The translations under genes were made by a program, and so were the position numbers. Shown here piece after piece: positions 1 to 64,000 of a stretch of 64,000 nt of DNA (position 1 is the first letter of the stretch; the number at the start of each line of letters is the position of its first letter). Location of the stretch: NCBI RefSeq assembly GCF_003226895.2, contig NZ_PNJG02000004.1:124001-188000 (forward strand). The letters are read 5' to 3'. The stretch is from Kocuria tytonis. GTDB lineage: Bacteria > Actinomycetota > Actinomycetes > Actinomycetales > Micrococcaceae. The notes under the pieces are model-generated. The model did no database searches. It had not been told where the DNA came from and was given only the letters and a program-made list of their open reading frames with translations.

Positions 1-461
1 ACCACGTCCGCCAGGGGGACCGCCGGCGCCGGGGTGATGACCCCGTCCCGGGTGGGAATCACGTCCCCGTGCGGGTCCGTGCCGGGATGGCCGAGCTTGG
101 CGTCCACACGGTCGATGAATCGGTCGGTGACGGCATGCTCGAGGACCTCTGCCTCGTCGTGGATCTCGTCCCACGCGTAGCCCAGCTCGGTGGCCAGGAA
201 CATCTCCAGGATCCGGTGCCGGCGCACCATGTGCACCGCCACGTCACGTCCCTCGGCGGTCAGCTCCACGACCCCGTATGCGGGCCGGGTCACCAGGCCC
301 TGTGCGGTGAGCTTCTTCAGCGCCTCGGACACGGTGGAGGCCGCCAGACCCATCCGCGCGGCCAGCGACGTGGTGGTCACCCGCTCCGGCTCCCACTCGC
401 CCAGCCGCCAGATGGTCTTCAGGTAGTCCTGGGTGGCCGGGCTCAGCTCTGCGGGGTGCAC
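1..461 (-). CDS. DtxR/IdeR/MntR-family metal-dependent repressor (3' end beyond window)
   Basis: Metal-sensing transcriptional repressor of the DtxR family, which controls iron or manganese uptake genes. The 153 codons visible begin VHPAELSPATQDYLKTIW. They hold the winged helix (TSLAARMGLAASTVSEALKKL, about residues 27-47) and the start of the dimerisation/metal domain (VRRHRILEMFLATELG, then HDEAEVLEHAVTDRF, where family members bind metal through Glu and His). The SH3-like C-terminal domain, if present, is past the window edge. I chose the GTG at 461 because a TACCCT box lies exactly six bases upstream and there is no ribosome site, which suggests a leaderless transcript. Iron versus manganese cannot be decided from this fragment. 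Confidence 0.88.
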   Translation of the reverse strand, partial: MHPAELSPATQDYLKTIWRLGEWEPERVTTTSLAARMGLAASTVSEALKKLTAQGLVTRPAYGVVELTAEGRDVAVHMVRRHRILEMFLATELGYAWDEIHDEAEVLEHAVTDRFIDRVDAKLGHPGTDPHGDVIPTRDGVITPAPAVPLADV

Positions 462-467
462 GGGTTC

Positions 468-473
468 AGGGTA
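468..473 (-). promoter_or_regulatory. -10 box for a leaderless DtxR-family mRNA
   Basis: TACCCT on the minus strand, six bases before the GTG start at 461. Confidence 0.5.
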
Positions 474-654
474 GCGGGGTAGTGCAGATCCCGGAGGACT
501 GCCGCGGGCGGATCGCAGCGGGAGGGGCCCAGAATGCTGTGCAGCGGTTGTGGTTGGGGCGCGCAACCCCGCCAAGCTGCTCGGGGCCTCAAAAACACGG
601 AACGCAACGGAGAACAGAAGGGCACGGCCGCTCTGTTTTACCCCAGGGAACTCG

Positions 655-1563
655 TCAGCGGCGCCGGCTCTGCAGCTGCTTCAGCAGGGTGGCCATGAGG
701 TCCTGCTCCTGCAGGCTCGGATCCTCGGCCTGTGTGTACTCCTGGCCCGTCATGCCGTCCCCCTGCCGGCGGTTCTGCGGCGGTTCGAGACCCTCAATCA
801 GGATGGCCTCCATGGTGGCCACCACCAGGTCGGTCCCGAAGTTGGACCCTGCGGCACCGAGCACTCCTGTGCTCAGCACGGGGCGCAGCCCAAACCAGGA
901 GAACCTGTCCCAGCGACCGGACAGCCGGTCCTTGGTGTGCTCCGCCAGGCGCGCTCCAAGTCGGGGGCTGGAGACCCGACCGGTGTAGATAGTTCGTGCT
1001 CCGTCGTGGAGCAGGTACACACCGATCTGCTGTGCGAAGTCGATTGCCTTCTCGTCCTGGGACTGCCGCCCCAGCACCCGGACAGCGGTGGAGCTGACGG
1101 ACCAGTCCACCAGGTCACGGCGCCAGAACATGCCAAAAGCCGTGATGAGACCCGCGTCGTCGTGGTGCGCGTCTGGAGCGCCCGCCTGGGTCTGCTCGTC
1201 CTCCGGATCCGCACGGTTCGGGTCCGCGTCCCGCACCGGCCTCGCCTGGGCCCCCGTCTTTCGGGCGGTACCAGGGCGGGGCCTTCCGGGGGCACCTCCC
1301 GGCTCTTCGTATGCCGAGCGCAACGCGGCCAGCGGCACGGCCTCGGAGTCGCGCTGCACGTACCAGAAGGACCACCCATTAGTCGCTCCGCCCCGCCGCA
1401 CCGCTTTGGCTGCAGCGGACGGCGTGCGGTAGGACGATTCGTCGTACAGGACGGATCCGTCTGCGGTGAGCGACGCTCTCGCGGGCCAGGTGGGCGACCT
1501 CGATTCAAGCTGCTCGCCCGGAAACAGCAGCTCGTGCTCGATGAGATCTTTCAGGCTGGTCAT
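655..1563 (-). CDS. RAMA (DUF4357) plus GIY-YIG-like protein next to an R-M gene
   Basis: A 302-residue protein with two recognisable parts. Residues about 12-70 look like the RAMA/DUF4357 fold (PTWPARASLTADGSVLYDES, then TPSAAAKAV and NGWSFWYV), a small domain found with restriction enzymes and adenine methylases. Residues about 179-265 look like a GIY-YIG-type nuclease core (GVYLLHDG, IYTG at 192-195, then RLSGRWDRFSWFG and a later Glu/Asn segment). A charged Pro/Gly linker separates them. The start has a GGAGAG site seven bases upstream. It lies 119 bp downstream of the large restriction-modification gene on the same strand, so it is probably co-expressed. A role as an accessory nuclease or modification reader is inference. 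Confidence 0.72.
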   Translation of the reverse strand: MTSLKDLIEHELLFPGEQLESRSPTWPARASLTADGSVLYDESSYRTPSAAAKAVRRGGATNGWSFWYVQRDSEAVPLAALRSAYEEPGGAPGRPRPGTARKTGAQARPVRDADPNRADPEDEQTQAGAPDAHHDDAGLITAFGMFWRRDLVDWSVSSTAVRVLGRQSQDEKAIDFAQQIGVYLLHDGARTIYTGRVSSPRLGARLAEHTKDRLSGRWDRFSWFGLRPVLSTGVLGAAGSNFGTDLVVATMEAILIEGLEPPQNRRQGDGMTGQEYTQAEDPSLQEQDLMATLLKQLQSRRR

Positions 1564-1682
1564 GTGTTCACTCTCCTACCGTGGGCTGAATCGTTGTCTT
1601 CACCGTGACCGTCGCGCCCGGTGCGCGGCTGCCAGCGACCGGCAACCCTGGACAGGACCGCTGGCACGGTGGTGGCCCGGTC

Positions 1683-4600
1683 TCACGCCGTCCCCGGCAG
1701 CCCCTTCACGATCTCCATGGTCCGCACGCTCACCGTGGTCACCCGCTTGATCAGGTCCACGATGTAGCGGGGGTTCTCGTGCTCCAGCGCCCAGTCGTTG
1801 GGATCGTTCACGATGCCCGACGCCTTGTCCGTCTTCACCCGGTACCGGTCCAGCAGCCACTCCAGCCCGGAGCGCGAGCCCAGCATGTACTCGTGGGCCG
1901 CGTCCGGGATGCCGCTGAGCGTGACGTTGCCGTTGTACACGATCACCGAGCGGTCCCTGGACCTGCCCGTGCCGCCCCAGCGCATTGTCGTCACCCGGTA
2001 GAACGCGGGGTCGGACTCGTCGCCCGTGCTGTGGGACTCGGTCAGCGGGTACGGCTCCACGGTCTCGTAGCCGATGTGCAGGTCCATGAGCTCGCGCCCC
2101 GCCCGCGCGTACGCCCGGAAGTCCTCGGCGGAGCCGGGCAGCGGAATACGCGGCAGCTGGCGCTTGAGGTCCGCCGCGTACGTCTGCCGGTAGGCCGGGT
2201 CGTGCAGCTGCGCGTACACGCTCGCGAAGATCTCGTCCTTGCTCACGCCCTCCCCGAAGGCCTCGGTGTAGCGCGCCAGAGTTTCGTCCGTCACGTTGTC
2301 GATCCGCCGGTACCCGTCCACGACGACGCCGCTCTCGCTTCCGCCCAGCCCCAGGTCCAGTTCCGTGGGGTCCTCGTTCTCGGCGGGGGTGTCCAGGGGC
2401 TCGTAGGTGTAGCGGGGGAAGAACTGGCCGCCGCTGCCCGCACCCGTGACGTAGAGGTCCGGGATCTGATCCAGCGCGAGAACAGAGAACGGAACGGCGG
2501 ATCCCATACCCACCACGTAGAACCCGTAGTTCTCGTGCTTCGGGGTCGGGAACATCTTGGGCAACTGGTAACGGCGCGAATTCAATTTTTGGTCAAAGTA
2601 AAGGTTTTGGCGCAAAAACGGCCTGTATGAGCTAAGTCGAAATCCCTTGTCTTCGACTGCCATCCTGTTTTTATGAACCAGCTCGCGGAACAACTCCGTG
2701 CTCCAACTTATTTTCGTGGGATCATACTCTGCGTGACCCCGGGCCTCGATCTCCTTTCGCGCCCGAGAAGACCCCCCTGGCTGGAAAGAATCAACGGTTT
2801 CATTAAAAGCGTCCACCGTCGAATGCGTGTTTTTGATCAGTTTCGTCCTGGAATAGTTGAAGCACCAAGCGTCACGACCCGTCGCCACTCCGCGGCTATA
2901 CGCAGTTAGTACTGGAGGGGGATCTGAGGTTCCATCTCTGTCTCCCAGCGGGGCGTACTCCTGGAACTCGTCCGTGGACTGGTTGAGCCACTCCCCCTTG
3001 TCGTTGGGGCGCAGAGTCTGCCAGCCCTCGTCGTTCAGCCCCGCCGTGCGGATGATCTCGAGCTTGGCCTCGCGGGAGAGGTAGTCCCCGATGTCCCGGT
3101 AGCGCAGCTCACAGTCCCCGGTGTGGGCAGGGTCCTTCACCGCCAGCAGCACCGCCACGGTGGCGCGGCTGCCGCTGCCGAACACCTTGCCGCCCTCCCG
3201 CCGTGACTGCTCACCCGCCGTGCGCTGGTTGCCCCGGAAGTTGAACACGTACAGCCGGTCGAAGTCCCGCATCAGCGACTTCCGGATGCCGTCCGCCGAG
3301 TTCCCGTCGATGTACCCGCCGTTGGTCACGTAGGCCAGAATGCCCCGGCCCCCGATCCGGTCGGAGCCCCAGCGCAGAGCGCGCACGTAGGAGTCGTAGA
3401 GGCTGTTCTTGTTCTGCCCGCTGCCGAGCGCCGCGTACGTGTCCCGGATCCGGGCGTCGAGCGTGGGGTAGGCGAGGTTCGCGTTGTTGTCGTTCGCGCT
3501 GGTCTGGCCCACCGAGTAGGGCGGGTTGCCCACCACCACCCGGATGTCCGCGTCCAGCTGCTTCTGCGCGCGGGAGTTGTTGCCGGTGAACACCTCGCTG
3601 TCGATCACGTCCCGGTCCTCGGACATCTGGAACGTGTCCCCCAGCACGATGCCCTCGAACGGGACGTACATCCCGCCCTGCACGCCGTGGTACGTGGCCT
3701 CGATGTTGATGGCCGCAATGTAGTAGGCCAGCAGCATGATCTCGGTGGCGTGCAGCTCCTCCGCGTACTTGCGGGCCAGGTCGTGGGGTTCGATGATGCC
3801 GGACTCGATGAGCCGCACCATGAACGTGCCGGTGCCCGTGAACGGGTCCAGCACGTGCACGTCCCGGTCCGTGAGCCCCACCCCGAAGTGCCGGCGGGAG
3901 AGCTCGTCCACCGAGCGCAGGATGAAGTCCACGATCTCCACCGGGGTGTACACGATCCCCATGGCGTCCGCCTGCTTGGGGAACGCCTTGGTGAAGAAGT
4001 TCTCGTACAGCTCCGTGATGATGCGCTGCTTGCCCTCGGGGTTGTCGATCCCCGTGGCGCGGCGCTGCACACTGTCGTAGAAGGACTGCAGCGTGGCCGT
4101 CTCGGACTCCAGGTTGTTCCCGGCCAGCGTGTCCACCATTCGCTGCATCACCACGGACACCGGGTTGTGCGCGGCGAAGTCGTAGCCCTCGAACAGCGCG
4201 TCGAACACCGGCCTGGTGATCAGGTGCTGGGACAGCATGGAGATCGCGTCCGTGGTGGAGATGCCGTCGTTGAGGTTGGCCCGCAGTGCCGCCACGAACG
4301 TGTCGAACTGCTCCGCGACCTCCGGGGAGGGGTCCTGGGTGACCAAGGCGGTGATCCGCTCGGTGTGCTTGGCCGCCACCTCCGCAATGGTCGCGGACCA
4401 GTTCTCCCAGTACTCGCGGTCCCCCACCTTCTGCACGATCTTGGCGTAGATGGCGTCCCGCCACTCCTGCGCGTTCTCGAACGGCAGATCCAGCACGGTC
4501 TGCTCGCCGTGCTCGTTGGTGGGGACCACCACCGTGGAGTCGTCGTCCACGGTCACCGGGATCACGTCCAGGCGGTCGTCCCGGTCCTGGTTGAGGTCGA

Positions 4601-6524
4601 TGTGGTTGACCATCGCCTCGAAGCGGTCGTCGTGCGAGCGCAGCGCGTTGAGCACGGACCAGATGACCTTGTACTTCTTGCTGTCCTTCAGCGCGGCCTC
4701 CGGAGCCACCCCGGAGGGGATGCCCACCGGCAGGATGATGTACCCGTAGTCCTTGTCCTTGGCCCGGCGCATCACCCGTCCCACGGACTGCACCACATCC
4801 ACCTGCGAGTTGCGGGGGTTGAGGAACATCACCGCGTCCAGGCTGGGCACGTCCACGCCCTCGGACAGGCACCGCGCGTTGGTGAGGATGCGGCACTCGT
4901 CCTGCTCGGGCTCGGCCTCCAGCCACCGCAGCTTTTCACCCCGCTGCGCCACGTTCATGGTGCCGTCCACGTGCTCGGCACGCAGCACCAGGTCCTGCGG
5001 GTTGTCCTGCGTGAGCTGCTCGCTCACCCGCTCCAGCGCGTCAGCAACCCGCTGCGACTCCCGGATGTTGGAGGCGAACGCCACCGCGCGCCGCATGGGA
5101 GCCGGGGCACCCGGGTGCGGTGCGGCGTCGTCGTCCCCGCGGCCCCGGCCGGAACCGCGCGTGGAGAGGCCCTTCCAGCAGCCGACCATGCGGGCGACGT
5201 CGTCAATGCTGAGCTGGCCGTCCTCGTCCGTGAGCAGCTCCTGGAACTGGCGCGTGATCGCGGCCTCGTCCACCGCGAGCACCAGGACCTTGTAGTCGCT
5301 GAGCAGACCGCCCTCCACGGCCTCACCAAAACCGAGGCGGTGGAACTCGGGACCGAACAGCGTGTCGTCGTCCATGGACGCGACCACCACGGAGTTCTCC
5401 TCCGCCTTCTTCCGGGTGCCCTCGTCGAACACGCGCGGTGTGGCCGTCATGTAGAGGCGCTTGGTGCCGCGGATGAAGGACTGGTCGTGCACGCGCACGA
5501 ACGCGGAGTCCTCCTGGCCGGCCAGCGTGGCACCCGTGGTGCGGTGGGCCTCGTCGCAGACAATGAGGTCGAAGTCCGGGAAACCCATCTGCTGCGCCTC
5601 GTGCAGCACGTCGATGGACTGGTACGTGGAGAACACCACGGTGCGCCCCGCGTAGTCCGGGAAGCGGTTGAGCTGGGTGATCAGGCGCTCCGCGCTCGTG
5701 GTGGCCGGCAGCGCAAGATCCGTGGAGGAGATGTCATCCGCGGTGTTCTTGCCCACCTTCACGTCCGAGCACACCGCGAACGCGCGGAACTCCTCGGAGG
5801 CATCCCGCTTCCACTCCGTGAGCGTCTGCGAGAGCAGGGAGATGGACGGCACCAGGAACAGCACCGTGGCGTTCTCCGGGGTCTGCTCCTGCATGATCTG
5901 CAGGGAGGTGTACGTCTTGCCCGTGCCGCACGCCATGATGAGCTTGCCGCGATCATGCTCCGCGAAGCCCTCCCGCACCGCGGCCATGGCCTGCAGCTGG
6001 TGCGGGCGCGGGGACTTGCCCTCGTCCGTGCGCACCATGTGGTCCGGCTGGTCCAGGTTGAACTGGGACCAGTCGATGGGGGCATTTGCCAGCTGATCCA
6101 GCCCCACCGTGGACCACGGCTTGTCCAGGTTCTCGATGGTCTTGCGGGCGTTGCCACCCAGCTCTGTGCGGGACGTGGAGACCATCAGCCGCTCACCGAA
6201 CTCAGCGGTGGCGGACGCGGAGATGAAGGAGTCGACGTCCCCCTTGGCGATCACCTTGTCCGGATCCTTGAACTTGCACTGGATCGCCACCTTCTCGCCC
6301 GTGTCGGCGCGGACACCCACCAGGTCCACGCCGATGTCCGAGCGGTTGCCGCGCTCCGGGTACTCGTTCCACAGCCACACCTTGGAGAACGAGTACGCCT
6401 GGTCCGTGAGCAGGTAGGAGCGCATCAGGCGCTCGAACTTGTCCCCGCGGTCACGGGTGTCCAGCGCCCCGTAGTAGAGCTTGTCGAGCAGTTCTCCGAA
6501 GGCGTCCTGGGTCATGCCGTTCAT
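1683..6524 (-). CDS. Type ISP (LlaGI/LlaBIII-like) single-chain restriction-modification enzyme
   Basis: One 1,613-residue polypeptide carrying the full order expected of type I single-polypeptide enzymes. An Mrr-like PD-(D/E)xK nuclease is at the N-terminus (D67 in GVDLVG, QCK at 82-84). A superfamily 2 helicase/translocase follows (Walker A ACGTGKT at 198-204, DEAH at 324-327). A gamma-type N6-adenine methyltransferase comes next (DPFTGTGTF near residue 890, NPPY near 1000), then a target-recognition region. Such enzymes methylate one strand of an asymmetric site and translocate to cut unmodified DNA. The frame is intact. The target-recognition part contains a patch of much lower G+C (about 2560-2930). 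The start ATG at 6524 has no strong ribosome site; an in-frame ATG three codons on is an alternative. Confidence 0.93.
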   Translation of the reverse strand: MNGMTQDAFGELLDKLYYGALDTRDRGDKFERLMRSYLLTDQAYSFSKVWLWNEYPERGNRSDIGVDLVGVRADTGEKVAIQCKFKDPDKVIAKGDVDSFISASATAEFGERLMVSTSRTELGGNARKTIENLDKPWSTVGLDQLANAPIDWSQFNLDQPDHMVRTDEGKSPRPHQLQAMAAVREGFAEHDRGKLIMACGTGKTYTSLQIMQEQTPENATVLFLVPSISLLSQTLTEWKRDASEEFRAFAVCSDVKVGKNTADDISSTDLALPATTSAERLITQLNRFPDYAGRTVVFSTYQSIDVLHEAQQMGFPDFDLIVCDEAHRTTGATLAGQEDSAFVRVHDQSFIRGTKRLYMTATPRVFDEGTRKKAEENSVVVASMDDDTLFGPEFHRLGFGEAVEGGLLSDYKVLVLAVDEAAITRQFQELLTDEDGQLSIDDVARMVGCWKGLSTRGSGRGRGDDDAAPHPGAPAPMRRAVAFASNIRESQRVADALERVSEQLTQDNPQDLVLRAEHVDGTMNVAQRGEKLRWLEAEPEQDECRILTNARCLSEGVDVPSLDAVMFLNPRNSQVDVVQSVGRVMRRAKDKDYGYIILPVGIPSGVAPEAALKDSKKYKVIWSVLNALRSHDDRFEAMVNHIDLNQDRDDRLDVIPVTVDDDSTVVVPTNEHGEQTVLDLPFENAQEWRDAIYAKIVQKVGDREYWENWSATIAEVAAKHTERITALVTQDPSPEVAEQFDTFVAALRANLNDGISTTDAISMLSQHLITRPVFDALFEGYDFAAHNPVSVVMQRMVDTLAGNNLESETATLQSFYDSVQRRATGIDNPEGKQRIITELYENFFTKAFPKQADAMGIVYTPVEIVDFILRSVDELSRRHFGVGLTDRDVHVLDPFTGTGTFMVRLIESGIIEPHDLARKYAEELHATEIMLLAYYIAAINIEATYHGVQGGMYVPFEGIVLGDTFQMSEDRDVIDSEVFTGNNSRAQKQLDADIRVVVGNPPYSVGQTSANDNNANLAYPTLDARIRDTYAALGSGQNKNSLYDSYVRALRWGSDRIGGRGILAYVTNGGYIDGNSADGIRKSLMRDFDRLYVFNFRGNQRTAGEQSRREGGKVFGSGSRATVAVLLAVKDPAHTGDCELRYRDIGDYLSREAKLEIIRTAGLNDEGWQTLRPNDKGEWLNQSTDEFQEYAPLGDRDGTSDPPPVLTAYSRGVATGRDAWCFNYSRTKLIKNTHSTVDAFNETVDSFQPGGSSRARKEIEARGHAEYDPTKISWSTELFRELVHKNRMAVEDKGFRLSSYRPFLRQNLYFDQKLNSRRYQLPKMFPTPKHENYGFYVVGMGSAVPFSVLALDQIPDLYVTGAGSGGQFFPRYTYEPLDTPAENEDPTELDLGLGGSESGVVVDGYRRIDNVTDETLARYTEAFGEGVSKDEIFASVYAQLHDPAYRQTYAADLKRQLPRIPLPGSAEDFRAYARAGRELMDLHIGYETVEPYPLTESHSTGDESDPAFYRVTTMRWGGTGRSRDRSVIVYNGNVTLSGIPDAAHEYMLGSRSGLEWLLDRYRVKTDKASGIVNDPNDWALEHENPRYIVDLIKRVTTVSVRTMEIVKGLPGTA
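2560..2930 (-). other. Low-G+C patch in the target-recognition region of the R-M gene
   Basis: The 60 bases from 2581 to 2640 contain only 24 G or C, against roughly 70% in the surroundings. The patch encodes about residues 1198-1320, just after the methyltransferase motifs, where DNA specificity is expected to be read. The reading frame stays open through it. Confidence 0.7.
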
Positions 6525-6609
6525 TATTCATGGACCTGCGGGAGCTGCCGGGGTCCCACGCCGAACCCTGTTCCCCCGAGCACCCTCCTCCGGCGCCGAA
6601 TCCCGCCCC

Positions 6610-6669
6610 TGCAACAGCTGAGCAGATGCAGAAAACCGCTCCGGAATCTGCATCTGCTCAGCTGTTGCA
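6610..6669. repeat. Perfect 22-bp inverted repeat
   Basis: Arms 6610-6631 and 6648-6669 are exact reverse complements around a 16-base A-rich loop. The hairpin lies between the stop of the 3-hydroxyacyl-CoA dehydrogenase gene (6761) and the start of the R-M gene (6524), both on the minus strand. It could terminate the former or regulate the latter. No T-run follows. The arms are less G+C-rich than their surroundings. Confidence 0.85.
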
Positions 6670-6675
6670 ACGGGT

Positions 6676-6706
6676 GGTGGGAGCACCGCGCGGGTGGGAG
6701 CACCGC
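6676..6706. repeat. Two direct copies of a 14-mer
   Basis: GGTGGGAGCACCGC occurs at 6676-6689 and 6693-6706, beside the long inverted repeat and upstream of the R-M gene. Confidence 0.6.
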
Positions 6707-6760
6707 ACCGGCGGGCGCACGGCGTGAACCCGGGCGCTGGACGGCGCTCCCGTCATCACA

Positions 6761-7615
6761 TCACTCGTAGGTGTAGAACCCCTGCCCGGAGCTGCGGCCC
6801 ATGTGGCCCTTGTCGATGAACTCGCGCTTCACGCGCTCCGCCACGCGCTTGGAGTCCTCGGTCCCGGCATTCATGTTGATCTGGTAGTAGGTCTCCATGC
6901 CCACGTGGTCCAGGATCTGGAAGGGCCCCAGGGGCGAGCCGGTGGCGGTGCGCCACGTCTTGTCAATGTCCTCGGCCTGTGCGATGTCGTTGACCCACAG
7001 GTAGGACGCCGCCGTGAGGAACGGGACCAGCAGGGTGTTGAGGATGTAGCCCGCCTGCTCCTTCTGGATGTGGATGGGCACCATGCCGATCTCCTCGGCG
7101 AACTGGAGCACGGCCTGGGCCGCGGCGGGATCCGTGCCCGCGTGGCCCATGACCTCACCGGTGTTGTTGCGCCACACCTCGTTGGCGAAGTGCAGGGCCA
7201 GGAACCGCTCCGGGTGCCCGGTGGACTCCGCGATGTCGCTGGGCAGCAGCGTGGAGGAGTTGGTGCAGAGAATGGTCTTCTCCGGTGCCGCCTCACCGAT
7301 CTGCGCCCAGACCTTCTTCTTGAGCTCCAGGTTCTCGGGGACGGCCTCGATCACGATGTCCGCGTCCGCCAGCGCGGCCGCCAGGTCCGTGGTCCCGCTC
7401 AGCCGGGACTTGGCCGCGTCCAGCTGCTCCGGCGTGGCCGCCATGTCCCGCGTGTACAGCAGGGCGAGCTTCTCCCACTTGCCGGGCAGCGCCCCGATGA
7501 TCTCGTCGCTGATGTCGTACACGGTCACGGTCTTGCCGAAGTACGCGGACTGGAACGCGATCTGCGATCCGAGCACCCCGGAGCCGATCACGGCCACGTT
7601 GGTCAGTTCAGCCAT
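6761..7615 (-). CDS. 3-hydroxyacyl-CoA (3-hydroxybutyryl-CoA) dehydrogenase
   Basis: NAD-dependent oxidation of 3-hydroxyacyl-CoA to 3-ketoacyl-CoA, a step in fatty-acid or butyrate metabolism in the cytoplasm. The 284 residues match the normal single-function length. The N-terminal Rossmann motif is IGSGVLGSQIA. The family signatures EAVPENLELKK, CTNSSTL and the His-containing ALHFANEVWRNNTGEVMGH follow, with the C-terminal 3HCDH domain after them. The gene stands alone between a permease promoter region and the R-M gene. Its start ATG at 7615 has only a weak upstream GGGGAAG. The FANEVWRNN wording differs from the commoner HFFNP, so substrate preference may differ. Confidence 0.9.
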   Translation of the reverse strand: MAELTNVAVIGSGVLGSQIAFQSAYFGKTVTVYDISDEIIGALPGKWEKLALLYTRDMAATPEQLDAAKSRLSGTTDLAAALADADIVIEAVPENLELKKKVWAQIGEAAPEKTILCTNSSTLLPSDIAESTGHPERFLALHFANEVWRNNTGEVMGHAGTDPAAAQAVLQFAEEIGMVPIHIQKEQAGYILNTLLVPFLTAASYLWVNDIAQAEDIDKTWRTATGSPLGPFQILDHVGMETYYQINMNAGTEDSKRVAERVKREFIDKGHMGRSSGQGFYTYE

Positions 7616-7866
7616 GGTGTCTTCCCCACTTCTGTGCGAGTCACGCCCGGGGAAGGTGGCCTCCCGCGGGCCCGAGGACCACGGGCGTGGCCCCCGTCAC
7701 TCACCCTACTCGCCCGTAGTCCGCCCGTCAGGGGACGCCGACGCCGCACCACCGCCACCCGCGCACCCGCCACCTCCGCGCCCCTCACGACCCCCCCCCC
7801 GCTCATCACTCGCGCACTAGAATCCTCGGGGCGGCACCCCGCGCCCGCCCATGACAAGGAGCGCCC

Positions 7867-9282
7867 ATGAGCACGCCGGTTTCCCCCGCACGGACCCCGT
7901 CACCGGGCGGGGAGCAGCAGGATCCGCACGCCGAGAACCGGCGTGGCGGCGTCGTCGAGAAGCTGGGACTGTCCTGGCGGCTGCACGGGGACGGCAAGCA
8001 CGTGGCCCCCGGGGACGTGGTGACCCCGCGGGAGCGGCTGGCGTGGCCGCGGACCATCTCGATCGGCGCGCAGCACGTGGTGGCGATGTTCGGCGCCACG
8101 TTCCTGGTGCCGCTGCTCACGGGCTTCCCGCCGGCCACCACGCTGTTCTTCTCGGGCATCGGCACGGTGCTGTTCCTGGTGGTCACCGCCGGGCGGGTGC
8201 CCAGCTACCTGGGGTCCTCGTTCGCGTTCATCGCCCCGATCACCGCATCCGTGAACCAGTACGGCCCGGGTGGGGCGCTGGGCGGCGTGATCATGGCGGG
8301 AGCCGCGCTGTTCCTGATCGGCGTGCTCGTGCAGGTGGCGGGCACGGGGTGGTTGCAGAGGCTCATGCCCCCGGCGGTCACGGGCACCATCGTGGCGCTG
8401 ATCGGCTTCAACCTGGCGCCGTCCGCCAAGGAGAACTTCACGGCCGCGCCCGTCACCGCACTGGTGACCCTGGGTTCGATCATCCTGATCTCGGTGCTCT
8501 TCCGCGGCCTGCTGGGGCGGCTGTCCATCCTGCTGGGCGTGGCCATCGGCTACCTCACCGCGGTGCTGCGCGGCGAGGTGAAGTTCGACGCTATCCGGGC
8601 CGCGTGGGAGCAACAGGGACTGTTCGGGCTGCCCCAGTTCCAGAGCCCCGAGTTCCACCTCAGCATGGCCGGGCTGTTCATCCCCGTGATCCTGGTGCTC
8701 GTGGCGGAGAACATCGGCCACGTGAAGTCCGTGGCGCTGATGACCGGGGACGACCTGGACCCCTACACCGGCCGCGCCATCATGTCCGACGGCCTGGCCA
8801 CCATGATCGCGGGCGCCGGTGGTGGTTCCGGCACCACCACGTATGCGGAGAACATCGGGGTCATGGCCGCCACCCGCGTGTACTCCACGGCCGCGTACTG
8901 GGTGGCCGCCCTGGTGGCCCTCCTGCTCAGCGTCACTCCCGTATTCGGCGCGGCCGTGGCGACCGTTCCACAAGGTGTGCTGGGCGGCGCGGCCACCGTG
9001 CTCTACGGCATGATCGGCATGCTCGGCGTGCGGATCTGGGTGCAGAACCGCGTGGACTTCTCCAACCCGGTGAACCTCACCACCGCGGCGATCGCCATGA
9101 TCGTGGGCATCGGCAACTACACGTGGTCCGTGGCCGGGCTGGACTTCGCGGGCATCGCCCTGGGCACCGCCGCCACCCTGGTGGTCTACCACCTCATGGC
9201 GGCCATTGCCCGGGCCCGCGGCTCCGTGGGCTCGGACCCGCTCACCCCGGACACCTCCCAGACCCCGTCGCCCCTGGGCTGA
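7867..9282 (+). CDS. NCS2-family uracil/xanthine permease
   Basis: A 471-residue integral membrane nucleobase:cation symporter of the NCS2 (UraA/PyrP) family. After a charged N-terminal tail come alternating hydrophobic segments with family landmarks: the motif around SIGAQHVVAMFGATFLVPLL, the PSYLGSSFAFIAPI segment, and the substrate-site Glu in LVAENIGHVKSV, followed by GGSGTTTYAENIGVMA. AAGGAG at 7856-7861 sets the ATG start. Uracil is the likeliest substrate because the AENIGH and TTTYAENIG signatures are UraA-like, but no pyrimidine genes flank it to confirm this. Confidence 0.9.
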   Translation: MSTPVSPARTPSPGGEQQDPHAENRRGGVVEKLGLSWRLHGDGKHVAPGDVVTPRERLAWPRTISIGAQHVVAMFGATFLVPLLTGFPPATTLFFSGIGTVLFLVVTAGRVPSYLGSSFAFIAPITASVNQYGPGGALGGVIMAGAALFLIGVLVQVAGTGWLQRLMPPAVTGTIVALIGFNLAPSAKENFTAAPVTALVTLGSIILISVLFRGLLGRLSILLGVAIGYLTAVLRGEVKFDAIRAAWEQQGLFGLPQFQSPEFHLSMAGLFIPVILVLVAENIGHVKSVALMTGDDLDPYTGRAIMSDGLATMIAGAGGGSGTTTYAENIGVMAATRVYSTAAYWVAALVALLLSVTPVFGAAVATVPQGVLGGAATVLYGMIGMLGVRIWVQNRVDFSNPVNLTTAAIAMIVGIGNYTWSVAGLDFAGIALGTAATLVVYHLMAAIARARGSVGSDPLTPDTSQTPSPLG

Positions 9283-9446
9283 CACCCCGGGCACGACGAC
9301 GCCGCACGGCCGGCTCCGCGCGCAACCTCACCACGCGGGCACCGGCCCCTTCCCGGCCCAGGGCCCGGGCAGTCCGGTGGCAACGCCAACACCGCCCGGT
9401 CGAGCCCGCAGGGCCGGGAACGGGCGTGCGCCGGAAGCGACGAAGA

Positions 9447-9460
9447 GCCGCTGCAGCGGC
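9447..9460. repeat. 14-base perfect palindrome
   Basis: GCCGCTGCAGCGGC in the space between two convergent genes. It may contribute to termination. Confidence 0.5.
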
Positions 9461-9480
9461 ATGCTCCACGCAGCACGACG

Positions 9481-9506
9481 CCCCGTACACGTCCTCGTGC
9501 GCGGGG
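9481..9506. terminator. Hairpin between convergent genes
   Basis: An 11-base stem (9481-9491 with 9496-9506, one G-T pair and one mismatch) around TCCT, in the 269-bp gap between the permease end and the end of the hydrolase gene. It could serve both strands. The rest of the gap holds one decamer copy at 9295 and nothing that looks coding. Confidence 0.55.
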
Positions 9507-9551
9507 CGGCGGCGTCCTCAGGGGGTCTGCGGGAGTGGGGGGTCTGCTGGG

Positions 9552-10613
9552 TCAGACCCGAATGGGCAGCTCGGACTTCTCCTCCGCGAGCGCCCGAATG
9601 CGGTCCTCGTCCACCTCGGCGGCGGTGGCCGGCTCCCACTGCGGGTTCTTGTCCTTGTCCACCACCATGGCGCGCACCCCCTCCATGAAGTCGTGGCCCA
9701 CGGCGGTGTCCTCCGCCATGCGCAGCTCGCGCTCCAGGCAGGAGACCACGTCGTCGTCCTCGGAGCCCTTGTTCAGCAGCTCGAACACGCGGGCCAGCGA
9801 GGTGGGGCTCATGCCGTCCAGGTCCGAGCCCGCGTTCTGCACGACCTCCTCAAGGGTGTCCGCGCCGTAGGTCTTCACGATCTCGTCCCACCGGGCGGGG
9901 AACTCGGACTCCGGGGCGTCCTTCGAGTACTTCTGCACGGCGGCGTCCACACCATCGGTGATCACGGTCGCCACGAACGCGTCCACGTCCGCGGAGTCGA
10001 TGAACACGTCCGCCAGGCCCAGGGCGATGGCGTCCGCTCCCGTGATCCGCACACCGCCCAGCCCGAGGTACCGGGCCACGGCGAGGGATTCGCGGCGGGC
10101 GGCGTCGTCGGCAATGGCCGCCCCGGCACCGCGGGTGACCCGCGGCAGGAAGTAGCTGGCACCCACGTCCGTGAAGAAGCCGATGGCGGTCTCCGGCATG
10201 GCCAGCTGCGTGGTTTCCGTGACGATCCGGTGCGAGCCGTGGACCGAGAGCCCCATGCCGCCGCCCATCACGATGCCGTTCATGATGGCCACGTACGGCT
10301 TGGGGTAGCGGGCGATGATCGCGTTCATGGAGTACTCGGTGCCGAACGCGTCCCGGATCTCGTCCTCGTGGCCCTCCAGTGCGGCGGTGCGGACCTCCTT
10401 GATGTCACCACCGGCGCAGAACGCCCTGGGCAGCTCGGAGCGCACGACCACCTCGGTGATGGCGGGATCGTCACGCCACATCTGCAGGGCGTTGACGAGC
10501 TGGTGGTACATGCTGCGGTTCAGCGCGTTCAGGGTCTTCTCCCGGGTGAGGGTGAGCACCCCGGTGTGGCCCTGGATCTGGGGGCGGACGAGCGATTCTT
10601 CGGTAGCCTTCAT
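9552..10613 (-). CDS. 3-hydroxyisobutyryl-CoA hydrolase (enoyl-CoA hydratase superfamily)
   Basis: Crotonase-fold enzyme of valine breakdown that releases 3-hydroxyisobutyrate from its CoA ester. Signatures include LTREKTLNALNRSMYHQL, the oxyanion-hole segments RAFCAGGDIKEV and IMNGIVMGGGMGLSVHGSHR, and MPETAIGFFTDVGASYFLPR, where the PETxIGxFPDVG type is diagnostic of HIBYL-CoA hydrolases rather than plain hydratases. I prefer the ATG at 10613 (353 residues): a TAGCAT box sits seven bases upstream, and the ATG nine bases earlier would overlap that box. No other valine genes are adjacent. Confidence 0.88.
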   Translation of the reverse strand: MKATEESLVRPQIQGHTGVLTLTREKTLNALNRSMYHQLVNALQMWRDDPAITEVVVRSELPRAFCAGGDIKEVRTAALEGHEDEIRDAFGTEYSMNAIIARYPKPYVAIMNGIVMGGGMGLSVHGSHRIVTETTQLAMPETAIGFFTDVGASYFLPRVTRGAGAAIADDAARRESLAVARYLGLGGVRITGADAIALGLADVFIDSADVDAFVATVITDGVDAAVQKYSKDAPESEFPARWDEIVKTYGADTLEEVVQNAGSDLDGMSPTSLARVFELLNKGSEDDDVVSCLERELRMAEDTAVGHDFMEGVRAMVVDKDKNPQWEPATAAEVDEDRIRALAEEKSELPIRV

Positions 10614-10620
10614 GACCCCC

Positions 10621-10626
10621 ATGCTA
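10621..10626 (-). promoter_or_regulatory. -10 box for a leaderless hydrolase mRNA
   Basis: TAGCAT on the minus strand, seven bases before the chosen ATG at 10613. Confidence 0.45.
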
Positions 10627-10665
10627 GCCAGCCGGAGCGCAGGGTGTCGCAGCGGTCACACCGGG

Positions 10666-10712
10666 CGGGGCGGCGTCGTGGGCGCCGGAAACGAGCGGAC
10701 GACGCCGCCCCG
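10666..10712 (-). terminator. Hairpin built from the GACGACGCCG repeat
   Basis: Arms 10666-10679 and 10699-10712 form a perfect 14-bp stem with a 19-base loop just past the stop of the TDT transporter gene. The stem includes the dispersed decamer and its near-complement. There is no T-tract. Confidence 0.65.
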
Positions 10713-10729
10713 GCGGTCCGCCCGGCACG

Positions 10730-11887
10730 TCACCCGTGCGCCGCGACCGGTGCCCGCGACGTGCCCACGGTGTGGGCCCTGACCGCCCGCACCGTGGCCA
10801 CCGCGCACAGGGCCCAGTTGAACAGCAGCACCAGGCAGACGACGTCCGAGGCGATCCCGAACGCCCGGACGCCGGTGCCACCCGCCATGCCGTGCAGCCC
10901 CAGGCACACCGTGCCCACGGGGAAGGTCAGCGCCCACCAGCCCGGGGAGAAGGGCATCCCGTTGCGGAATCCGCGCAGTGTCATGACCGTGGCCCAGGCG
11001 ATCAGGGGCACCCCCAGGGTGAGCATGACGGTCCCGTAGAGGTTCGCGAGCCAGGTCAGCGTGCCCGCGTCCTCGGGGAGCACGAAGTGCTGCGCCTGCA
11101 CCGCGAGCGCCTGCGCCGCCGCTGTGGACTGGCCCACCACGCCCAGCGGGATCCACGCGCTGGTGGAGGCCGCGAGCGGCAGCGGGGCCACCCGCCAGTG
11201 GTGGTGGTAGGCCACCGCGAACACCACCATGCCCAGGACCAGCGCCAGGAAGAAGCACGCCACGGCCACGATCACGAGCAGCAGCTGCGCGGGGCGGGTG
11301 GCCAGGTGGGGGACGAGTGCGGCGCCGGTGGTCGCGGAGACCATGGGCGGCACGATCGGCAGCCCCCACGTGGTGGTGGGTGCGCCCACGTCACGGCCGA
11401 TCAGTCGTACGGCGAACCCGAGTGCCGTGAGGATGCCCAGCACGGTGCCCACGCTCCACAGCACGCCGTCCACCGCCCACGCGGACGACGCGAGCGAGGG
11501 CCAGTGGGCGGGCACCACCGTGGCGGTCGCCGACCCCAGGGCGAGGACGCCCATGGACACCATGCCCCACGTGGCGAGCACCGGGAGGTCCCGGATGGTC
11601 TGCGCCAGCACCGCCGGGCGTCGGGCGATCCGCGCCGCGAACGCCGCGGTCAGGCCCACGAACACGAACCAGCCGGTCACGAGCAGCACCACCGCGAGCG
11701 CCCGGGCGCCGGGCAGATCCCCGCTCAGGGTCTGCGTGAGGGTCGCCGCGATGCCCGTGCCCATGAGGGAGCCGTACCACTGCGGACCCGGCAGGGGCAC
11801 CACGCCGGCGGGCTTCGCGGCGCTCGTCGGCGGGCGCTGCGCGGCGGGTGCATGGACTGCGGGAGCGGGGTGCGAGGGCTGGGTCAT
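10730..11887 (-). CDS. TDT-family (TehA/Mae1/SLAC1-like) anion or C4-dicarboxylate transporter
   Basis: A 385-residue membrane protein of the tellurite-resistance/dicarboxylate transporter family, predicted to have about ten transmembrane segments. The family-type opening is PGPQWYGSLMGTGIAATLTQ, followed by repeated hydrophobic helices (for example LAVVLLVTGWFVFVGLTAAF and LLLVIVAVACFFLALVLGMV). I start at the ATG at 11887; a longer in-frame start would run into the divergent LysR gene. The 71-bp divergent arrangement with a LysR regulator is the usual layout of a LysR-controlled exporter. The transported ion is not evident. Confidence 0.82.
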   Translation of the reverse strand: MTQPSHPAPAVHAPAAQRPPTSAAKPAGVVPLPGPQWYGSLMGTGIAATLTQTLSGDLPGARALAVVLLVTGWFVFVGLTAAFAARIARRPAVLAQTIRDLPVLATWGMVSMGVLALGSATATVVPAHWPSLASSAWAVDGVLWSVGTVLGILTALGFAVRLIGRDVGAPTTTWGLPIVPPMVSATTGAALVPHLATRPAQLLLVIVAVACFFLALVLGMVVFAVAYHHHWRVAPLPLAASTSAWIPLGVVGQSTAAAQALAVQAQHFVLPEDAGTLTWLANLYGTVMLTLGVPLIAWATVMTLRGFRNGMPFSPGWWALTFPVGTVCLGLHGMAGGTGVRAFGIASDVVCLVLLFNWALCAVATVRAVRAHTVGTSRAPVAAHG

Positions 11888-11946
11888 CACTTCAGGATGC
11901 GGCGCGTCACACTCCGGCAGTAGTCCTCGGTCCGGCATCCGGGGTA

Positions 11947-11952
11947 TAGCCT
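11947..11952 (+). promoter_or_regulatory. -10 box for a leaderless LysR mRNA
   Basis: TAGCCT, six bases before the ATG at 11959. It lies in the 71-bp divergent space shared with the TDT transporter. Confidence 0.5.
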
Positions 11953-11958
11953 GCGGAC

Positions 11959-12849
11959 ATGTCCCACTGGCCCGACGTCGCCGCACTCGAGATCCTCGTG
12001 GCGGTCGCGGACCACGGCAGCCTGGCCGGCGCCGCGCGCGCCGTGGGCACCGCCCAACCCAGTGCCAGCCGTTCCATGGCCCGCCTGGAACGCACGCTCG
12101 GTGTTCCCCTGCTCCACCGCTCCACCCGGGGGTCCACGCTGACCCCGGCCGGTCTGCTGGTCACGGAGTGGGCGCGGGCCGTGGTCACCGCCTCCCACCA
12201 GCTGGTCGACGGCGCCGCCCTCCTCGCGCAGGACACCTCCCGCTCCCGCTCGCTGCGGGTCTCGGCCAGTCAGACCGTGGCCGAGCACCTGCTCCCCCGG
12301 TGGCTGGCCGCCCTGCGCACGGCCCACCCGGACGCCACGGTGCAGGTCACCGTGCACAACTCCCACGAGGTGGCCCGGGACGTGCTGCACGGCTCCGCGG
12401 ACCTGGGATTCATCGAGAGCCCCCGACCACCCGCGGGGTTGCACCACGCGGTGGTGGCCCGGGACGAGCTCGTGCTCGTGGCGCCCCCGCAGCACCCGTG
12501 GGGCACACGCGAGGACCCGGTGACCACGGCCGAGCTCGCGGGCACCCCGCTCATCACCCGCGAGGCCGGTTCCGGCACCCGGTTGGTGCTGGATCACGCC
12601 CTCGGCCGGCCCGTGACGTCCCTGCTGGAGATGCCCAGCAACGCGGCCGTCCGGGTCAGCGTGCAGGCGGGATCCGCTCCAGCCGTGCTGAGTCGGCTGG
12701 CCGTGGACGACGCCGTGGCCGCAGGAACCCTGGTGCAGGTGCCCACGGTGCTGAACCTGCGCCGTCGGCTGCGGGCGGTGTGGAACGGCCCCCGCACCAC
12801 GCAGGGCCTCACCGCAGAACTGATCGCGCTGGCACAGCGGGAGGGCTGA
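11959..12849 (+). CDS. LysR-family transcriptional regulator
   Basis: A 296-residue LysR-type regulator with an N-terminal winged helix (LEILVAVADHGSLAGAARAV, then QPSASRSMARLERTLGVPLLHRST) and a periplasmic-binding-like effector domain from about residue 90. It is transcribed away from the TDT transporter and probably controls it, with an unknown ligand, perhaps an organic acid. The mRNA looks leaderless. Confidence 0.9.
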   Translation: MSHWPDVAALEILVAVADHGSLAGAARAVGTAQPSASRSMARLERTLGVPLLHRSTRGSTLTPAGLLVTEWARAVVTASHQLVDGAALLAQDTSRSRSLRVSASQTVAEHLLPRWLAALRTAHPDATVQVTVHNSHEVARDVLHGSADLGFIESPRPPAGLHHAVVARDELVLVAPPQHPWGTREDPVTTAELAGTPLITREAGSGTRLVLDHALGRPVTSLLEMPSNAAVRVSVQAGSAPAVLSRLAVDDAVAAGTLVQVPTVLNLRRRLRAVWNGPRTTQGLTAELIALAQREG

Positions 12850-12911
12850 GCGCCAGAGTGGTCGTCAGCCCGTGCGCACCATTTGAACGCACCCGCGCCA
12901 CCACTCGGCGC
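12850..12911. terminator. Nested hairpin between convergent genes
   Basis: The outer arms 12850-12862 and 12900-12911 pair with one unpaired base. Inside them, GTGCG and CGCAC form a second stem. It fills the gap between the LysR gene end and the serine hydrolase end and could stop transcription from both sides. Confidence 0.6.
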
Positions 12912-12933
12912 GGGGATCCCGGTGGAACCGCTC

Positions 12934-14031
12934 TCAGCCGTCGGCCAGCGCGTCCAGCAGGTCCTTGGCCCTCCGGTCCGTGTTCTCGCCGCGCATCTCG
13001 TTGGTGTGGAACGAGAAGCCGAGGCCCGCGTCCGGCCACGCCCCGTGGAGGCAGCCACCGGCGCCGGAGTGGCCGTAGGCCCGCTCCACGGGACCGTAGG
13101 TGCGCAGCTCGTCCTGGACCTCGAAGCCCAGTCCAAAGGCCACGGGGCGGTCGTTCACGGCGTCGATCCCCCGGGACCACGTGCGGGTGAAGAGGTCCCG
13201 GGTCCGCGGCGTCACGAGCTCCCCGGAGACCAGCAGGGAGTAGAAGCGCGCCATGGCATCCGCGCCGCCGATCCCCGCTCCGGAGGCCAGGCCGCTCGCG
13301 TGGTAGGCGCGGGTGTTCGCGGGCAGCTCCTCCCGCAGCAGGGCCGTGCCGTACATGCGGTCCACGAGTGCGCGGCGTCGGGGGTCCGCCAGGAACGTGC
13401 TGATGGCGTACCCGGGGGCCCGGAACACCGGGGACACCCGGTCCTCCAGCTCCGGCAGCAGCCCCAGGTGCAGGTCCAGCCCGTGCGGCTCCGCCACGAG
13501 GTCGCGGAGCAGCTCCCCCACGCGGCGGCCCGTGACGCGCAGCACGAGTTCCTCCACGAGGTAGCCGAAGGTGACCGCGTGGTAGGCCACCCTGCTGCCC
13601 GGTTCCCACAGGGGTTGCTGTGCGGCCAGCGCCGCCGCGTGGGCGGGGACGTCCAGCATTCCCGTGGCCGGTTCGGGGTCCGTGTACACGAGGCCCACCG
13701 TGTGGTCCAGCAGCTGCGCCACTCTCACGCGCTGCTTGCCGGCCGCGGCGAACTCCGGCCAGTAAGTGGCCACGGGTGCGGTCACGTCCAGCAGACCGCG
13801 GTCCACGAGCAGCGCCACCACGGTGGCCGTGAGCCCCTTGGTCCCGGAGAACATCACGGCCAGGGTGTGCTCGTCCCACGGCCGCCCGATGCGGTCCGCG
13901 GGCGATTCCCGGCGCTCGAAGGAGCCGCCGTGCAGGCGCAGCAGCGGCCGCCCGTCCCGGTACACACAGAAGGACATCCCGCCGCACGACTCACCCAGGT
14001 GGTGCGCGAACACCTCCCGCACCCGGCGCAT
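12934..14031 (-). CDS. Serine beta-lactamase-fold hydrolase (EstB/D-aminopeptidase type) in a peptide-import operon
   Basis: A 365-residue class C beta-lactamase-fold protein. The SxxK catalytic pair is in MFSGTKGLTATV, the Tyr motif is in YHAVTFGYLVEELV, and a C-terminal HSGAGG replaces the KTG box, as in esterases and peptidases of this family rather than true lactamases. No signal peptide is visible, so it should be cytoplasmic. It starts 11 bp after the double-ATPase gene and ends the five-gene operon. A peptidase or amidase that processes the imported peptide is the likely role. Confidence 0.8.
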   Translation of the reverse strand: MRRVREVFAHHLGESCGGMSFCVYRDGRPLLRLHGGSFERRESPADRIGRPWDEHTLAVMFSGTKGLTATVVALLVDRGLLDVTAPVATYWPEFAAAGKQRVRVAQLLDHTVGLVYTDPEPATGMLDVPAHAAALAAQQPLWEPGSRVAYHAVTFGYLVEELVLRVTGRRVGELLRDLVAEPHGLDLHLGLLPELEDRVSPVFRAPGYAISTFLADPRRRALVDRMYGTALLREELPANTRAYHASGLASGAGIGGADAMARFYSLLVSGELVTPRTRDLFTRTWSRGIDAVNDRPVAFGLGFEVQDELRTYGPVERAYGHSGAGGCLHGAWPDAGLGFSFHTNEMRGENTDRRAKDLLDALADG

Positions 14032-14042
14032 CACCGCAGCCC

Positions 14043-15902
14043 TCAGCCGGCTTCCTCCAGCGTGGGGACGTGGCGCAGCAGGGACCGGGTGTACTCGTGC
14101 CGGGGGTTGCGCAGCACACTGTCCGTGGGGCCGTAGTCCACCAGTGTGCCGCGTTCCAGCACCGCCAGCCTGTGCGAGATGTGCCGGGCCAGCGCGATGT
14201 TGTGGGTCACGAACAGCATGGCCAGCCCGCGCTCGTGCTGCAGCTCCCGCAGCAGCTCGATCACGGACGCCTGCACGGACACGTCCAGCGCGGAGGTGAT
14301 CTCGTCGCACACCAGCACCGATGGCGCGTTCACGAGCGCCCGCGCCACCGCCGCACGCTGCCGCTCACCGCCCGAGAGCTCCCCGGGGCGACGGTCGATG
14401 TAGCTGCGTCCCAGCCGCACCGCGTCCAGCGCGTCCGCCACCGCGGCCCGGCGCTGCTCCCGGCTCAGGTCCCCGCTCATCTGCAGCGGCACCTGCAGCG
14501 AGTCCCCGATGCTGCGCCGCGGGTTCAGGGACGAGAACGGGGACTGGAACACGTACTGGATCCTGCGGCGCTGCTCGTTGCTGCGCCGCCGCGTGCTGGG
14601 GGCGAGCACCTCCCCGTCCAGGAGCACGTCCCCGGTGTAGCCGTCGTTCAGTCCGGCCACGCTGCGGGAGAGGGTGGTCTTCCCGGACCCGGACTCCCCG
14701 AGCAGCATGGTGGTCTGCCCGGCTTCCAGGTCCAGGTTGATGCCGTCCAGGATCACCGCGGACCCGTACGCCATGCGCAGATCCCGCAACCGCACCACGG
14801 GGGCGTCCTGCCTGCCCGTGCCGACGACGCCGCCCGCGCCCCGTTCGCGCACCGCCGCACCGTTTTCGGGGTGGCCGGTTCCGGTGGTCGCCGCGGCGTC
14901 GTCCGCCGTGCCGGCGGGAGTGCCGGATGCGGACGCGGCCATCTGACCGGGCGCGGCTCTGCCGCGGTCCCACGGCGCACGCACCGCGGCCACGGGGCTC
15001 ACGGCGGGCCCGCCGCCCATGTCCCGGGCGCCCTGCATGTCCGGCACCGCGTCCAGCAGCGCCCGCGTGTAAGGGTGCTCGGGGCGGCGGAGCAGCCGTT
15101 CGGCCGGGCCGTCCTCCACGATGCGGCCGTGCAGCATCACGGCCACGTCGTTGGCCACGCGGGCCACCACGGCGAGGTCGTGGGTGATGTACAGCCCGGC
15201 GACGTCGTGCTTGGTGGTCAGCTGGTAGATGGTCTTGAGCACCAGGTCCTGGGTGGCCACGTCCAGGCCGGTGGTGGGCTCGTCCAGGATGATCACCGCG
15301 GGGCGGCACGCGAACGCCATGGCGATCCCGATGCGCTGCTGCTGCCCGCCCGAGAGCTGGTGCGGGAAGCGGCGCTGGTACTCGCGGTCGCTGGGCAGCC
15401 CCACCTCGGAGAGCACCTCCGCCACGCGGTCGTCCCGCTCGTGGGCGTTGCGGCCGAACTCGTGGGCGCGCAGCACCTCCGCGATCTGCTCCCCCACGCG
15501 CAGGGACCCGTTGAGGGACAGCGCGGGATCCTGGGGGACGTACGCGATGGTCCCGCCGCGCAGCCGTCGCATCTTCGCCTCGGGCAGCGTGAGAAGGTCC
15601 ACGGCGTCACGGTGGAAGCGCGATGCCCCCTCCTGCAGCTCCACCGTGCCGCCGCGCAGCTCCAGACCCGCCCGCAGGTGGTTCATGCACGCGAGCGCCG
15701 CGGTGGTCTTGCCGGAGCCGGACTCCCCCACGAGCGCGAGAATCCGGCCCGGGCGCAGCCGGAAGCTCACGTCGTCGAGGATCAGGTCCCCGCCGGTGAC
15801 CCCCAGGCTCAGGTGGGACGCCGTGATGGCGGTGTCCACCGTGGCGCGGGGAACGGCGGTGCCCCGCACCCTGTCGCGGGCCTTCTGTTCGGACCTTCTC
15901 AT
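14043..15902 (-). CDS. Double ABC ATPase of a peptide importer (DppD-DppF fusion)
   Basis: A 619-residue protein with two complete ABC cassettes that powers the neighbouring permeases. The first has Walker A GESGSGKTT, signature LSGGQQQR and Walker B VIILDEPTTGLD. The second has GESGSGKTT, LSGGERQR and VLVCDEITSALD. A low-complexity linker at about residues 315-375 separates them and contains two copies of the GACGACGCCG decamer (14823, 14894). The start overlaps the upstream permease stop by one base (TGATG). Fused opp/dpp ATPases of this layout are common in actinobacteria. Confidence 0.93.
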   Translation of the reverse strand: MRRSEQKARDRVRGTAVPRATVDTAITASHLSLGVTGGDLILDDVSFRLRPGRILALVGESGSGKTTAALACMNHLRAGLELRGGTVELQEGASRFHRDAVDLLTLPEAKMRRLRGGTIAYVPQDPALSLNGSLRVGEQIAEVLRAHEFGRNAHERDDRVAEVLSEVGLPSDREYQRRFPHQLSGGQQQRIGIAMAFACRPAVIILDEPTTGLDVATQDLVLKTIYQLTTKHDVAGLYITHDLAVVARVANDVAVMLHGRIVEDGPAERLLRRPEHPYTRALLDAVPDMQGARDMGGGPAVSPVAAVRAPWDRGRAAPGQMAASASGTPAGTADDAAATTGTGHPENGAAVRERGAGGVVGTGRQDAPVVRLRDLRMAYGSAVILDGINLDLEAGQTTMLLGESGSGKTTLSRSVAGLNDGYTGDVLLDGEVLAPSTRRRSNEQRRRIQYVFQSPFSSLNPRRSIGDSLQVPLQMSGDLSREQRRAAVADALDAVRLGRSYIDRRPGELSGGERQRAAVARALVNAPSVLVCDEITSALDVSVQASVIELLRELQHERGLAMLFVTHNIALARHISHRLAVLERGTLVDYGPTDSVLRNPRHEYTRSLLRHVPTLEEAG

Positions 15903-16960
15903 CACAGTTCCTTCGTCGCGTTCTGCTCGGGGGCCGGGGTCTCCCCGGGGGCGGCGCCCTGCGCGGGGGCGGCACTCAGGGCGGGGTCCGGCGACGTCGC
16001 CGTCACACCGCGCGCGGCCGTCGCAGACTTCTTCCGGGCGGACCGGGTGGAGCGCACGCGGCCCGCGGAGGCGCCGGCCACGGCGTCGGCGATCAGGTTG
16101 GTGCCCACGGTGAGCACGGCGATCGCGATGACCGGCAGGATGACACCCCACGGCTGCAGGGACAGGGCGATCCGGTTCTCGTTGATCATCAGCCCCCAGT
16201 CCGGGGTGGGCGGCTGCATGCCGAGGCCCAGGAAGGACAGAGAGGCCACGGCGCCGATCGAGTACGTCAAGCGCAGCCCCACCTCCACCATGAGCGGCCC
16301 CATGATGTTGGGCACCACGTCCCGGGAGAGGATCTTCCACTGCGGCACGGCGTACATCTGGGAGGCCAGCACGTAGTCCTCGGAGACCACGCCGGAGGTG
16401 GCCGAGCGGATCACGCGGGCCACGCGCGGGGCGTGCGTGACACCGATGACCAGCACGAGCACCCAGCCCTTGGGTCCCAGCACGGTCACGGCGAGCAGCG
16501 CGAACACGAGCTGCGGGATGGCCAGCAGCACGTCCCCGAAGCGCATGATCACGGCGTCCAGCCAGCCGCGGCGGAAGGCCGCGAACATGCCCAGCACGGC
16601 GCCGAGGCCCACGCCCAGCACCGTGGCGAGCGCGGAGTACATCAGCAGCCGCCAGCCACCCTCCAGGAACCGGGACAGCACGTCCCTCCCGAGGTTGTCG
16701 GTGCCGAACACGCCGGTCCGGAAAGGCTTGCCCGCGAACGAGTTGGAGCCGTACCCGGTCCAGGCCGGCACCACGAACGGGCCCACCACGGCCACGAGCA
16801 GCACGAGCCCGGTGAGGACGAAGCCCAGCTTGGCGGCGGGCTGGTCCAGCACCCTGCGGGCGAAGGACACGGGACGGGCGTCCCCGCGGGACTCCGAGTG
16901 GCCGAAGGACTGCTGCGCCAGCTGCCCCGTGGACGGTGTCATGGGATTCTTCAGGCTCAT
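15902..16960 (-). CDS. Peptide ABC transporter permease, DppC/OppC type
   Basis: A 352-residue inner-membrane permease with an N-terminal OppC-type segment (LVLLVAVVGPFVVP) and the dppC hallmark FGTDNLGRDVLSRFLEGG. The EAA-like loop that contacts the ATPase lies around SEDYVLASQMYAVPQW. Its ATG overlaps the preceding permease stop by four bases (ATGA). The C-terminus carries an Ala/Pro-rich tail of about 50 residues beyond the last membrane helix, which is longer than usual. Confidence 0.92.
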   Translation of the reverse strand: MSLKNPMTPSTGQLAQQSFGHSESRGDARPVSFARRVLDQPAAKLGFVLTGLVLLVAVVGPFVVPAWTGYGSNSFAGKPFRTGVFGTDNLGRDVLSRFLEGGWRLLMYSALATVLGVGLGAVLGMFAAFRRGWLDAVIMRFGDVLLAIPQLVFALLAVTVLGPKGWVLVLVIGVTHAPRVARVIRSATSGVVSEDYVLASQMYAVPQWKILSRDVVPNIMGPLMVEVGLRLTYSIGAVASLSFLGLGMQPPTPDWGLMINENRIALSLQPWGVILPVIAIAVLTVGTNLIADAVAGASAGRVRSTRSARKKSATAARGVTATSPDPALSAAPAQGAAPGETPAPEQNATKEL

Positions 16961-17913
16961 GAGCGGGTCTCCGTCCGCAGTTTGGGATTGGCGAGGATCC
17001 CGATCACGTCGGCGATCAGGTTCACCACCACGTAGAACGCGGCGATGAGCATGGACAGCGCCTGGACCACCTGCACGTCCCGGTTGTTCACGGCGTCCAC
17101 CATGGCCTGGCCGAGCCCGGGGTAGCGGAACAGGAACTCCACCACCACGATGCCGCCGGCCAGCCACGCGAGCTGCATGGCCACCACCTGCGCCACCGGC
17201 CCGATGGCGTGCGGCAGCGCGTGCTTGAAGATCACCTGGCGCTCCGGCAGCCCCTTGAGCCGGGCCATCTCCACGTACCCGGAGTCCAGGACGTCGATCA
17301 TGGTGGTGCGGGTCATGCGGATCATGTACGGCACCACCACCAGGATGAGGGTGAGCGACGGCAGGATCAGCTGCAGCGGGTAGTCCCACACCCGCATCCC
17401 CGGGGCCGCCATGGTCACGGAGGGCAGCAGCTTGAACACCGTGGTGGACAGCAGGGTGGTCAGCACCACACCGATCACGAACTCCGGCAGCGCCGCGAGC
17501 ACCAGGGAGAACCCGGTGAGCGTCTGGTCCGAGGCCCGGCCGCGGCGCATTGCGGACCACGTGCCCAGCAACAGTCCCACCGGGATGGCCACCACGGCGG
17601 AGATCACCAGCAGCACCATCGAGGCGGAGAGCTTGCTCGCGAGCAGCGCGTTCACGGAGCCGCCCGTGGCCGCGGAGGTGCCGAGGTTCCCCGTGAACAA
17701 CCCGCCCAGCCACGTGAGGTAGCGGGTGTACCAGGGGTCGTTGAGGTGCAGCTGCTCACGCAGCGCGGCCAGCCGCTCCGGCGTGGCCTGCTGCCCCAGG
17801 ATCGCCTGGGCGGGGTCCCCGGGCAGCATGAGCGTGAACACGAAGACCAGCAGGGACACGGCCAGCAGCACGAAGACCGAGACTCCCAGGCGTTTGAGGA
17901 TCATGGCGCCCAC
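16957..17913 (-). CDS. Peptide ABC transporter permease, DppB/OppB type
   Basis: A 318-residue permease with the usual six-helix plan. The typical opening is LKRLGVSVFVLLAVSLLVFV, followed by LMLPGDPAQAILG and the cytoplasmic EAA-like loop SGYVEMARLKGLPERQVIFKH. It begins four bases after the binding-protein gene and is translationally coupled to the next permease. Confidence 0.93.
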   Translation of the reverse strand: MGAMILKRLGVSVFVLLAVSLLVFVFTLMLPGDPAQAILGQQATPERLAALREQLHLNDPWYTRYLTWLGGLFTGNLGTSAATGGSVNALLASKLSASMVLLVISAVVAIPVGLLLGTWSAMRRGRASDQTLTGFSLVLAALPEFVIGVVLTTLLSTTVFKLLPSVTMAAPGMRVWDYPLQLILPSLTLILVVVPYMIRMTRTTMIDVLDSGYVEMARLKGLPERQVIFKHALPHAIGPVAQVVAMQLAWLAGGIVVVEFLFRYPGLGQAMVDAVNNRDVQVVQALSMLIAAFYVVVNLIADVIGILANPKLRTETRS

Positions 17914-17917
17914 GCGA

Positions 17918-19588
17918 TCACTTCCCTTCCGGAGCGATCCACAGGGACCGCAGTTGAAAACCGCTCACGGGCATGCCGCTGCGGTGGGTGAACGCGCCGC
18001 CCACGTAGTTCTGGTAGGCGTCCGCCTGGTCGAAGAACCCCCACGCGATGTACCCACCCTTGTCGTGCAGCAGCTGCTGGGCCCGGGCCACCAGCTCGTT
18101 GCGCTTCTTCTCGTCCAGCGTGGCGCGCGCCTTCTTGTAGAGGGCGAGGAACTCCGGATCCGCCCAGTGGGTCTCGTTGAACGGCGCCTTGGGCAGGGAG
18201 CCCATGGAGCTCTGGGGCAGGAAGCTGCGGGTGTACCAGAAGTCCTGCGCGAAGGGGTACTTCAGGTACCCGTCCCCGAAGAACGTGGTGGCGTCCACGC
18301 GGCGCAGTTTCACCCTGATGCCGGCCTCGGAGGCCTGCTCCGCGAAGACCTGCGCGGCCTCCACCGCACCGGACTGGATGGGTGCGGTGACGAGCTCCAC
18401 CTCGAGCCCGTCCGGGTGCCCGGCGGCCGCGAGCAGCTTCTTGGCCTTCGCGATGTCCCGGGTGCGCTGCGGCAGCTCCGGCGTGCCCGGGTCGAAGGGC
18501 GCGTACATGTCGTTGCCCACGGTGCCGTGGCCGGAGAAGACCTGTTCCACCATCTGCTCGCGGTCCACCACCAGGCGGAAGGCCTCCCGGACCCGGGGGT
18601 CGTCGAACGGCGCGGTGTCCACACGCATGGTGAACGGCAGCCAGTTGCCGGTCTGCGACACCACCGTGTGCAGGCGCGGATCCGTGTTCACCACGTCGAT
18701 CATGGCCAGTGGCAGCTGCCCCACCACGTCCACCTGGGTGGAGAGCAGCGCGTTCACCAGGGCGTCCTGGTCGTTGAAGTTCAGCAGGTGCACCTCGTCC
18801 AGGTACGGCTTCCCGTCCCAGTAGTCGGGGTTGGCCTTGAGCACCGTGAGCTGTCCCGGCTCGAACTCGCCCAGCCGGAACGCGCCGGTGCCCACGGGCT
18901 TCTTGGGGTCGTAGTCCGTGGGGACGATGCCCATGGAGTTCTGCGCCGTGGAGTCCACGAACATCGCGTCCGGCTCCGCGAGCTCGAAGCGCACGGTGTG
19001 CTCGTCCACGGCTACGGTCCGCTTCAGCAGCGCCAGCCCGGCCGCACCGGTCTTCGGGTCCTTCGGATCGGTGATGCGCTTGAACGTGGACACCACCTCC
19101 TTGGACGTGAGCGGGCGCCCGTCGTGGAAGGTCACGCCCTTGCGCAGCCGGAACACCCAGGCCCGGCCGCCGTCCTGGGACGTCGCGGACTCCGCGAGGC
19201 GGGGCACCAGCTCGTACTCGGGGCTGTAGTCGTAGAGCCGGTCGTAGAGGTTCATCACGCGCCCGCCGTCCGCGGTGCCCACGGGTGCGTTGGCGTCCAG
19301 GGTGTCGGACGCGCCGCCGCCCGTCAGCCCGATCCGCAGGATCCCGCCGCGGCGCGGCTCCCCCGTGGCCTGCGCGGTCACGGCGCCGGGCTGGGCGTTG
19401 CCGCCGCACCCGGCCAGGGCCAACGACGCCGCCGCGGCGCCCAGCCCCATGAACCCCCGCCGGGACACGGCGGCGCGCAGCGCGGCGCCGCCGGCGGTCC
19501 GGGACGGGACGCGATCCGGTGCGGCGGTCCCGGACCGGTGGGGTCCGCGTCTTTCCGGCGGCACGGTGGACGGTGGCACAGGGTTCAT
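17918..19588 (-). CDS. Peptide ABC transporter substrate-binding lipoprotein (family 5)
   Basis: A 556-residue extracytoplasmic solute-binding protein. The N-terminal region carries a Tat-like twin-arginine motif (SRRGFMGLG) running into a lipobox ending LAGCGG, so it is probably exported folded and lipid-anchored. The mature part shows the family 5 features GILRIGLTGGG, VFRLRKGVTFHDGRPLTSKE and PVGTGAFRL. It is first in the five-gene operon. Ligand: a peptide or similar; the operon's serine hydrolase suggests a modified or amide-linked substrate. Confidence 0.92.
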   Translation of the reverse strand: MNPVPPSTVPPERRGPHRSGTAAPDRVPSRTAGGAALRAAVSRRGFMGLGAAAASLALAGCGGNAQPGAVTAQATGEPRRGGILRIGLTGGGASDTLDANAPVGTADGGRVMNLYDRLYDYSPEYELVPRLAESATSQDGGRAWVFRLRKGVTFHDGRPLTSKEVVSTFKRITDPKDPKTGAAGLALLKRTVAVDEHTVRFELAEPDAMFVDSTAQNSMGIVPTDYDPKKPVGTGAFRLGEFEPGQLTVLKANPDYWDGKPYLDEVHLLNFNDQDALVNALLSTQVDVVGQLPLAMIDVVNTDPRLHTVVSQTGNWLPFTMRVDTAPFDDPRVREAFRLVVDREQMVEQVFSGHGTVGNDMYAPFDPGTPELPQRTRDIAKAKKLLAAAGHPDGLEVELVTAPIQSGAVEAAQVFAEQASEAGIRVKLRRVDATTFFGDGYLKYPFAQDFWYTRSFLPQSSMGSLPKAPFNETHWADPEFLALYKKARATLDEKKRNELVARAQQLLHDKGGYIAWGFFDQADAYQNYVGGAFTHRSGMPVSGFQLRSLWIAPEGK

Positions 19589-19705
19589 GGTTCCTCGCAG
19601 GCGGCGTGGTCGCGGGCATGGTCGTCGCGGGATGGCGTGCGACGGAGAACGTCATGGGGAGGCTCGGCGCCCCCGGATAGGGGCACCGGCGGGGCGTGAA
19701 CCCAG

Positions 19706-19894
19706 CTACGGGATCTTGCTCAGGCGCGCGGCCACCACGCGGTGGCCGAGCAGGGGCGCCTGCGCGGTGAGGCGGCGGCGGTAGATCGCGGACTGCGACC
19801 GGCGGGCGCCGCCGCGGCGCGGAGGTGTCCAGGCGGCACGTGGTGAGGCGGTCTCCGGCAGGACGAGGGCAGGGCTCTGGCGCATGCCGTGCAC
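19706..19894 (-). CDS. Possible 62-residue basic peptide upstream of the peptide operon
   Basis: A reading frame starting at a GTG with AGGGAGG four bases upstream. The product is rich in Arg, Ala and Pro and ends LGHRVVAARLSKIP. It lies between the operator-flanked promoter and the binding-protein gene on the same strand, so it could be a leader peptide or the first gene of the transcript. I do not recognise the family. In this G+C content such frames also arise by chance. Apart from this frame and the dyads, the 564-bp stretch 19589-20152 shows no gene. Confidence 0.3.
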   Translation of the reverse strand: MHGMRQSPALVLPETASPRAAWTPPRRGGARRSQSAIYRRRLTAQAPLLGHRVVAARLSKIP

Positions 19895-19934
19895 GTGGCC
19901 TCCCTGGGCTCGTCGAACCGGGCTCGGCGGCGAG

Positions 19935-19956
19935 CGGGTGATTCCGAGATCACCCG
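19935..19956. promoter_or_regulatory. Dyad operator 1, CGGGTGAT-N6-ATCACCCG
   Basis: Perfect 8-bp arms. It lies just downstream of the -10-like box at 19974-19979 and upstream of the peptide operon. It shares GGGTGA...TCACCC with the dyad at 20000. Confidence 0.6.
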
Positions 19957-19973
19957 TGTCCCCGATCACGTCC

Positions 19974-19979
19974 AAGCTA
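19974..19979 (-). promoter_or_regulatory. Candidate -10 box for the peptide operon
   Basis: TAGCTT on the minus strand, positioned between two related dyads. No convincing -35 box is seen. Confidence 0.35.
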
Positions 19980-19999
19980 CCGCGCCGGGCCGCGCAATG

Positions 20000-20021
20000 G
20001 GGTGAAGCGGGTGGTTCACCC
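20000..20021. promoter_or_regulatory. Dyad operator 2, GGGTGAA-N8-TTCACCC
   Basis: Perfect 7-bp arms upstream of the candidate -10 box. It has the same half-site as dyad 1 with two more bases between halves. Confidence 0.55.
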
Positions 20022-20152
20022 GACGGCGCGTCGAGCGGGCGCCGCGCCGACGGGCACGCGCGGGGGCCGTCCCGGGACGAGGGTGCGGCCGCGCACCTCG
20101 CAAGGAGACTCCGTTCCCGAGACGGGACGGCGCACCCGGCGGGGCGAACGGG

Positions 20153-21019
20153 TCAGCGCTGGTCGTCGGGCGGCCACTGCTCGCGGGCCACGAGGACGTC
20201 CCGGAGCAGGTCCGCGCGGTCCGTGATCAGCCCGGCCACACCCATGTCCAGGAGGCGGTGCATGTCCGCGGGGTCGTTGACGGTCCACACCTGCACGGCC
20301 AGGCCCGCCCGGCGGGCGAGGTCCAGGAACCGCGGGGACACCACGCGCACGGTGACCTTCCGACCCAGGGGCAGCTCCACGGTGTGCTGCTCGGGCAGCT
20401 GGAGGGTGTCGAACGGCGCTACCACACGGGACCACGCCACCCGGTGCGCTCGCCACAGGGCCGGGGCGATCCTCGGGGACACCCGGTCGGTCAGCGGCGC
20501 CACCGCGGACACCGCCAGGAACCCTGCGGTGCCCAGCATCCCGGCGGAGGTCCTGACCCGGCGGCCCGTGAGGCGGGAGATCCGCGCGAGCGCGCGGCGG
20601 CGTCGTGATTCGGAGAAGGAGGTGACGCGCACCCGGTCCACGGCGTCCTCCCGGGCGAGCACCTCGGGCAGGGCGACCACGGAGGCCTCGTCCTTGACGT
20701 CGATGTTCAGGCACGCCTCCGGCAGCTCACGGAGCAGCTCCTCGAGGGTGGGGATGCCGTGGGCGCCGCCGATGCGCAGCTCGCGCAGCTGCTGCCACGT
20801 GAGGTCGTTGACGTTGCCGGCCGTGCCCGTGACCCGCTCGAGGGTGGGATCGTGGAACGCCACCACCACGCCGTCCTTCGTGGTGTGCACGTCCGTCTCG
20901 AGCCACACGAAGCCCAGTTCGGCGGCGGCCCGGAAGGCGGCCATGGTGTTCTCGTGGCCGTCCGGGGAGAACCCCCGGTGCGCCAGTGCCGCGGGGTGCT
21001 TGCGGGGTGTCTCAGGCAT
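20153..21019 (-). CDS. Glycerophosphodiester phosphodiesterase
   Basis: A 288-residue TIM-barrel GDPD that hydrolyses glycerophosphodiesters to glycerol-3-phosphate and an alcohol. Catalytic signatures: AHRGFSPDGHENTMAAF (His of HRG and the metal-site Glu of EN), LETDVHTTKDGVVVAFHDPTLERVT with the second catalytic His, and the C-terminal VWTVNDPADMHRLLDMGVAGLITDR. No signal peptide is visible, so it is probably cytoplasmic. It overlaps the upstream HAD-phosphatase gene by eight bases. Confidence 0.93.
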   Translation of the reverse strand: MPETPRKHPAALAHRGFSPDGHENTMAAFRAAAELGFVWLETDVHTTKDGVVVAFHDPTLERVTGTAGNVNDLTWQQLRELRIGGAHGIPTLEELLRELPEACLNIDVKDEASVVALPEVLAREDAVDRVRVTSFSESRRRRALARISRLTGRRVRTSAGMLGTAGFLAVSAVAPLTDRVSPRIAPALWRAHRVAWSRVVAPFDTLQLPEQHTVELPLGRKVTVRVVSPRFLDLARRAGLAVQVWTVNDPADMHRLLDMGVAGLITDRADLLRDVLVAREQWPPDDQR

Positions 21020-21878
21020 GGTCGGCTTCCCGGGAGGGTGCGCGGTGCTCGTGGTCGAGGTAGTGCTCGATCACCTGGGCCACGCCGTCCTCGGCGAAGG
21101 CCGGTGCGGTGCGCTCCACGGCGGCCACGACCCCCGGGTGACCGTCCGCCATGGCGTAGCCGCGTCCGGCCCACGTGAGCATCTCGAGGTCGTTGGGCAT
21201 GTCCCCGAAGGCCATGACCTCGTCGCGTGAGATGCCCAGACCCGCGGCGAAGCGCTCCAGGGTCCGGGCCTTGGTCAGGCCGCGCTGGCCCATCTCCACG
21301 AGCGGCGCGGCGGCCACCGAGTGGGTGACCGCGAGCCGCCCGGCCACCACGTCGCGGACGCGCTCGAAGTAGTGCTCCGGATCCGCGCCGTCGAGCTTGG
21401 CCAGCAGCTTCACCACCTCGGTGCCGGGTTCGAGGGACTCCGTCACGGGTGCCTCCACGATGTCCCGCAGCTCCATGCGGTCCGTGCGGGACCACCCGTG
21501 GTCGGTGTGCACGCGGTCCAGGGTCTCCGCGGCGAACAGCGAGTCCGGGAAGGCGCGGCGCACGTCCTCGATCACGGGCAGCGCCTCGTTCACCTCGAAC
21601 ACGCTCGCGCCCAGGACCTCCTCCGTGCCGGGGTCGTAGATCACCGCGCCGTTGGAGCAGATCACCACGCCCACGTCCTCGAGCTGCTCGTGCAGCGGGT
21701 CCAGCCAGCGCTTGGGGCGCCCCGTCACGAACACCACCTGGATCCCGGCGTCCCGGGCGGCGGCGATCGCCGCGAGCGTCCGGGGCCGGAACCGGAAGTC
21801 GTGGCCGATGACCGTCCCGTCCAGGTCACTGGCGATCAGGCGCACGGGACGGCCCTCGGCGCGCAGGTGTTCGGGCAC
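21012..21878 (-). CDS. HAD-superfamily (Cof-type) phosphatase
   Basis: A 288-residue Cof/YidA-type HAD hydrolase. Motif I is LIASDLDGTVIG (nucleophile and acid-base Asp), motif II is VFVTGRP, and the C-terminal motif is EVMAFGDMPNDLEML with a C2B cap between. It likely dephosphorylates a small sugar phosphate or cofactor. Overlap with the phosphodiesterase gene and six-base spacing to the PEBP gene point to one operon; a shared glycerol-phosphate salvage role is plausible but unproven. Confidence 0.9.
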   Translation of the reverse strand: MPEHLRAEGRPVRLIASDLDGTVIGHDFRFRPRTLAAIAAARDAGIQVVFVTGRPKRWLDPLHEQLEDVGVVICSNGAVIYDPGTEEVLGASVFEVNEALPVIEDVRRAFPDSLFAAETLDRVHTDHGWSRTDRMELRDIVEAPVTESLEPGTEVVKLLAKLDGADPEHYFERVRDVVAGRLAVTHSVAAAPLVEMGQRGLTKARTLERFAAGLGISRDEVMAFGDMPNDLEMLTWAGRGYAMADGHPGVVAAVERTAPAFAEDGVAQVIEHYLDHEHRAPSREADHA

Positions 21879-21884
21879 CGCCGG

Positions 21885-22406
21885 CTACTTCACTTCGTAG
21901 ACGGGCGTGAGGAACGCGCGCCCCAGGGCGTGCGAGAACACGGTGAAGTTCACCACCGCGGGACTCGAGCTCTCGTCCACCTCGAGCTCGGGCACGTCCA
22001 CCGCGGTCACGCAGAGGATGTAGCGGTGCGGGCCGTGGCCCTCGGGCGGGGCCGCACCCAGGTACTCGTCCGTGCCGCCGTCGTTGCGGTGCTGCACGGC
22101 TCCCTCCGGCGGGTTCGACGCCGCCCCGGTGGCCAGTTCCGTGACGTCCGCCGGGATGTTGGACAGGCACCAGTGCCAGAACCCGCTGGGGGTGGGGGCG
22201 TCCGGGTCGAACATGGTGACCACGTAGGACTGCGTGCCTTCCGGGGCACCGCTCCACGACAGCTGCGGGGAGACGTCCTCTCCCCCGGCCCCCATGATCC
22301 CGGAGAGCTGCGGGGTCTTCATGGTCTCGCCCTCGGCCACGTCCGTGGACGTGAGCGTGAAGGTGGGCAGTTCGGGCAGGTCGGCGTAGGGATGACGGTC
22401 GTACAT
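21885..22406 (-). CDS. YbhB/YbcL (PEBP) family protein
   Basis: A 173-residue phosphatidylethanolamine-binding-protein homologue with the ligand-site strings DVSPQLSWSGAPEGTQSYVV, MFDPDAPTPSGFWHWCLSNIP and GPHRYILCVTAVD. AAAGGA upstream of the ATG at 22406 fixes the start and rules out a longer frame. No signal sequence. Function of bacterial members is uncertain. First gene of the three-gene run with the HAD phosphatase and GDPD. Confidence 0.9.
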   Translation of the reverse strand: MYDRHPYADLPELPTFTLTSTDVAEGETMKTPQLSGIMGAGGEDVSPQLSWSGAPEGTQSYVVTMFDPDAPTPSGFWHWCLSNIPADVTELATGAASNPPEGAVQHRNDGGTDEYLGAAPPEGHGPHRYILCVTAVDVPELEVDESSSPAVVNFTVFSHALGRAFLTPVYEVK

Positions 22407-22488
22407 GGCGGTGGTCCTTTCGTCGTGACGGATGGGCGCAGCACCCCGGGCGGCCGCAGCAGCAGCGGTCACCGGGGCGGAGCGGGTG

Positions 22489-23421
22489 TCAGCCGGTGGT
22501 GGGGAGATCGTCGCGCGTGGGCAGCTGCGCGCCGGGGCGGGAGACGGTGACTCCCGCCGCCGCCGCGGCGTGGCGCAGCAGGTCGGTGACCTCGCCCGCG
22601 GAGAGCTGCTCGAGGGACGACGCCGCGGAGGCCCCCAGGATCTCACGGTCCGCGAGCCCCGAGAGCAGTGCCGCCATGAAGGAGTCCCCGGCTCCCACGG
22701 TGTCCGCCACGGTGACCTTCGCGGCGGGGACGGACACGCCGTCCTCCCCGGTGCCGCGGCTCACCGCCCACGGGCCCATGGCGCCGCGCGTGACCACCAC
22801 GAGCCGCGCGCCGGCGGCCAGCCAGGCCCGGGCGGAGTCCTCGACGCCGCGGTGCGGGTAGAGCCACAGCAGGTCCTCGTCCGAGGCCTTGACCACGTGG
22901 GACAGGGCCACGATCTGCTCGGCCCGGGCGCGGGCGTCGGAGGAGTCCGGGATGATCGAGGGGCGGCAGTTGGGGTCGTAGGAGATCAGCGCGTGCCGGT
23001 GCGCGCGCTCCAGGGCCTGGCGCACCACGGAGGCACCCGGTTCGAGCATGGCGCCGATCGAGCCCACGTGCAGCAGCTCGGTGTCCGTCAGCAGCTCGTC
23101 GATCCGGCCCGGGGAGACGTCCAGGGACCAGTCCAGCTGGAAGTCGTAGCTGGCCGCACCGTCCTCGTCCAGGGTGGCCTGGGCCACGGAGGTGGGGCGG
23201 GTGTCCGCCTCGAACGGGAGCCGCACCCCGTTCTCCCGCAGGTGGGAGACCACCTGGTGGCCGTACTCGTCCTGGCCGTAGCGGCCCAGGAACTGGACCT
23301 CCTGCCCCAGCCGGGCCAGGCCCACGGCCACGTTCATGGGGCTGCCGCCCACGTGCGCCCGGGGTTCCGCGCCGCTGCGGGACACCACGTCCACGAGGGC
23401 CTCACCGATCACCGTCAACAT
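22489..23421 (-). CDS. PfkB-family carbohydrate kinase (fructokinase-like)
   Basis: A 310-residue ribokinase-fold kinase. The N-terminal signature is GGSPMNVAVGLARLGQEVQFLGRYG. The C-terminal ATP/anion-hole signature DTVGAGDSFMAALLSGL contains the catalytic Asp. Fructose is the likeliest substrate by overall pattern. The ATG at 23421 sits six bases after a TACCGT box, a leaderless layout. The C-terminal part includes the decamer at 22616, encoding AASS. Confidence 0.87.
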   Translation of the reverse strand: MLTVIGEALVDVVSRSGAEPRAHVGGSPMNVAVGLARLGQEVQFLGRYGQDEYGHQVVSHLRENGVRLPFEADTRPTSVAQATLDEDGAASYDFQLDWSLDVSPGRIDELLTDTELLHVGSIGAMLEPGASVVRQALERAHRHALISYDPNCRPSIIPDSSDARARAEQIVALSHVVKASDEDLLWLYPHRGVEDSARAWLAAGARLVVVTRGAMGPWAVSRGTGEDGVSVPAAKVTVADTVGAGDSFMAALLSGLADREILGASAASSLEQLSAGEVTDLLRHAAAAAGVTVSRPGAQLPTRDDLPTTG

Positions 23422-23725
23422 GGCTCCACGGTAGCAAAGGGGCCGTCGTGCTCCGGCGGACGACGCCGCCCGGGCGCCCGTCGTCGGGCGGGGCACCGTG
23501 GCCGCGGGCCGGCGGCCCACCCGGGCACGGGGCGGCGAGCACGGCCGGGCCCGGCGGCGTCGTCATCCTGCGCCAATGCGCGGGGCGGTGCGCGCGGCCA
23601 CGTAAACTCGGGTCCTGACGAGCAGCGCCGCTCACGGGGCGCGCCACCACCGCTGGTCCGCGCACCGTCGCGCGACTCCAACACGGCCCGCACGAGGACG
23701 TCCGGGCCGAGGAAGAAGGATGCTC
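23422..23725. other. Divergent intergenic region with two decamer copies and the gap promoter
   Basis: A 304-bp space without a gene between the sugar kinase and GAPDH. It holds a leaderless-type box for the kinase (TACCGT at 23428-23433, minus strand), the decamer at 23459 and its complement at 23555 (able to pair over about 90 bases), a small GCCCG/CGGGC hairpin between them, and a TAAACT -10 candidate at 23603-23608 for gap. Confidence 0.6.
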
Positions 23726-25141
23726 ATGAGCGCCACCTGGTCAGAACGAGAAGCCCTCGCCGAGCAGCTGGTCCCCCTGGTGGGGCAGCTGCACCGCAAC
23801 AACAAGGTGGTCACCACCGTCTTCGGGCGTTCCCTGGTGCACAAGTCCGTCACGGACATCATCAAGGTCCACCGCTTCGCCCGCCGCATCATGGGCCAGG
23901 AGATGCCCCTGGACAAGACCGTGGAGATCGTCACGGCCCTGGGCCGGCTGAACCTGGGCGTGTGCAACGTGGACGTGGCCAAGCTCTACCAGGGCTTCAC
24001 CGAGTCCGGCGCCACGGATCTGGACTCCTACCTGCGCGAGGCGCTGGCCCCCGCGGTGGACCAGCACGGCAGCAACGACGCCGAGACCCGCGACGTGGTG
24101 CTCTACGGCTTCGGCCGCATCGGCCGCCTGCTGGCACGCATCCTGCTCAACCGCAACGACGGCACCGGGCTCAACCTGCGCGCCGTGGTGGTGCGCAAGA
24201 AGCCCGGCAACGACCTCGTCAAGCGCGCGTCCCTGCTGCGCCGCGACTCCGTGCACGGCTCCTTCGACGGCACCATCACCGTGGATGAAGAGCGCAACGT
24301 GATCACCGCCAACGGCGTGCCCATCCAGTTCATCTACGCCAACTCCCCCGCGGAGGTCGACTACACCGAGTACGGCATCGACAACGCCCTGGTGGTGGAC
24401 AACACCGGCGTGTGGCGGGACGAGGAGGGCCTCTCCCAGCACCTGCGGTCCAAGGGCGTGGGCAAGGTGCTGCTCACCGCCCCCGGCAAGGGCGAGATGA
24501 AGAACATCGTGTGCGGCGTGAACGACCAGGACATCACCCCGGAGGACACCATCATCTCCGCGGCGTCCTGCACCACCAACGCCATCACCCCCGTGATCAA
24601 GGTGCTCAACGACGAGTACGGGATCGTCCAGGGCCACGTGGAGACGGTGCACTCCTACACCAACGACCAGAACCTGATCGACAACTGGCACAAGGGCGAC
24701 CGCCGCGGCCGCTCCGCCGCCCTGAACATGGTGATCACGGAGACCGGCGCCGCCAAGGCCGTGGCCAAGGCCCTGCCCGTGATGAAGGGCAAGCTCACCG
24801 GCAACGCCATCCGCGTGCCCACCCCGGACGTCTCCATGGCGATCCTCAACCTGCAGCTGGAGAACGCCCCGGAGTCCGCGGAGCAGGTGAACATGTTCCT
24901 CAAGGACATCTCGCTGAACTCCGCCATGCGCAAGCAGATCGACTACGTGGACTCCCCGGACGTGGTCTCCACGGACCTCGTGGGCTCGCGCCGCGCCGGC
25001 GTGGTGGACGGGCTCGCGACCATCGTGAACAACAACTCGCTGGTGCTCTACGTCTGGTACGACAACGAGTTCGGCTACTCCTGCCAGGTGGTGCGCGTGA
25101 TGGCCCGGATGGCGGACATCTCCATGCTGCAGCTGCCGTAG
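23726..25141 (+). CDS. gap: Glyceraldehyde-3-phosphate dehydrogenase, long-form
   Basis: Phosphorylating GAPDH of glycolysis/gluconeogenesis. At 471 residues it is about 130 longer than classical GAPDH because of an N-terminal helical extension (residues 1-125). The Rossmann motif VLYGFGRIGRLLARILL then begins. The catalytic Cys lies in ISAASCTTNAITPVIKVL, and the C-terminal VWYDNEFGYSCQVVR is standard. This long form resembles the corynebacterial GapB class, thought to favour gluconeogenesis. AAGAAGGA precedes the second of two nearby ATGs with six-base spacing, so I start at 23726. A strong hairpin follows. Confidence 0.95.
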   Translation: MSATWSEREALAEQLVPLVGQLHRNNKVVTTVFGRSLVHKSVTDIIKVHRFARRIMGQEMPLDKTVEIVTALGRLNLGVCNVDVAKLYQGFTESGATDLDSYLREALAPAVDQHGSNDAETRDVVLYGFGRIGRLLARILLNRNDGTGLNLRAVVVRKKPGNDLVKRASLLRRDSVHGSFDGTITVDEERNVITANGVPIQFIYANSPAEVDYTEYGIDNALVVDNTGVWRDEEGLSQHLRSKGVGKVLLTAPGKGEMKNIVCGVNDQDITPEDTIISAASCTTNAITPVIKVLNDEYGIVQGHVETVHSYTNDQNLIDNWHKGDRRGRSAALNMVITETGAAKAVAKALPVMKGKLTGNAIRVPTPDVSMAILNLQLENAPESAEQVNMFLKDISLNSAMRKQIDYVDSPDVVSTDLVGSRRAGVVDGLATIVNNNSLVLYVWYDNEFGYSCQVVRVMARMADISMLQLP

Positions 25142-25177
25142 CCGGTTCCGCACGCCCGGGCGCCCCGCGCCCCTGCT

Positions 25178-25227
25178 GACGACGCCGCCCGGTGGCCTGC
25201 TGCGCGAAGGTCACCGGGCGGCGTCGT
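25178..25227 (+). terminator. Strong hairpin built from the GACGACGCCG repeat
   Basis: Perfect 16-bp arms 25179-25194 and 25212-25227 around a 17-base loop, 38 bases after the gap stop. The left arm contains the decamer and the right arm nearly its complement. It is also placed to serve the convergent aminopeptidase gene. Confidence 0.8.
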
Positions 25228-25337
25228 GCGTGGGAGGGGTGCGTACACGCCTCTGCCCGCGTGCGGCGGCGCGGGCGGAGCGGCGTGCGCACGGCCTCGT
25301 GGGCCGAGCGTCGCGTGTGCGGCGGGGCGGGCGGGGC

Positions 25338-26708
25338 TCAGCCGCGCCAGAAGCCCCCGATGGCACGGTGCAGCGCGAACAGGTCCGCGGTGTGCACGAG
25401 CTCGCGCGCCGAGTGCATGGACAGCAGGCCCACGCCCACGTCCAGGGTGCGGATGCCCAGCCGGGTGGCCGTGATGGGCCCGATGGTGGAGCCGCACGGC
25501 ACCGCGTTGTTGGACACGAACTCCTGGTAGGACACACCCGCGGTCTCGCACGCGCGGGCCCAGACCGCGGCGCCCACGGCATCGGTGGTGTAGCGCTGCT
25601 GCGCATTGATCTTCAGCAGCGGACCGCGCCCGGGTTCGGGGGTGTTCACGGGGTCGTGGTGGCCCTGGTAGTTGGGGTGCACCAGGTGCCCGGCGTCCGA
25701 GGAGAGGCACACCGACTCCGCGAGCGCACGCCGGTGCTCGTCCGTGGAGTCCCCGCGGGCCGCCCCGATGCGCACGAGCACGTCCTCCAGGAACGGCCCG
25801 GCGGCACCCGAGCGGGTGGCGGAGCCCACTTCCTCGTGGTCGAAGGCCGCGAGCACACTGACCTGCTGCGCCGCTTCGAGCTCCTCCGCGTGCCCGGTCA
25901 TGGCCCGCAGCCCGGTGAACACCGAGGTGAGGTTGTCCAGCCGGCCGCTGGCCAGCAGGTTCTGCTGGGCACCGATGAGCTCGGGGGCCTGGGTGTCCGC
26001 CACGACGACGTCGTAGCCGAGGACGTCCGCGGGGTCCACGGGCTCGTCCGTGGGCACGGCGGCGGCGAGCACGGCCAGGACGTCCGCGTCCTGCGCCTCC
26101 CCCACGCCCCACACCGGCTGCGTGTGGCGCTGCCGGTCCAGGGTGAGGCCGTCGTTGGCGGAGCGGTCCAGGTGGATGGCCAGCTGCGGGATGCGCGCCA
26201 CCGGGCCGGTGCTGGTGAGCACCCGGCGGGGGGAGCCGTCCGCGCCGCGCACCACGAGCTGCCCCGCGAACCGCAGATCCCGGTCCAGCCACGAGTTCAG
26301 CAGCGCGCCGCCGTAGACCTCTACGCCCGCCTGCCACCAGCGGTGCGTCACCGTGGTGGGCCGGGGCTTGAGCTTGAAGCCCGGGGAGTCCGTGTGGGCG
26401 CCCAGGACGCGGTAGCCCGTGCCCGGCGCGGAACCGGCCGGGAGCACCCAGGCGATCAGGGCGCCGTCGCGCACCGTGTAGTACCGCCCGGCGGACATGG
26501 CATCCCACGGCTCGGACTCGCTCAGCCGCGAGAAGCCCGCGGCGTCGAGCGCGGCGGCCGCGGCGGCAACCGCGTGGTACGAGCTGGGGGACGCCGTCAC
26601 GAACTCCCCGAGCTCGCGGGCGAACGCGGCGTGGGCGGGGGCGTCCCCGGGGGCGGCTGCGCGTGCCGGGTCGGAGCCGCCGGCGGTCGTGTCAGTGATG
26701 TGCGTCAT
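25338..26708 (-). CDS. M18-family metalloaminopeptidase
   Basis: A 456-residue zinc aminopeptidase of the M18 (aspartyl aminopeptidase/ApeB) family that trims N-terminal acidic or other residues from peptides in the cytoplasm. Metal and catalytic motifs: GAHTDSPGFKLKP, GRLDNLTSV, AAFDHEEVGSATRSGAAG and a C-terminal MHSARELVHTADL with a ligand His. The ATG at 26708 overlaps the end of the CPBP gene by 17 bases, so the two are coupled. Confidence 0.94.
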   Translation of the reverse strand: MTHITDTTAGGSDPARAAAPGDAPAHAAFARELGEFVTASPSSYHAVAAAAAALDAAGFSRLSESEPWDAMSAGRYYTVRDGALIAWVLPAGSAPGTGYRVLGAHTDSPGFKLKPRPTTVTHRWWQAGVEVYGGALLNSWLDRDLRFAGQLVVRGADGSPRRVLTSTGPVARIPQLAIHLDRSANDGLTLDRQRHTQPVWGVGEAQDADVLAVLAAAVPTDEPVDPADVLGYDVVVADTQAPELIGAQQNLLASGRLDNLTSVFTGLRAMTGHAEELEAAQQVSVLAAFDHEEVGSATRSGAAGPFLEDVLVRIGAARGDSTDEHRRALAESVCLSSDAGHLVHPNYQGHHDPVNTPEPGRGPLLKINAQQRYTTDAVGAAVWARACETAGVSYQEFVSNNAVPCGSTIGPITATRLGIRTLDVGVGLLSMHSARELVHTADLFALHRAIGGFWRG

Positions 26709-27990
26709 GTCGCTCAGTGTAGGTGGGCGTGGAGGCCACCGCGGGGGCGGGCTCGGCGGCGGGTCGGGTGTCCAGGACACCCACGTAGCGCCCCTGGCCG
26801 TCGCGCACCACGTACGGGCCGTACTGCGGCGGCAGGCTCAGGTAGCTCTGCGTGGCGGGGTCGAACGGGTAGACGGCCATCCCGGAGCGGTCCGCGGCCA
26901 TGGCGGCTGGGCGCAGGGCCGGGGCGGGCAGGCGCGGCGGTGCCGGTGGCGGGGGCAGGACCACGGTGCGGGTCACCGCCACGGCCGGGCGACGGCGCAC
27001 GAACCAGAACACCAGCGCGACGTAGAGCCCGTTGAGGATCACCTCGGAGATCAGGTCCGTGGGGGCGCCGCCGGTCTCGTTCATGTCCACCAGTCCCACC
27101 ATGGCCAGCAGCGAGATGCTCATGTTGTTCACGGCATGCAGGGCGATCCCGGCCTCCAGACCACCGGTGCGCCACGTGACGATGCCCATGGACACCGCCA
27201 TGATGCCCACCGAGAGCAGCCCCCACACGTCGTAGAGGTGCCCGAACACGAACAGCGGCACGGGCAGCAGGATGGCCCACGCGGGGTGCTTGAGCCAGCG
27301 GCCCACCGTCTGCGCGAGGTAGCCGCGGAACACCACTTCCTCCGCGGTGCACTGCAGCGGCACCACCAGCAGCAGCGAGGCCATGAGCCACCAGAAGCCC
27401 GGAACCGGCTGGACGGGCGTGGGGGTGCCGCCCGCCGCGAGGTCCAGCCCGATCCCCACGGCGTTGACCACCACGTAGACCGCGGCGGCCACCAGGAAGC
27501 ACGTGAGCAGCCACCGCCACCGGATGCGCCCGGCCACGGAGAAGATCAGTCCCAGGGGTCGCGGCCCCAGCACCATCCGGGCGAGCAGCGCACAGGGGAG
27601 CATGAGCGCCACCGATGCGAACGAGAGGAAGAAGACCGCCGGGTCCATCTGGTCCAGGGCGGTGAAGTCCCCGGTGAGGGTCCCGGGGACCGCGAACGCC
27701 ATGACGATCCCGAAGAGGATGGTCGTCACGACGATCAGGGCCAGGAGGATGAGTCCCTCCACGAGCGGCATCCACCAGCGGTGGTTCGGGTCCGTGAGCG
27801 CCAGCCGGTGGTAGAAGTAGCTCTTCGTGCGGGGTGCGTTCACGGCCGGCGACCCCGCGAGGCCGTTCGGCGCCGCCAGGGGTGGGCTCAGCACCGTCCC
27901 GGGCCCGTTCCCGGCCCCTGCGGGTGTGCGCGGTGGTTCCGGGACGGCGGGGGGCGCTGGGCGGGACCACGGTGCGCTGGGGTGACTCAT
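26692..27990 (-). CDS. CPBP-family intramembrane glutamic protease
   Basis: A 432-residue membrane protein of the CaaX protease/bacteriocin-processing (CPBP) group. After a Pro-rich cytoplasmic N-terminus come about eight membrane helices with the catalytic EExxxR (CTAEEVVFRGYLAQ), the second motif FGHLYDVW and the third HAVNN. A C-terminal Pro/Ala tail of about 100 residues contains YPFDPATQSYLSLPPQYGPY and may bind a partner. The start follows a TACGGT box by seven bases. The substrate is unknown; the aminopeptidase encoded next could finish its products. Confidence 0.86.
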   Translation of the reverse strand: MSHPSAPWSRPAPPAVPEPPRTPAGAGNGPGTVLSPPLAAPNGLAGSPAVNAPRTKSYFYHRLALTDPNHRWWMPLVEGLILLALIVVTTILFGIVMAFAVPGTLTGDFTALDQMDPAVFFLSFASVALMLPCALLARMVLGPRPLGLIFSVAGRIRWRWLLTCFLVAAAVYVVVNAVGIGLDLAAGGTPTPVQPVPGFWWLMASLLLVVPLQCTAEEVVFRGYLAQTVGRWLKHPAWAILLPVPLFVFGHLYDVWGLLSVGIMAVSMGIVTWRTGGLEAGIALHAVNNMSISLLAMVGLVDMNETGGAPTDLISEVILNGLYVALVFWFVRRRPAVAVTRTVVLPPPPAPPRLPAPALRPAAMAADRSGMAVYPFDPATQSYLSLPPQYGPYVVRDGQGRYVGVLDTRPAAEPAPAVASTPTYTERHDAHH

Positions 27991-27997
27991 GTCCCCC

Positions 27998-28003
27998 ACC
28001 GTA
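27998..28003 (-). promoter_or_regulatory. -10 box for a leaderless CPBP-protease mRNA
   Basis: TACGGT on the minus strand, seven bases before the ATG at 27990. Confidence 0.4.
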
Positions 28004-28070
28004 TCGGCCGCACGACGCATTGCGCTCACGTGTGCAGTGGGATCGCCGCGGGCCCGGGGCGCGAAGCCCG

Positions 28071-28156
28071 TGAGCCGCATCCGCGCGGGCGGGCGGCCAA
28101 GGCGGAGCCCACCCGGCAGCGCCTGTTCCCATGAGCCGCGTCCGCGCGGGCGGGCG
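28071..28156. repeat. Imperfect 25-bp direct repeat
   Basis: 28071-28095 and 28132-28156 differ at one position and begin 61 bases apart, in the noncoding space between the amidotransferase and CPBP genes. Nothing else is seen in that 242-bp space. Confidence 0.6.
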
Positions 28157-28232
28157 CGGTCAGGCGTCGGCGAGCGCGGGTGTGCCAGCAGCGCGCCCGC
28201 TCGGGCCGGCCGGCGCCCCGGTGCACGGGCCG

Positions 28233-28967
28233 TCAGCGCGCGTAGCGCTCCACGAAGGCGCGCAGGAGCTTGGGCGCCTGGTCCACCACGGGCCCGTCCG
28301 TGATGCGCTCGATCACGGTGTCCAGCTCGTCCGGGCGGAAGTACCCCAGGTCCTTGTACACCCGGATCCGGCTCACCAGGCCGGCCACGTCCAGCTCGGG
28401 GTGGAACTGGGTGGCGTAGAGGTTGTTCTTGATCCGGTACATCTGCACCTGGCACACGGACCCCTCGGCCAGCAGCACGGCGTTGGGCGGCAGCACGCGG
28501 GTGCCCTCCTTGTGTCCCACGTACGCGCTGAACTCCCGGGGGAAGTCCGCGAGCAGCGGGTCCGCCACGCCCTCGTCCGTGAGCGTCACGGTGATGGGTC
28601 CCACCTCTTCGTGGCGCGTGCGGTCCACCACCGCGCCCTGGTGGATCCCGAGCGTTCCCACGCCGTAGCAGGCCCCCAGGAACGGGAAGTCGCGGGCCAC
28701 GACCTCGTCCAGCAGCGCGCTGATCCAGGTCTCGGCCCTGCGCTGCACCGAGGACTTCTCCTCCGGGGGATCGGAGGAGTTGAACGGTGAACCGCCCACG
28801 ATGATCCCGCTGTAGTCGTCCAGGTCCAGCTCCGGGAACCGGCCCTGCTCCAGGCGGATGCGCTCGAGCTGCGACTGGGCGAGACCCCCGAAACGCGCCA
28901 CGGCCTCGAATTCCTCGTCGGCGAGGACATCGTCGCCGCGAGTGGCCAGGAGCACGAAGGGTTTCAT
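28233..28967 (-). CDS. Class I glutamine amidotransferase-like protein
   Basis: A 244-residue stand-alone GATase1 domain (GMP synthase glutaminase-like). The nucleophile elbow is FLGACYGVGTLGIHQ and the catalytic His-Glu is in ATQFHPELDV. The oxyanion segment IIVGGSPFNSSDPPE is present. Family members hydrolyse glutamine or, like some stand-alone forms, gamma-glutamyl compounds. No synthetase partner lies next to it. The start is preceded by TAGCAT at six bases. Confidence 0.87.
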   Translation of the reverse strand: MKPFVLLATRGDDVLADEEFEAVARFGGLAQSQLERIRLEQGRFPELDLDDYSGIIVGGSPFNSSDPPEEKSSVQRRAETWISALLDEVVARDFPFLGACYGVGTLGIHQGAVVDRTRHEEVGPITVTLTDEGVADPLLADFPREFSAYVGHKEGTRVLPPNAVLLAEGSVCQVQMYRIKNNLYATQFHPELDVAGLVSRIRVYKDLGYFRPDELDTVIERITDGPVVDQAPKLLRAFVERYAR

Positions 28968-28973
28968 GCCTTC

Positions 28974-28979
28974 ATGCTA
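28974..28979 (-). promoter_or_regulatory. -10 box for a leaderless amidotransferase mRNA
   Basis: TAGCAT on the minus strand, six bases before the ATG at 28967. Confidence 0.5.
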
Positions 28980-29077
28980 GTCACGCCCCGGCCACGTCCC
29001 GGACACCCGCCCGTCACCCGAAGGGGTGACACCCCGTTCTTGACGCACGCCCCTGTGATCCAGTTCACTGGCTATGA

Positions 29078-29095
29078 GTGGAATGGGAATTCCAC
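29078..29095. promoter_or_regulatory. IclR-type operator upstream of the uricolysis operon
   Basis: GTGGAAT-GGGA-ATTCCAC, perfect 7-bp arms, 43 bases before the OHCU decarboxylase start. It shares TGGAA-N6-TTCC with the site in front of malate synthase and resembles the E. coli IclR box (TGGAA-N5-TTCCA). Confidence 0.6.
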
Positions 29096-29137
29096 ATCAC
29101 GAAAACCAGCAGTGCCGGCGGCGGGAGGAGTCCACGC

Positions 29138-29632
29138 GTGGATCTCACCGAGTTCAACACCCTCGATCCCGGGACGGCGGTCTCCGTCCTGCGCCCCGCC
29201 CTGGACGTCCCCCGCTGGATCGACGACGTCGTGGCACACCGCCCGTACGCCTCCGTCCCCGCCGCGCTGGAGACCGCGCGCGCCGCGGCCCACCCGTTCA
29301 CGGACGAGGAGGTGCAGCGTGCGCTGTCGCACCACCCGATGATCGGGCAGCGCGCGCAGGGGGACTCCGCCGAGGCGAGCCTCTCGCGCGGTGAGCAGGC
29401 CGCGCTCGGTGCCGGCGACGACGTCGTCCGCGCCGAGCTCGCGCGGGCGAACCTGGACTACCAGGAGAAGTTCGGCCACGTGTTCCTGATCCGCGCGGCC
29501 GGACGCAGCCTGCCGGAGATCCTCTCCGAGGCGCGCCGCCGCACGTCCAACCCACCCGAGGATGAGCGCCGCGAAGTGGCCGAGCAGCTGCGGGAGATCG
29601 CCGTCCTGCGACTCGAAGGGATGCTCTCATGA
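29138..29632 (+). CDS. uraD: 2-oxo-4-hydroxy-4-carboxy-5-ureidoimidazoline (OHCU) decarboxylase
   Basis: Third step of urate breakdown, converting OHCU to S-allantoin. The 164 residues carry the family core LSHHPMIGQRAQGDS (catalytic His of the HPR/HPxIG type), LARANLDYQEKFGHVFLIRAAGRS and the C-terminal RRTSNPPEDERREVAEQLREIAVLRL. I chose the GTG at 29138 because GGAGGAG lies seven bases upstream; a longer in-frame ATG would overlap the operator. It heads the uricolysis operon and overlaps the next gene by four bases. Confidence 0.95.
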   Translation: MDLTEFNTLDPGTAVSVLRPALDVPRWIDDVVAHRPYASVPAALETARAAAHPFTDEEVQRALSHHPMIGQRAQGDSAEASLSRGEQAALGAGDDVVRAELARANLDYQEKFGHVFLIRAAGRSLPEILSEARRRTSNPPEDERREVAEQLREIAVLRLEGMLS

Positions 29633-29955
29633 GCTTCGTCTCCGCCCACGTCCTCGACTCCGTGCACGGCTGCCCCGCCCGCGGGGTCGACGTCACCCTC
29701 CTCACCGGTGACGGCCATGAGCTCGCCACCGCCACCACCGACGAGGACGGCCGGGTCGGCGACCTCGGCCCCGAGACCCTGGAATCCGGCCACTACCGGA
29801 TCGTGTTCGCGACCGAGGCGTACTTCGCCGGCCGCGAGCTGGAGACGTTCTACCCGTTCGTCTCCGTGGACTTCACGGTGCGCCAGGAGCAGGGCCACTA
29901 CCACGTGCCCCTGTTGCTGAGCCCGTTCGCGTACTCCACGTACCGCGGCAGCTGA
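29629..29955 (+). CDS. uraH: 5-hydroxyisourate hydrolase (transthyretin-like)
   Basis: Second step of urate breakdown, opening 5-hydroxyisourate to OHCU. The 108 residues include the N-terminal VSAHVLDSVHGCPARGVDV (active-site His), the central GHYRIVFATEAYF and FYPFVSVDFTV, and the diagnostic C-terminal YRGS. The start overlaps the uraD stop (ATGA). Confidence 0.97.
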   Translation: MSFVSAHVLDSVHGCPARGVDVTLLTGDGHELATATTDEDGRVGDLGPETLESGHYRIVFATEAYFAGRELETFYPFVSVDFTVRQEQGHYHVPLLLSPFAYSTYRGS

Positions 29956-30029
29956 GCCAGGAGCCGACCCGCCGGTCGACGGCCGCCGCGCCACCACCCC
30001 ACCGAATCCCTGCGAAGGAGCAGACGATC

Positions 30030-30914
30030 ATGACCGAAGTAGTCCTCGGGAAGAACCAGTACGGCAAGGCGGAGAACCACGTGGTGCGCATCCACCGCGA
30101 CACCGACCGCCACGTGATCCGCGACCTCGTGGTCACGTCCCAGCTGCGGGGTGACTTCGACGCCGTGCACACCCGGGGCGACAACGGCCACTGCGTGCCC
30201 ACGGACACCCAGAAGAACACCGTGTTCGCGTTCGTGCAGAAGTACGGGGTGAACTCCCCGGAGGAGCTGCTGCTCAAGCTCTCGGAGCACTTCACGTCCG
30301 AGTTCGAGTGGGTCACCGGCGGCCGTTGGGCCGCGGACGAGCACGCGTGGGACCGCATCAACGACAACGACCACTGCTTCGTGCAGAACAAGCAGGAGGT
30401 CCGCACCGCCGTGCTCGTCACGGGCGGCGGGAAGAGCACGGTGATCTCCGGCTTCCGGGACCTCACGGTGCTGAAGTCCACCGAGTCCGGGTTCCAGGGC
30501 TACCCCAAGGACCGGTACACCACCCTGCCGGAGACCACGGACCGGATCATGTCCACGGACGTGGCCACCCGCTGGCGCTACAACACCACGGACGTGGACT
30601 ACGACGCCGTCTACGCGGACGTGAAGAAGATCATCCTGGACAAGTTCACGGACCACTACTCCCGCGCCCTGCAGGAGACCCTGTACCTCATGGGCAAGGC
30701 CGTGATCGAGACCCACCCGGAGATCGACGAGATCAAGTTCTCGTGCCCCAACAAGCACCACTTCGTGTACGACCTCGCGTTCTGCGACATGGCGAACGAC
30801 AACGAGACCCACTACGCGGCGGACCGCCCCTTCGGCCTGATCGAGGCCACCGTGCAGCGCAAGGACGCCCAGTCGGACGAGAACGCCTGGATGGGCATCA
30901 CCGGCTTCTGCTGA
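30030..30914 (+). CDS. Uricase (factor-independent urate hydroxylase)
   Basis: First step of urate breakdown, urate plus O2 to 5-hydroxyisourate and H2O2, cofactor-free. The 294 residues show the T-fold uricase signatures: NQYGKAENHVVRI with the catalytic Lys, VPTDTQKNTVFAFVQKYG with the catalytic Thr, VLKSTESGFQGYPKDRYTTL, and the C-terminal EIKFSCPNKHHFVYDLAF. AAGGAG lies ten bases before the ATG. The order uraD, uraH, uricase, permease forms a complete urate-to-allantoin unit. Confidence 0.97.
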   Translation: MTEVVLGKNQYGKAENHVVRIHRDTDRHVIRDLVVTSQLRGDFDAVHTRGDNGHCVPTDTQKNTVFAFVQKYGVNSPEELLLKLSEHFTSEFEWVTGGRWAADEHAWDRINDNDHCFVQNKQEVRTAVLVTGGGKSTVISGFRDLTVLKSTESGFQGYPKDRYTTLPETTDRIMSTDVATRWRYNTTDVDYDAVYADVKKIILDKFTDHYSRALQETLYLMGKAVIETHPEIDEIKFSCPNKHHFVYDLAFCDMANDNETHYAADRPFGLIEATVQRKDAQSDENAWMGITGFC

Positions 30915-30944
30915 GCCGCAGCACCCACCACCGATCCGGGTGAC

Positions 30945-30980
30945 CGGCCCCCGCTGCACGAGTTCCCACGGCGGGGGCCG
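30945..30980 (+). terminator. Hairpin between uricase and permease genes
   Basis: Arms 30945-30954 and 30971-30980 pair perfectly over 10 bp. It may attenuate read-through into the permease gene. Confidence 0.5.
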
Positions 30981-31008
30981 CGCTCGCGCACTCCCAGGAA
31001 GGCCCGCC

Positions 31009-32568
31009 ATGTCCTCATCCACCGCCGCCACCGCGGCCGCGCGCCCCGAGGACGAGTTCCTCGGGGTGGGCCCGAGCTTCGGCTACGGGTTCCAGCACGT
31101 CCTCACCATGTACGGCGGGATCATCGCCCCGCCGCTGATCGTGGGCGGCGCCGCGGGCCTGTCCCCCGACGACCAGGCGCTGCTCGTGGCGTGCTGCCTG
31201 TTCGTGGGCGGGCTGGCCACCGTGCTGCAGTCCCTCGGCGTGAAGTTCTTCGGGTCCCGGCTGCCGCTGGTGCAGGGCACCTCCTTCGCGGGTGTGGCCA
31301 CCATGACGGCCATCGTCAACGGCGGCGGCGGGATCCAGGCCGTGTTCGGCGCGGTCATGGCGTCGGCGGCCATCGGCTTCCTGGTGGCCCCGTTCTTCGC
31401 GCGCATCATCCGGTTCTTCCCACCCGTGGTCACGGGCGTGGTCATCACGACCATCGGGCTGTCCCTGTTCCCCGTGGCCGCACAGTGGGCCATGGGCGGC
31501 GCGGCGGTGGCCGCCAAGGGCGACGAGCACACCATCTTCACGAACGTGTGCCTGGGCGGGGCCACCCTGCTGATCATCATGCTGCTGTCCAAGGTGCGCA
31601 GCGCCGTGGTCTCGCGGCTGTCCATCCTGCTGGGCATCGTCCTGGGAACCGTGCTGGCCGTGGTGCTGGGCATGGCGGACTTCTCCCGCGTGGGCGACGG
31701 CGCCCTGTTCGCCTTCCCGCAGCCGTTCGCCTTCGGTCCCCCCACCTTCCACCCCGCCGCGATCGTCTCCATGACCATCGTGGTGCTCGTGATCCTCACG
31801 GAGACTACCGCGGACATCATCGCGGTGGGCGAGATCGTGGACACCCCCGTGGACCGCAGGCGCATCGCGGATGGTCTGCGCGCGGACATGGGGGCGTCCT
31901 TCATCTCGCCGGTGTTCAACGGCTTCACCCAGTCCGCGTTCGCCCAGAACGTGGGACTGGTGGCCATCACGGGTGTGCGCAGCCGGTTCGTGGTGACGGC
32001 CGGCGGCGTGATCATGCTGGTCCTGGGGCTGCTGCCCGTGCTGGGCCGCGTGGTGGCCGCCGTGCCCGTGCCCGTGCTGGGAGGCGCGGGGATCGTGCTG
32101 TTCGGGACCGTGGCGGCGTCGGGCATCCGCACCCTCGGCAAGGTGAAGTACACGGGGACCCCCAACCTGATCATCGTGGCCACGAGCATCGGGATCGGCA
32201 TGCTGCCCATTGCGGCGCCGAAGATCTACGCGGGTTTCCCCGCGTGGTTCGAGACCATCTTCCACTCGGGCATCAGCTCGGCCGCCGTGGCCGCGGTGCT
32301 GCTCAACATCCTGTTCAACGAGATCACGCTCGGCAATCCGCCCGAGGGCAGCGGCTCGGTGTTCACGGAGGCCCCGCCGCGCTACGTGCCGCTCGAGGCG
32401 CTGGAGCACCTGCAGAGCCACCTGCAGGAGGGGGACACCGTCAGGGACGGCAAACTCGTGGACTCCGAGGGCAACGAGGTCCCGGCCATCACGGCCGCCG
32501 GGGAGATCGTCCCGGCGGCCATCGACCCCGAGCACCCGGAGAATCCCGGCGGCGCGAAGGAGCACTGA
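31009..32568 (+). CDS. Urate/xanthine permease (NCS2 family)
   Basis: A 519-residue NCS2 purine symporter, the probable urate uptake system for this operon. Landmarks: [36 protein letters not shown] with the conserved SFAG-type motif, and the substrate-site Glu region [22 protein letters not shown], followed by [20 protein letters not shown], typical of PucJ/PucK/UacT transporters. GGAAGG before the ATG at 31009 sets the start. A charged tail of about 65 residues follows the last helix. The stop falls 29 bases before the rfbA remnant. Confidence 0.93.
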
Positions 32569-32597
32569 CCCCCGAACCCCGCGGTGCCCGCAGCGCA

Positions 32598-33269
32598 GGC
32601 ATCTCCTACGCGGAGCAGGAGTCCCCGGACGGGCTCGCGCAGGCGTTCGTCCTGGGCGCCGAGCACATCGGGAGCGACAGCGTGTGCCTGGTGCTGGGCG
32701 ACAACATCTTCTACGGCCCCGGGCTCGGCACGCAGCTGCGCCGCTTCCATGACCTGCAGGGGGCCGCGATCTTCGGCTACCGGGTGGCGGATCCGAGCGC
32801 GTACGGGGTGGTGGAGTTCGACGGCTCCGGCCGCGCGGTCTCCATCGAGGAGAAGCCCGAGCATCCCCGAAGCCACTACGCCGTGCCGGGGCTGTACTTC
32901 TACGACCACCGCGCCGTGGAGTTCGCCCGCACGCTCACCCCCTCCGCGCGCGGCGAGCTGGAGATCACCGATCTCAACCGCATGTACATGGACCGGGGCG
33001 AGCTCGCGGTCCACGTGCTGCCGCGCGGCACCGCGTGGCTGGACACCGGCACGTTCGACTCCCTCGCGGACGCCACCAACTTCATCCGCACCGTGCAGGC
33101 GCGCCAGGGCATGTCCATCGGCTGCCCGGAGGAGGTCGCCTGGCGCCTGGGCCTGCTCACGGACGAGCAGATGCGCGACGGCGCCCGCGCCCTGCACAAG
33201 AGCGGCTACGGCGCCTACCTGGAGGCCCTGCTCGCGGAGCACCGTTCCACCCACGCGGAACGCCGCTGA
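32598..33269 (+). pseudogene. rfbA: 5'-truncated glucose-1-phosphate thymidylyltransferase
   Basis: 224 codons that align with the last three quarters of Rfb[69 protein letters not shown] and [16 protein letters not shown]. About 75 N-terminal residues, including the nucleotide-binding GGxGxR loop, are missing, and no suitable start codon or ribosome site precedes the remaining part. The frame is otherwise clean, so truncation looks recent. Homologues make dTDP-glucose for cell-wall or capsule sugars, so the gene is out of place among purine genes. No transposon end is visible at the break. Confidence 0.85.
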
Positions 33270-33273
33270 GGCG

Positions 33274-34035
33274 TCAGCCCGCCCGGGACAGCTGCACAGA
33301 CAGCTGCTGCGCGGCCCGCTGCAGCAGCGGCACGGCGCGCTCCCCGAATTCCCAGTCCACGCGGGACGTGGGCCCCGAGACGGAGATCGCGGTGGGCGTG
33401 GGGGCCTGCGGCAGGGCCACCGAGAAGCAGCGCACGCCGATCTCCTGCTCCTCGTCGTCCACGGCGTACCCCCGCTCACGGATCCGCTCGAGGTCCGCGA
33501 GCAGCTCCTCCACCGTGCCCAGACTCTTCTCGGTGGGGGTGGGCAGGCCCATGGAGGTCACGATGGAGACCACCTGCTCCTCGGGCAGGGTGGCCAGGAT
33601 GGCCTTGCCCACCCCCGTGTCGTGCATGTGGGCGCGGCGGCCCACCTCCGTGAACATCCGCATGGAGTGGGAGGACTGCGCCTGACCCACGTAGACCACC
33701 ATGCGCCCGTCCAGCACGGCGAGGTTCGCGGACTCCCCCAGCTCGTCCACCAGTTCCTGCAGCACGGGCTGCGCGTGGGTCCCCAGCTGCAGCCCGGCCG
33801 CGTTGCCCAGTCGGATCAGACCCGGCCCGAGGGCGTAGCTGCGGTTGGGCAGCTGGCGCACGTAGCCCAGGGGGACCAGGGTGCGCAGCAGGCGGTGGAT
33901 GGTGGGCAGCGGCAGGCCCGCCCTGGCGGCGAGCTCGCTGAGGGAGGACTCTCCCCCGGATGCGGTGATGATGCTGAGCAGATCGAACACCCGCTCCACG
34001 GACTGCACCCCGCCCGCGTTCCTGGCGTCGGCCAT
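33274..34035 (-). CDS. IclR-family transcriptional regulator of the purine/glyoxylate genes
   Basis: A 253-residue IclR-type regulator. The N-terminal winged helix is VERVFDLLSIITASGGESSL, then LSELAARAGLPLPTIHRLL. The C-terminal effector domain includes HMHDTGVGKAILATLPEEQ and the typical EEQEIGVRCFSVALP. I chose the ATG at 34035, which has GGGAG eight bases upstream. It is divergent from malate synthase across a 277-bp control region and faces the rfbA remnant with a four-base gap. Glyoxylate or allantoin are likely ligands, by analogy with AllR and IclR. Confidence 0.9.
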   Translation of the reverse strand: MADARNAGGVQSVERVFDLLSIITASGGESSLSELAARAGLPLPTIHRLLRTLVPLGYVRQLPNRSYALGPGLIRLGNAAGLQLGTHAQPVLQELVDELGESANLAVLDGRMVVYVGQAQSSHSMRMFTEVGRRAHMHDTGVGKAILATLPEEQVVSIVTSMGLPTPTEKSLGTVEELLADLERIRERGYAVDDEEQEIGVRCFSVALPQAPTPTAISVSGPTSRVDWEFGERAVPLLQRAAQQLSVQLSRAG

Positions 34036-34110
34036 GGCTGCGCTCCCTCGTCCGGTGTGGCGGCCCGGCACTCCCGGGATCCGCCGGGTGAGGAGCCGCA
34101 CTGTGAATCA

Positions 34111-34125
34111 GGTCTCGGCGAGACC
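34111..34125. promoter_or_regulatory. Palindrome GGTCTC-GGC-GAGACC
   Basis: Perfect 6-bp arms immediately upstream of the malate synthase -35 box in the divergent region. A wider ACTGTGA/TCACAGT pair (34100-34106, 34136-34142) brackets it. It is a candidate second binding site, perhaps for autoregulation. Confidence 0.45.
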
Positions 34126-34155
34126 TTGTCAGGCGTCACAGTCTACGCCTAGGAT
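34126..34155 (+). promoter_or_regulatory. Promoter of the malate synthase operon
   Basis: TTGTCA at 34126-34131, an 18-base spacer, and TAGGAT at 34150-34155. Confidence 0.6.
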
Positions 34156-34164
34156 CGGCACAAA

Positions 34165-34180
34165 TGGAATAACTTTTCCG
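34165..34180. promoter_or_regulatory. IclR-type operator TGGAA-N6-TTCCG
   Basis: It starts about ten bases after the -10 box, over the expected start of transcription. It has the same half-sites and spacing as the site at 29079-29094. Confidence 0.55.
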
Positions 34181-34312
34181 CCATACGGATACAGGCGCGA
34201 GCTGCGCCGACGGTTCGCAGCGGCGCCGCACCACGGCACCTCGACCGCACGAACGCCCAACACACGGGTTCACCGCCGCAGCCCGGTCCGCACGACACCC
34301 AGGAGGCACCAC

Positions 34313-35920
34313 ATGAGCATCACCCACAACACGCCGCAGAACGTGCCCGCGGCCAACGAGATCCTCTCCGCGGACGCCCTGGCCTTCGTGGAGGCGCTGC
34401 ACGAGAAGTTCGCGGACCGCCGCGAGGAGCTGCTCGGCAAGCGCGAGACCGCCCGCGCGCAGGCCGCCGAGACCGGCACCATGGACTTCCTGCCCGAGAC
34501 CCGCGAGGTGCGGGAGGGGGACTGGAAGGTGGCCCCGGCTCCCAAGGCCCTGCAGGACCGGCGCGTGGAGATGACCGGACCGGCGTCGCCCGCCAAGATG
34601 GCCATCAACGCGCTGAACTCCGGCGCCAAGGTGTGGCTCGCGGACCTCGAGGACGCCGCCTCCCCCAGCTGGGCCAACCAGGTGGACGCGATCGCCAACC
34701 TGCGCGACGCCGCCCGCGGCACCCTGGGCTTCACCTCCCCGGAGGGCAAGGAGTACAAGCTCCGCGAGGACGTGCCCCTGGCCGTGGTGGTCATGCGTCC
34801 GCGCGGCTGGCACCTGCCCGAGTACAACGTGGCGATCAACGGCAGGACGGCCTCGGGCTCCCTCACGGACTTCGGTCTGCACTTCTTCCACACGGCCAAG
34901 CAGCTGATCGAGAACGGCCAGGGCCCGTACTACTACCTGCCCAAGATGGAGTCCTACCTCGAGGCTCGGCTGTGGAACGACGTGTTCACGTTCGCGGAGG
35001 AGTACCTGGGCATCGAGCACGGCACCGTCCGTGCGACCGTGCTGATCGAGACCATCCCCGCCGCGTTCCAGATGGACGAGATCCTCTACGAGCTGCGGGA
35101 CCACGCCTCCGGGCTCAACGCCGGGCGCTGGGACTACCTGTTCTCCATCATCAAGTACTTCCGCGACGCCGGGGAGAAGTTCATCCTGGCGGACCGCTCC
35201 GCCGTGACCATGACCGCTCCCCTGATGCGCGCCTACACGGACCTGCTGGTGCAGACGTGCCACAAGCGCGGCGCCTTCGCGATGGGCGGCATGGCCGCGT
35301 TCATCCCCTCCCGCAAGGACGAGGAGATCAACAAGGCCGCGTTCGAGAAGGTCCGCAACGACAAGACCCGCGAGGCCGGGGACGGCTTCGACGGCTCGTG
35401 GGTGGCCCACCCGGACCTCGTGCCCGTGTGCCAGGAGGTCTTCGACGGCGTGCTCGGGGAGAACCCCAACCAGGTGGACCACCAGCGCCCGGACGTGGAC
35501 GTGACCGCCGAGATGCTGCTGGACGTGCCCTCCGCGGGTGACCAGCGCACCGAGAAGGAGCTCAACGCCAACCTGTACGTGGCCATCCGCTACGTGGCCG
35601 TGTGGCTCTCGGGCAACGGCGCGGTGGCCATCCACAACCTCATGGAGGACGCCGCCACCGCGGAGATCTCCCGCTCGCAGATCTGGCAGCAGATCAAGAA
35701 CGGCGTGGTCTACACGGACACCGGCAACACCGCCACGCGCGAGCTCGTCTCCGACGCCCTGGACGCGCAGCTCGAGGTGCTGCGCGGTGAGATCGACCAG
35801 GAGAACTACGAGAAGTGGTTCGTGCCCGCGGGCAAGCTCATCTCGGACATGGTCCTGAAGGAGGACTACCCGAACTTCCTCACGCTGTCCGCCTACGACC
35901 TCATGGAAGGCAGCAAGTGA
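34313..35920 (+). CDS. aceB: Malate synthase A
   Basis: Condenses glyoxylate with acetyl-CoA to malate. The 535 residues fit the A isoform. Signatures: KVWLADLEDAASPSWANQV, VVMRPRGWHLPEYN, the ETIPAAFQMDEILYELRDH segment, AGRWDYLFSIIKYF, and FAMGGMAAFIPSR, with LMEDAATAEISRSQIWQ near the C-terminus. AGGAGG lies six bases before the ATG. Its place between uricolysis genes and ureidoglycine aminohydrolase suggests it assimilates purine-derived glyoxylate rather than serving a glyoxylate shunt; no isocitrate lyase is in the window. Confidence 0.96.
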   Translation: MSITHNTPQNVPAANEILSADALAFVEALHEKFADRREELLGKRETARAQAAETGTMDFLPETREVREGDWKVAPAPKALQDRRVEMTGPASPAKMAINALNSGAKVWLADLEDAASPSWANQVDAIANLRDAARGTLGFTSPEGKEYKLREDVPLAVVVMRPRGWHLPEYNVAINGRTASGSLTDFGLHFFHTAKQLIENGQGPYYYLPKMESYLEARLWNDVFTFAEEYLGIEHGTVRATVLIETIPAAFQMDEILYELRDHASGLNAGRWDYLFSIIKYFRDAGEKFILADRSAVTMTAPLMRAYTDLLVQTCHKRGAFAMGGMAAFIPSRKDEEINKAAFEKVRNDKTREAGDGFDGSWVAHPDLVPVCQEVFDGVLGENPNQVDHQRPDVDVTAEMLLDVPSAGDQRTEKELNANLYVAIRYVAVWLSGNGAVAIHNLMEDAATAEISRSQIWQQIKNGVVYTDTGNTATRELVSDALDAQLEVLRGEIDQENYEKWFVPAGKLISDMVLKEDYPNFLTLSAYDLMEGSK

Positions 35921-37347
35921 CACCGGCCCACCCGGACGCCGCCTCGGCCCCCGCCACTGCCGCCCCGCGCGGTGCGGCGGGGGCCGCCCCCTCTCTGCCC
36001 GAAGGCTTCGGACGCCGCGCGGACCTGCTGCTCGCGGGCACGGATGCGGATCTCGCCCGGTTCCACCCGGGGGACGCCGGCGCCCGGCAGCCCGTCCACA
36101 CGTGCTACGTTCCGGCGGACCTCGTGAGCGAGCAGACCCCCGCGCAGTGGGGCGAGGCGGCGTCGTCGGCGGCCGAGGAGGCGGGCGGGCTCGCGGCCCT
36201 CGCGGAGCTCGCGGGGATCGACGCCGCGGCCGCGCCCGATCTCGTGGCGCGCGTCGGCGAGAAGCTTCGCACCGAGCCCGTCGAGGACCTGCGGCTGGAC
36301 CTCGAGGACGGCTACGGCGAGCGCCCGGACGCCGAGGAGGATGCCGACGCCGTGCGCGCCGCCCGCACGGTGGCCGCGTTCGCCCGGAACCGCGCCACGG
36401 GTGCGGCTCCGGCCCCGGCGTTCGCGGGCATCCGCTTCAAGTGCTTCGAGGCCGCCACCCGTGACCGCGGGCTGCGCACCCTGGACCTGTTCCTGAGCAC
36501 CCTGGTGCGCGATGGCGGGCTCCGGGAGGCAGGGATCAGCGCGGACGGGCTGCCCGAGGGACTCGTGCTCACGCTGCCCAAGGTCTCCGCGGTGGAGCAG
36601 GTGGCCGTGATGGTGGAGGCGTGCCTGGCGCTGGAGGACGCGCTCGGTCTGCCCCTCGGGAGGCTGCGCTTCGAGATCCAGATGGAGACCCCGGACATGA
36701 TCCTGGGCCCGGACGGGACCTGCCCCATCCCGGCCATGCTGCGCGCCGCGGAGGGGCGGGTCTCCGCACTGCACTACGGCACGTACGACTACTCCGCCTC
36801 CCTGGGGATCTCGGGGCGGTTCCAGTCCCTGGAGCACCCCACCGCGGACCACGCCAAGAACGTGATGCAGGTGGCCGTGGCCGGCACCGGGGTGAACCTC
36901 TCAGACGGTTCCACCAACCGGTTGCCCGTGGGGGACGCCGCCCAGCGCCGCGAGACGTGGGCGCTGCACTCACGCCTGGTGCGCCGCTCCCTGGAGCGCG
37001 GCTTCTACCAAGGCTGGGACCTGCACGCCCACCAGCTGCCCACGCGCTTCCTGACCAACTACGCGTTCTACCGGGACGCGTTCGACGACGCCGCACGCCG
37101 CCTCGTGGCCTACGCCGGCCGGTCCGTGCCGGGCATCGAGACGGCGGACGTGGCGGACGAGCCCGCCACCGCCCGTGCGCTCGCGCGCTACGTGGTGCGA
37201 GGATTGCTGTGCGGTGCGGTGGGCGAGGACGAGCTGCGCGCCACCGGCCTGGACCCCGAGACGGTGCGGGCGGTGGCGAACCCGGGCGCGGCGGCGTCGT
37301 CGTCCACGGGAGACCGCTCGAGCCCCGAGACAGGAGAGACCCCATGA
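35917..37347 (+). CDS. HpcH/HpaI aldolase/CitE-like protein (DUF6986 type)
   Basis: A 476-residue protein with a CitE-like TIM-barrel pattern: LRLDLEDGYGER, with an acidic metal-binding pair, FAGIRFKCFE, LRFEIQMETPDMILG, and ALHYGTYDYSASLGISGRF. The GTG start overlaps the malate synthase stop (GTGA) and the stop overlaps the allE start (ATGA), so it is made with both. Homologues cleave or form C-C bonds in malyl-CoA or hydroxyacid chemistry. Its real reaction is unknown to me; the context suggests handling of glyoxylate or a ureidoglycolate derivative. Contains three decamer copies encoding AASS or DDAA. Confidence 0.72.
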   Translation: MTPAHPDAASAPATAAPRGAAGAAPSLPEGFGRRADLLLAGTDADLARFHPGDAGARQPVHTCYVPADLVSEQTPAQWGEAASSAAEEAGGLAALAELAGIDAAAAPDLVARVGEKLRTEPVEDLRLDLEDGYGERPDAEEDADAVRAARTVAAFARNRATGAAPAPAFAGIRFKCFEAATRDRGLRTLDLFLSTLVRDGGLREAGISADGLPEGLVLTLPKVSAVEQVAVMVEACLALEDALGLPLGRLRFEIQMETPDMILGPDGTCPIPAMLRAAEGRVSALHYGTYDYSASLGISGRFQSLEHPTADHAKNVMQVAVAGTGVNLSDGSTNRLPVGDAAQRRETWALHSRLVRRSLERGFYQGWDLHAHQLPTRFLTNYAFYRDAFDDAARRLVAYAGRSVPGIETADVADEPATARALARYVVRGLLCGAVGEDELRATGLDPETVRAVANPGAAASSSTGDRSSPETGETP

Positions 37348-38201
37348 CCGAGCGCACGTACTGGGCCACCCACGGTGGGCACCCGCCGCAGACGGACCTG
37401 CTCACGGACCGCGCGATGTTCCGGGAGGCGTACGCCGTGATTCCGCGGGGCACGCAGCGGGACATCGTGACCTCGTACCTGCCGTTCTGGGAGGACACGC
37501 GACTGTGGGTGCTCGCGCGGCCCATGACCGGTTTCGCGGAGACGTTCTCGCAGTACCTCGTGGAGGTGGCCCCCGGCGGCGGCTCCGAGAAGCCGGAGGA
37601 CGATCCGAGCGCCGAGGCCGTGCTCTTCGTGATGGAGGGCTCCCTGGAGCTCACCCTGGGTGACGAGCCCGGGGACGAGGACACCCACGTGCTGGCACCG
37701 GGAGGGTACGCGTTCATCGCCCCGGGCGATACCTGGACCGCGCACAACCGCGGCTCCGAAGACACCCGGTTCATGTGGATCCGCAAGCGCTACCAGCGGG
37801 TGGCCGGAGTGCCCAAGCCGGAGTCCTTCGTGACCAACGAGCAGGACATCGAGCCCACGCCCATGCCGGGCACCGAGGGCCGGTGGGCCACCACGCGGTT
37901 CGTGGACCAGAAGGACCTGCGCCACGACATGCACGTGACCATCGTGACGTTCCTGCCCGGCGGGATCATCCCGTTCGCGGAGACCCACGTGATGGAGCAC
38001 GGGCTCTACGTCCTGGAGGGTCAGGCCGTGTACCGGCTCAACGAGGACTGGGTGGAGGTCCAGGAGGGCGACTTCATGTGGCTGCGCGCCTTCTGTCCCC
38101 AGGCCTGCTACGCCGGCGGGCCCAAACCGTTCCGGTACCTGCTGTATAAGGACGTGAACCGGCACGCCCCGCTGTCCCTGGGAGGGCATGCGGGGCTGTG
38201 A
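37344..38201 (+). CDS. allE: (S)-ureidoglycine aminohydrolase (bicupin)
   Basis: A 285-residue two-cupin enzyme that converts S-ureidoglycine to S-ureidoglycolate and ammonia. Opening RTYWATHGGHPPQTDLLTDR and PRGTQRDIVTSYLPFW match the allantoin-utilisation YlbA family. The second cupin holds the metal site in IIPFAETHVMEHGLYVLEGQ (Glu and His ligands). GGAGAG precedes the ATG, which overlaps the previous stop. Last gene of the malate synthase operon, with a strong terminator after it. Its substrate would come from allantoate amidohydrolase, which is not encoded here. Confidence 0.93.
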   Translation: MTERTYWATHGGHPPQTDLLTDRAMFREAYAVIPRGTQRDIVTSYLPFWEDTRLWVLARPMTGFAETFSQYLVEVAPGGGSEKPEDDPSAEAVLFVMEGSLELTLGDEPGDEDTHVLAPGGYAFIAPGDTWTAHNRGSEDTRFMWIRKRYQRVAGVPKPESFVTNEQDIEPTPMPGTEGRWATTRFVDQKDLRHDMHVTIVTFLPGGIIPFAETHVMEHGLYVLEGQAVYRLNEDWVEVQEGDFMWLRAFCPQACYAGGPKPFRYLLYKDVNRHAPLSLGGHAGL

Positions 38202-38224
38202 CGCCTCACTCTGCAGACTGTGGG

Positions 38225-38256
38225 ACCGCCGGGCACGAGGAATCGTGTCCGGCGGT
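38225..38256 (+). terminator. Terminator of the malate synthase-allE operon
   Basis: A 14-bp stem (38225-38238 with 38243-38256, one G-T pair) around GGAA. The following stretch to 38490 shows lower G+C (31 of 60 at 38281-38340) and no gene I can support. Confidence 0.75.
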
Positions 38257-38490
38257 TGTCAGAAAACATGCCAGCGAAACCCACGGCGGCCAGGACCAGA
38301 ACAAATATCGCACTACTCATTTCTTGAACGTGGCTGAAGATACGTGGCCCGCACGGCACCAAAAGTCACACCATGGCCGTGATGACCATGACTACCCCCT
38401 CAGTAGCGCTACGACGAGACAAGGCTTTGTGACACGAAGAGCCAAGGTGCTTTGAATCGGCATGCGAATGCACCCTGCCCATTCAACTGT

Positions 38491-39269
38491 TCAGGCGCAC
38501 AGCACGGCGCGGAGCCAGAATCGCTTCTGGGTAAGCCGTACCGGACCACCTCCTGTTTCGCGGTGCAGAGCAAGGAGATCCTCCGCGTATGCATCGACAG
38601 TGAATCCGCTCGGGGCATCCCATGGGACCAGCTGCAGATATGCGACCAGGGCAGCGACGTCGTTGAACAGATACTTGCCCACGTGTTCTTCTGCTTCCGT
38701 GACCTCGAACCCCGCCTCCTCCAACTCCCTGGCACAATGCGCGAGGTTCACGTGCGGCAGTTCAGCGTGCTCACCGAACCACTGCCCTATCTCGTGCGCC
38801 TCGTCGCCTCCCACTTGCTGGGTTACGAACCGCCCCCGGGCGCGATGACACGTGCCAGCTCACGCGGGGAATACGACTCATGCCTGTTGAGCACGAGATC
38901 GAACCGGTCATCGGGGAAAGGCATTGGCAGTGAATCCACATCCTCGTCGGGAGCGCTGTACTCCACCACGTCCACCCCCACGGCCTGCAGGTTTCGACGC
39001 GCTGCTAGCACATTGGGCGCCCACCCCTCCGTTGCAACGGTGTCACGTGGCAGAGAATTGGCGAAGGTGAGCAGAAATTCGCCACCGCCCGTGCCCATGT
39101 CGAGGACGCTTGTCGCATCTGCCAGAGCGGTTCGATAGACGAGGTCAATATCCCAGGGCACTGGGGTCTCGGTCATGCGCGTTTCGAGGTCTGAGAAGCT
39201 CCATCCCTCCGGCTGGGGCTTCTGCTCTGAGCGCCATGACGCGAGCCACTGTTCATCGGAAAGGTCCAT
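38491..39269 (-). pseudogene. SAM-dependent methyltransferase broken by a frameshift
   Basis: The first part (from MDLSDEQWLASWRSEQKPQP at 39269) carries motif I SVLDMGTGGGEFLLTF and FDLVLNRHESYSPRELARVI, then hits a stop at about 38821. The next frame resumes with FVTQQVGGDEAHEIGQWFGE and runs to 38491, ending RFWLRAVLCA. One missing base in the G-run near 38826-38834 (between APGG and FV) explains the break. The ATG follows a TACGTT box by seven bases. Homologues are small-molecule class I methyltransferases. The region has lower G+C than its neighbours. Confidence 0.78.
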
Positions 39270-39348
39270 GGCTGAAAACGTACCGGAATGCGGGTTGCCT
39301 GCATCCCGAACATGGAATCATCGACGGAGTCGGCAAGAAGACATGCCC

Positions 39349-39915
39349 TCAGACTGGTTGTCGGTGCTCCTCCGCGAGCATCGCGTACCCGTAGCCGTCG
39401 TGCCACTGGCCGTCCCGGTGCAGACAGTCCCTCACGGTGTGGCTCTCACGCCGCATCCCCACCTTCTCCATGACCTTCCAGGACCCGGTGTTCTCCGCGA
39501 AGCAGCCGGCCTCCACACGGTGGACGCCCATGTCGAACGCGATGGACAGGCCTGCGCGCACGAGTTCCGTGGCGATGCCACAACCCTGGGCCCAGGGCGC
39601 CACCACCCAGCCGAGCTCCACCTGCTGCCCCCTGGCGTGTTCCGCGACGTCCGCCTGGGACCACGCGTCCTGGTGCTTGACCATGAGATAGGCCGCGAGC
39701 CGCCCGTCCCAGTGGGCCAACAGGTGGGTGGCGACCAGGGCGTCCCAGTCCGCGCGGAACTCCTCACGTGAGGCGTAGACCCTGGTGGTCCAGCGGTTCA
39801 GCTCAAGATCGCCCTTCAGCTCCCACAGCACGTCCGCATCCTCCGGGGTCAGTCGACCCACGGTGAGCCGTTCGGTACGGCGGGGCCAGATCAGGTCATC
39901 GAGGGAGCGGGGCAT
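39349..39915 (-). CDS. GNAT-family (RimJ/RimL-like) N-acetyltransferase
   Basis: A 188-residue acetyltransferase with the RimJ/L-type opening TERLTVGRLTPEDADVLWEL, motif A ELGWVVAPWAQGCGIATELV, and motif B RVEAGCFAENTGSWKVMEKVGMRRESH. Acetyl-CoA-dependent transfer to an amine or protein N-terminus is expected; the target is unknown. I start at the ATG at 39915 because TACCCT lies exactly six bases upstream. Confidence 0.87.
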   Translation of the reverse strand: MPRSLDDLIWPRRTERLTVGRLTPEDADVLWELKGDLELNRWTTRVYASREEFRADWDALVATHLLAHWDGRLAAYLMVKHQDAWSQADVAEHARGQQVELGWVVAPWAQGCGIATELVRAGLSIAFDMGVHRVEAGCFAENTGSWKVMEKVGMRRESHTVRDCLHRDGQWHDGYGYAMLAEEHRQPV

Positions 39916-39921
39916 GCCCCC

Positions 39922-39927
39922 AGGGTA
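39922..39927 (-). promoter_or_regulatory. -10 box for a leaderless GNAT mRNA
   Basis: TACCCT on the minus strand, six bases before the ATG at 39915. Confidence 0.5.
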
Positions 39928-39976
39928 TCGAGGGCTCGGCCCTTCGCTCGCAGACACTTGCCCCGGGGTGTGAGAA

Positions 39977-40003
39977 CGCCCCGGGCCATCACGGCCCGGG
40001 GCG
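39977..40003 (-). terminator. Terminator of the alcohol dehydrogenase gene
   Basis: A perfect 11-bp stem (39977-39987 with 39993-40003) around a five-base loop, just past the dehydrogenase stop, followed on the minus strand by TTCTC. Confidence 0.75.
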
Positions 40004-40024
40004 CTTCTCTCCGACTCTGCGAAC

Positions 40025-41071
40025 TCAGATGCTCTTGGCGTCGATCACGAAGCGGTAGCGGACGTCCGAGTTCACCACGCGGTCGTAGGCGTCGTTGACG
40101 TCCTCCGCGCTGATGAGTTCGATCTCCGCCGTGACCCCGTGCTCACCGCAGAAGTCCAGCATCTCCTGGGTCTCGCGGATGCCGCCGATGTTGGACCCGG
40201 TGAGGGACTTGCGGCCGCTGATCACGGACCCGGCGCTCACTTCCAGGGGCTCGGTGGGCAGGCCCAGCAGCACCATGGCACCGTGCGGACGAAGGGTGGC
40301 CATGAACTCCTGCACATCCACGTGGGCGGAGACGGTGTTGATGATGACGTCGAACTCGCCCTTGTGGTTCTTGAGCGCCTCGGGATCCTCCTTGCGGGCG
40401 ATCCAGTCGGTGGCGCCGAAGCGGCGGCCGTCCTCCTCCTTGGAGCGGGTCTGGCTGATCACGGTCACCTCTGCGCCCATGGCGGCGGCGAGCTTCACGG
40501 CCACGTGGCCCAGACCGCCCATGCCCACCACGGCCACCTTGGAGCCCTCGGTGACGCCCCAGGTGCGCAGCGGGGAGTAGGTGGTGATGCCCGCGCACAG
40601 CAGCGGCGTGGTCGCGGCCGGGTCCAGGTTCTCGGGGATGTGCAGGGCGAAGGCCTCGGACACGATGATTTCCGTGGAGTACCCGCCGTCCGTGGGGCGG
40701 CCGTCGAAGCGGTCCTTGCCGTTGTACGTGCCCACGGCCTTGGGGCAGTTGTTCTCCTCGCCCTTCAGGCACCACTCGCACTCGCGGCAGGAGTCGACGA
40801 GGCACCCCACGCCGGCACGGTCACCGGTGGCGAACTTCGTCACCTCGGAGCCGATCTCAGTGACCCGGCCGATGATCTCGTGGCCCGGGACCATGGGGAA
40901 CTCGATCGGCCCCCACTCCTCACGCACGGTGTGGATGTCCGAGTGGCAGATGCCCGCGAACTCGATCTCGATGCGGATGTCGTCCGGGCGCAGGTCCCGG
41001 CGCTCGACGGTGCCCTTCTCCAGCGGGGCTCCGGAAGCGACGGCCTGGTAGGCAGCAACGTTGGTAGTCAT
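40025..41071 (-). CDS. Zinc-dependent alcohol dehydrogenase (YahK/cinnamyl-alcohol type)
   Basis: A 348-residue MDR-family NADP(H)-dependent aldehyde reductase/alcohol dehydrogenase. Catalytic zinc site: GICHSDIHTVREEWG and VPGHEIIGRV. Structural zinc site: four Cys in DSCRECEWCLKGEENNC. Cofactor fold: VGMGGLGHVAVKLAAAMGA. The ATG at 41071 lies eight bases after TAGAGT. It has no obvious link to the purine genes on either side. Confidence 0.93.
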   Translation of the reverse strand: MTTNVAAYQAVASGAPLEKGTVERRDLRPDDIRIEIEFAGICHSDIHTVREEWGPIEFPMVPGHEIIGRVTEIGSEVTKFATGDRAGVGCLVDSCRECEWCLKGEENNCPKAVGTYNGKDRFDGRPTDGGYSTEIIVSEAFALHIPENLDPAATTPLLCAGITTYSPLRTWGVTEGSKVAVVGMGGLGHVAVKLAAAMGAEVTVISQTRSKEEDGRRFGATDWIARKEDPEALKNHKGEFDVIINTVSAHVDVQEFMATLRPHGAMVLLGLPTEPLEVSAGSVISGRKSLTGSNIGGIRETQEMLDFCGEHGVTAEIELISAEDVNDAYDRVVNSDVRYRFVIDAKSI

Positions 41072-41362
41072 GGCAGGTGACTCTAGACCTGCCTCGACCG
41101 GTAAGCCATTTCGGAGGAAAGTGGTTCGTTCACAGCGTGATGGGGCGTCGACCGGCCCCGTCACCTCACCGGCCGAACGGGAACCCCTTCAGGTCCTTGG
41201 GCAGCGGCGCCGCGTACGTGCAGGCCCGCAAGGTCGTGAGCCCCAGGAAAACCGCCGACGGAAAATACGCTGCCACGCGGCGTGGTGTCCCGGTTTGTAC
41301 TCTCGAAAGAGATCGCCCTGTTCTCGAGGGATCCTGTGGTCCCCCAGCATCTTAGGAGAAAC
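41072..41362. other. Divergent control region between alcohol dehydrogenase and hyi
   Basis: A 291-bp space without a gene I can support. It holds TAGAGT (41080-41085, minus strand) for the dehydrogenase, the palindrome CCACGC-G-GCGTGG (41273-41285), and TACTCT (41298-41303) as a -10 candidate for hyi. Confidence 0.45.
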
Positions 41363-42148
41363 ATGTCCTACTCCGTGAACGCCTCGATCCTGCTGACTGA
41401 GGTGCCCCTGCTCGAGCGCCCCGCGGCCGTGGCACGCCACGGCTTCACCCGCGCGGAGTTCTGGTGGCCCTTCCCCACCGCCACACCCGCGCCGGAGGAG
41501 GTCGACGCCTTCGTGCGGTCCCTCCGGGAGGCGGGCGTCCGGCTCACCGGGCTGAACCTCTTCGCGGGTGACATGCCCGGCGGGGAGCGCGGCATCCTCT
41601 CCCACCCCGGTCGCGCGGCGGAGTTCCGCGCCGGCGTGGAATCCCTCGTGCGGGTGGCGCGGGCCACCGGGTGCCGGGGTTTCAACGCCCTCTACGGCAC
41701 CCGCTTTTCGGGGTGCACGCCCCGGGAGCAGGACGATGCGGCGGTCGAGAACCTCCGGTTCGCAGCGCGCGCGGTGGCGCCGTTCGGCGGCGTCGTGCTC
41801 GTGGAGCCGCTGTCCGGCGCCCCGCGGTACCCGTTGCGGACCGCGGCGGACGTGATGACCGTGATCGAGCGCGTGGACCGGGAGAACGTGAAGCTGCTGG
41901 CGGACTTCTACCACCTGGCGGTCAACGGCGAGGACGTGGACGCCCTCATCGAGCGGCACGCCGGGGACTTCGCGCACATCCAGATCGCGGACGCCCCCGG
42001 GCGCCACGAACCGGGCACGGGTGAGCTCCCCCTGCACCGGTGGGTGGCCCGGGCCCGCGAGCTCGGGTACACCGGCCCGGTGTCCCTCGAGTACGCGTCC
42101 TCACAGGACGATCCGTTTGCGTGGCTGCCCCGCGAGCAGCGCGGCTGA
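41363..42148 (+). CDS. hyi: Hydroxypyruvate isomerase
   Basis: A 261-residue TIM-barrel isomerase (AP endonuclease 2 fold) interconverting hydroxypyruvate and tartronate semialdehyde in glyoxylate metabolism. Motifs: ASILLTEVPLLERPAAVARH, FTRAEFWWPF, LNLFAGDMPGGERG, GCRGFNALYG, VLVEPLS, LLADFYHLAVNGED and PVSLEY, which fit the Hyi family. The start is set by AGGAG before the ATG. It leads the hyi, glycerate kinase, allantoinase set. Confidence 0.9.
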   Translation: MSYSVNASILLTEVPLLERPAAVARHGFTRAEFWWPFPTATPAPEEVDAFVRSLREAGVRLTGLNLFAGDMPGGERGILSHPGRAAEFRAGVESLVRVARATGCRGFNALYGTRFSGCTPREQDDAAVENLRFAARAVAPFGGVVLVEPLSGAPRYPLRTAADVMTVIERVDRENVKLLADFYHLAVNGEDVDALIERHAGDFAHIQIADAPGRHEPGTGELPLHRWVARARELGYTGPVSLEYASSQDDPFAWLPREQRG

Positions 42149-42251
42149 ACGGGCAGTGCGGCGGGACCCCGGGCCGGGAGCGGGCCGGGCGACGTCGTAC
42201 TGGGAGTCGTGCTGGAATGAGCGCGAGCACCGGCACCCGGAGGAGGACACC

Positions 42252-43475
42252 GTGCGCATCATCGTGGCACCGGACAAGTTCAAGGGCTCCGTGACCGCCC
42301 ACGAGGCGGCGGAGCACCTGGCGGCGGGGATCCGCGCCGCCCTCCCGGACGCGGACGTCACCGCACTCCCCGTGGCCGACGGCGGCGAGGGCACCCTGGA
42401 CGCCGCGCTCGGGGCGGGCTTCGAGCGACGGGAACTCACCGTCACCGGGCCCGTAAACCGGCCAGTGGACGCCGCATGGGCCCGGCGCGGACACGAGGCC
42501 GTGGTGGAGCTGGCGCTCGCCTCGGGTCTCGCCGCGCTCCCCCACCGGGACGGCCGGCCCGTGCTCGCGGCACGCATCGCCACGAGCCGCGGCACCGGTG
42601 AGCTGATCGCCGCGGCCCTGGACGCCGGGTGCACGCGCGTGGTCCTGGGCGTGGGCGGCAGCGCCACCACGGACGGCGGCGCGGGCATGCTCACCGCGCT
42701 GGGTCTGCGGCTGCTGGACCGGCACGGCCGCGCGCTGCCGGACGGCGGCGCGGCGCTCGCGGACCTGCACACCGTGGACGCCTCCGGGCTGCACCCGCGT
42801 GTGGCGGACACCGAGTTCGTGCTCGCCGCGGACGTGGACAATCCGCTGACCGGCCCGCGCGGCGCGGCCGCCGTGTTCGGCCCGCAGAAGGGCGCCACGG
42901 AGGAGGACGTCCGGGAGCTCGACGCCGCACTGGGCACCTTCCGCGACCGGCTCGCCGGGGCCCTCGGCGAACCCGCCCGAAAGGCCGCGTCCGCGCCGGG
43001 TGCCGGGGCCGCGGGCGGCACGGGGTACGCGGCCCTGGCCGTCCTGGGTGCCACCCGCCGACCGGGGATCGACGTGGTGCTGGACCTCGTGGACCTGGAC
43101 ACCGCCGTGGCGGGCGCGGACCTGCTCGTCACGGGCGAGGGCAGCCTGGACGAGCAGAGTCTCGGCGGCAAGACCCCGATCGGTGTGCTGCGGGTGGGGC
43201 GGCGCCACGGCGTCCCCGTGGTCGCCGTATGCGGCCGCACCACGCTCACCGCGGAGGTCCTGCGCGCCACGGGCTTCGCGGCCGTCCACGAGCTGCGGAG
43301 CCTCGTCCCGGACGACGACACCTCCCTGCGGGAGGCCCCGCGACTACTGCGTGAGGTGGGTCACCGCCTAGTTTGGGATCGAGAAGATCCACGCACCCCG
43401 CCCGTGCCGTGCACCGGCCACGCGCGCCCCGGCACCACCGGCGCACACCGCCACCGAAAGGACCCCACACCATGA
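42252..43475 (+). CDS. Glycerate 2-kinase (GarK/GlxK type)
   Basis: Phosphorylates D-glycerate to 2-phosphoglycerate. The 407 residues show the family opening RIIVAPDKFKGSVTAHEAAE, LPVADGGEGTLDAALGAG, VLGVGGSATTDGGAGMLTAL, DVDNPLTGPRGAAAVFGPQK and VTGEGSLDEQSLGGKTPIGV. AGGAGG lies five bases before the GTG start. The C-terminal 30 residues, rich in Pro and His, are extra and overlap the allantoinase start. It would finish the glyoxylate-to-glycerate route together with hyi. Confidence 0.93.
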   Translation: MRIIVAPDKFKGSVTAHEAAEHLAAGIRAALPDADVTALPVADGGEGTLDAALGAGFERRELTVTGPVNRPVDAAWARRGHEAVVELALASGLAALPHRDGRPVLAARIATSRGTGELIAAALDAGCTRVVLGVGGSATTDGGAGMLTALGLRLLDRHGRALPDGGAALADLHTVDASGLHPRVADTEFVLAADVDNPLTGPRGAAAVFGPQKGATEEDVRELDAALGTFRDRLAGALGEPARKAASAPGAGAAGGTGYAALAVLGATRRPGIDVVLDLVDLDTAVAGADLLVTGEGSLDEQSLGGKTPIGVLRVGRRHGVPVVAVCGRTTLTAEVLRATGFAAVHELRSLVPDDDTSLREAPRLLREVGHRLVWDREDPRTPPVPCTGHARPGTTGAHRHRKDPTP

Positions 43476-45295
43476 ACGCCTCACCGCAACGCGGTTCCCG
43501 CCAGAAGACCTCCGCACAGGGCCCGGCCGACGACGCCGCCCGCGACGCCTCCGCCGACCCCACCCCGGCCACCGGCGGCGCACACCAGCACCGGCACACC
43601 GACCAGGACCACGCAGCCACGAGCACCACCGGGGCCGGGACGGGAACCGAGGCGGACACCACGGACCCGGGGACCAACGAGGAACGCGCCACGGGGCGGG
43701 TGCACCGCACGGTGGCCCAGGCGGCGTCGAACCCCGAGCTGGACGAGACCCCGGAGGAGATCGCGCAGCAGAACTCCCAGCGGGCCGTGACCGACGACCG
43801 CCGGGACGAGGTGGCGGCCGCCCGTGCCGCGCAGCTCAGGCTGGCCCAGGAGGTCAACGGTGCGGACCGCGTGCGGGAGCTGATCCGTGAGTACAAGGCG
43901 GAGCACCGGCTCGCGGACGGGGACGAGTCCACGGAGGCGCGGATCACAGGGCGGCGGGACGGCGAATTCGACCTCGTGGTCCGCGGCCGCCGGGTGATGT
44001 GCGGCGACCACTTCGCCCCGCGGGAGGTGGGTGTGCGGGACGGGAAGATCGCCGCGATCGAGCCGCTCGGCGCCGGTCTGCAGGGCGCGCGGGTCGTGGA
44101 GCTCGCCGAGGACGAGACGCTGCTGCCCGGCCTCGTGGACACCCACGTGCACGTGAACGAGCCCGGACGCACCGAGTGGGAGGGCTTCGCCACCGCCACC
44201 CGTGCCGCGGCCGCAGGAGGCGTGACCACCATCGTGGACATGCCCCTGAACTCCGTGCCCGCCACCGTGAACGTGGCCGCCCTGGAGTACAAGCGGCTAT
44301 TCGCGCAGCAGAACGCGTTCGTGGACATCGGCTTCTGGGGCGGAGCCATTCCCGGGAACAAGGCCGATCTGCGTCCCCTGCACGACGACGGCGTGTTCGG
44401 CTTCAAGTGCTTCCTGCTGCACTCCGGCGTGGACGAGTTCCCGCACCTGGAGGCGGACGAGATGGAGGAGGCGCTCGCCGAGATCAAGACGTTCGACTCT
44501 CTGCTGATCGTGCACGCGGAGGACTCCCGCACCATCGACAGGGCCCCGCAGCCCAACGGCAACGTGTACGAGAACTTCCTGAGGTCCCGCCCGCGCGGTG
44601 CGGAGAACATCGCCATTGCGGAGGTCATCGAGCGCACCCGCTGGACCGGGGCACGCTCGCACATCCTGCATCTGTCCTCCTCGGACGCGATCCCCATGAT
44701 CCGTTCCGCCAAGAACGACGGCCTGGACATCACCGTGGAGACCTGCCCGCACTACCTCACGCTGCTCTCCGAGGAGATCCCGGACGGCGCCACCGCGTTC
44801 AAGTGCTGCCCACCGGTGCGGGAGGTCTCCAACCGGGAGAAGCTGTGGGAGGGGCTGATCGACGGCACCATCGACTACGTCGTCTCGGACCACTCCCCCT
44901 CCACCCTGGACCTCAAGGACCTGGGCAACGGGGACTTCGGGGTCGCGTGGGGCGGCGTCTCCTCGCTGCAGCTCGGCCTGTCCCTGATCTGGACCGAGGC
45001 ACGACGCCGCGGGGTCGGACTCGAGCGCGTGGTGCGGTGGATGGCCACGCGCCCGGCCGAGCGGGTGGGACTGCGCCACAAGGGCAAGCTGTCTCTGGGT
45101 TACGACGCGGACATGGCCGTCTTCGCCGCGGACGAGAGCTACGTGGTGGACGCCCAGCGCCTCAACCACAAGAACCCCATCACCCCCTACCAGGGCAAGG
45201 TGCTCTCCGGGAAGGTCCGCAGGACCTTCGTGGGCGGGCGCGAGGTGGACTACGAGACGCCCACCGGCCGCCTGCTCGGCCGCGGCCAGGCCTGA
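43472..45295 (+). CDS. allB: Allantoinase with a long N-terminal extension
   Basis: Opens the allantoin ring to allantoate. Residues about 165-607 are a normal allantoinase/dihydroorotase-fold enzyme: GLVDTHVHVNEPGRTEWEGF (metal His pair), GVTTIVDMPLNSVPATV, FGFKCFLLHSG with the bridging Lys, ILHLSSSDAIPMIRSAK, VETCPHYLTLL and VSDHSPSTLD. The first 160 residues are unusual: a Gln/His/Thr/Asp-rich disordered stretch with the decamer at 43529, then a charged helical part (DEVAAARAAQLRLAQEVNGA). The ATG overlaps the kinase stop and has AAAGG upstream, so the extension looks genuine. Confidence 0.92.
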   Translation: MNASPQRGSRQKTSAQGPADDAARDASADPTPATGGAHQHRHTDQDHAATSTTGAGTGTEADTTDPGTNEERATGRVHRTVAQAASNPELDETPEEIAQQNSQRAVTDDRRDEVAAARAAQLRLAQEVNGADRVRELIREYKAEHRLADGDESTEARITGRRDGEFDLVVRGRRVMCGDHFAPREVGVRDGKIAAIEPLGAGLQGARVVELAEDETLLPGLVDTHVHVNEPGRTEWEGFATATRAAAAGGVTTIVDMPLNSVPATVNVAALEYKRLFAQQNAFVDIGFWGGAIPGNKADLRPLHDDGVFGFKCFLLHSGVDEFPHLEADEMEEALAEIKTFDSLLIVHAEDSRTIDRAPQPNGNVYENFLRSRPRGAENIAIAEVIERTRWTGARSHILHLSSSDAIPMIRSAKNDGLDITVETCPHYLTLLSEEIPDGATAFKCCPPVREVSNREKLWEGLIDGTIDYVVSDHSPSTLDLKDLGNGDFGVAWGGVSSLQLGLSLIWTEARRRGVGLERVVRWMATRPAERVGLRHKGKLSLGYDADMAVFAADESYVVDAQRLNHKNPITPYQGKVLSGKVRRTFVGGREVDYETPTGRLLGRGQA

Positions 45296-45300
45296 CGAAG

Positions 45301-45334
45301 CCTCGCCCCGTCCCCGGCGACGGGCGGGGCGAGG
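45301..45334 (+). terminator. Terminator after allantoinase
   Basis: The 9-bp outer arms CCTCGCCCC and GGGGCGAGG (45301-45309, 45326-45334) continue inward through a CCCG/CGGG pairing. Confidence 0.7.
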
Positions 45335-45422
45335 TCGTACCGCTCCCGATGGCCCGCGACGTCGGACTGCCGTCTCCCACGAGCGGCGCACCGGTCGTCC
45401 TCCGCACTTCGCAGCCCTCGCG

Positions 45423-45428
45423 TACCCT
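45423..45428 (+). promoter_or_regulatory. -10 box for a leaderless membrane-protein mRNA
   Basis: TACCCT, six bases before the ATG at 45435. Confidence 0.5.
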
Positions 45429-45434
45429 GCTGGG

Positions 45435-46394
45435 ATGCGTTCTCCTCACCCCCTGCCCGCACGCCCTGACGACCACGACGACGGACCCCCGGCGGGCAGC
45501 CGGTACCAGCGCCTCGACAGTGCGGCGGTCCGCGGTTCCGCGGCCACCCTGCAGCGGCGGGTCTACGCCCGCTTCCCCCGGCGCAGCCTGTGGGAGGTGG
45601 GCGGTGAGCTGATCGCCCTCGTGGACGAGGTGGTGGAGGGCGGCGGCATCAGCAGGCGCCGGATCCGCTCCGCTCGCCTGCTCTCGCGTCTGGGTGTCCT
45701 GGCGGTGCTGCTGGTCTTCGGCACCGCCATCGCACTGGCCGCCGCGAGCATCTGGTCCAATCCGGACTCGCTCGGCCCGGTGGACTGGCTGCCGCTGCTG
45801 GAGACCGTGGTCAACGACCTCGTGTTCGCGGGCATCGCCATCTTCTTCCTCATCGCGGTGCCCCAGCGCATGGAGCGGGCGCGCGTGCTGCGCGTGCTGC
45901 ACCGGCTGCGCTCCCTCGCCCACGTGATCGACATGCACCAGCTCGTCAAGGTCCCCGAGCGGCTGCCGGGTTCCGCGCCGGAAGCCGGGGGCACGACGTC
46001 GCCCGCGCACCCCCGCCACGCGGGTGCCGCCTCCGCGCGGGGCGGCGGAGCGGCGGCGTCGTCGGGGGCTGACGGCCTCGGCACGGCATCGCCGGACACG
46101 AGTGGAGGCAGGGGCGCCGCGTCGTCGGTGGGTGCGGACCTGGCCGGCACGGCGTCGCCGACCACAGCGGACGAGCGCGGCGGGGAGCTGCAGATGACCC
46201 GCTCCGAGATGACCCAGTACCTGGACTACTGCACGGAGATGCTCTCGCTCGTGGGCAAGACCGCGGCGCTGTTCGCGGAGGACACCACGGACGGGGACGT
46301 GCTGGACGCGGTGGAGGGCATCGAGACCCTCACCTCGGACATGGCCCGGAAGGTGTGGCAGAAGATCGCGATCATCCAGGAGCAGGTGCGCTGA
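45435..46394 (+). CDS. Two-helix membrane protein of unknown function with a repeated linker
   Basis: A 319-residue protein I do not recognise. Two membrane segments (about residues 85-107, LGVLAVLLVFGTAIALAAAS, and 125-146, LVFAGIAIFFLIAVP) are followed by a basic helix and a low-complexity linker (about 180-250). In the linker a unit reading AASSGADGLGTASPDTS recurs as AASSVGADLAGTASPTTA. A conserved-looking helical C-terminus (YLDYCTEMLSLVGKTAALF) ends the protein. The linker contains the decamer at 46054. Confidence 0.75.
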   Translation: MRSPHPLPARPDDHDDGPPAGSRYQRLDSAAVRGSAATLQRRVYARFPRRSLWEVGGELIALVDEVVEGGGISRRRIRSARLLSRLGVLAVLLVFGTAIALAAASIWSNPDSLGPVDWLPLLETVVNDLVFAGIAIFFLIAVPQRMERARVLRVLHRLRSLAHVIDMHQLVKVPERLPGSAPEAGGTTSPAHPRHAGAASARGGGAAASSGADGLGTASPDTSGGRGAASSVGADLAGTASPTTADERGGELQMTRSEMTQYLDYCTEMLSLVGKTAALFAEDTTDGDVLDAVEGIETLTSDMARKVWQKIAIIQEQVR

Positions 46395-46410
46395 ACCGCC
46401 CCGGGAGCTG

Positions 46411-46439
46411 TTCCGACCGCCCGCCGTGCGCGCTATGGT
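46411..46439 (+). promoter_or_regulatory. Promoter of the bcp gene
   Basis: TTCCGA at 46411-46416, a 17-base spacer, TATGGT at 46434-46439. Confidence 0.5.
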
Positions 46440-46472
46440 CCAGGAGGAACACCCAGCCTCGAAGGAGATGCC

Positions 46473-46946
46473 ATGTCGCACGAACTGTCCGCCGGAGATC
46501 CCGCACCCGCCCTGCAGCTGACCGCCCACGACGGCCGCACCGTGGACCTCGCGCAGCAGCGCGAGCGCGGCGCGGTGGTCTACTTCTACCCCAGGGCGTT
46601 CACCCCGGGATGCACCACGCAGGCCTGCGACTTCCGGGACAACCTGGGTGCACTGCGGGCCCGGGGCTACGACGTCTACGGCGTCTCGGGGGACGATCCC
46701 GCCGAGCTCGCCCGCTTCGTCACCGAGTACCAGCTGCCCTACACCCTGCTCTCGGACCCGGACCACGCGGCCGCCCGGGCCTGGGGTGCGTGGGGTGAGC
46801 GCACCGTCAACGGCGAGACCTCCGAGGGCCCGCTGCGCTCCACGTTCGTGATCGGCACGGACGGCACCCTCACTCGCGCCCAGTACCGGGTGGACGCCCA
46901 GGGCCACGTGGCCCGGCTGGTCGAGGAGCTCTCCGACGCTTCCTGA
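46473..46946 (+). CDS. bcp: Thiol peroxidase, BCP/PrxQ-type peroxiredoxin
   Basis: Reduces hydrogen and organic peroxides through a reactive Cys, recycled by thioredoxin. The 157 residues contain the FYPRAFTPGCTTQACDFRDN signature, with the peroxidatic Cys and the nearby resolving Cys five residues on. VYGVSGDDPAELARFV and STFVIGTDGTL follow. AAGGAG precedes the ATG. It could deal with peroxide, including that made by uricase, though that link is only by proximity. Confidence 0.95.
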   Translation: MSHELSAGDPAPALQLTAHDGRTVDLAQQRERGAVVYFYPRAFTPGCTTQACDFRDNLGALRARGYDVYGVSGDDPAELARFVTEYQLPYTLLSDPDHAAARAWGAWGERTVNGETSEGPLRSTFVIGTDGTLTRAQYRVDAQGHVARLVEELSDAS

Positions 46947-47099
46947 GCGGGCCGGCCGTGCGAGCCCCGAGGCCTGGCGGTCAGGCCGCGGCACGGGACG
47001 CCCGCCTCTTTGCTTGCCGGAGAAAGTGCTACGGTCGAAAGCGGGGACAGGGTCGCGCGATCGACCGCGCGGCCACACCACCACCACAGGAGGTTCACC

Positions 47100-48059
47100 A
47101 TGGCCGCGCACACGCCCTCGGCCCGCATCCGGGGCATCGATCAGGAGATCTTTCCGCTGAACCTGGGCGGCAACACGTTCGGCTGGACCAGTGACGAGCA
47201 GGTGTCCTTCGACGTCCTGGACGCCTTCACCGCCGCCGGCGGCAACTTCGTGGACACCGCGGACGTGTACTCCGCGTGGGCCCCGGGCCACACGGGCGGT
47301 GAGTCGGAGACCGTGCTGGGCAACTGGCTGGCCGCGCGCGGCACCCGCGACTCGCTGGTGATCGCCACCAAGGTGGGCGCGCACCCCGAGTTCAAGGGCC
47401 TCTCCCGGGACACCGTGAACGCCGCACTGGACGCCTCCCTGGACCGGCTGCAGACCGGCTACGTGGACCTCTACTACGCACACTATGACGACGCGGACAC
47501 GCCCATCGAGCAGCAAGTGGAAACCTTTCACGAGCTCGTGGACTCCGGGCGCGTGCACGCAGTAGGGCTGTCCAACTACTCGCCGCAGCGCATGCGCGAG
47601 TTCTTCACGGTGGCCCGCGAGCGCGGCATGGCGGTGCCCGCGGCCATCCAGCCGCAGTACAACCTGGTGCACCGCCGCGATTTCGAGCGGGACTACGCCG
47701 CGATCGCCCAAGAGTACGACGCTGCCGTGTTCCCCTACTTCGCCCTGGCCTCCGGCTTCCTCACGGGCAAGTACCGCACCACCGAGGACCTCGAGGGAGC
47801 GGCCCGCGAGCAGATGGCCCGGGAGTACGTCTCCCCCGAGGGTCTCGCGGTGGTGGAGGAACTGGTCTCCGTGGCGGACAGGCACCGCGCCGAGCCGACC
47901 ACCGTGGCCCTCGCATGGCTGCTCGCCAAGGGCGTCACCGCCCCCATTGCTTCCGCATCCTCCGCCGCGCAGCTGTCCTCGTTGGTGGCGGCGCCCGCAC
48001 TTCACCTGGGCGCGGACGACATCGCCGCACTGGACCGGGTATCGCAGCCCTTCGCGTGA
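47100..48059 (+). CDS. Aldo/keto reductase
   Basis: A 319-residue NADPH-dependent AKR with a TIM barrel. GGNFVDTADVYSAWAPGHTG holds the catalytic Asp and Tyr, VIATKVGAHPE the Lys, and YYAHYDDADTPIEQQ the His position. VHAVGLSNYSPQRM and VAPIASASSAAQL-like residues form the cofactor end. It belongs to the YajO/Tas-like group. AGGAGG lies six bases before the ATG. A TACGGT box at 47030-47035 is a possible -10. Confidence 0.92.
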   Translation: MAAHTPSARIRGIDQEIFPLNLGGNTFGWTSDEQVSFDVLDAFTAAGGNFVDTADVYSAWAPGHTGGESETVLGNWLAARGTRDSLVIATKVGAHPEFKGLSRDTVNAALDASLDRLQTGYVDLYYAHYDDADTPIEQQVETFHELVDSGRVHAVGLSNYSPQRMREFFTVARERGMAVPAAIQPQYNLVHRRDFERDYAAIAQEYDAAVFPYFALASGFLTGKYRTTEDLEGAAREQMAREYVSPEGLAVVEELVSVADRHRAEPTTVALAWLLAKGVTAPIASASSAAQLSSLVAAPALHLGADDIAALDRVSQPFA

Positions 48060-48203
48060 GGGGACGCTGGGTGCACGCAGCAGACGCCGCGCGGCGGCGT
48101 CATGAGCGTGTCGCTGACAGCGGAACCGGCGGGGACACCCTTGCCGAGGAAAGTGCCGCGGTGCCAGAGTGGAACCATCACCCGATAGAAAGGATTCTCG
48201 ACA

Positions 48204-48758
48204 ATGGCTGAACTGTCCGGCAAGAAGATTCTCGTTCTGGTGAACAACCAGGGCGTGGAGCAGGACGAGCTGAAGGTGCCCGTGGAGAAGCTGCGCGGGG
48301 CCGGGGCGGAGGTCACCGTGGCCGCCCCCGAGTCCGGTGAGGTGAAGTCGCTCGTGGGCGACTGGGACCTCGGCGAGACCTTCCCCGTGGACCAGACCAT
48401 CTCCGCGGTCAACGAGTCCGAGTACGACCTCCTGCTGCTGCCCGGCGGCACCCTCAACGCGGACACGCTGCGTCTGGACGAGGACGCGCAGAAGGTCGCC
48501 ACGTCCTTCGCCTCCTCCGGCCGCCCGGTGGCGTCCATCTGCCACGGCCCGTGGTTGCTCGTGGAGACCGGCCTGGTCAAGGGCAAGACCCTGACCTCCT
48601 ACCAGTCGGTCAAGACGGACATCGTCAACGCCGGCGGCACCTGGGTGGACGAGCAGGCCAAGGTCTGCCCCGCCAACGGCTGGACGCTCATCACGTCCCG
48701 CAACCCCGGTGACCTGGACGCGTTCGTGGGCGCCATCGAGGAGCAGCTCACCGCCTGA
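48204..48758 (+). CDS. DJ-1/PfpI-family protein
   Basis: A 184-residue class I amidotransferase-like protein of the PfpI/YhbO group (glyoxalase III or deglycase-like activity; protease in archaeal PfpI). The nucleophile elbow is VASICHGPWLLVETG with the reactive Cys followed by His, and the conserved Glu is in LVNNQGVEQDEL. The string AGGTWVDEQAKVCPANGWTL is typical. AAAGGA lies upstream. A strong terminator follows. Confidence 0.92.
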   Translation: MAELSGKKILVLVNNQGVEQDELKVPVEKLRGAGAEVTVAAPESGEVKSLVGDWDLGETFPVDQTISAVNESEYDLLLLPGGTLNADTLRLDEDAQKVATSFASSGRPVASICHGPWLLVETGLVKGKTLTSYQSVKTDIVNAGGTWVDEQAKVCPANGWTLITSRNPGDLDAFVGAIEEQLTA

Positions 48759-48784
48759 TCCGCGCCCCTTCACACCGCACGACG

Positions 48785-48819
48785 ACGGCGGGCCCCACCT
48801 TCCCGGTGGGGCCCGCCGT
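48785..48819 (+). terminator. Strong terminator after the PfpI gene
   Basis: A perfect 15-bp stem (48785-48799 with 48805-48819) around TTCCC. Confidence 0.85.
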
Positions 48820-48906
48820 TCGCACGTGGTGCCGACGACGTGGTGCCGTGGCGCCCAGGTCGCCCGGGGTCCGACCCGCGCGCCGGCTGGCCGACGTCAC
48901 GCACGG

Positions 48907-48924
48907 GCCGGCCGGGCGGCCGGC
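48907..48924 (-). terminator. Possible terminator of the aminotransferase gene
   Basis: GCCGGCC-GGGC-GGCCGGC, 45 bases past the aminotransferase stop. The very high G+C makes chance pairing possible. Confidence 0.45.
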
Positions 48925-48968
48925 TGAAGGGCGCCCGGCCGGCGCGACCGCTCAGCCGCTGGGGGCGA

Positions 48969-50063
48969 TCAGCGGCCCAGCACGTTCCTCAGCGCACCGA
49001 GGACGAGGGTCACGGACTCGGGGCACGCGTTGGGGCCCATGAGTCCGATGCGCCACACGGTGCTCGCGTACTCCTTCACACCGGGGCCGATCTCGATGTC
49101 GTAGGTCTCCAGCAGCTCCTTGCGCACGGCCGCGGAGTCCACACCCTCGGGGACCTTCACGGTGGTCAGCTCCGGCAGGCGGAACCCCTCCCGGGCGAAG
49201 AGCTCCAGGCCCATCTCCTGCAGGCCGTCCTGCAGCGCCCGGCCCGCGGCCTCGTGGCGCTCGCGGACGGCGTCCAGCCCCTCCGCCAGAATGCGGCGCA
49301 GCCCGGCCTCGAGCGAGGCGACCATCGCGACCGGCGCGGTGTGGTGGTAGGTGCGGGTGGCCCCGGACGCCTCCCCCACGTAGCCGCCGAGCATCCCGAG
49401 GTCCAGGTACCAGGAGCGTGGCTTCGCCACGCGGCGCTCCCACGCCCGCTCGGACACCGTGAACGGCGCCAGGCCGGGGGCCACGCCCAGGCACTTCTGG
49501 GTGCCGGCGTAGCCGATGTCGATGCCCCACTCGTCCGCCTTCAGTTCGATGCCGCCGATGGAGGTCACGGCATCCACGAGCAGCAGCGCATCCCCCTTGA
49601 GCGCGCCGAGAGCGGCGATGTCCGAGCGGACACCCGTGGAGGTCTCCGCGTGCACGGCGGCGATGATCTTCGGGGAGGGGTGCGCGGCGGCCACCTTCTC
49701 GGGGTCCACGGGCTCGCCGAACGGGAAGTCCACCCGGGTGACCTCGGCGCCGCAGCGGGCCGCGACGTCGCACATGCGCTCACCGAACAGGCCGTTGACC
49801 GCGATCACCACGGGGTCCCCCGGGTTCACGAAGTTCACGAACGCCGCCTCCATGCCGGCGGAACCGGTGGCTGAGAGCGGGAGCGTGCGGCGGTTCTCGG
49901 TGCCCCACACTTTCCGGAGGCCCTCGCAGGCGCTGTCCATGACGGTGAGGAACTGCGGGTCCAGGTGACCGAGCAGCGGGCGGGCCAGCGCCTCGGTGGC
50001 CTCCGGGTACGGGTTGGTGGGGCCGGGGCCGAACAGGTGGCGGACGGTGAGGATGTCGCTCAT
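48969..50063 (-). CDS. Class V aminotransferase (alanine/ureidoglycine-glyoxylate type, PucG-like)
   Basis: A 364-residue PLP enzyme that uses glyoxylate as amino acceptor. Signatures: FGPGPTNPYPEATEALARPL, GHLDPQFL, ATGSAGMEAAFVNFVNPGD, VHAETSTGV, LVDAVTSIGGIELKADEW and the PLP Lys in YAGTQKCLG. GGAGA precedes the ATG by seven bases. B. subtilis PucG of this family transaminates ureidoglycine with glyoxylate, which would fit the purine genes upstream, but alanine or serine-glyoxylate activity cannot be excluded. Confidence 0.85.
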   Translation of the reverse strand: MSDILTVRHLFGPGPTNPYPEATEALARPLLGHLDPQFLTVMDSACEGLRKVWGTENRRTLPLSATGSAGMEAAFVNFVNPGDPVVIAVNGLFGERMCDVAARCGAEVTRVDFPFGEPVDPEKVAAAHPSPKIIAAVHAETSTGVRSDIAALGALKGDALLLVDAVTSIGGIELKADEWGIDIGYAGTQKCLGVAPGLAPFTVSERAWERRVAKPRSWYLDLGMLGGYVGEASGATRTYHHTAPVAMVASLEAGLRRILAEGLDAVRERHEAAGRALQDGLQEMGLELFAREGFRLPELTTVKVPEGVDSAAVRKELLETYDIEIGPGVKEYASTVWRIGLMGPNACPESVTLVLGALRNVLGR

Positions 50064-50276
50064 GGAAGGGTCTCCTGACTGCGCCGGCCGAACTCGCGTC
50101 CTCACGGGGCGGTGCCCGCGGGAGCACCGGCGGACGGCGGCGCGCGTTGGTGTGCGGGGCCGCCTCCAGCGTAGAGCCAGATCACACGAGGCGCGATCCC
50201 CGCGCGTGCCGGTGCAGGCAGGGCCGCGGCGTCGTCGCATCCCCCGCTCCGCAGGACCCGGGCGACGCCGCCGGGC

Positions 50277-50468
50277 TCAGTCCGTGAGCTCTGAGCGCCG
50301 CTGGCGCAACTCGCGTTCCGCGAATCGCAGGGGCGACCCGTGGAACGGCAGCGCCTCGAGGTCAACGGTGCTCGCCCCGTCGCCCCGTTCCAGTCGAGCC
50401 GCCAGCCGCCCGGCCTTGTAGACGTCCGCCGCGGGGACCGAGCGCAGGCGCTGCACATCGGCCGTCAT
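50277..50468 (-). pseudogene. hipA: HipA toxin N-terminal remnant
   Basis: A 63-residue frame whose start overlaps the hipB stop (ATGA), as hipA does in intact loci. DVYKAGRLAARLERGDGAST matches the HipA N-terminal subdomain 1. The kinase domain with its catalytic residues, some 350 residues, is gone. The downstream 200 bp has no continuation. Confidence 0.7.
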
Positions 50469-50653
50469 GCCACGCTCACCCGCAGACCGAGCACACCGGC
50501 GGTGGCGACGAGGGCGGCCACCGTGGGATTGCCCCGTCCCGTCTCGATGGCGCGCGCCGTCCTCTCGGAGACGCCCGAGAGGTCCTTCTGGGTGAGTCCC
50601 GCCTCGCGACGGGCTCGCCGGATGGCCTCGCCCGGCTCCGCGATTCGCTGCAT
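50465..50653 (-). CDS. hipB: HipB-like XRE antitoxin/repressor
   Basis: A 62-residue helix-turn-helix protein (AIRRARREAGLTQKDLSGVS, ERTARAIETGRGNPTVAALV) of the HipB/XRE type. GGAGGAG lies six bases before the ATG. It precedes a truncated hipA and follows three palindromes that should be its operators, so it may persist as a free repressor. Confidence 0.8.
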   Translation of the reverse strand: MQRIAEPGEAIRRARREAGLTQKDLSGVSERTARAIETGRGNPTVAALVATAGVLGLRVSVA

Positions 50654-50665
50654 CCGTCTCTCCTC

Positions 50666-50681
50666 CGGCAAGAAGTTGCCG
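50666..50681. promoter_or_regulatory. HipB operator 1
   Basis: CGGCAA-GAAG-TTGCCG, a perfect 6-bp dyad 13 bases upstream of the hipB start. Confidence 0.7.
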
Positions 50682-50725
50682 ATTTCGGTGTATTGGACCC
50701 CATCCTGCCGCCCAACCCCATAGAC

Positions 50726-50740
50726 CGGCAAGATGTTGCC
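50726..50740. promoter_or_regulatory. HipB operator 2
   Basis: CGGCAA-GATG-TTGCC, exactly 60 bases from operator 1. A reverse half-site (ATCCTGCCG) lies at 50702-50710. Confidence 0.7.
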
Positions 50741-50781
50741 TTTCTGGGTTCCACGGCGTCGTCGCACTCGTCCGAATCGAC

Positions 50782-52005
50782 CTATCGGCAGGATGTTGCC
50801 GCTCGCGGCAGGAAGGTCAGTGCGAGCACCACGGCCGTTACGATCAACCCCGCAATGCACAGCACCGCGCCGTTCCACCCGGCGGCGGTGAAGGGGACGC
50901 CCACCGCGTACCCGAACACGGATGAGCCGCCGTAGTAGAGCAGCGTGTAGAGGGAGGATGCCTGCGCCTTCCCCTCCGTTGCGAGCGCGGGGACCCACCC
51001 GTTGGCCACGGAGTGCGCCGCGAAGAACCCGGCCGTGAACACGAGCAGCCCCGCCACGATCACGGGCAGCCACGGCACGGTGGTGAGCAGCAGACCCGTG
51101 AGCATGACCAGCGCGGAGCCGAGCAGCACGGGGCGGCGTCCGAACCGCCCCGCGAGACCGCCGGCCCGTGCGGAGGACCACGTGCCGGAGAGGTACGCCA
51201 GGAACAGCACGGACACCACGCTCTGGGGCACGTTGAACGGCGCCTCGCCCAGGTGGAAGCCGATGTAGTTGTAGACCGCCACGAAGCCGCCCATGAGCAG
51301 GAAGCCCTGCAGGTACAGCGTGAGCAGCCGCCGGTCCCGGAGGTTGCGCCACAGGTGGGAGAGCAGTCCCTGCTCCCCCGTGAGCCGCACCGGCTGGGGC
51401 GTGAACCCGCGCTGCCGTGGCGCGAGCACAATGAACACCACCGCGGCCGCCGCGGCGAGCAGGGCGACGACGGACGTACCCACCCGCCAGCCGAAGAAGT
51501 CCGCGAGGGGTGCGGCGACGATCCGCCCGAACAGTCCGCCCAGGCTGGTCCCGGAGATGTAGGTCCCGGCGGCCACCGCGCCGTAGCGGGGGTTGACCTC
51601 CTCCGCGAGGTAGGCCATGGCCACCGCCGGGATGCCACCCAGTGCCATGCCCTCCACGAACCGCAGGGCCACCAGCGCCTCGAACGAGGGCATGAACCCC
51701 ATGAGCACACCCAGACACGTGGCCGCCACGACGGCGATCACCATGGCCCGCAGCCGCCCCCACCGGTCCGAGACGAGCGACCACGGGATCACTCCCACCG
51801 CAAGCCCGAGCGTGGCCGCCGAGACGGCGAGCGCGGACTGGGCGGCGTCCACGTTCAGGTCCTCGGCCATGATGGGCAGCACGCCCTGCACCGAGTACAG
51901 CTGTGCGAACGTGGCCACGCCCGCGCACAGCAGCGCCACGAGAATGCGCCGATAGCCCGAGCTCCCCTTGTCGTAGCCCTCCCACACCCTGCGCGACGAC
52001 CCCAT
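50782..52005 (-). CDS. MFS transporter (YnfM-like)
   Basis: A 407-residue 12-helix major facilitator. Motif A appears in GVIPWSLVSDRWGRLRAMVI and, in the second half, ARAGGLAGRFGRRPVLLGSA. GTYISGTSLGGLFGRIVAAP is a motif C-like stretch typical of the YnfM/drug-proton antiporter group. The ATG at 52005 has GGAGGT ten bases upstream. The cargo is unknown. The gene's 3' end contains the third HipB operator. Confidence 0.88.
   Translation of the reverse strand: MGSSRRVWEGYDKGSSGYRRILVALLCAGVATFAQLYSVQGVLPIMAEDLNVDAAQSALAVSAATLGLAVGVIPWSLVSDRWGRLRAMVIAVVAATCLGVLMGFMPSFEALVALRFVEGMALGGIPAVAMAYLAEEVNPRYGAVAAGTYISGTSLGGLFGRIVAAPLADFFGWRVGTSVVALLAAAAAVVFIVLAPRQRGFTPQPVRLTGEQGLLSHLWRNLRDRRLLTLYLQGFLLMGGFVAVYNYIGFHLGEAPFNVPQSVVSVLFLAYLSGTWSSARAGGLAGRFGRRPVLLGSALVMLTGLLLTTVPWLPVIVAGLLVFTAGFFAAHSVANGWVPALATEGKAQASSLYTLLYYGGSSVFGYAVGVPFTAAGWNGAVLCIAGLIVTAVVLALTFLPRAATSCR
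50786..50801. promoter_or_regulatory. HipB operator 3
   Basis: CGGCAG-GATG-TTGCCG, exactly 60 bases from operator 2 and inside the last codons of the MFS transporter gene. Confidence 0.65.
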
Positions 52006-52202
52006 ACCCGGGTGCACCTCCTGCTGCGATGGTCCCGCCCGGGCAGCTGCATCTTCCCGGACCCGGCCGTGCCACGCGTGCACGACCCCGGCCAGGCTAC
52101 GCCCGGTGGGCACCCGCGCCCGGGCCGCTCGCGCGCGAGGTTCCCGTGCGGCGTCGTCCGGGAGTCGCCCGGAAAGGGCGGCACCGCACCCGGACACGAC
52201 GA

Positions 52203-52234
52203 CGCCCGCGCCCTCCCCGGGGAAGGCGCGGGCG
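52203..52234 (-). terminator. Terminator of the SRPBCC gene
   Basis: Arms CGCCCGCGCC (52203-52212) and GGCGCGGGCG (52225-52234) with further inner C/G pairing. The rest of 52006-52274 holds one decamer at 52149 and no gene. Confidence 0.7.
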
Positions 52235-52274
52235 GTCGGTCACGAGCCGCGGGGGCGAGAGCCCCGGTGCGGGA

Positions 52275-52739
52275 TCAGGCCCCCGAGACGGACGCGGCGA
52301 GCTTCTCGAGGGACTCCTCCAGGACCTTCTCGCCGAAGAGCGGGAAGCTGATCTTCTTCGTCACCTTGGGGTTGGCGTGCTCCCACGAGTAGGTGAGGGT
52401 CACGGTGGTGGAGTCCGAGCCCTCGGGCTGCAGCTCGTACATCCATTCCCAGCCGTTGTCCTCCACGGAGGTGCCCTCGGGGCAGGGCTTCCACGCGATG
52501 AGCTTGTTGGGGTCCAGACCGGTGACGTGGTTCTCCGTCTTGTAGTCCCCGCCCATCATCTCGGCGTGCATGTTCATTACGAACACGTCGCCGACGTTCT
52601 GGATGCGCTGGTCCGTGCCGGAGACCACGGTGCCGGAGGCGTCCAGGCCGGGGTGCTTGGCGGGCAGGGTCAGGACCTCGAAGATCTCCTCCGCCGGGGC
52701 GTCGATGACACGGCTGACCTTGATGCTCTTCTCACTCAC
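52275..52739 (-). CDS. SRPBCC (START-like) family protein
   Basis: A 154-residue helix-grip protein of the polyketide cyclase/dehydrase-like type, which binds a hydrophobic ligand. SRVIDAPAEEIFEVLTLPAK at the N-terminus, EWMYELQPEGSDSTTVTLTY in the sheet, and a long C-terminal helix (EKVLEESLEKLAASVSG). GGAGGT lies five bases before the GTG start. Function unknown. Confidence 0.88.
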   Translation of the reverse strand: MSEKSIKVSRVIDAPAEEIFEVLTLPAKHPGLDASGTVVSGTDQRIQNVGDVFVMNMHAEMMGGDYKTENHVTGLDPNKLIAWKPCPEGTSVEDNGWEWMYELQPEGSDSTTVTLTYSWEHANPKVTKKISFPLFGEKVLEESLEKLAASVSGA

Positions 52740-52805
52740 GAGTTACCTCCATGTACGTCGGATGGTGCTTTCCCCCACACCGTAGACAGCAACCGGGGTG
52801 GCGGA

Positions 52806-53591
52806 TCAAGCGTTTTTGCGGTGGGCGAAGCGTCTCGGCCCGGGCGCCCCGCAGGGGGTCTCCTCATCCTGGGCCAGCTGCGCGAGGCTCAGCAGGTGGT
52901 GCGCGAACCCCAGTTCGGCGCGGCCCTCCAACCGCCCGGAGGTGATCGCCCGGATCCGGTCCGTGGCCTCGATCCGGGCCCCGGCGGCCCGCAGCCCGGC
53001 CACCAGGGCCTCGTCCTCGCTGCACGCCACGGGCGGGTAGCCTCCCACCCGCTCGTAGAGCGCGGCACGCACACCCATGTTCGCGGCGTGGATGTGCGGG
53101 TGGCCCTCCGCGAGGGTGTGCTCGCGCTGCCACAACCGGTACACCGCTTCCGGGCACTCGACGGGGTCCGGTTCCACGGTGCCGAGAATCGCGTCCACTC
53201 CGTGGGCCGCCCGCTCCACCTGGTACGCCAGCCAGTTCCGCGGCACGGCGGTGTCCGCATCCGTGGAGGCGAGCCACTCCGGGTGCCGTCCCGCGGTCAG
53301 TGCGTGGTGCGCGGCGGCGGCACGCGCCCCGCCCGCGCTGCACCACCTCCCGGCAAACACCTCCAGCCGGGCCGCGCCCTCCGGGAGGCCCGACGCCGCC
53401 CACGCCGCCCGCGCGCGCTCCACCGTACGGTCGGTGCACGAGTCCGCGGCGAGCACCACGGTCACGGTCGGCGCGTCCTGGCCGGCGGCACCGTGCAGCG
53501 CCGTGACCGCCGCCGCCACCGAGGCCGTGCAGCGCCCCACCCGCTCCTCCTCGTTGCAGGCCGGCACGACCACGGCGAGCCGGCGGATCAC
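52806..53591 (-). CDS. Family 2 glycosyltransferase in the PIG-L/NodS-like cluster
   Basis: A 261-residue GT-A fold inverting glycosyltransferase: LAVVVPACNEEERVGRCTAS, VVLAADSCTDRTVERA, and the DxD-like ASTDADTAVPRNWL that binds the metal-nucleotide sugar. There is no membrane helix, so it is not a processive chitin or hyaluronan synthase. The GTG start overlaps the stop of the deacetylase-methyltransferase (GTGA). It should add a sugar to the molecule handled by that enzyme. Confidence 0.88.
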   Translation of the reverse strand: MIRRLAVVVPACNEEERVGRCTASVAAAVTALHGAAGQDAPTVTVVLAADSCTDRTVERARAAWAASGLPEGAARLEVFAGRWCSAGGARAAAAHHALTAGRHPEWLASTDADTAVPRNWLAYQVERAAHGVDAILGTVEPDPVECPEAVYRLWQREHTLAEGHPHIHAANMGVRAALYERVGGYPPVACSEDEALVAGLRAAGARIEATDRIRAITSGRLEGRAELGFAHHLLSLAQLAQDEETPCGAPGPRRFAHRKNA

Positions 53592-54922
53592 CGCTGCCCC
53601 CGCGGAACGGGGGCGAAGACCTCGAGGTCGAAGTCCCGTTCCCGGTGACTCACGACGCGCCGCAGGTCCGCACGCCGTCGCGCCTCACGGTGCACGTCCG
53701 CCCCGTCCAGGGGCCAGCCCTCGATGGGGTGGCGCCAGTGGCACAGCACGAGGTGGCCCTCCGGCTCCAGTGCGGCCACGCAGCGGTCGAGCAGCTCCTC
53801 CCACTGTTCGGGCGAGCAGAAGTACCCCATCTCACTGACCACGATCAGCTCCCGGCCGGCCCAGCGGTCCTCCCAGCCCGCGGGCAGCACGGCGTTGACG
53901 AGCTCCACGTTGGTCACCCCCTCGCGGTCCAGCCGGGTGCGGGCGGCCCGCAGGGCGACGTCGCTCGCGTCCACCGCGACCACGCTCCCCGCCCGCCCAG
54001 CCAGGGCCACCGTGAGGGCGCCCGTGGAGCAGCCGAGGTCCAGGACCGTGCCGTAGCGCTGCCGGGGCAGGCACCCGAGGAGCACCTCCCGCTTGCGCCG
54101 CTCGTACCAGGAGGTGTCCACGTCCCAGGGATCCTCGGCCGCCGTGTGCACGCGGTCGAACACGGTCTTCTGGTCCGGGGCGCTGAGCACGAAGAACTCC
54201 GCGGAGCGCTCGAAGTGGGCCAGCACGTGGGGGCCCAGCAGCACCTCGTCGCCGGGGCGGTCCGAGAGCGGGCGCACCTGGGTGGCGTGGTGCTCGAGGG
54301 CGGCGCGCTTGGCGGAGCGGGCGGCGTCGTCCAGCGGGATGCGCACCAGCCCGCGCGGCAGGCGCGTGGGTGAGCCCCAGTGCCAGAACCAGATGGGGAA
54401 CTGCGCGCAGCGCAGACCACGGGCACCGGCGGCGCGGGTGACGGTGCGGGCGAGGACCTCGTGGTCGGTGTGCCCGTCCCGCTCCCACGTGACGAGCACG
54501 AGGGGGTTCTCACCGCCCTGCACCCAGTCGAGGTGCTCCGCGACCGGACCCCGCAGCTCGTCCTCCGCGAGGGCGCCGTCCGTGAGCGAGAGGAAGACCG
54601 GGGCGGCCCGGTCACCGGCGAGCGCCCGGACCGCCGCCACCATCTCCCCGTGCCGCAGCTCGGCCAGCTGCTGCGGGGTGTGGGTGCTCGATCCGGGGTG
54701 GGAGTTCTCCCCGAGGGTGGCCACGACCACCCGCACCTCGGCCCCGGCACGGGCCAGCCGGTGCACCGTGCCGCCCGCACCCAAGGTCTCGTCGTCGGGG
54801 TGGGCGGCGAACACCACGGCGCGGTCCGCGCCGGTCAGCTCCAGCTCCGGGGCGCGGTGCAGGGCGCCGCAGCGGGCCCAGTCGCTCTCGGCGGTGCCGG
54901 GGTCGCGGTGGTCGAAGGTCAC
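53588..54922 (-). CDS. PIG-L deacetylase fused to a NodS-like SAM methyltransferase
   Basis: A 444-residue bifunctional protein. Residues about 30-240 are a zinc-dependent LmbE/PIG-L N-deacetylase (VFAAHPDDETLGAGGTVHRL, then HTDHEVLARTV with the third ligand). Residues about 255-440 resemble the NodS methyltransferase family: DPWDVDTSWYERRKREVLLG, VLDLGCSTGALTVALAGR as the SAM motif, and IVVSEMGYFCSPEQWEEL. NodS N-methylates the deacetylated sugar of rhizobial Nod factors, so deacetylation followed by methylation of the freed amine is a natural reading. The GTG at 54922 overlaps the upstream stop. Confidence 0.87.
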   Translation of the reverse strand: MTFDHRDPGTAESDWARCGALHRAPELELTGADRAVVFAAHPDDETLGAGGTVHRLARAGAEVRVVVATLGENSHPGSSTHTPQQLAELRHGEMVAAVRALAGDRAAPVFLSLTDGALAEDELRGPVAEHLDWVQGGENPLVLVTWERDGHTDHEVLARTVTRAAGARGLRCAQFPIWFWHWGSPTRLPRGLVRIPLDDAARSAKRAALEHHATQVRPLSDRPGDEVLLGPHVLAHFERSAEFFVLSAPDQKTVFDRVHTAAEDPWDVDTSWYERRKREVLLGCLPRQRYGTVLDLGCSTGALTVALAGRAGSVVAVDASDVALRAARTRLDREGVTNVELVNAVLPAGWEDRWAGRELIVVSEMGYFCSPEQWEELLDRCVAALEPEGHLVLCHWRHPIEGWPLDGADVHREARRRADLRRVVSHRERDFDLEVFAPVPRGQR

Positions 54923-56220
54923 CACGGTGTGTCCTCGGGGTGCGCGGTGCCGCCCTCCCGCGGGATGTCCGTGGCGCGCTCGGGGTGGGTGCTGCCCCCG
55001 GCGCGGGCGGTGTCCTCGGCGAGCGCCAGCAGGGCGCGCCCCAGTGCCGCGGTGTCCCGTTCGGCGTGGTCCTGGCGGATGTAGACCTGCAGGGACTCCA
55101 CGCGGCGGATGTGCGCGGGGTCCCCGGTGAGCGGCCCCGGCCCCGTGGCGCGGGAGACCACGCGGACCACGGTCTCGGCGGCGTCGGCCACGGTGCGGCG
55201 CACGCGCAGGGCCCAGGCGGCGCCGACCTGCCCGGCGGCGTCGCCGTGGTCCACGGCCACCGCGGCGCGCTCCAGCACGGCGCGGGCCGCGCCGAGGGTG
55301 AGGTCCAGCTGTCCGAGGGCGGTCAGGGCGGCGTCGTCCACCGGGCGGCGGGGATGGCGCAGCTGGTCCCAGAGCAGGTCCGCGACGGCCTGTGCGCCGC
55401 CCAGCCAGATCGCGGCAACCCCCATGCCGCCCCACGCGAAACCGGGGCGGGTCAGGTACCACTCGTCCGCACCGAGCGGCTCGGCGGGGACGTCCTCGAA
55501 CGTGACGGGCACGGTCACGACCTCCGCGAGCCCGTGCGACGCCCACTGCGTGACGGGTGCGGGCCGGAATCCGGGGTGGTCGGTGGCGACCACGAACGTC
55601 CGCCGGTGGCCGGTGGGCGCACCGTTCTCGTCCGCGACGTGCGCGGTCACGATCGCGCGGGACACCGCGTCCGCGAGCGAGCACCACGGCTTGGTGCCGG
55701 TGAGCGTCCAGGTGGCGGCCGGGCGGTCGTCCGCCGCGGAGGCACCGGGCGACGACGTGCGCGCCGCTCCCTCGCTCCCATCCCCCGTGAGCCCACCCGG
55801 TTCCACGGACGACGACGCCGTACCGCCCTGGCCCGCCCCACGGTCCCGGTCCGGCACGGCGTCCTGGTCCGGCCCGCGGTCCCGCCCGGGCGCCGTGGGC
55901 GTGGCCAGCAGCGGCTCTCCCGGCCCCTCGGCGGCCCACACGGCCCACGTGTCCTGGGTAGTGACGAGGTCCTCACGACCGGCCTGGCGCAGGATGGCTA
56001 GGGCGTCCAGGTGGGGCTCGATGATGCGGGCGTGCGCGAGGTCGGCGCGGCCCAGGGCGCTCAGTGCGCGCCACAGCTCGGGCGTGGCACCCTCCCCCGG
56101 GAAGGGGAGCTGCCTGCCGAGGTCCCGGGCCCGGTCCAGGGCGTGGTCGGTGAAGCGCCGGACGGCCTGCGCGTCCGGGGCGGCACCGGCAGGAATGGGA
56201 AGGTCAGCATGCTCGGACAC
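54919..56220 (-). CDS. Acyl-CoA dehydrogenase-like protein in the PIG-L/NodS-like cluster
   Basis: A 433-residue member of the acyl-CoA dehydrogenase fold (FAD enzymes acting on acyl thioesters), divergent: WTLTGTKPWCSLADAVSRAI resembles the flavin-binding middle domain, and a helical C-terminal domain follows. An inserted linker of about 55 residues (roughly 120-175, GRDRGPDQDAVPDRDRG and onward) interrupts the N-terminal half and carries the decamer at 55811. I use the GTG at 56220, seven bases after a TAGGCT box; GTG codons at 56226 and 56253 are alternatives. First gene of the trio. Confidence 0.78.
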   Translation of the reverse strand: MSEHADLPIPAGAAPDAQAVRRFTDHALDRARDLGRQLPFPGEGATPELWRALSALGRADLAHARIIEPHLDALAILRQAGREDLVTTQDTWAVWAAEGPGEPLLATPTAPGRDRGPDQDAVPDRDRGAGQGGTASSSVEPGGLTGDGSEGAARTSSPGASAADDRPAATWTLTGTKPWCSLADAVSRAIVTAHVADENGAPTGHRRTFVVATDHPGFRPAPVTQWASHGLAEVVTVPVTFEDVPAEPLGADEWYLTRPGFAWGGMGVAAIWLGGAQAVADLLWDQLRHPRRPVDDAALTALGQLDLTLGAARAVLERAAVAVDHGDAAGQVGAAWALRVRRTVADAAETVVRVVSRATGPGPLTGDPAHIRRVESLQVYIRQDHAERDTAALGRALLALAEDTARAGGSTHPERATDIPREGGTAHPEDTPW

Positions 56221-56227
56221 GACCACA

Positions 56228-56233
56228 AGCCTA
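56228..56233 (-). promoter_or_regulatory. -10 box for a leaderless mRNA of the trio
   Basis: TAGGCT on the minus strand, seven bases before the GTG at 56220. Confidence 0.4.
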
Positions 56234-56249
56234 CGTGCAGTGCCGGGCC

Positions 56250-56274
56250 GCACCTGGTGCGCAGGCCACCGGTG
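56250..56274. promoter_or_regulatory. Pair of small dyads in the divergent GntR region
   Basis: GCACC-T-GGTGC (56250-56260) and CACCGGTG (about 56267-56274) share CACC/GGTG halves and lie between the GntR gene and the trio. They are candidate operators. Confidence 0.35.
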
Positions 56275-56317
56275 CCGCGGGTCCTACGATGAGGGCACAC
56301 GACGGAAAGGCTCACCC

Positions 56318-56686
56318 ATGTTCACGGTCGACCCCCACTCCACAACCCCGGTGTACGAGCAGCTCGTGGAGTGCGTGCTGCGGGACGTCGCCGGCGGGGA
56401 GCTCGTGGTGGGAGACCGCATCCCACCCGTGCGGACCCTCGCCGGGGAGCTCGGACTGGCCGCGGGAACCGTGGCCAAGGCCTACAAGGAGATGGAGGCC
56501 CGCGGTGTGATCGAGACCCGCGGCCGCGCGGGCACGTTCATCGCCCAGAGCCGTGACGACCGCGAGACCGCCGCGGCCCGGGCCGCCGCCCGCTACCTGG
56601 ACGAGGTGGCCGGGCAGCTGCACTACTCCCCGCAGCAGTGCGTGGCGCTCGTGGAGCGGGCGGTGCGCAAGCGCGCGGGGGACTGA
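56318..56686 (+). CDS. GntR-family regulator, YtrA/YhcF type
   Basis: A 122-residue short GntR protein: winged helix TPVYEQLVECVLRDVAGGEL, then GDRIPPVRTLAGELGLAAGT and YKEMEARGVIETRGRAGTFI, followed by a C-terminal helical stub instead of a large ligand domain. GGAAAGG lies seven bases before the ATG. YtrA-type members usually regulate an adjacent operon; here the divergent deacetylase-methyltransferase trio is the likely target. Confidence 0.9.
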   Translation: MFTVDPHSTTPVYEQLVECVLRDVAGGELVVGDRIPPVRTLAGELGLAAGTVAKAYKEMEARGVIETRGRAGTFIAQSRDDRETAAARAAARYLDEVAGQLHYSPQQCVALVERAVRKRAGD

Positions 56687-56812
56687 CCGCACCGCGCGGC
56701 CCGGGCGGACCAGCGCACCGCCGCGCGCGCCCACGACCGCCGACGGTCGGTGTCGACCGCGGCGCACTCGCCCCGCACCGGCCCCGGACCACCGCGCTTA
56801 GACTGGTGAGTC

Positions 56813-57205
56813 ATGAAGTCGTTCGTCGCGCCCGTGCTGCTCGTGGTCACCGCCGTCATCCAGTCCATGGGGGTCTACCCCTACGTGCAGGACGGCATCA
56901 CGCTCGCGGGGCAGCTGCTGTTCCCCATCCTCTTCGCGCTCACCGCCATGTACCTCTCCCGCAAGGGCCGCCCGGGGGTCTTCGGCACCGTGCACATGGT
57001 GGTGCTGATCCTCTCGGTGCTGGTGCTGCTGCTCTCCCTGGTGGGGATGAGCCAGCAGATCCCCACGCTCTACCCCACGATGATCCTGTACTACGCCGCC
57101 TTCGTCCTGCTCGCGGTGGAGTGCGGGCTGCGCATCGCCGGTCTTCCCAAGAAGCAGCGTCCCGCGGACTCGGAGCTCGACGACGACGCCGCCACCACCC
57201 GCTGA
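56813..57205 (+). CDS. Small four-helix membrane protein, unknown
   Basis: A 130-residue protein with about four membrane segments (VAPVLLVVTAVIQSMGVYPY; LAGQLLFPILFALTAMYLS; VHMVVLILSVLVLLLSLVGM; MILYYAAFVLLAVECGLRIA) and a charged tail ending DDDAATTR, which contains the decamer at 57182. I do not recognise the family. TAGACT lies eight bases before the ATG. mobA starts four bases after its stop. Confidence 0.7.
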   Translation: MKSFVAPVLLVVTAVIQSMGVYPYVQDGITLAGQLLFPILFALTAMYLSRKGRPGVFGTVHMVVLILSVLVLLLSLVGMSQQIPTLYPTMILYYAAFVLLAVECGLRIAGLPKKQRPADSELDDDAATTR

Positions 57206-57209
57206 GCCC

Positions 57210-57806
57210 GTGGTCACCCCCGCGGGTCCTCGCTTCGACACGGTGATCGTGGCCGGGGGCCACTCCTCTCGGCTCGGCGGCACACCCAAGGCGCAGCTGC
57301 CCGTGGCCGGCTCCACGCTGCTGGCCCGCACGGTGGAGGCGGTGCTGCCCTTCGGCACCGTGGTGGTCGTGGGCCCCGAGGATCCCACCCTGCCCGCCCG
57401 GGTGCTGCACACCCGTGAGGACCCCCCGTTCTCGGGCCCGGCCGCCGGGGTGGCTGCGGGCGTCGTCGCCCTGGCACCCGTGGCGGACCGCCGGGACTGG
57501 ACGGCCGTGCTGGCGTGCGACATGCCCGGCGTGGACCGCGCGCTCCCGGTCCTCCTCGCGGCGGCCGGGCGGGCGGCGTCGGACGTGGACGGGGTGATCG
57601 CGACGTCGCGGGAGGGGCGCCGGGAGAACCTCGCGGTGCTGGTCCGCACGGGCGCGCTGACCCGCGTGCTCGCGGAAGTGCCCACGGCGGACGCGTCCGT
57701 GCGCTCCGTGTGGCGCCGGCTGCGGCTCCAGGAGACCCCCGTCCCCGAGGACAGCACCGCGGACGTGGATACGTGGGAGGATGTTCGCAGGCTCGATCTG
57801 TACTGA
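57210..57806 (+). CDS. mobA: Molybdenum cofactor guanylyltransferase (MobA-like)
   Basis: Attaches GMP to molybdopterin to give the bis-MGD or MGD form. The 198 residues have the nucleotidyltransferase loop VIVAGGHSSRLGGTPKAQLP, the acceptor motif FSGPAAGVAAGV and the metal Asp in VLACDMPGVDRAL. The GTG start, without a ribosome site, lies four bases after the upstream stop, which suggests translational coupling. A MoeA-like gene follows. Confidence 0.83.
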   Translation: MVTPAGPRFDTVIVAGGHSSRLGGTPKAQLPVAGSTLLARTVEAVLPFGTVVVVGPEDPTLPARVLHTREDPPFSGPAAGVAAGVVALAPVADRRDWTAVLACDMPGVDRALPVLLAAAGRAASDVDGVIATSREGRRENLAVLVRTGALTRVLAEVPTADASVRSVWRRLRLQETPVPEDSTADVDTWEDVRRLDLY

Positions 57807-57828
57807 ATCAGCACGCTGAGGAGACATG

Positions 57829-59220
57829 ATGCCCGGACTTCCGCACCCGCACGACCCCTCCGTCCGCGAGGACGAGGACCAGCCGCAGCACCGCGGTGAA
57901 ACTCCGGAGTCCACCGTGCGCTGGGCGCAGTGGGACGAGGCGCGGCGGCTGGCGTACGGCGTCCCGCAGCCGCTGCCCAACATCCTCCTGCCGCTCGCGC
58001 AGTGCCTGGACGAGACCCTCGCGGAGTCCGTGACCGCCGAGATGCCGGTGCCCCACTACGCCTCCGCGGCCGAGGACGGCTGGGCCGTGGCCGGTGAGGG
58101 ACCGTGGCGCATCCGCACCCCGCAGCCCGCGGAGACTGACGAGCGGCTGCTGCTGACCCTGCCCCCGGACCGGCGGATGCTGCCGGTGGTGGAGCTCACG
58201 CCCGGTGAGGCCACCCACGTGAACAGCGGGGACCCGGTGCCCTACGGAACGCGTGCCCTGCTGGAGGCCCACCGCGGCCATGTGGTTCCCGCCGACCCCC
58301 ACGCCGAGGTTCCCGAGGGCACGGAGCACGGTCGCAAGGCCGTCGAAGGGGACACCCTGGAGGACGCCACCCCCGCAGCCGCCCTCGTGAAGAACCAGGG
58401 CGTCCGCGCGGTGGGTGAGGAGATCGAGCAGGGAGACCTGCTGCTGCGCGCGGGCCGCCGGCTCAACCCGGTGCACCTGGGCCTCGCGGCGAGCGCCGGC
58501 CACGATATGCTCCCCGTGCGCCGCCGCCCGCGCGTCACCGTGCTGCTCGGCTTCACCAACATGGTGGAGGACGGCATTCCTGGTCCCGGCGAGGTCCGGG
58601 ACTCGCTCGGGCTGCAGCTGCCCGCCGTGCTGCGGGAGCTGGGCGCGAACGTGGACCAGGTCCGCCGCGTGGCCGACGGCTCCGACGGCATGGTGCATGC
58701 CCTGACAGAGTCCCCCATGGGCGCCAACTCCCTGTTGGACGCGCGCGTCGAGATGGTGGTCACCACGGGCGGCACCGGTCACGGGGAGGACGACCACGTG
58801 CGGCAGGCGCTCGAGGAGCTCGACGCCCACCTCATCCTGGACGGTGTGGCCCAGGAACCGGCCCACGGCGTGATCCTCGCGCAGCTGCCGGACGACGGTC
58901 CCGTGGTGCTGGCCCTGCCCGGCTCCCCGCTGAGCGCCATGACCGGCCTGCTCACCGTGGGCCACGCGCTGATCGCCGGAGCCACGGGTGAGACCCTGCC
59001 GCTGACCCGGCGCGTCACCGCGGGCCGGGCACTTGAGCCCACGGGTCACACCCGCGTGATCCCCGCCTACATCCAGGACGGCCGGGTGATCCCGGAACCC
59101 GCCGTGGGCCCGGCCATGCTCTCGGGTCTCGCCCACGCGGACGTGCTGCTAGTGGTCCCGGAGGACGGGATGCACGCGGGTCAGGACATGGAGGTCGTCC
59201 CGCTGCCCTGGCGGGCGTGA
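57829..59220 (+). CDS. MoeA-like molybdopterin molybdotransferase, divergent
   Basis: A 463-residue MoeA-fold protein. Recognisable pieces are YASAAEDGWAVAG (for SAMDGYAV, catalytic Asp kept), THVNSGDPVPYGTRALLEAH (for GEAMRIMTGAPLP), TTGGTGHGEDDHVRQALEEL (for SGGVSVGDYD) and LALPGSPLSAMTGLLTVGHA (for GLPGNPVSA). The wording is degenerate compared with standard MoeA, so it may be a paralogue with an altered role. GAGGAG favours the second of two adjacent ATGs. No other cofactor-synthesis genes are in the window. Confidence 0.78.
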   Translation: MPGLPHPHDPSVREDEDQPQHRGETPESTVRWAQWDEARRLAYGVPQPLPNILLPLAQCLDETLAESVTAEMPVPHYASAAEDGWAVAGEGPWRIRTPQPAETDERLLLTLPPDRRMLPVVELTPGEATHVNSGDPVPYGTRALLEAHRGHVVPADPHAEVPEGTEHGRKAVEGDTLEDATPAAALVKNQGVRAVGEEIEQGDLLLRAGRRLNPVHLGLAASAGHDMLPVRRRPRVTVLLGFTNMVEDGIPGPGEVRDSLGLQLPAVLRELGANVDQVRRVADGSDGMVHALTESPMGANSLLDARVEMVVTTGGTGHGEDDHVRQALEELDAHLILDGVAQEPAHGVILAQLPDDGPVVLALPGSPLSAMTGLLTVGHALIAGATGETLPLTRRVTAGRALEPTGHTRVIPAYIQDGRVIPEPAVGPAMLSGLAHADVLLVVPEDGMHAGQDMEVVPLPWRA

Positions 59221-59290
59221 GCCGCGGACCGCACGAGCGGGTCGACCCCAGGCCCGGAGCAGGGTTCCGCAGCGCGCAGGTGAGCCGTTG

Positions 59291-59330
59291 CCCAGCGGGC
59301 CGCGACGTCAGCGGGACGCCGCGCGCTGGG
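59291..59330. terminator. Possible hairpin between convergent genes
   Basis: CCCAGCG (59291-59297) pairs with CGCTGGG (59324-59330) around a loop that can fold further. It lies between the MoeA-like gene end and the DUF456 gene end. Confidence 0.35.
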
Positions 59331-59343
59331 GCCACGCGGCCGG

Positions 59344-59844
59344 TCAGCCCATGGTGAAGTGGACGATTGCTCCCACGATGAACGTCAGGGAGGCCAGCAG
59401 CGCGCAGGACAGCTCCACCAGCATCCCCAGGCCCATGGCCTTGGCGGCCGCCCACGAGGTGGCCAGCGCGGTGCTGAAGTTGCGGTTGCGCACGGTCTCG
59501 GACAGCAGCAGCCCCACGATGAATCCGATGAACAGCCCCACCACCGGGATCACGAACATCCCGACCACCGCGCCCACCACACCGAAGACCAGTGTGCGGT
59601 TGGGGATGGCACGGCGTCTGAGCCGCCTCCCGGTCAGTACCAGGCTCGCCGACATGCCGGCGATCAGCAGGGTGCCACCCAGCGCGAGGACCACCCACCC
59701 CTCCGGGGCGCGCACCACGAATGCCCAGACGACGAGCCCGATCAGCGCGGTGATGGACCCCGGCAGCACCGGGATCACGATTCCCAGGCAGCCGATGATC
59801 ACGAGCACGGCGGTCACGACGGTGGCGATGATGTCTGCGGTCAC
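59344..59844 (-). CDS. DUF456-family membrane protein
   Basis: A 166-residue protein with the DUF456 pattern: VLVIIGCLGIVIPVLPGSIT at the N-terminus, then GVVGAVVGMFVIPVVGLFIG and FIVGLLLSETVRNR, a Gly-rich helix pair, and a C-terminal helix (LSCALLASLTFIVGAIVHF). About five membrane segments. Function unknown. The GTG start is six bases after a TACGAT box. Confidence 0.88.
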   Translation of the reverse strand: MTADIIATVVTAVLVIIGCLGIVIPVLPGSITALIGLVVWAFVVRAPEGWVVLALGGTLLIAGMSASLVLTGRRLRRRAIPNRTLVFGVVGAVVGMFVIPVVGLFIGFIVGLLLSETVRNRNFSTALATSWAAAKAMGLGMLVELSCALLASLTFIVGAIVHFTMG

Positions 59845-59850
59845 GGGCCC

Positions 59851-59856
59851 ATCGTA
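59851..59856 (-). promoter_or_regulatory. -10 box for a leaderless DUF456 mRNA
   Basis: TACGAT on the minus strand, six bases before the GTG at 59844. Confidence 0.5.
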
Positions 59857-60023
59857 CGGTGGCGGCCCCGCGGACGACGGCGTTCCCGCACCGGGGCGGT
59901 GAGGTCCGGCCCTCGCGTTCGCCCTCCGGGTGCACGACCGCGCCCCCGCCGCCCGGCACGCGAGGTGCGAGGGGCTGCAGGGGCGCGGTGCGGCGTCGTC
60001 GTCGGACGGGCCTGCGGCGGAGA

Positions 60024-63000
60024 TCAGTCCATGAGCGCCCCGCGCAGGGTGCGCAGCGCCACGGACAGGGCCGCGAGCTCACCCCCGGCGTCATCACCGG
60101 ACATGGACTCGATCTCGTCCAGGACCGCGCGCAGCCGCTCCAGCCGGTCCGCGTTCTCCTGCTCCCACGCCTGCACCTTCTCCTGGGCGTTGGCGCCCGG
60201 GTGCTCCAGCGCCTGCGCGGCGAGCGCCACGAGAGTGGAGTAGAGGTCCTCGCGCATCGCGATCCGCGCCATGTTCTCCCAGCGGGTGGTCTGCGGCAGG
60301 GCGCTGATGCGGTTGAGCAGGTTCTCCAGGCCGTAGCGGTCGAACAGGGCGAAGTACACGCGCGCGATCATCTGCACGCTCACCCCGTTCTCGTCCGTCC
60401 CGGTCGCGAGGTCCACGGGCGACGACGCCGCCGCGGCACCGCCCTGCTCCTCGCTCACCGGGTCCGTGCCCGTGATGCCCTGCGACTGCGCGAGACGGGC
60501 GACGTCCAGCAGCGCGAAGGCGTCCAGCAGCTCCGCCCACTCCACCGCGAGGTCCCGGGGCACCCCCTGGCGCTCGGCGAGGTCCGCCTCCGCCTGGGTG
60601 CGCTCCTCGGACTCCGTGCCCATGAGGTGGTCGGAGCCGAAGCGCAGCGCCACGATGGGCCGGTAGGTGTCCACAAGGTCCTGGATCTCCGTGTCCGTCT
60701 CCTGGCGGTGCAGGAACCACCGGACCACGCGGTCCAGCAGCCGCCGCATGCGCAGGGACATCCGGTTCCACAGCTCCAGGGGCACCTCCGCACCCAGGTG
60801 GGCGTGGCGCGCGGCGTAGCTCTCCAGCTCGAAGATCTCCATGGCCGCGGTGAACGCGCGGGCCACGTCCGCGAGGTCGGAACCGGAGTCGTCCACCACG
60901 CGGTACGCGAACGCGATGCCGCCGTAGTTGATGATCTGGTTGGCCACCACGGTGGAGATGATCTCCTTGCCCAGCGGGTGGGTGTCCAGCTGGTCCCCGA
61001 AGCGCTCCCGGATCTGCGCCGGGAAGTACTGGGAGAGCGTGCGGTGGTACCACGGGTCGTCCGCGAGGTCGCTGTCCACGAGGGCCGCGGTGAGCTGGAT
61101 CTTGGCGTACGCCGTGAGCACGGACAGCTCCGGACCGGTCAGTGGCTTCCCCTGCGTGGCCCGCTCCCGCAGCTCGCGGTCCGAGGGCAGGAACTCGAGC
61201 TCACGGTTGAGGTCCGCCGTCTCCTCCAGCCAGTGCATGAGCCGGATGAAGGTCTCGGTGAACTCCACGCCGCGGGCGCGCTCGGTGGTGAGCAGCACGT
61301 TCTGCGCCACGTTGGTGCGCAGCACCAGCTCGGCCACCTCGTCCGTCATGGACTCGATGAACTCCGCGCGCTCCTCCGGGGAGAGCAGACCGGCCTGGAC
61401 CATGCCGTCCACGAGGATCTTGATGTTGACCTCGCGGTCCGAGGATTCCACGCCGCCGGAGTTGTCGATCGCGTCCGTGTTGACCAGGATCCCGTTCTGC
61501 GCGGCCTCGATGCGGCCGAGCTGGGTGGCACCCAGGTTCCCGCCCTCACCGATGACCTTCACGCGCAGCTCCGCGCCGTTGACGCGGATGGCGTCGTTGG
61601 CCTTGTCCCCCACGTCCTGGTGGGTCTCGGAGGAGGCCTTCACGTAGGTGCCGATGCCGCCGTTGTACAGCAGGTCCGCCGGCGCCAGCAGCACGCGCCG
61701 CACGAGCTCCTGCGGGCTGAGCGACTCCACGCCCTCCTCGATGCCCAGCGCCTCGCGCACCTGCGGGGTGAGGGGGATGGACTTCTCCCGGCGGGAGTAC
61801 ACCCCGCCGCCCTCGGAGATCACGCTGCGGTCGAAGTCCTGCCACGAGGTGCGCCCGGCGGTGAACAGCCGCTCACGCTCCCTGTAGGAGGCCGCGGCGT
61901 CCGGGGTGGGATCCAGGAAGACGTCCCGGTGGTCGAACGCGGCGATCAGGTGGATGTGTTCGGACAGCAGCATGCCGTTGCCGAACACGTCACCGGACAT
62001 GTCCCCCACACCCACCGCGGTGAACGCCTCGGACTGGGTGTCCACGCCGAGCTCGAAGAAGTGGCGCTTCACGGACTCCCACGCACCGCGGGCGGTGATG
62101 CCCATGGCCTTGTGGTCGTAGCCCACGGACCCGCCGGACGCGAACGCGTCCCCGAGCCAGAAGCCGCGCTCCAGGGAGACCGCGTTCGCGGTGTCCGAGA
62201 ACGCCGCGGTGCCCTTGTCCGCGGCCACCACCAGGTAGGAGTCGTCGCCGTCACGGCGCACCACGTTCTCGGGGTGCACCACGGTGTCCCCGGCCGCACC
62301 GGAGGTCTCGGCGGCCTCGCTCGCACCGCCCCCGGATCCCGGGGTGGCGTCCCCGCGGGACGACGACGCCGTGTCCTGCGCGGTCCCGTCCTGCGCGGCG
62401 CCCGTCTCGGCCTCGCGCTCGATGTTGTCGGTGACGTCCAGCAGGGAGGCGATGAACAGCTTGTAGGCCTCCCGCCCCTCGGTCAGCCAGCCCTCACGGT
62501 CGGTCGCGGGGTCCGGCAGCTGCTTGGGGAAGAACCCACCCTTCGCACCCGTGGGCACGATCACCGCGTTCTTGACCATCTGCGCCTTGACCAGGCCGAG
62601 CACCTCGGTGCGGAAGTCCTCGCGGCGGTCGGACCAGCGCAACCCGCCGCGGGCCACCTGGCCGAAGCGCAGGTGGGTGCCCTCCACGCGCGGGGACCAC
62701 ACCCAGATCTCGTAGGCCGGGCGGGGCTGCGGTGCGGCCGGGATGGCCGTGGGATCCAGCTTGAACGCCATGGTGGGGCGGTTCTGGAACACGTTGGTGC
62801 GCAGGGTGGCGGTCACCACGTCCGCCATGGCCCGGAACAGCCGGTCCGCGTCCAGGCTGGGGACCTCGTCCAGGACGGCGCGCAGGCGCTCGAGCGCCGC
62901 GTTGCGCGCCTCCTCGCGGGCGGCGTCGTCGTCCCCGAACCGTTCGGGGTCGAAGCTCGCCGAGAACAGCTCGGAGAGCTCGTGGGTGGCCCGCGGGTAG

Positions 63001-64000
63001 TCCACCAGGGTGTCCGCGATGAACTCGAACGAGTTGGGGTGGCCCAGCTGCAGCAGGTAGCGCACGTAGGCGCGCAGCACCGCGACGGTGCGCCAGCCCA
63101 TGCGCTCCGTGAGCACCAGGCGGTCCATGGTGTCGGACTCGGAGCGGCCGGAGAGCACCGCGCAGAGGGTGTCCTCGATGAGGTCCTCCGTCTTGGCGTC
63201 CTCGGGACCCTCGGGGTCCACGCCCTCGGGCAGCTCCACGCCGAAGTCGTAGAGCTGGAACTCGCGGCCGTCCGCGGGGGTGACCGTGTACGGGCGCTGG
63301 TCCAGCACGCGCAGGCCCATGTTGTGCAGCAGGGGCAGCAGCTCGGTCAGGGACAGGGACTGCGTGAGGTAGATGTTCAGGCGGACCTGGCCGTCCTCGG
63401 TCTGCGCCACGCGGACCTCGGCGGGCAGGTTGGGATCGCGGCCCCACAGCTCCTCGCAGCGCTTGAGGTCCTGGATGGCCTCCGCGATCTCGTAGTCCTC
63501 GCGGTACGAGCCCGGGAACGCGTTCTCCCACACGGGGCCCAGCGCACTGGCCTTCTCGTCCTCGAACTCCAGAGCGATGGCCCGACCCAGGGACTCCGGC
63601 CAGGACCGCACCGCGGCGCGCAGGCGGGCCTCGAGGTCCTCGTGGTCGAACTCCCGCACCTCGCCCGTGTAGGGCAGGCGGATCCGGAAGAACAGCCGCG
63701 CCAGGGAGGAGGAGGTCAGACGGACCTCGAAGTCGATGGCCTCCGCGCCGAAGACCTCGAACAGCTGGGACTCGATGCGCTGGCGCACCGAGGTGTTGTA
63801 CCGGTCCCTGGGCAGGAAGACCACGGCGGACATGAAGCGGCCGAACGTGTCCTGGCGCAGGAACAGCCGGGTCTGGCGGCGCTCGTTGAGCCCCAGCACA
63901 CCACCGGCGGTGTCGTGCAGCTCCGCCGCGGACATGTGGAACAGCTCGTCGCGCGGGTAGTCCTCGATGATGCCCATGAGGTCGCGCGCGGAGTGCGAGT
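60024..64000 (-). CDS. NAD-dependent glutamate dehydrogenase, large form (5' end beyond window)
   Basis: Oxidative deamination of glutamate to 2-oxoglutarate by the 180-kDa class of NAD-GDH. About 1,325 codons are visible, open to the window edge (SHSARDLMGIIEDYPRDELF at the edge), so some 300 N-terminal residues are missing. ACT-like regulatory stretches are followed by the catalytic domain with VPTGAKGGFFPKQLPD (substrate Lys) and GEGGNLGATQLGR (NAD-binding). The helical C-terminal region ends LRTLRGALMD. Two low-complexity inserts (AAQDGTAQDTASSSRGDATP near 62360 and EEQGGAAAASSPVDLATGTD near 60420) each carry the decamer and would not be expected from the family. Confidence 0.95.
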   Translation of the reverse strand, partial: SHSARDLMGIIEDYPRDELFHMSAAELHDTAGGVLGLNERRQTRLFLRQDTFGRFMSAVVFLPRDRYNTSVRQRIESQLFEVFGAEAIDFEVRLTSSSLARLFFRIRLPYTGEVREFDHEDLEARLRAAVRSWPESLGRAIALEFEDEKASALGPVWENAFPGSYREDYEIAEAIQDLKRCEELWGRDPNLPAEVRVAQTEDGQVRLNIYLTQSLSLTELLPLLHNMGLRVLDQRPYTVTPADGREFQLYDFGVELPEGVDPEGPEDAKTEDLIEDTLCAVLSGRSESDTMDRLVLTERMGWRTVAVLRAYVRYLLQLGHPNSFEFIADTLVDYPRATHELSELFSASFDPERFGDDDAAREEARNAALERLRAVLDEVPSLDADRLFRAMADVVTATLRTNVFQNRPTMAFKLDPTAIPAAPQPRPAYEIWVWSPRVEGTHLRFGQVARGGLRWSDRREDFRTEVLGLVKAQMVKNAVIVPTGAKGGFFPKQLPDPATDREGWLTEGREAYKLFIASLLDVTDNIEREAETGAAQDGTAQDTASSSRGDATPGSGGGASEAAETSGAAGDTVVHPENVVRRDGDDSYLVVAADKGTAAFSDTANAVSLERGFWLGDAFASGGSVGYDHKAMGITARGAWESVKRHFFELGVDTQSEAFTAVGVGDMSGDVFGNGMLLSEHIHLIAAFDHRDVFLDPTPDAAASYRERERLFTAGRTSWQDFDRSVISEGGGVYSRREKSIPLTPQVREALGIEEGVESLSPQELVRRVLLAPADLLYNGGIGTYVKASSETHQDVGDKANDAIRVNGAELRVKVIGEGGNLGATQLGRIEAAQNGILVNTDAIDNSGGVESSDREVNIKILVDGMVQAGLLSPEERAEFIESMTDEVAELVLRTNVAQNVLLTTERARGVEFTETFIRLMHWLEETADLNRELEFLPSDRELRERATQGKPLTGPELSVLTAYAKIQLTAALVDSDLADDPWYHRTLSQYFPAQIRERFGDQLDTHPLGKEIISTVVANQIINYGGIAFAYRVVDDSGSDLADVARAFTAAMEIFELESYAARHAHLGAEVPLELWNRMSLRMRRLLDRVVRWFLHRQETDTEIQDLVDTYRPIVALRFGSDHLMGTESEERTQAEADLAERQGVPRDLAVEWAELLDAFALLDVARLAQSQGITGTDPVSEEQGGAAAASSPVDLATGTDENGVSVQMIARVYFALFDRYGLENLLNRISALPQTTRWENMARIAMREDLYSTLVALAAQALEHPGANAQEKVQAWEQENADRLERLRAVLDEIESMSGDDAGGELAALSVALRTLRGALMD

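Follow-up and report, generated by a model that had tools for sequence, protein, structure and literature searches.

Three overlapping genes of Kocuria tytonis, flanked by a divergent regulator gene, raise the question of whether the enzymes they encode act together in one pathway and, if so, on what kind of product. The window analysed is the whole stretch of 64,000 nucleotides in which they lie; the features under study are listed in Table 1. As read from the sequence, the genes are found on the minus strand, in the order flavoprotein, deacetylase/methyltransferase fusion, glycosyltransferase, with 4-base GTGA overlaps at both junctions. Sequence, Pfam and conservation all indicate that this trio, overlaps and divergent short GntR gene included, is real, as stated in the preliminary description. 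The first gene, encoding a flavoprotein of acyl-CoA dehydrogenase (ACAD) fold, has a GTG start at either 56220 or 56226, in a frame open up to 56253; about 95 bp separate it from the divergent start. Positions 54001-56000 are the local G+C peak of the window (0.770) and contain several long spurious ORFs: those antisense to the trio, with an open frame of up to 794 codons, are discarded as an artefact of the G+C content of about 77%.

Table 1. Features of the locus, with positions in the window, strand and basis of the assignment
Feature	Position	Strand	Basis
ACAD-fold flavoprotein, first gene of the trio	54919..56220 (about)	-	sequence, Pfam, profile, model, tree
PIG-L (CE14) N-deacetylase / NodS-like SAM methyltransferase fusion	53588..54922	-	Pfam, motifs, model, tree
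GT2 glycosyltransferase, 261 aa	52806..53591	-	Pfam, motifs
GntR-type (YtrA-like) short regulator, 122 aa	56318..56686	+	Pfam; divergent from the trio
Intergenic region separating the divergent starts	56221..56317	.	sequence comparison among Kocuria copies
SRPBCC-domain gene downstream of the trio	52275..52739	-	Pfam, neighbourhood comparison

The family of the glycosyltransferase and its intact motifs are evident from the sequence. The protein scores 45.6 bits with PF00535 (cut-off 23.3) and carries both a DXD motif (TDADT) and an acidic base motif (SEDE), which place it in GT2. In 67 relatives, T110 and D111 are conserved in 100%, D113 in 98%, E192 and D193 in 88%. By inspection, the protein has no long hydrophobic stretch; when examined as a NodC-type chitooligosaccharide synthase, it matches no NodC model, but PF00535 only.

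In the fusion protein, the deacetylase domain spans residues from about 30 to 240 and is assigned to PIG-L (CE14) by its PF02585 score (80.5 bits, cut-off 28.2), together with the AHPDDE and HxDH motifs, the latter within D-GHTDH (metal/base). The motif residues H41, D43, D44, D149, H151, D153 and H154 are 95–100% conserved in 75 relatives. The domain is PF02585 instead of the NodB family (CE4, PF01522), and its scores with MshB and BshB are far under the cut-off. The methyltransferase domain, from about residue 255 to 440, includes the motif DPWDVDTSWYE; it exceeds the gathering score of PF05401 (40.8 vs 24.0 bits), while scoring 41.5 bits against the 300 required by the NCBIfam NodS equivalog, NF041650. 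Structure prediction, already proposed for both domains, gives for the fusion (deacetylase and METHYLTRANSFERASE) an AlphaFold model with pLDDT 88, whose fold matches are 4isc, LnmX, NodS (3ofk), BC1534, chitobiose deacetylase and MshB. The PIG-L domain resembles LnmX, BC1534 and MshB, and the closest PIG-L folds are sugar N-deacetylases. For the methyltransferase domain, the closest solved relative is 4isc, a structural genomics entry from Pseudomonas syringae recorded as putative methyltransferase only (38% identity, TM 0.90), while the closest characterised match is NodS (3ofk, TM 0.77).

The gene-neighbourhood survey suggested in the preliminary description shows that the set is widespread across phyla, not peculiar to the K. 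tytonis genome. The Kocuria trio is the local form of a module composed of an ACAD-fold flavoprotein, a PIG-L deacetylase, a NodS-like methyltransferase and a GT2 (the quartet), present in Actinomycetota, alpha-, beta- and gammaproteobacteria, Deinococcus and cyanobacteria; the Kocuria form has its deacetylase and methyltransferase in one protein, and plasmid copies encode them as separate genes. Other Kocuria keep the trio at 77–79% identity, and the nearest named relatives of the fusion protein, from Kocuria marina and K. rhizophila, fall in the same range at the protein level; the first 24 relatives searched all belong to this genus. Citricoccus, Glutamicibacter, Arthrobacter, Pseudoclavibacter, Gordonia and Micrococcus have the trio in the same order, at 40–47% identity. 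When the fusion alone is used as query, flavoprotein and glycosyltransferase adjoin it in all 13 loci examined, from seven actinobacterial genera. The fusion is found in 70 of the 395 genomes sampled from the class (34 genera out of 138). In 51 of the 54 actinobacterial genomes with a flavoprotein match, this lies within 3 kb of the PIG-L/methyltransferase gene, and two of the three exceptions are split over contigs.

On plasmids, 60 records match the PIG-L/methyltransferase query, from Acinetobacter to Deinococcus, Sulfitobacter, Bradyrhizobium and Nostoc. The four activities occur together, mostly in the order ACAD, PIG-L, methyltransferase, GT; four genes in the same order are found in Pandoraea, Acinetobacter, Sulfitobacter, Comamonas, Legionella and others. 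The flavoprotein alone retrieves 30 records from 8 genera, all of them also among the PIG-L/methyltransferase matches, with equal genus counts; the 20 of these 30 for which positions are listed fit the quartet.

A chance or artefactual arrangement of four unrelated tailoring genes could be suspected, given the breadth of the enzyme families and the many spurious ORFs produced by high G+C. The order is kept, however, across many genera and phyla, the adjacency described above holds in 51 of 54 genomes, and the pairwise divergences of the four proteins are correlated (Spearman 0.48–0.70). Chance gene order is thus rejected on conserved order and adjacency, and we regard this explanation as having a practically negligible probability.

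One rearranged copy is found on a plasmid of D. radiodurans (L043:1178-3517), where an ACAD of the quartet type carries an N-terminal extension of about 400 residues without Pfam match; a GT domain was looked for in this long N-terminal part and not found. A helicase gene separates the ACAD fusion from the methyltransferase gene.

The flanking genes behave differently from the module. The GntR gene, which is supported by Pfam (46.8 bits, cut-off 27) and scores 92.9 bits with the Rv1152 family (cut-off 170), lies beside the trio in part of Kocuria only: it was not found at the Kocuria loci L012-L014, nor in other genera. An intergenic block, 'gcctacgtg', is common to the Kocuria copies, and no clear long palindrome is seen in the intergenic region. 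The gene had been described as the trio's own regulator; being absent from other loci, and lacking a clear operator palindrome, it is rejected as a dedicated one. Nor is the SRPBCC gene retained as a fourth member, since it is kept regardless of the trio: it is present in 20 of 26 Kocuria genomes, several of them without the trio. Both genes are neighbours, not members. Past the GntR gene, positions 57210-59220 contain MobA-like and MoeA-like molybdenum-cofactor genes, both under the NCBIfam cut-offs shown.

The first enzyme of the trio had been called acyl-CoA dehydrogenase-like, an activity that it probably does not possess. Its ACAD domains stay under the Pfam cut-offs (PF02770, 27.1 vs 33.3; PF00441, 21.0 vs 22.4). 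The glutamate of acyl-CoA dehydrogenases, searched for at the EGT site and at the alternative helix position, is missing: in 20 of 20 quartet flavoproteins the EGT site is replaced by a Y-L-R-Q region, while in the alignment EGT-type reference ACADs carry Glu there. With a profile built from these 20 proteins, the best matches are DszC, the 5gj7/5z8t proteins, MsuC, TdsC and KijD3 (1.8e-21 to 8e-19); true acyl-CoA dehydrogenases come next, at about 2e-17 to 5e-16 and lower. Among the same 20 proteins, SfnB is matched in NCBIfam by 14 and DszC by 5, with cut-offs not reached where scores are shown.

The ACAD fold is shared by group D flavin monooxygenases (DszC, MsuC, XiaF) and by amino-sugar N-oxygenases (KijD3, ORF36, DnmZ). 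Group D oxygenases use reduced flavin supplied by a reductase, and include the sugar N-oxygenases KijD3 and DnmZ (PMC5481743). Like DszC, the flavoprotein lacks the catalytic Glu and keeps a His (H81, 98% conserved) and a flavin-side Ser (S192). Unlike group D enzymes and N-oxygenases, it features a C-terminal Y-(L/I)-R-Q motif, has no flavin reductase gene as a regular companion in the loci read, and forms a clade of its own: in the tree, quartet flavoproteins group together (100/100), apart from the Glu-bearing ACADs (100/100) and outside the oxygenase branch, nested in neither group. The model (pLDDT 76) leaves oxygenases and dehydrogenases tied in both Foldseek and VIA-align (Z 28.5–30).

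The missing Glu and the profile ranking make oxygenase-like chemistry, an oxidation or N-oxidation, likelier than fatty-acyl desaturation, and single out a group of proteins that, although annotated as acyl-CoA dehydrogenases, probably no longer have this activity. The ACAD fold and the database annotation would also suit a true acyl-CoA or acyl-carrier dehydrogenase, desaturating a fatty chain that would afterwards decorate the amino sugar, to give a lipo-glycoside closer to a Nod factor. To the sub-threshold Pfam scores, the Glu absent in 20 of 20 but present in EGT-type references, and the oxygenases outscoring dehydrogenases, must be added that an acyltransferase, ligase or carrier belongs to the set at none of the loci read: this version appears very doubtful. 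Because the flavoprotein is probably no acyl-CoA dehydrogenase, the acylation, or lipid, leg of the earlier analogy with Nod factors is left unsupported.

The methyltransferase lends support to that analogy. A DPW...YE motif, ahead of the SAM core and thus outside the SAM-binding part, is present in 22 of 22 quartet methyltransferases, in 5 of 5 NodS proteins and in one trifunctional protein. This motif and the PF05401 family are common to the quartet methyltransferases and NodS; NodS itself forms its own clade (100/100), quartet enzymes being split from NodS plus the trifunctional protein with 80/89 support. A placement of NodS within the quartet methyltransferases finds no support in the tree.

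Two natural rearrangements bear on the chemistry. In Rubrobacter, and only there, a CE4 (NodB-family) deacetylase gene occupies the usual place of PIG-L; in Gloeothece, GT2, NodS-like and CE4 domains are found in a single protein. These support deacetylation followed by methylation and, together with the Kocuria fusion, which suggests that both steps occur on one substrate, lead us to infer that the methyl group would go to the freed amine; the methyltransferase could instead act on O or another group. Glycosyl transfer, N-deacetylation and N-methylation, the logic first proposed for the locus, thus remain the best reading, given the DPW...YE motif, the NodS fold match and the Rubrobacter swap. 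As families, PIG-L (CE14) and NodB (CE4) are different. The Rubrobacter copy, on a plasmid (L076:5957-10608), also has the gene of a pyridine-nucleotide FAD oxidoreductase lying among those of the set. The Gloeothece protein, likewise plasmid-encoded (L125:5967-9443), amounts to Nod-like chemistry in one cyanobacterial polypeptide.

The genes found near the set give indications of its role. Of 33 matches to the long (Catalase_C) catalase, 6 are no more than 12 kb away from the set, against 0.15 expected (Poisson 1.6e-8, a value that takes no account of the relatedness of the genomes). Such a catalase is near the set also in Acinetobacter, Sulfitobacter, Cupriavidus, Arthrobacter and Glutamicibacter, and catalase or otsA/otsB genes recur in other phyla: otsA and otsB flank the set in Comamonas, and in Legionella it follows otsB and a GH65 gene. 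Neither a catalase nor a trehalose gene was found beside the trio in the Kocuria copy. The Comamonas copy is on a plasmid (L075:4985-9953), where the entire quartet is embedded, with ends that overlap, in the otsA-otsB trehalose operon.

For A. baumannii, ACICU_02432-02435 are given as a single operon, with expression 31- to 62-fold lower in colistin-dependent mutants (PMC5660220); the DUF2171 gene ACICU_02436 falls together with them (PMC5660220; PMC6330354), and the set adjoins blsA (PMC6240043, PMC9020721). The segment ACICU_02431-02436 thus features an operon and a very highly expressed DUF2171 gene, strongly co-regulated, next to a blue-light receptor gene; a BLUF gene is also near the Bradyrhizobium copy (L037:660-1091). 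Clustering with catalase and trehalose genes, and co-regulation of the operon in Acinetobacter, make it likely that the product is a stress metabolite.

The strong change of the Acinetobacter operon in LPS-deficient, colistin-dependent strains (PMC5660220) may alternatively be taken as a sign that the target of the set is a glycan or glycolipid of the cell surface and not a soluble metabolite, GT2 and deacetylase chemistry being common in envelope glycans. Yet the four proteins all appear to be soluble, genes for a flippase, a polymerase or export do not recur beside the set, and the bacteria that have it differ greatly in their envelopes; a role in the envelope is therefore judged quite improbable. 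Processing of xenobiotics or damaged metabolites, by a PIG-L enzyme similar to mycothiol conjugate amidase with methyltransferase, GT and oxygenase, would agree with the frequency of group D oxygenases in xenobiotic metabolism (PMC5481743) and with the efflux pumps near the set in Sulfitobacter, Roseomonas and Comamonas. Such detoxification is considered unlikely, in view of a four-gene composition fixed across several phyla, of recurrent neighbours that are catalase and trehalose genes, of PIG-L folds closest to sugar N-deacetylases, and of the polysaccharide-deacetylase family member in the place of PIG-L in Rubrobacter.

For a biosynthetic module with four activities, the following scheme is proposed. 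The sequences establish the enzyme families, their intact motifs, the lost Glu, the conservation of the gene set and its clustering with catalase genes; the substrates, the sequence of reactions, the nitrogen as acceptor of the methyl group, the oxygenase chemistry and the role in the cell are the conjectural part. The soluble GT2 would transfer to a small acceptor an N-acetylated amino sugar whose donor is probably UDP-GlcNAc or a related compound; the N-acetyl group would be stripped by the PIG-L domain, and the freed amine methylated, with SAM, by the fused NodS-like domain. The flavoprotein, more likely a DszC/KijD3-type flavin oxygenase than an acyl-CoA dehydrogenase, would then oxidise the product, possibly at the amine nitrogen. 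The outcome would be a small amino-sugar glycoside, N-methylated and perhaps N-oxidised, that cells produce when stressed or not growing. We give this general scheme, from glycosyl transfer to flavin oxidation of a small stress-made glycoside, about an even chance. A bolder version, in which distant bacteria share a class of N-methylated, N-oxidised (hydroxylamine- or nitrone-like) amino-sugar glycosides as stress metabolites, through a four-enzyme pathway combining mycothiol-type deacetylation, Nod-type N-methylation and nitrososynthase-type N-oxidation, is offered tentatively, as rather unlikely in all its parts together.

The enzyme families are known, while their combination is without description in the literature searched: no paper was found that treats it as a pathway, and it figures only in lists of genes and maps of gene neighbourhoods for Acinetobacter. 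Reports on DksA, Tol 5 and R. etli stress do not include the set, and nothing specific was found in those on TrmB and motility. A fixed four-enzyme set, on chromosomes and plasmids of several phyla, points to a so far unrecognised metabolite made by many environmental bacteria, whose proposed role in stress survival is testable, given the long catalases, the trehalose genes and the co-regulation in Acinetobacter. The set also shows that bacteria other than symbionts possess the chemistry of Nod factors (GT2, deacetylase, NodS-type methyltransferase).

Among known systems, the Nod-factor core (NodC, NodB, NodS) features the same three activities as the module, with a GT2 and a PF05401 methyltransferase bearing the DPW...YE motif in both. 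In the module, however, PIG-L takes the place of the CE4 NodB, a small soluble GT that of the membrane chitin synthase NodC; NodA is absent, a flavoprotein is added, and NodS belongs to a separate clade. The preliminary description was accordingly right in stating that this is not a Nod system itself, in agreement with the results for the NodC model, PIG-L and the NodS equivalog. Gloeothece CYAN7822_RS28080 (GT2 / NodS-like / polysaccharide deacetylase) combines the three activities in one polypeptide, but differs from the module in its CE4 deacetylase, in having no flavoprotein and in adjoining surface-protein and polysaccharide genes. Mycothiol and bacillithiol synthesis (MshA-MshB, BshA-BshB) likewise proceeds by glycosyl transfer and PIG-L N-deacetylation of a GlcNAc glycoside, and likewise yields a small protective metabolite; in the module, by contrast, the glycosyltransferase is GT2, not GT4, there is no cysteine ligase, and the further steps are NodS-like methylation and the action of a flavin enzyme. 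The module resembles both Nod-factor and mycothiol chemistry, and belongs to neither.
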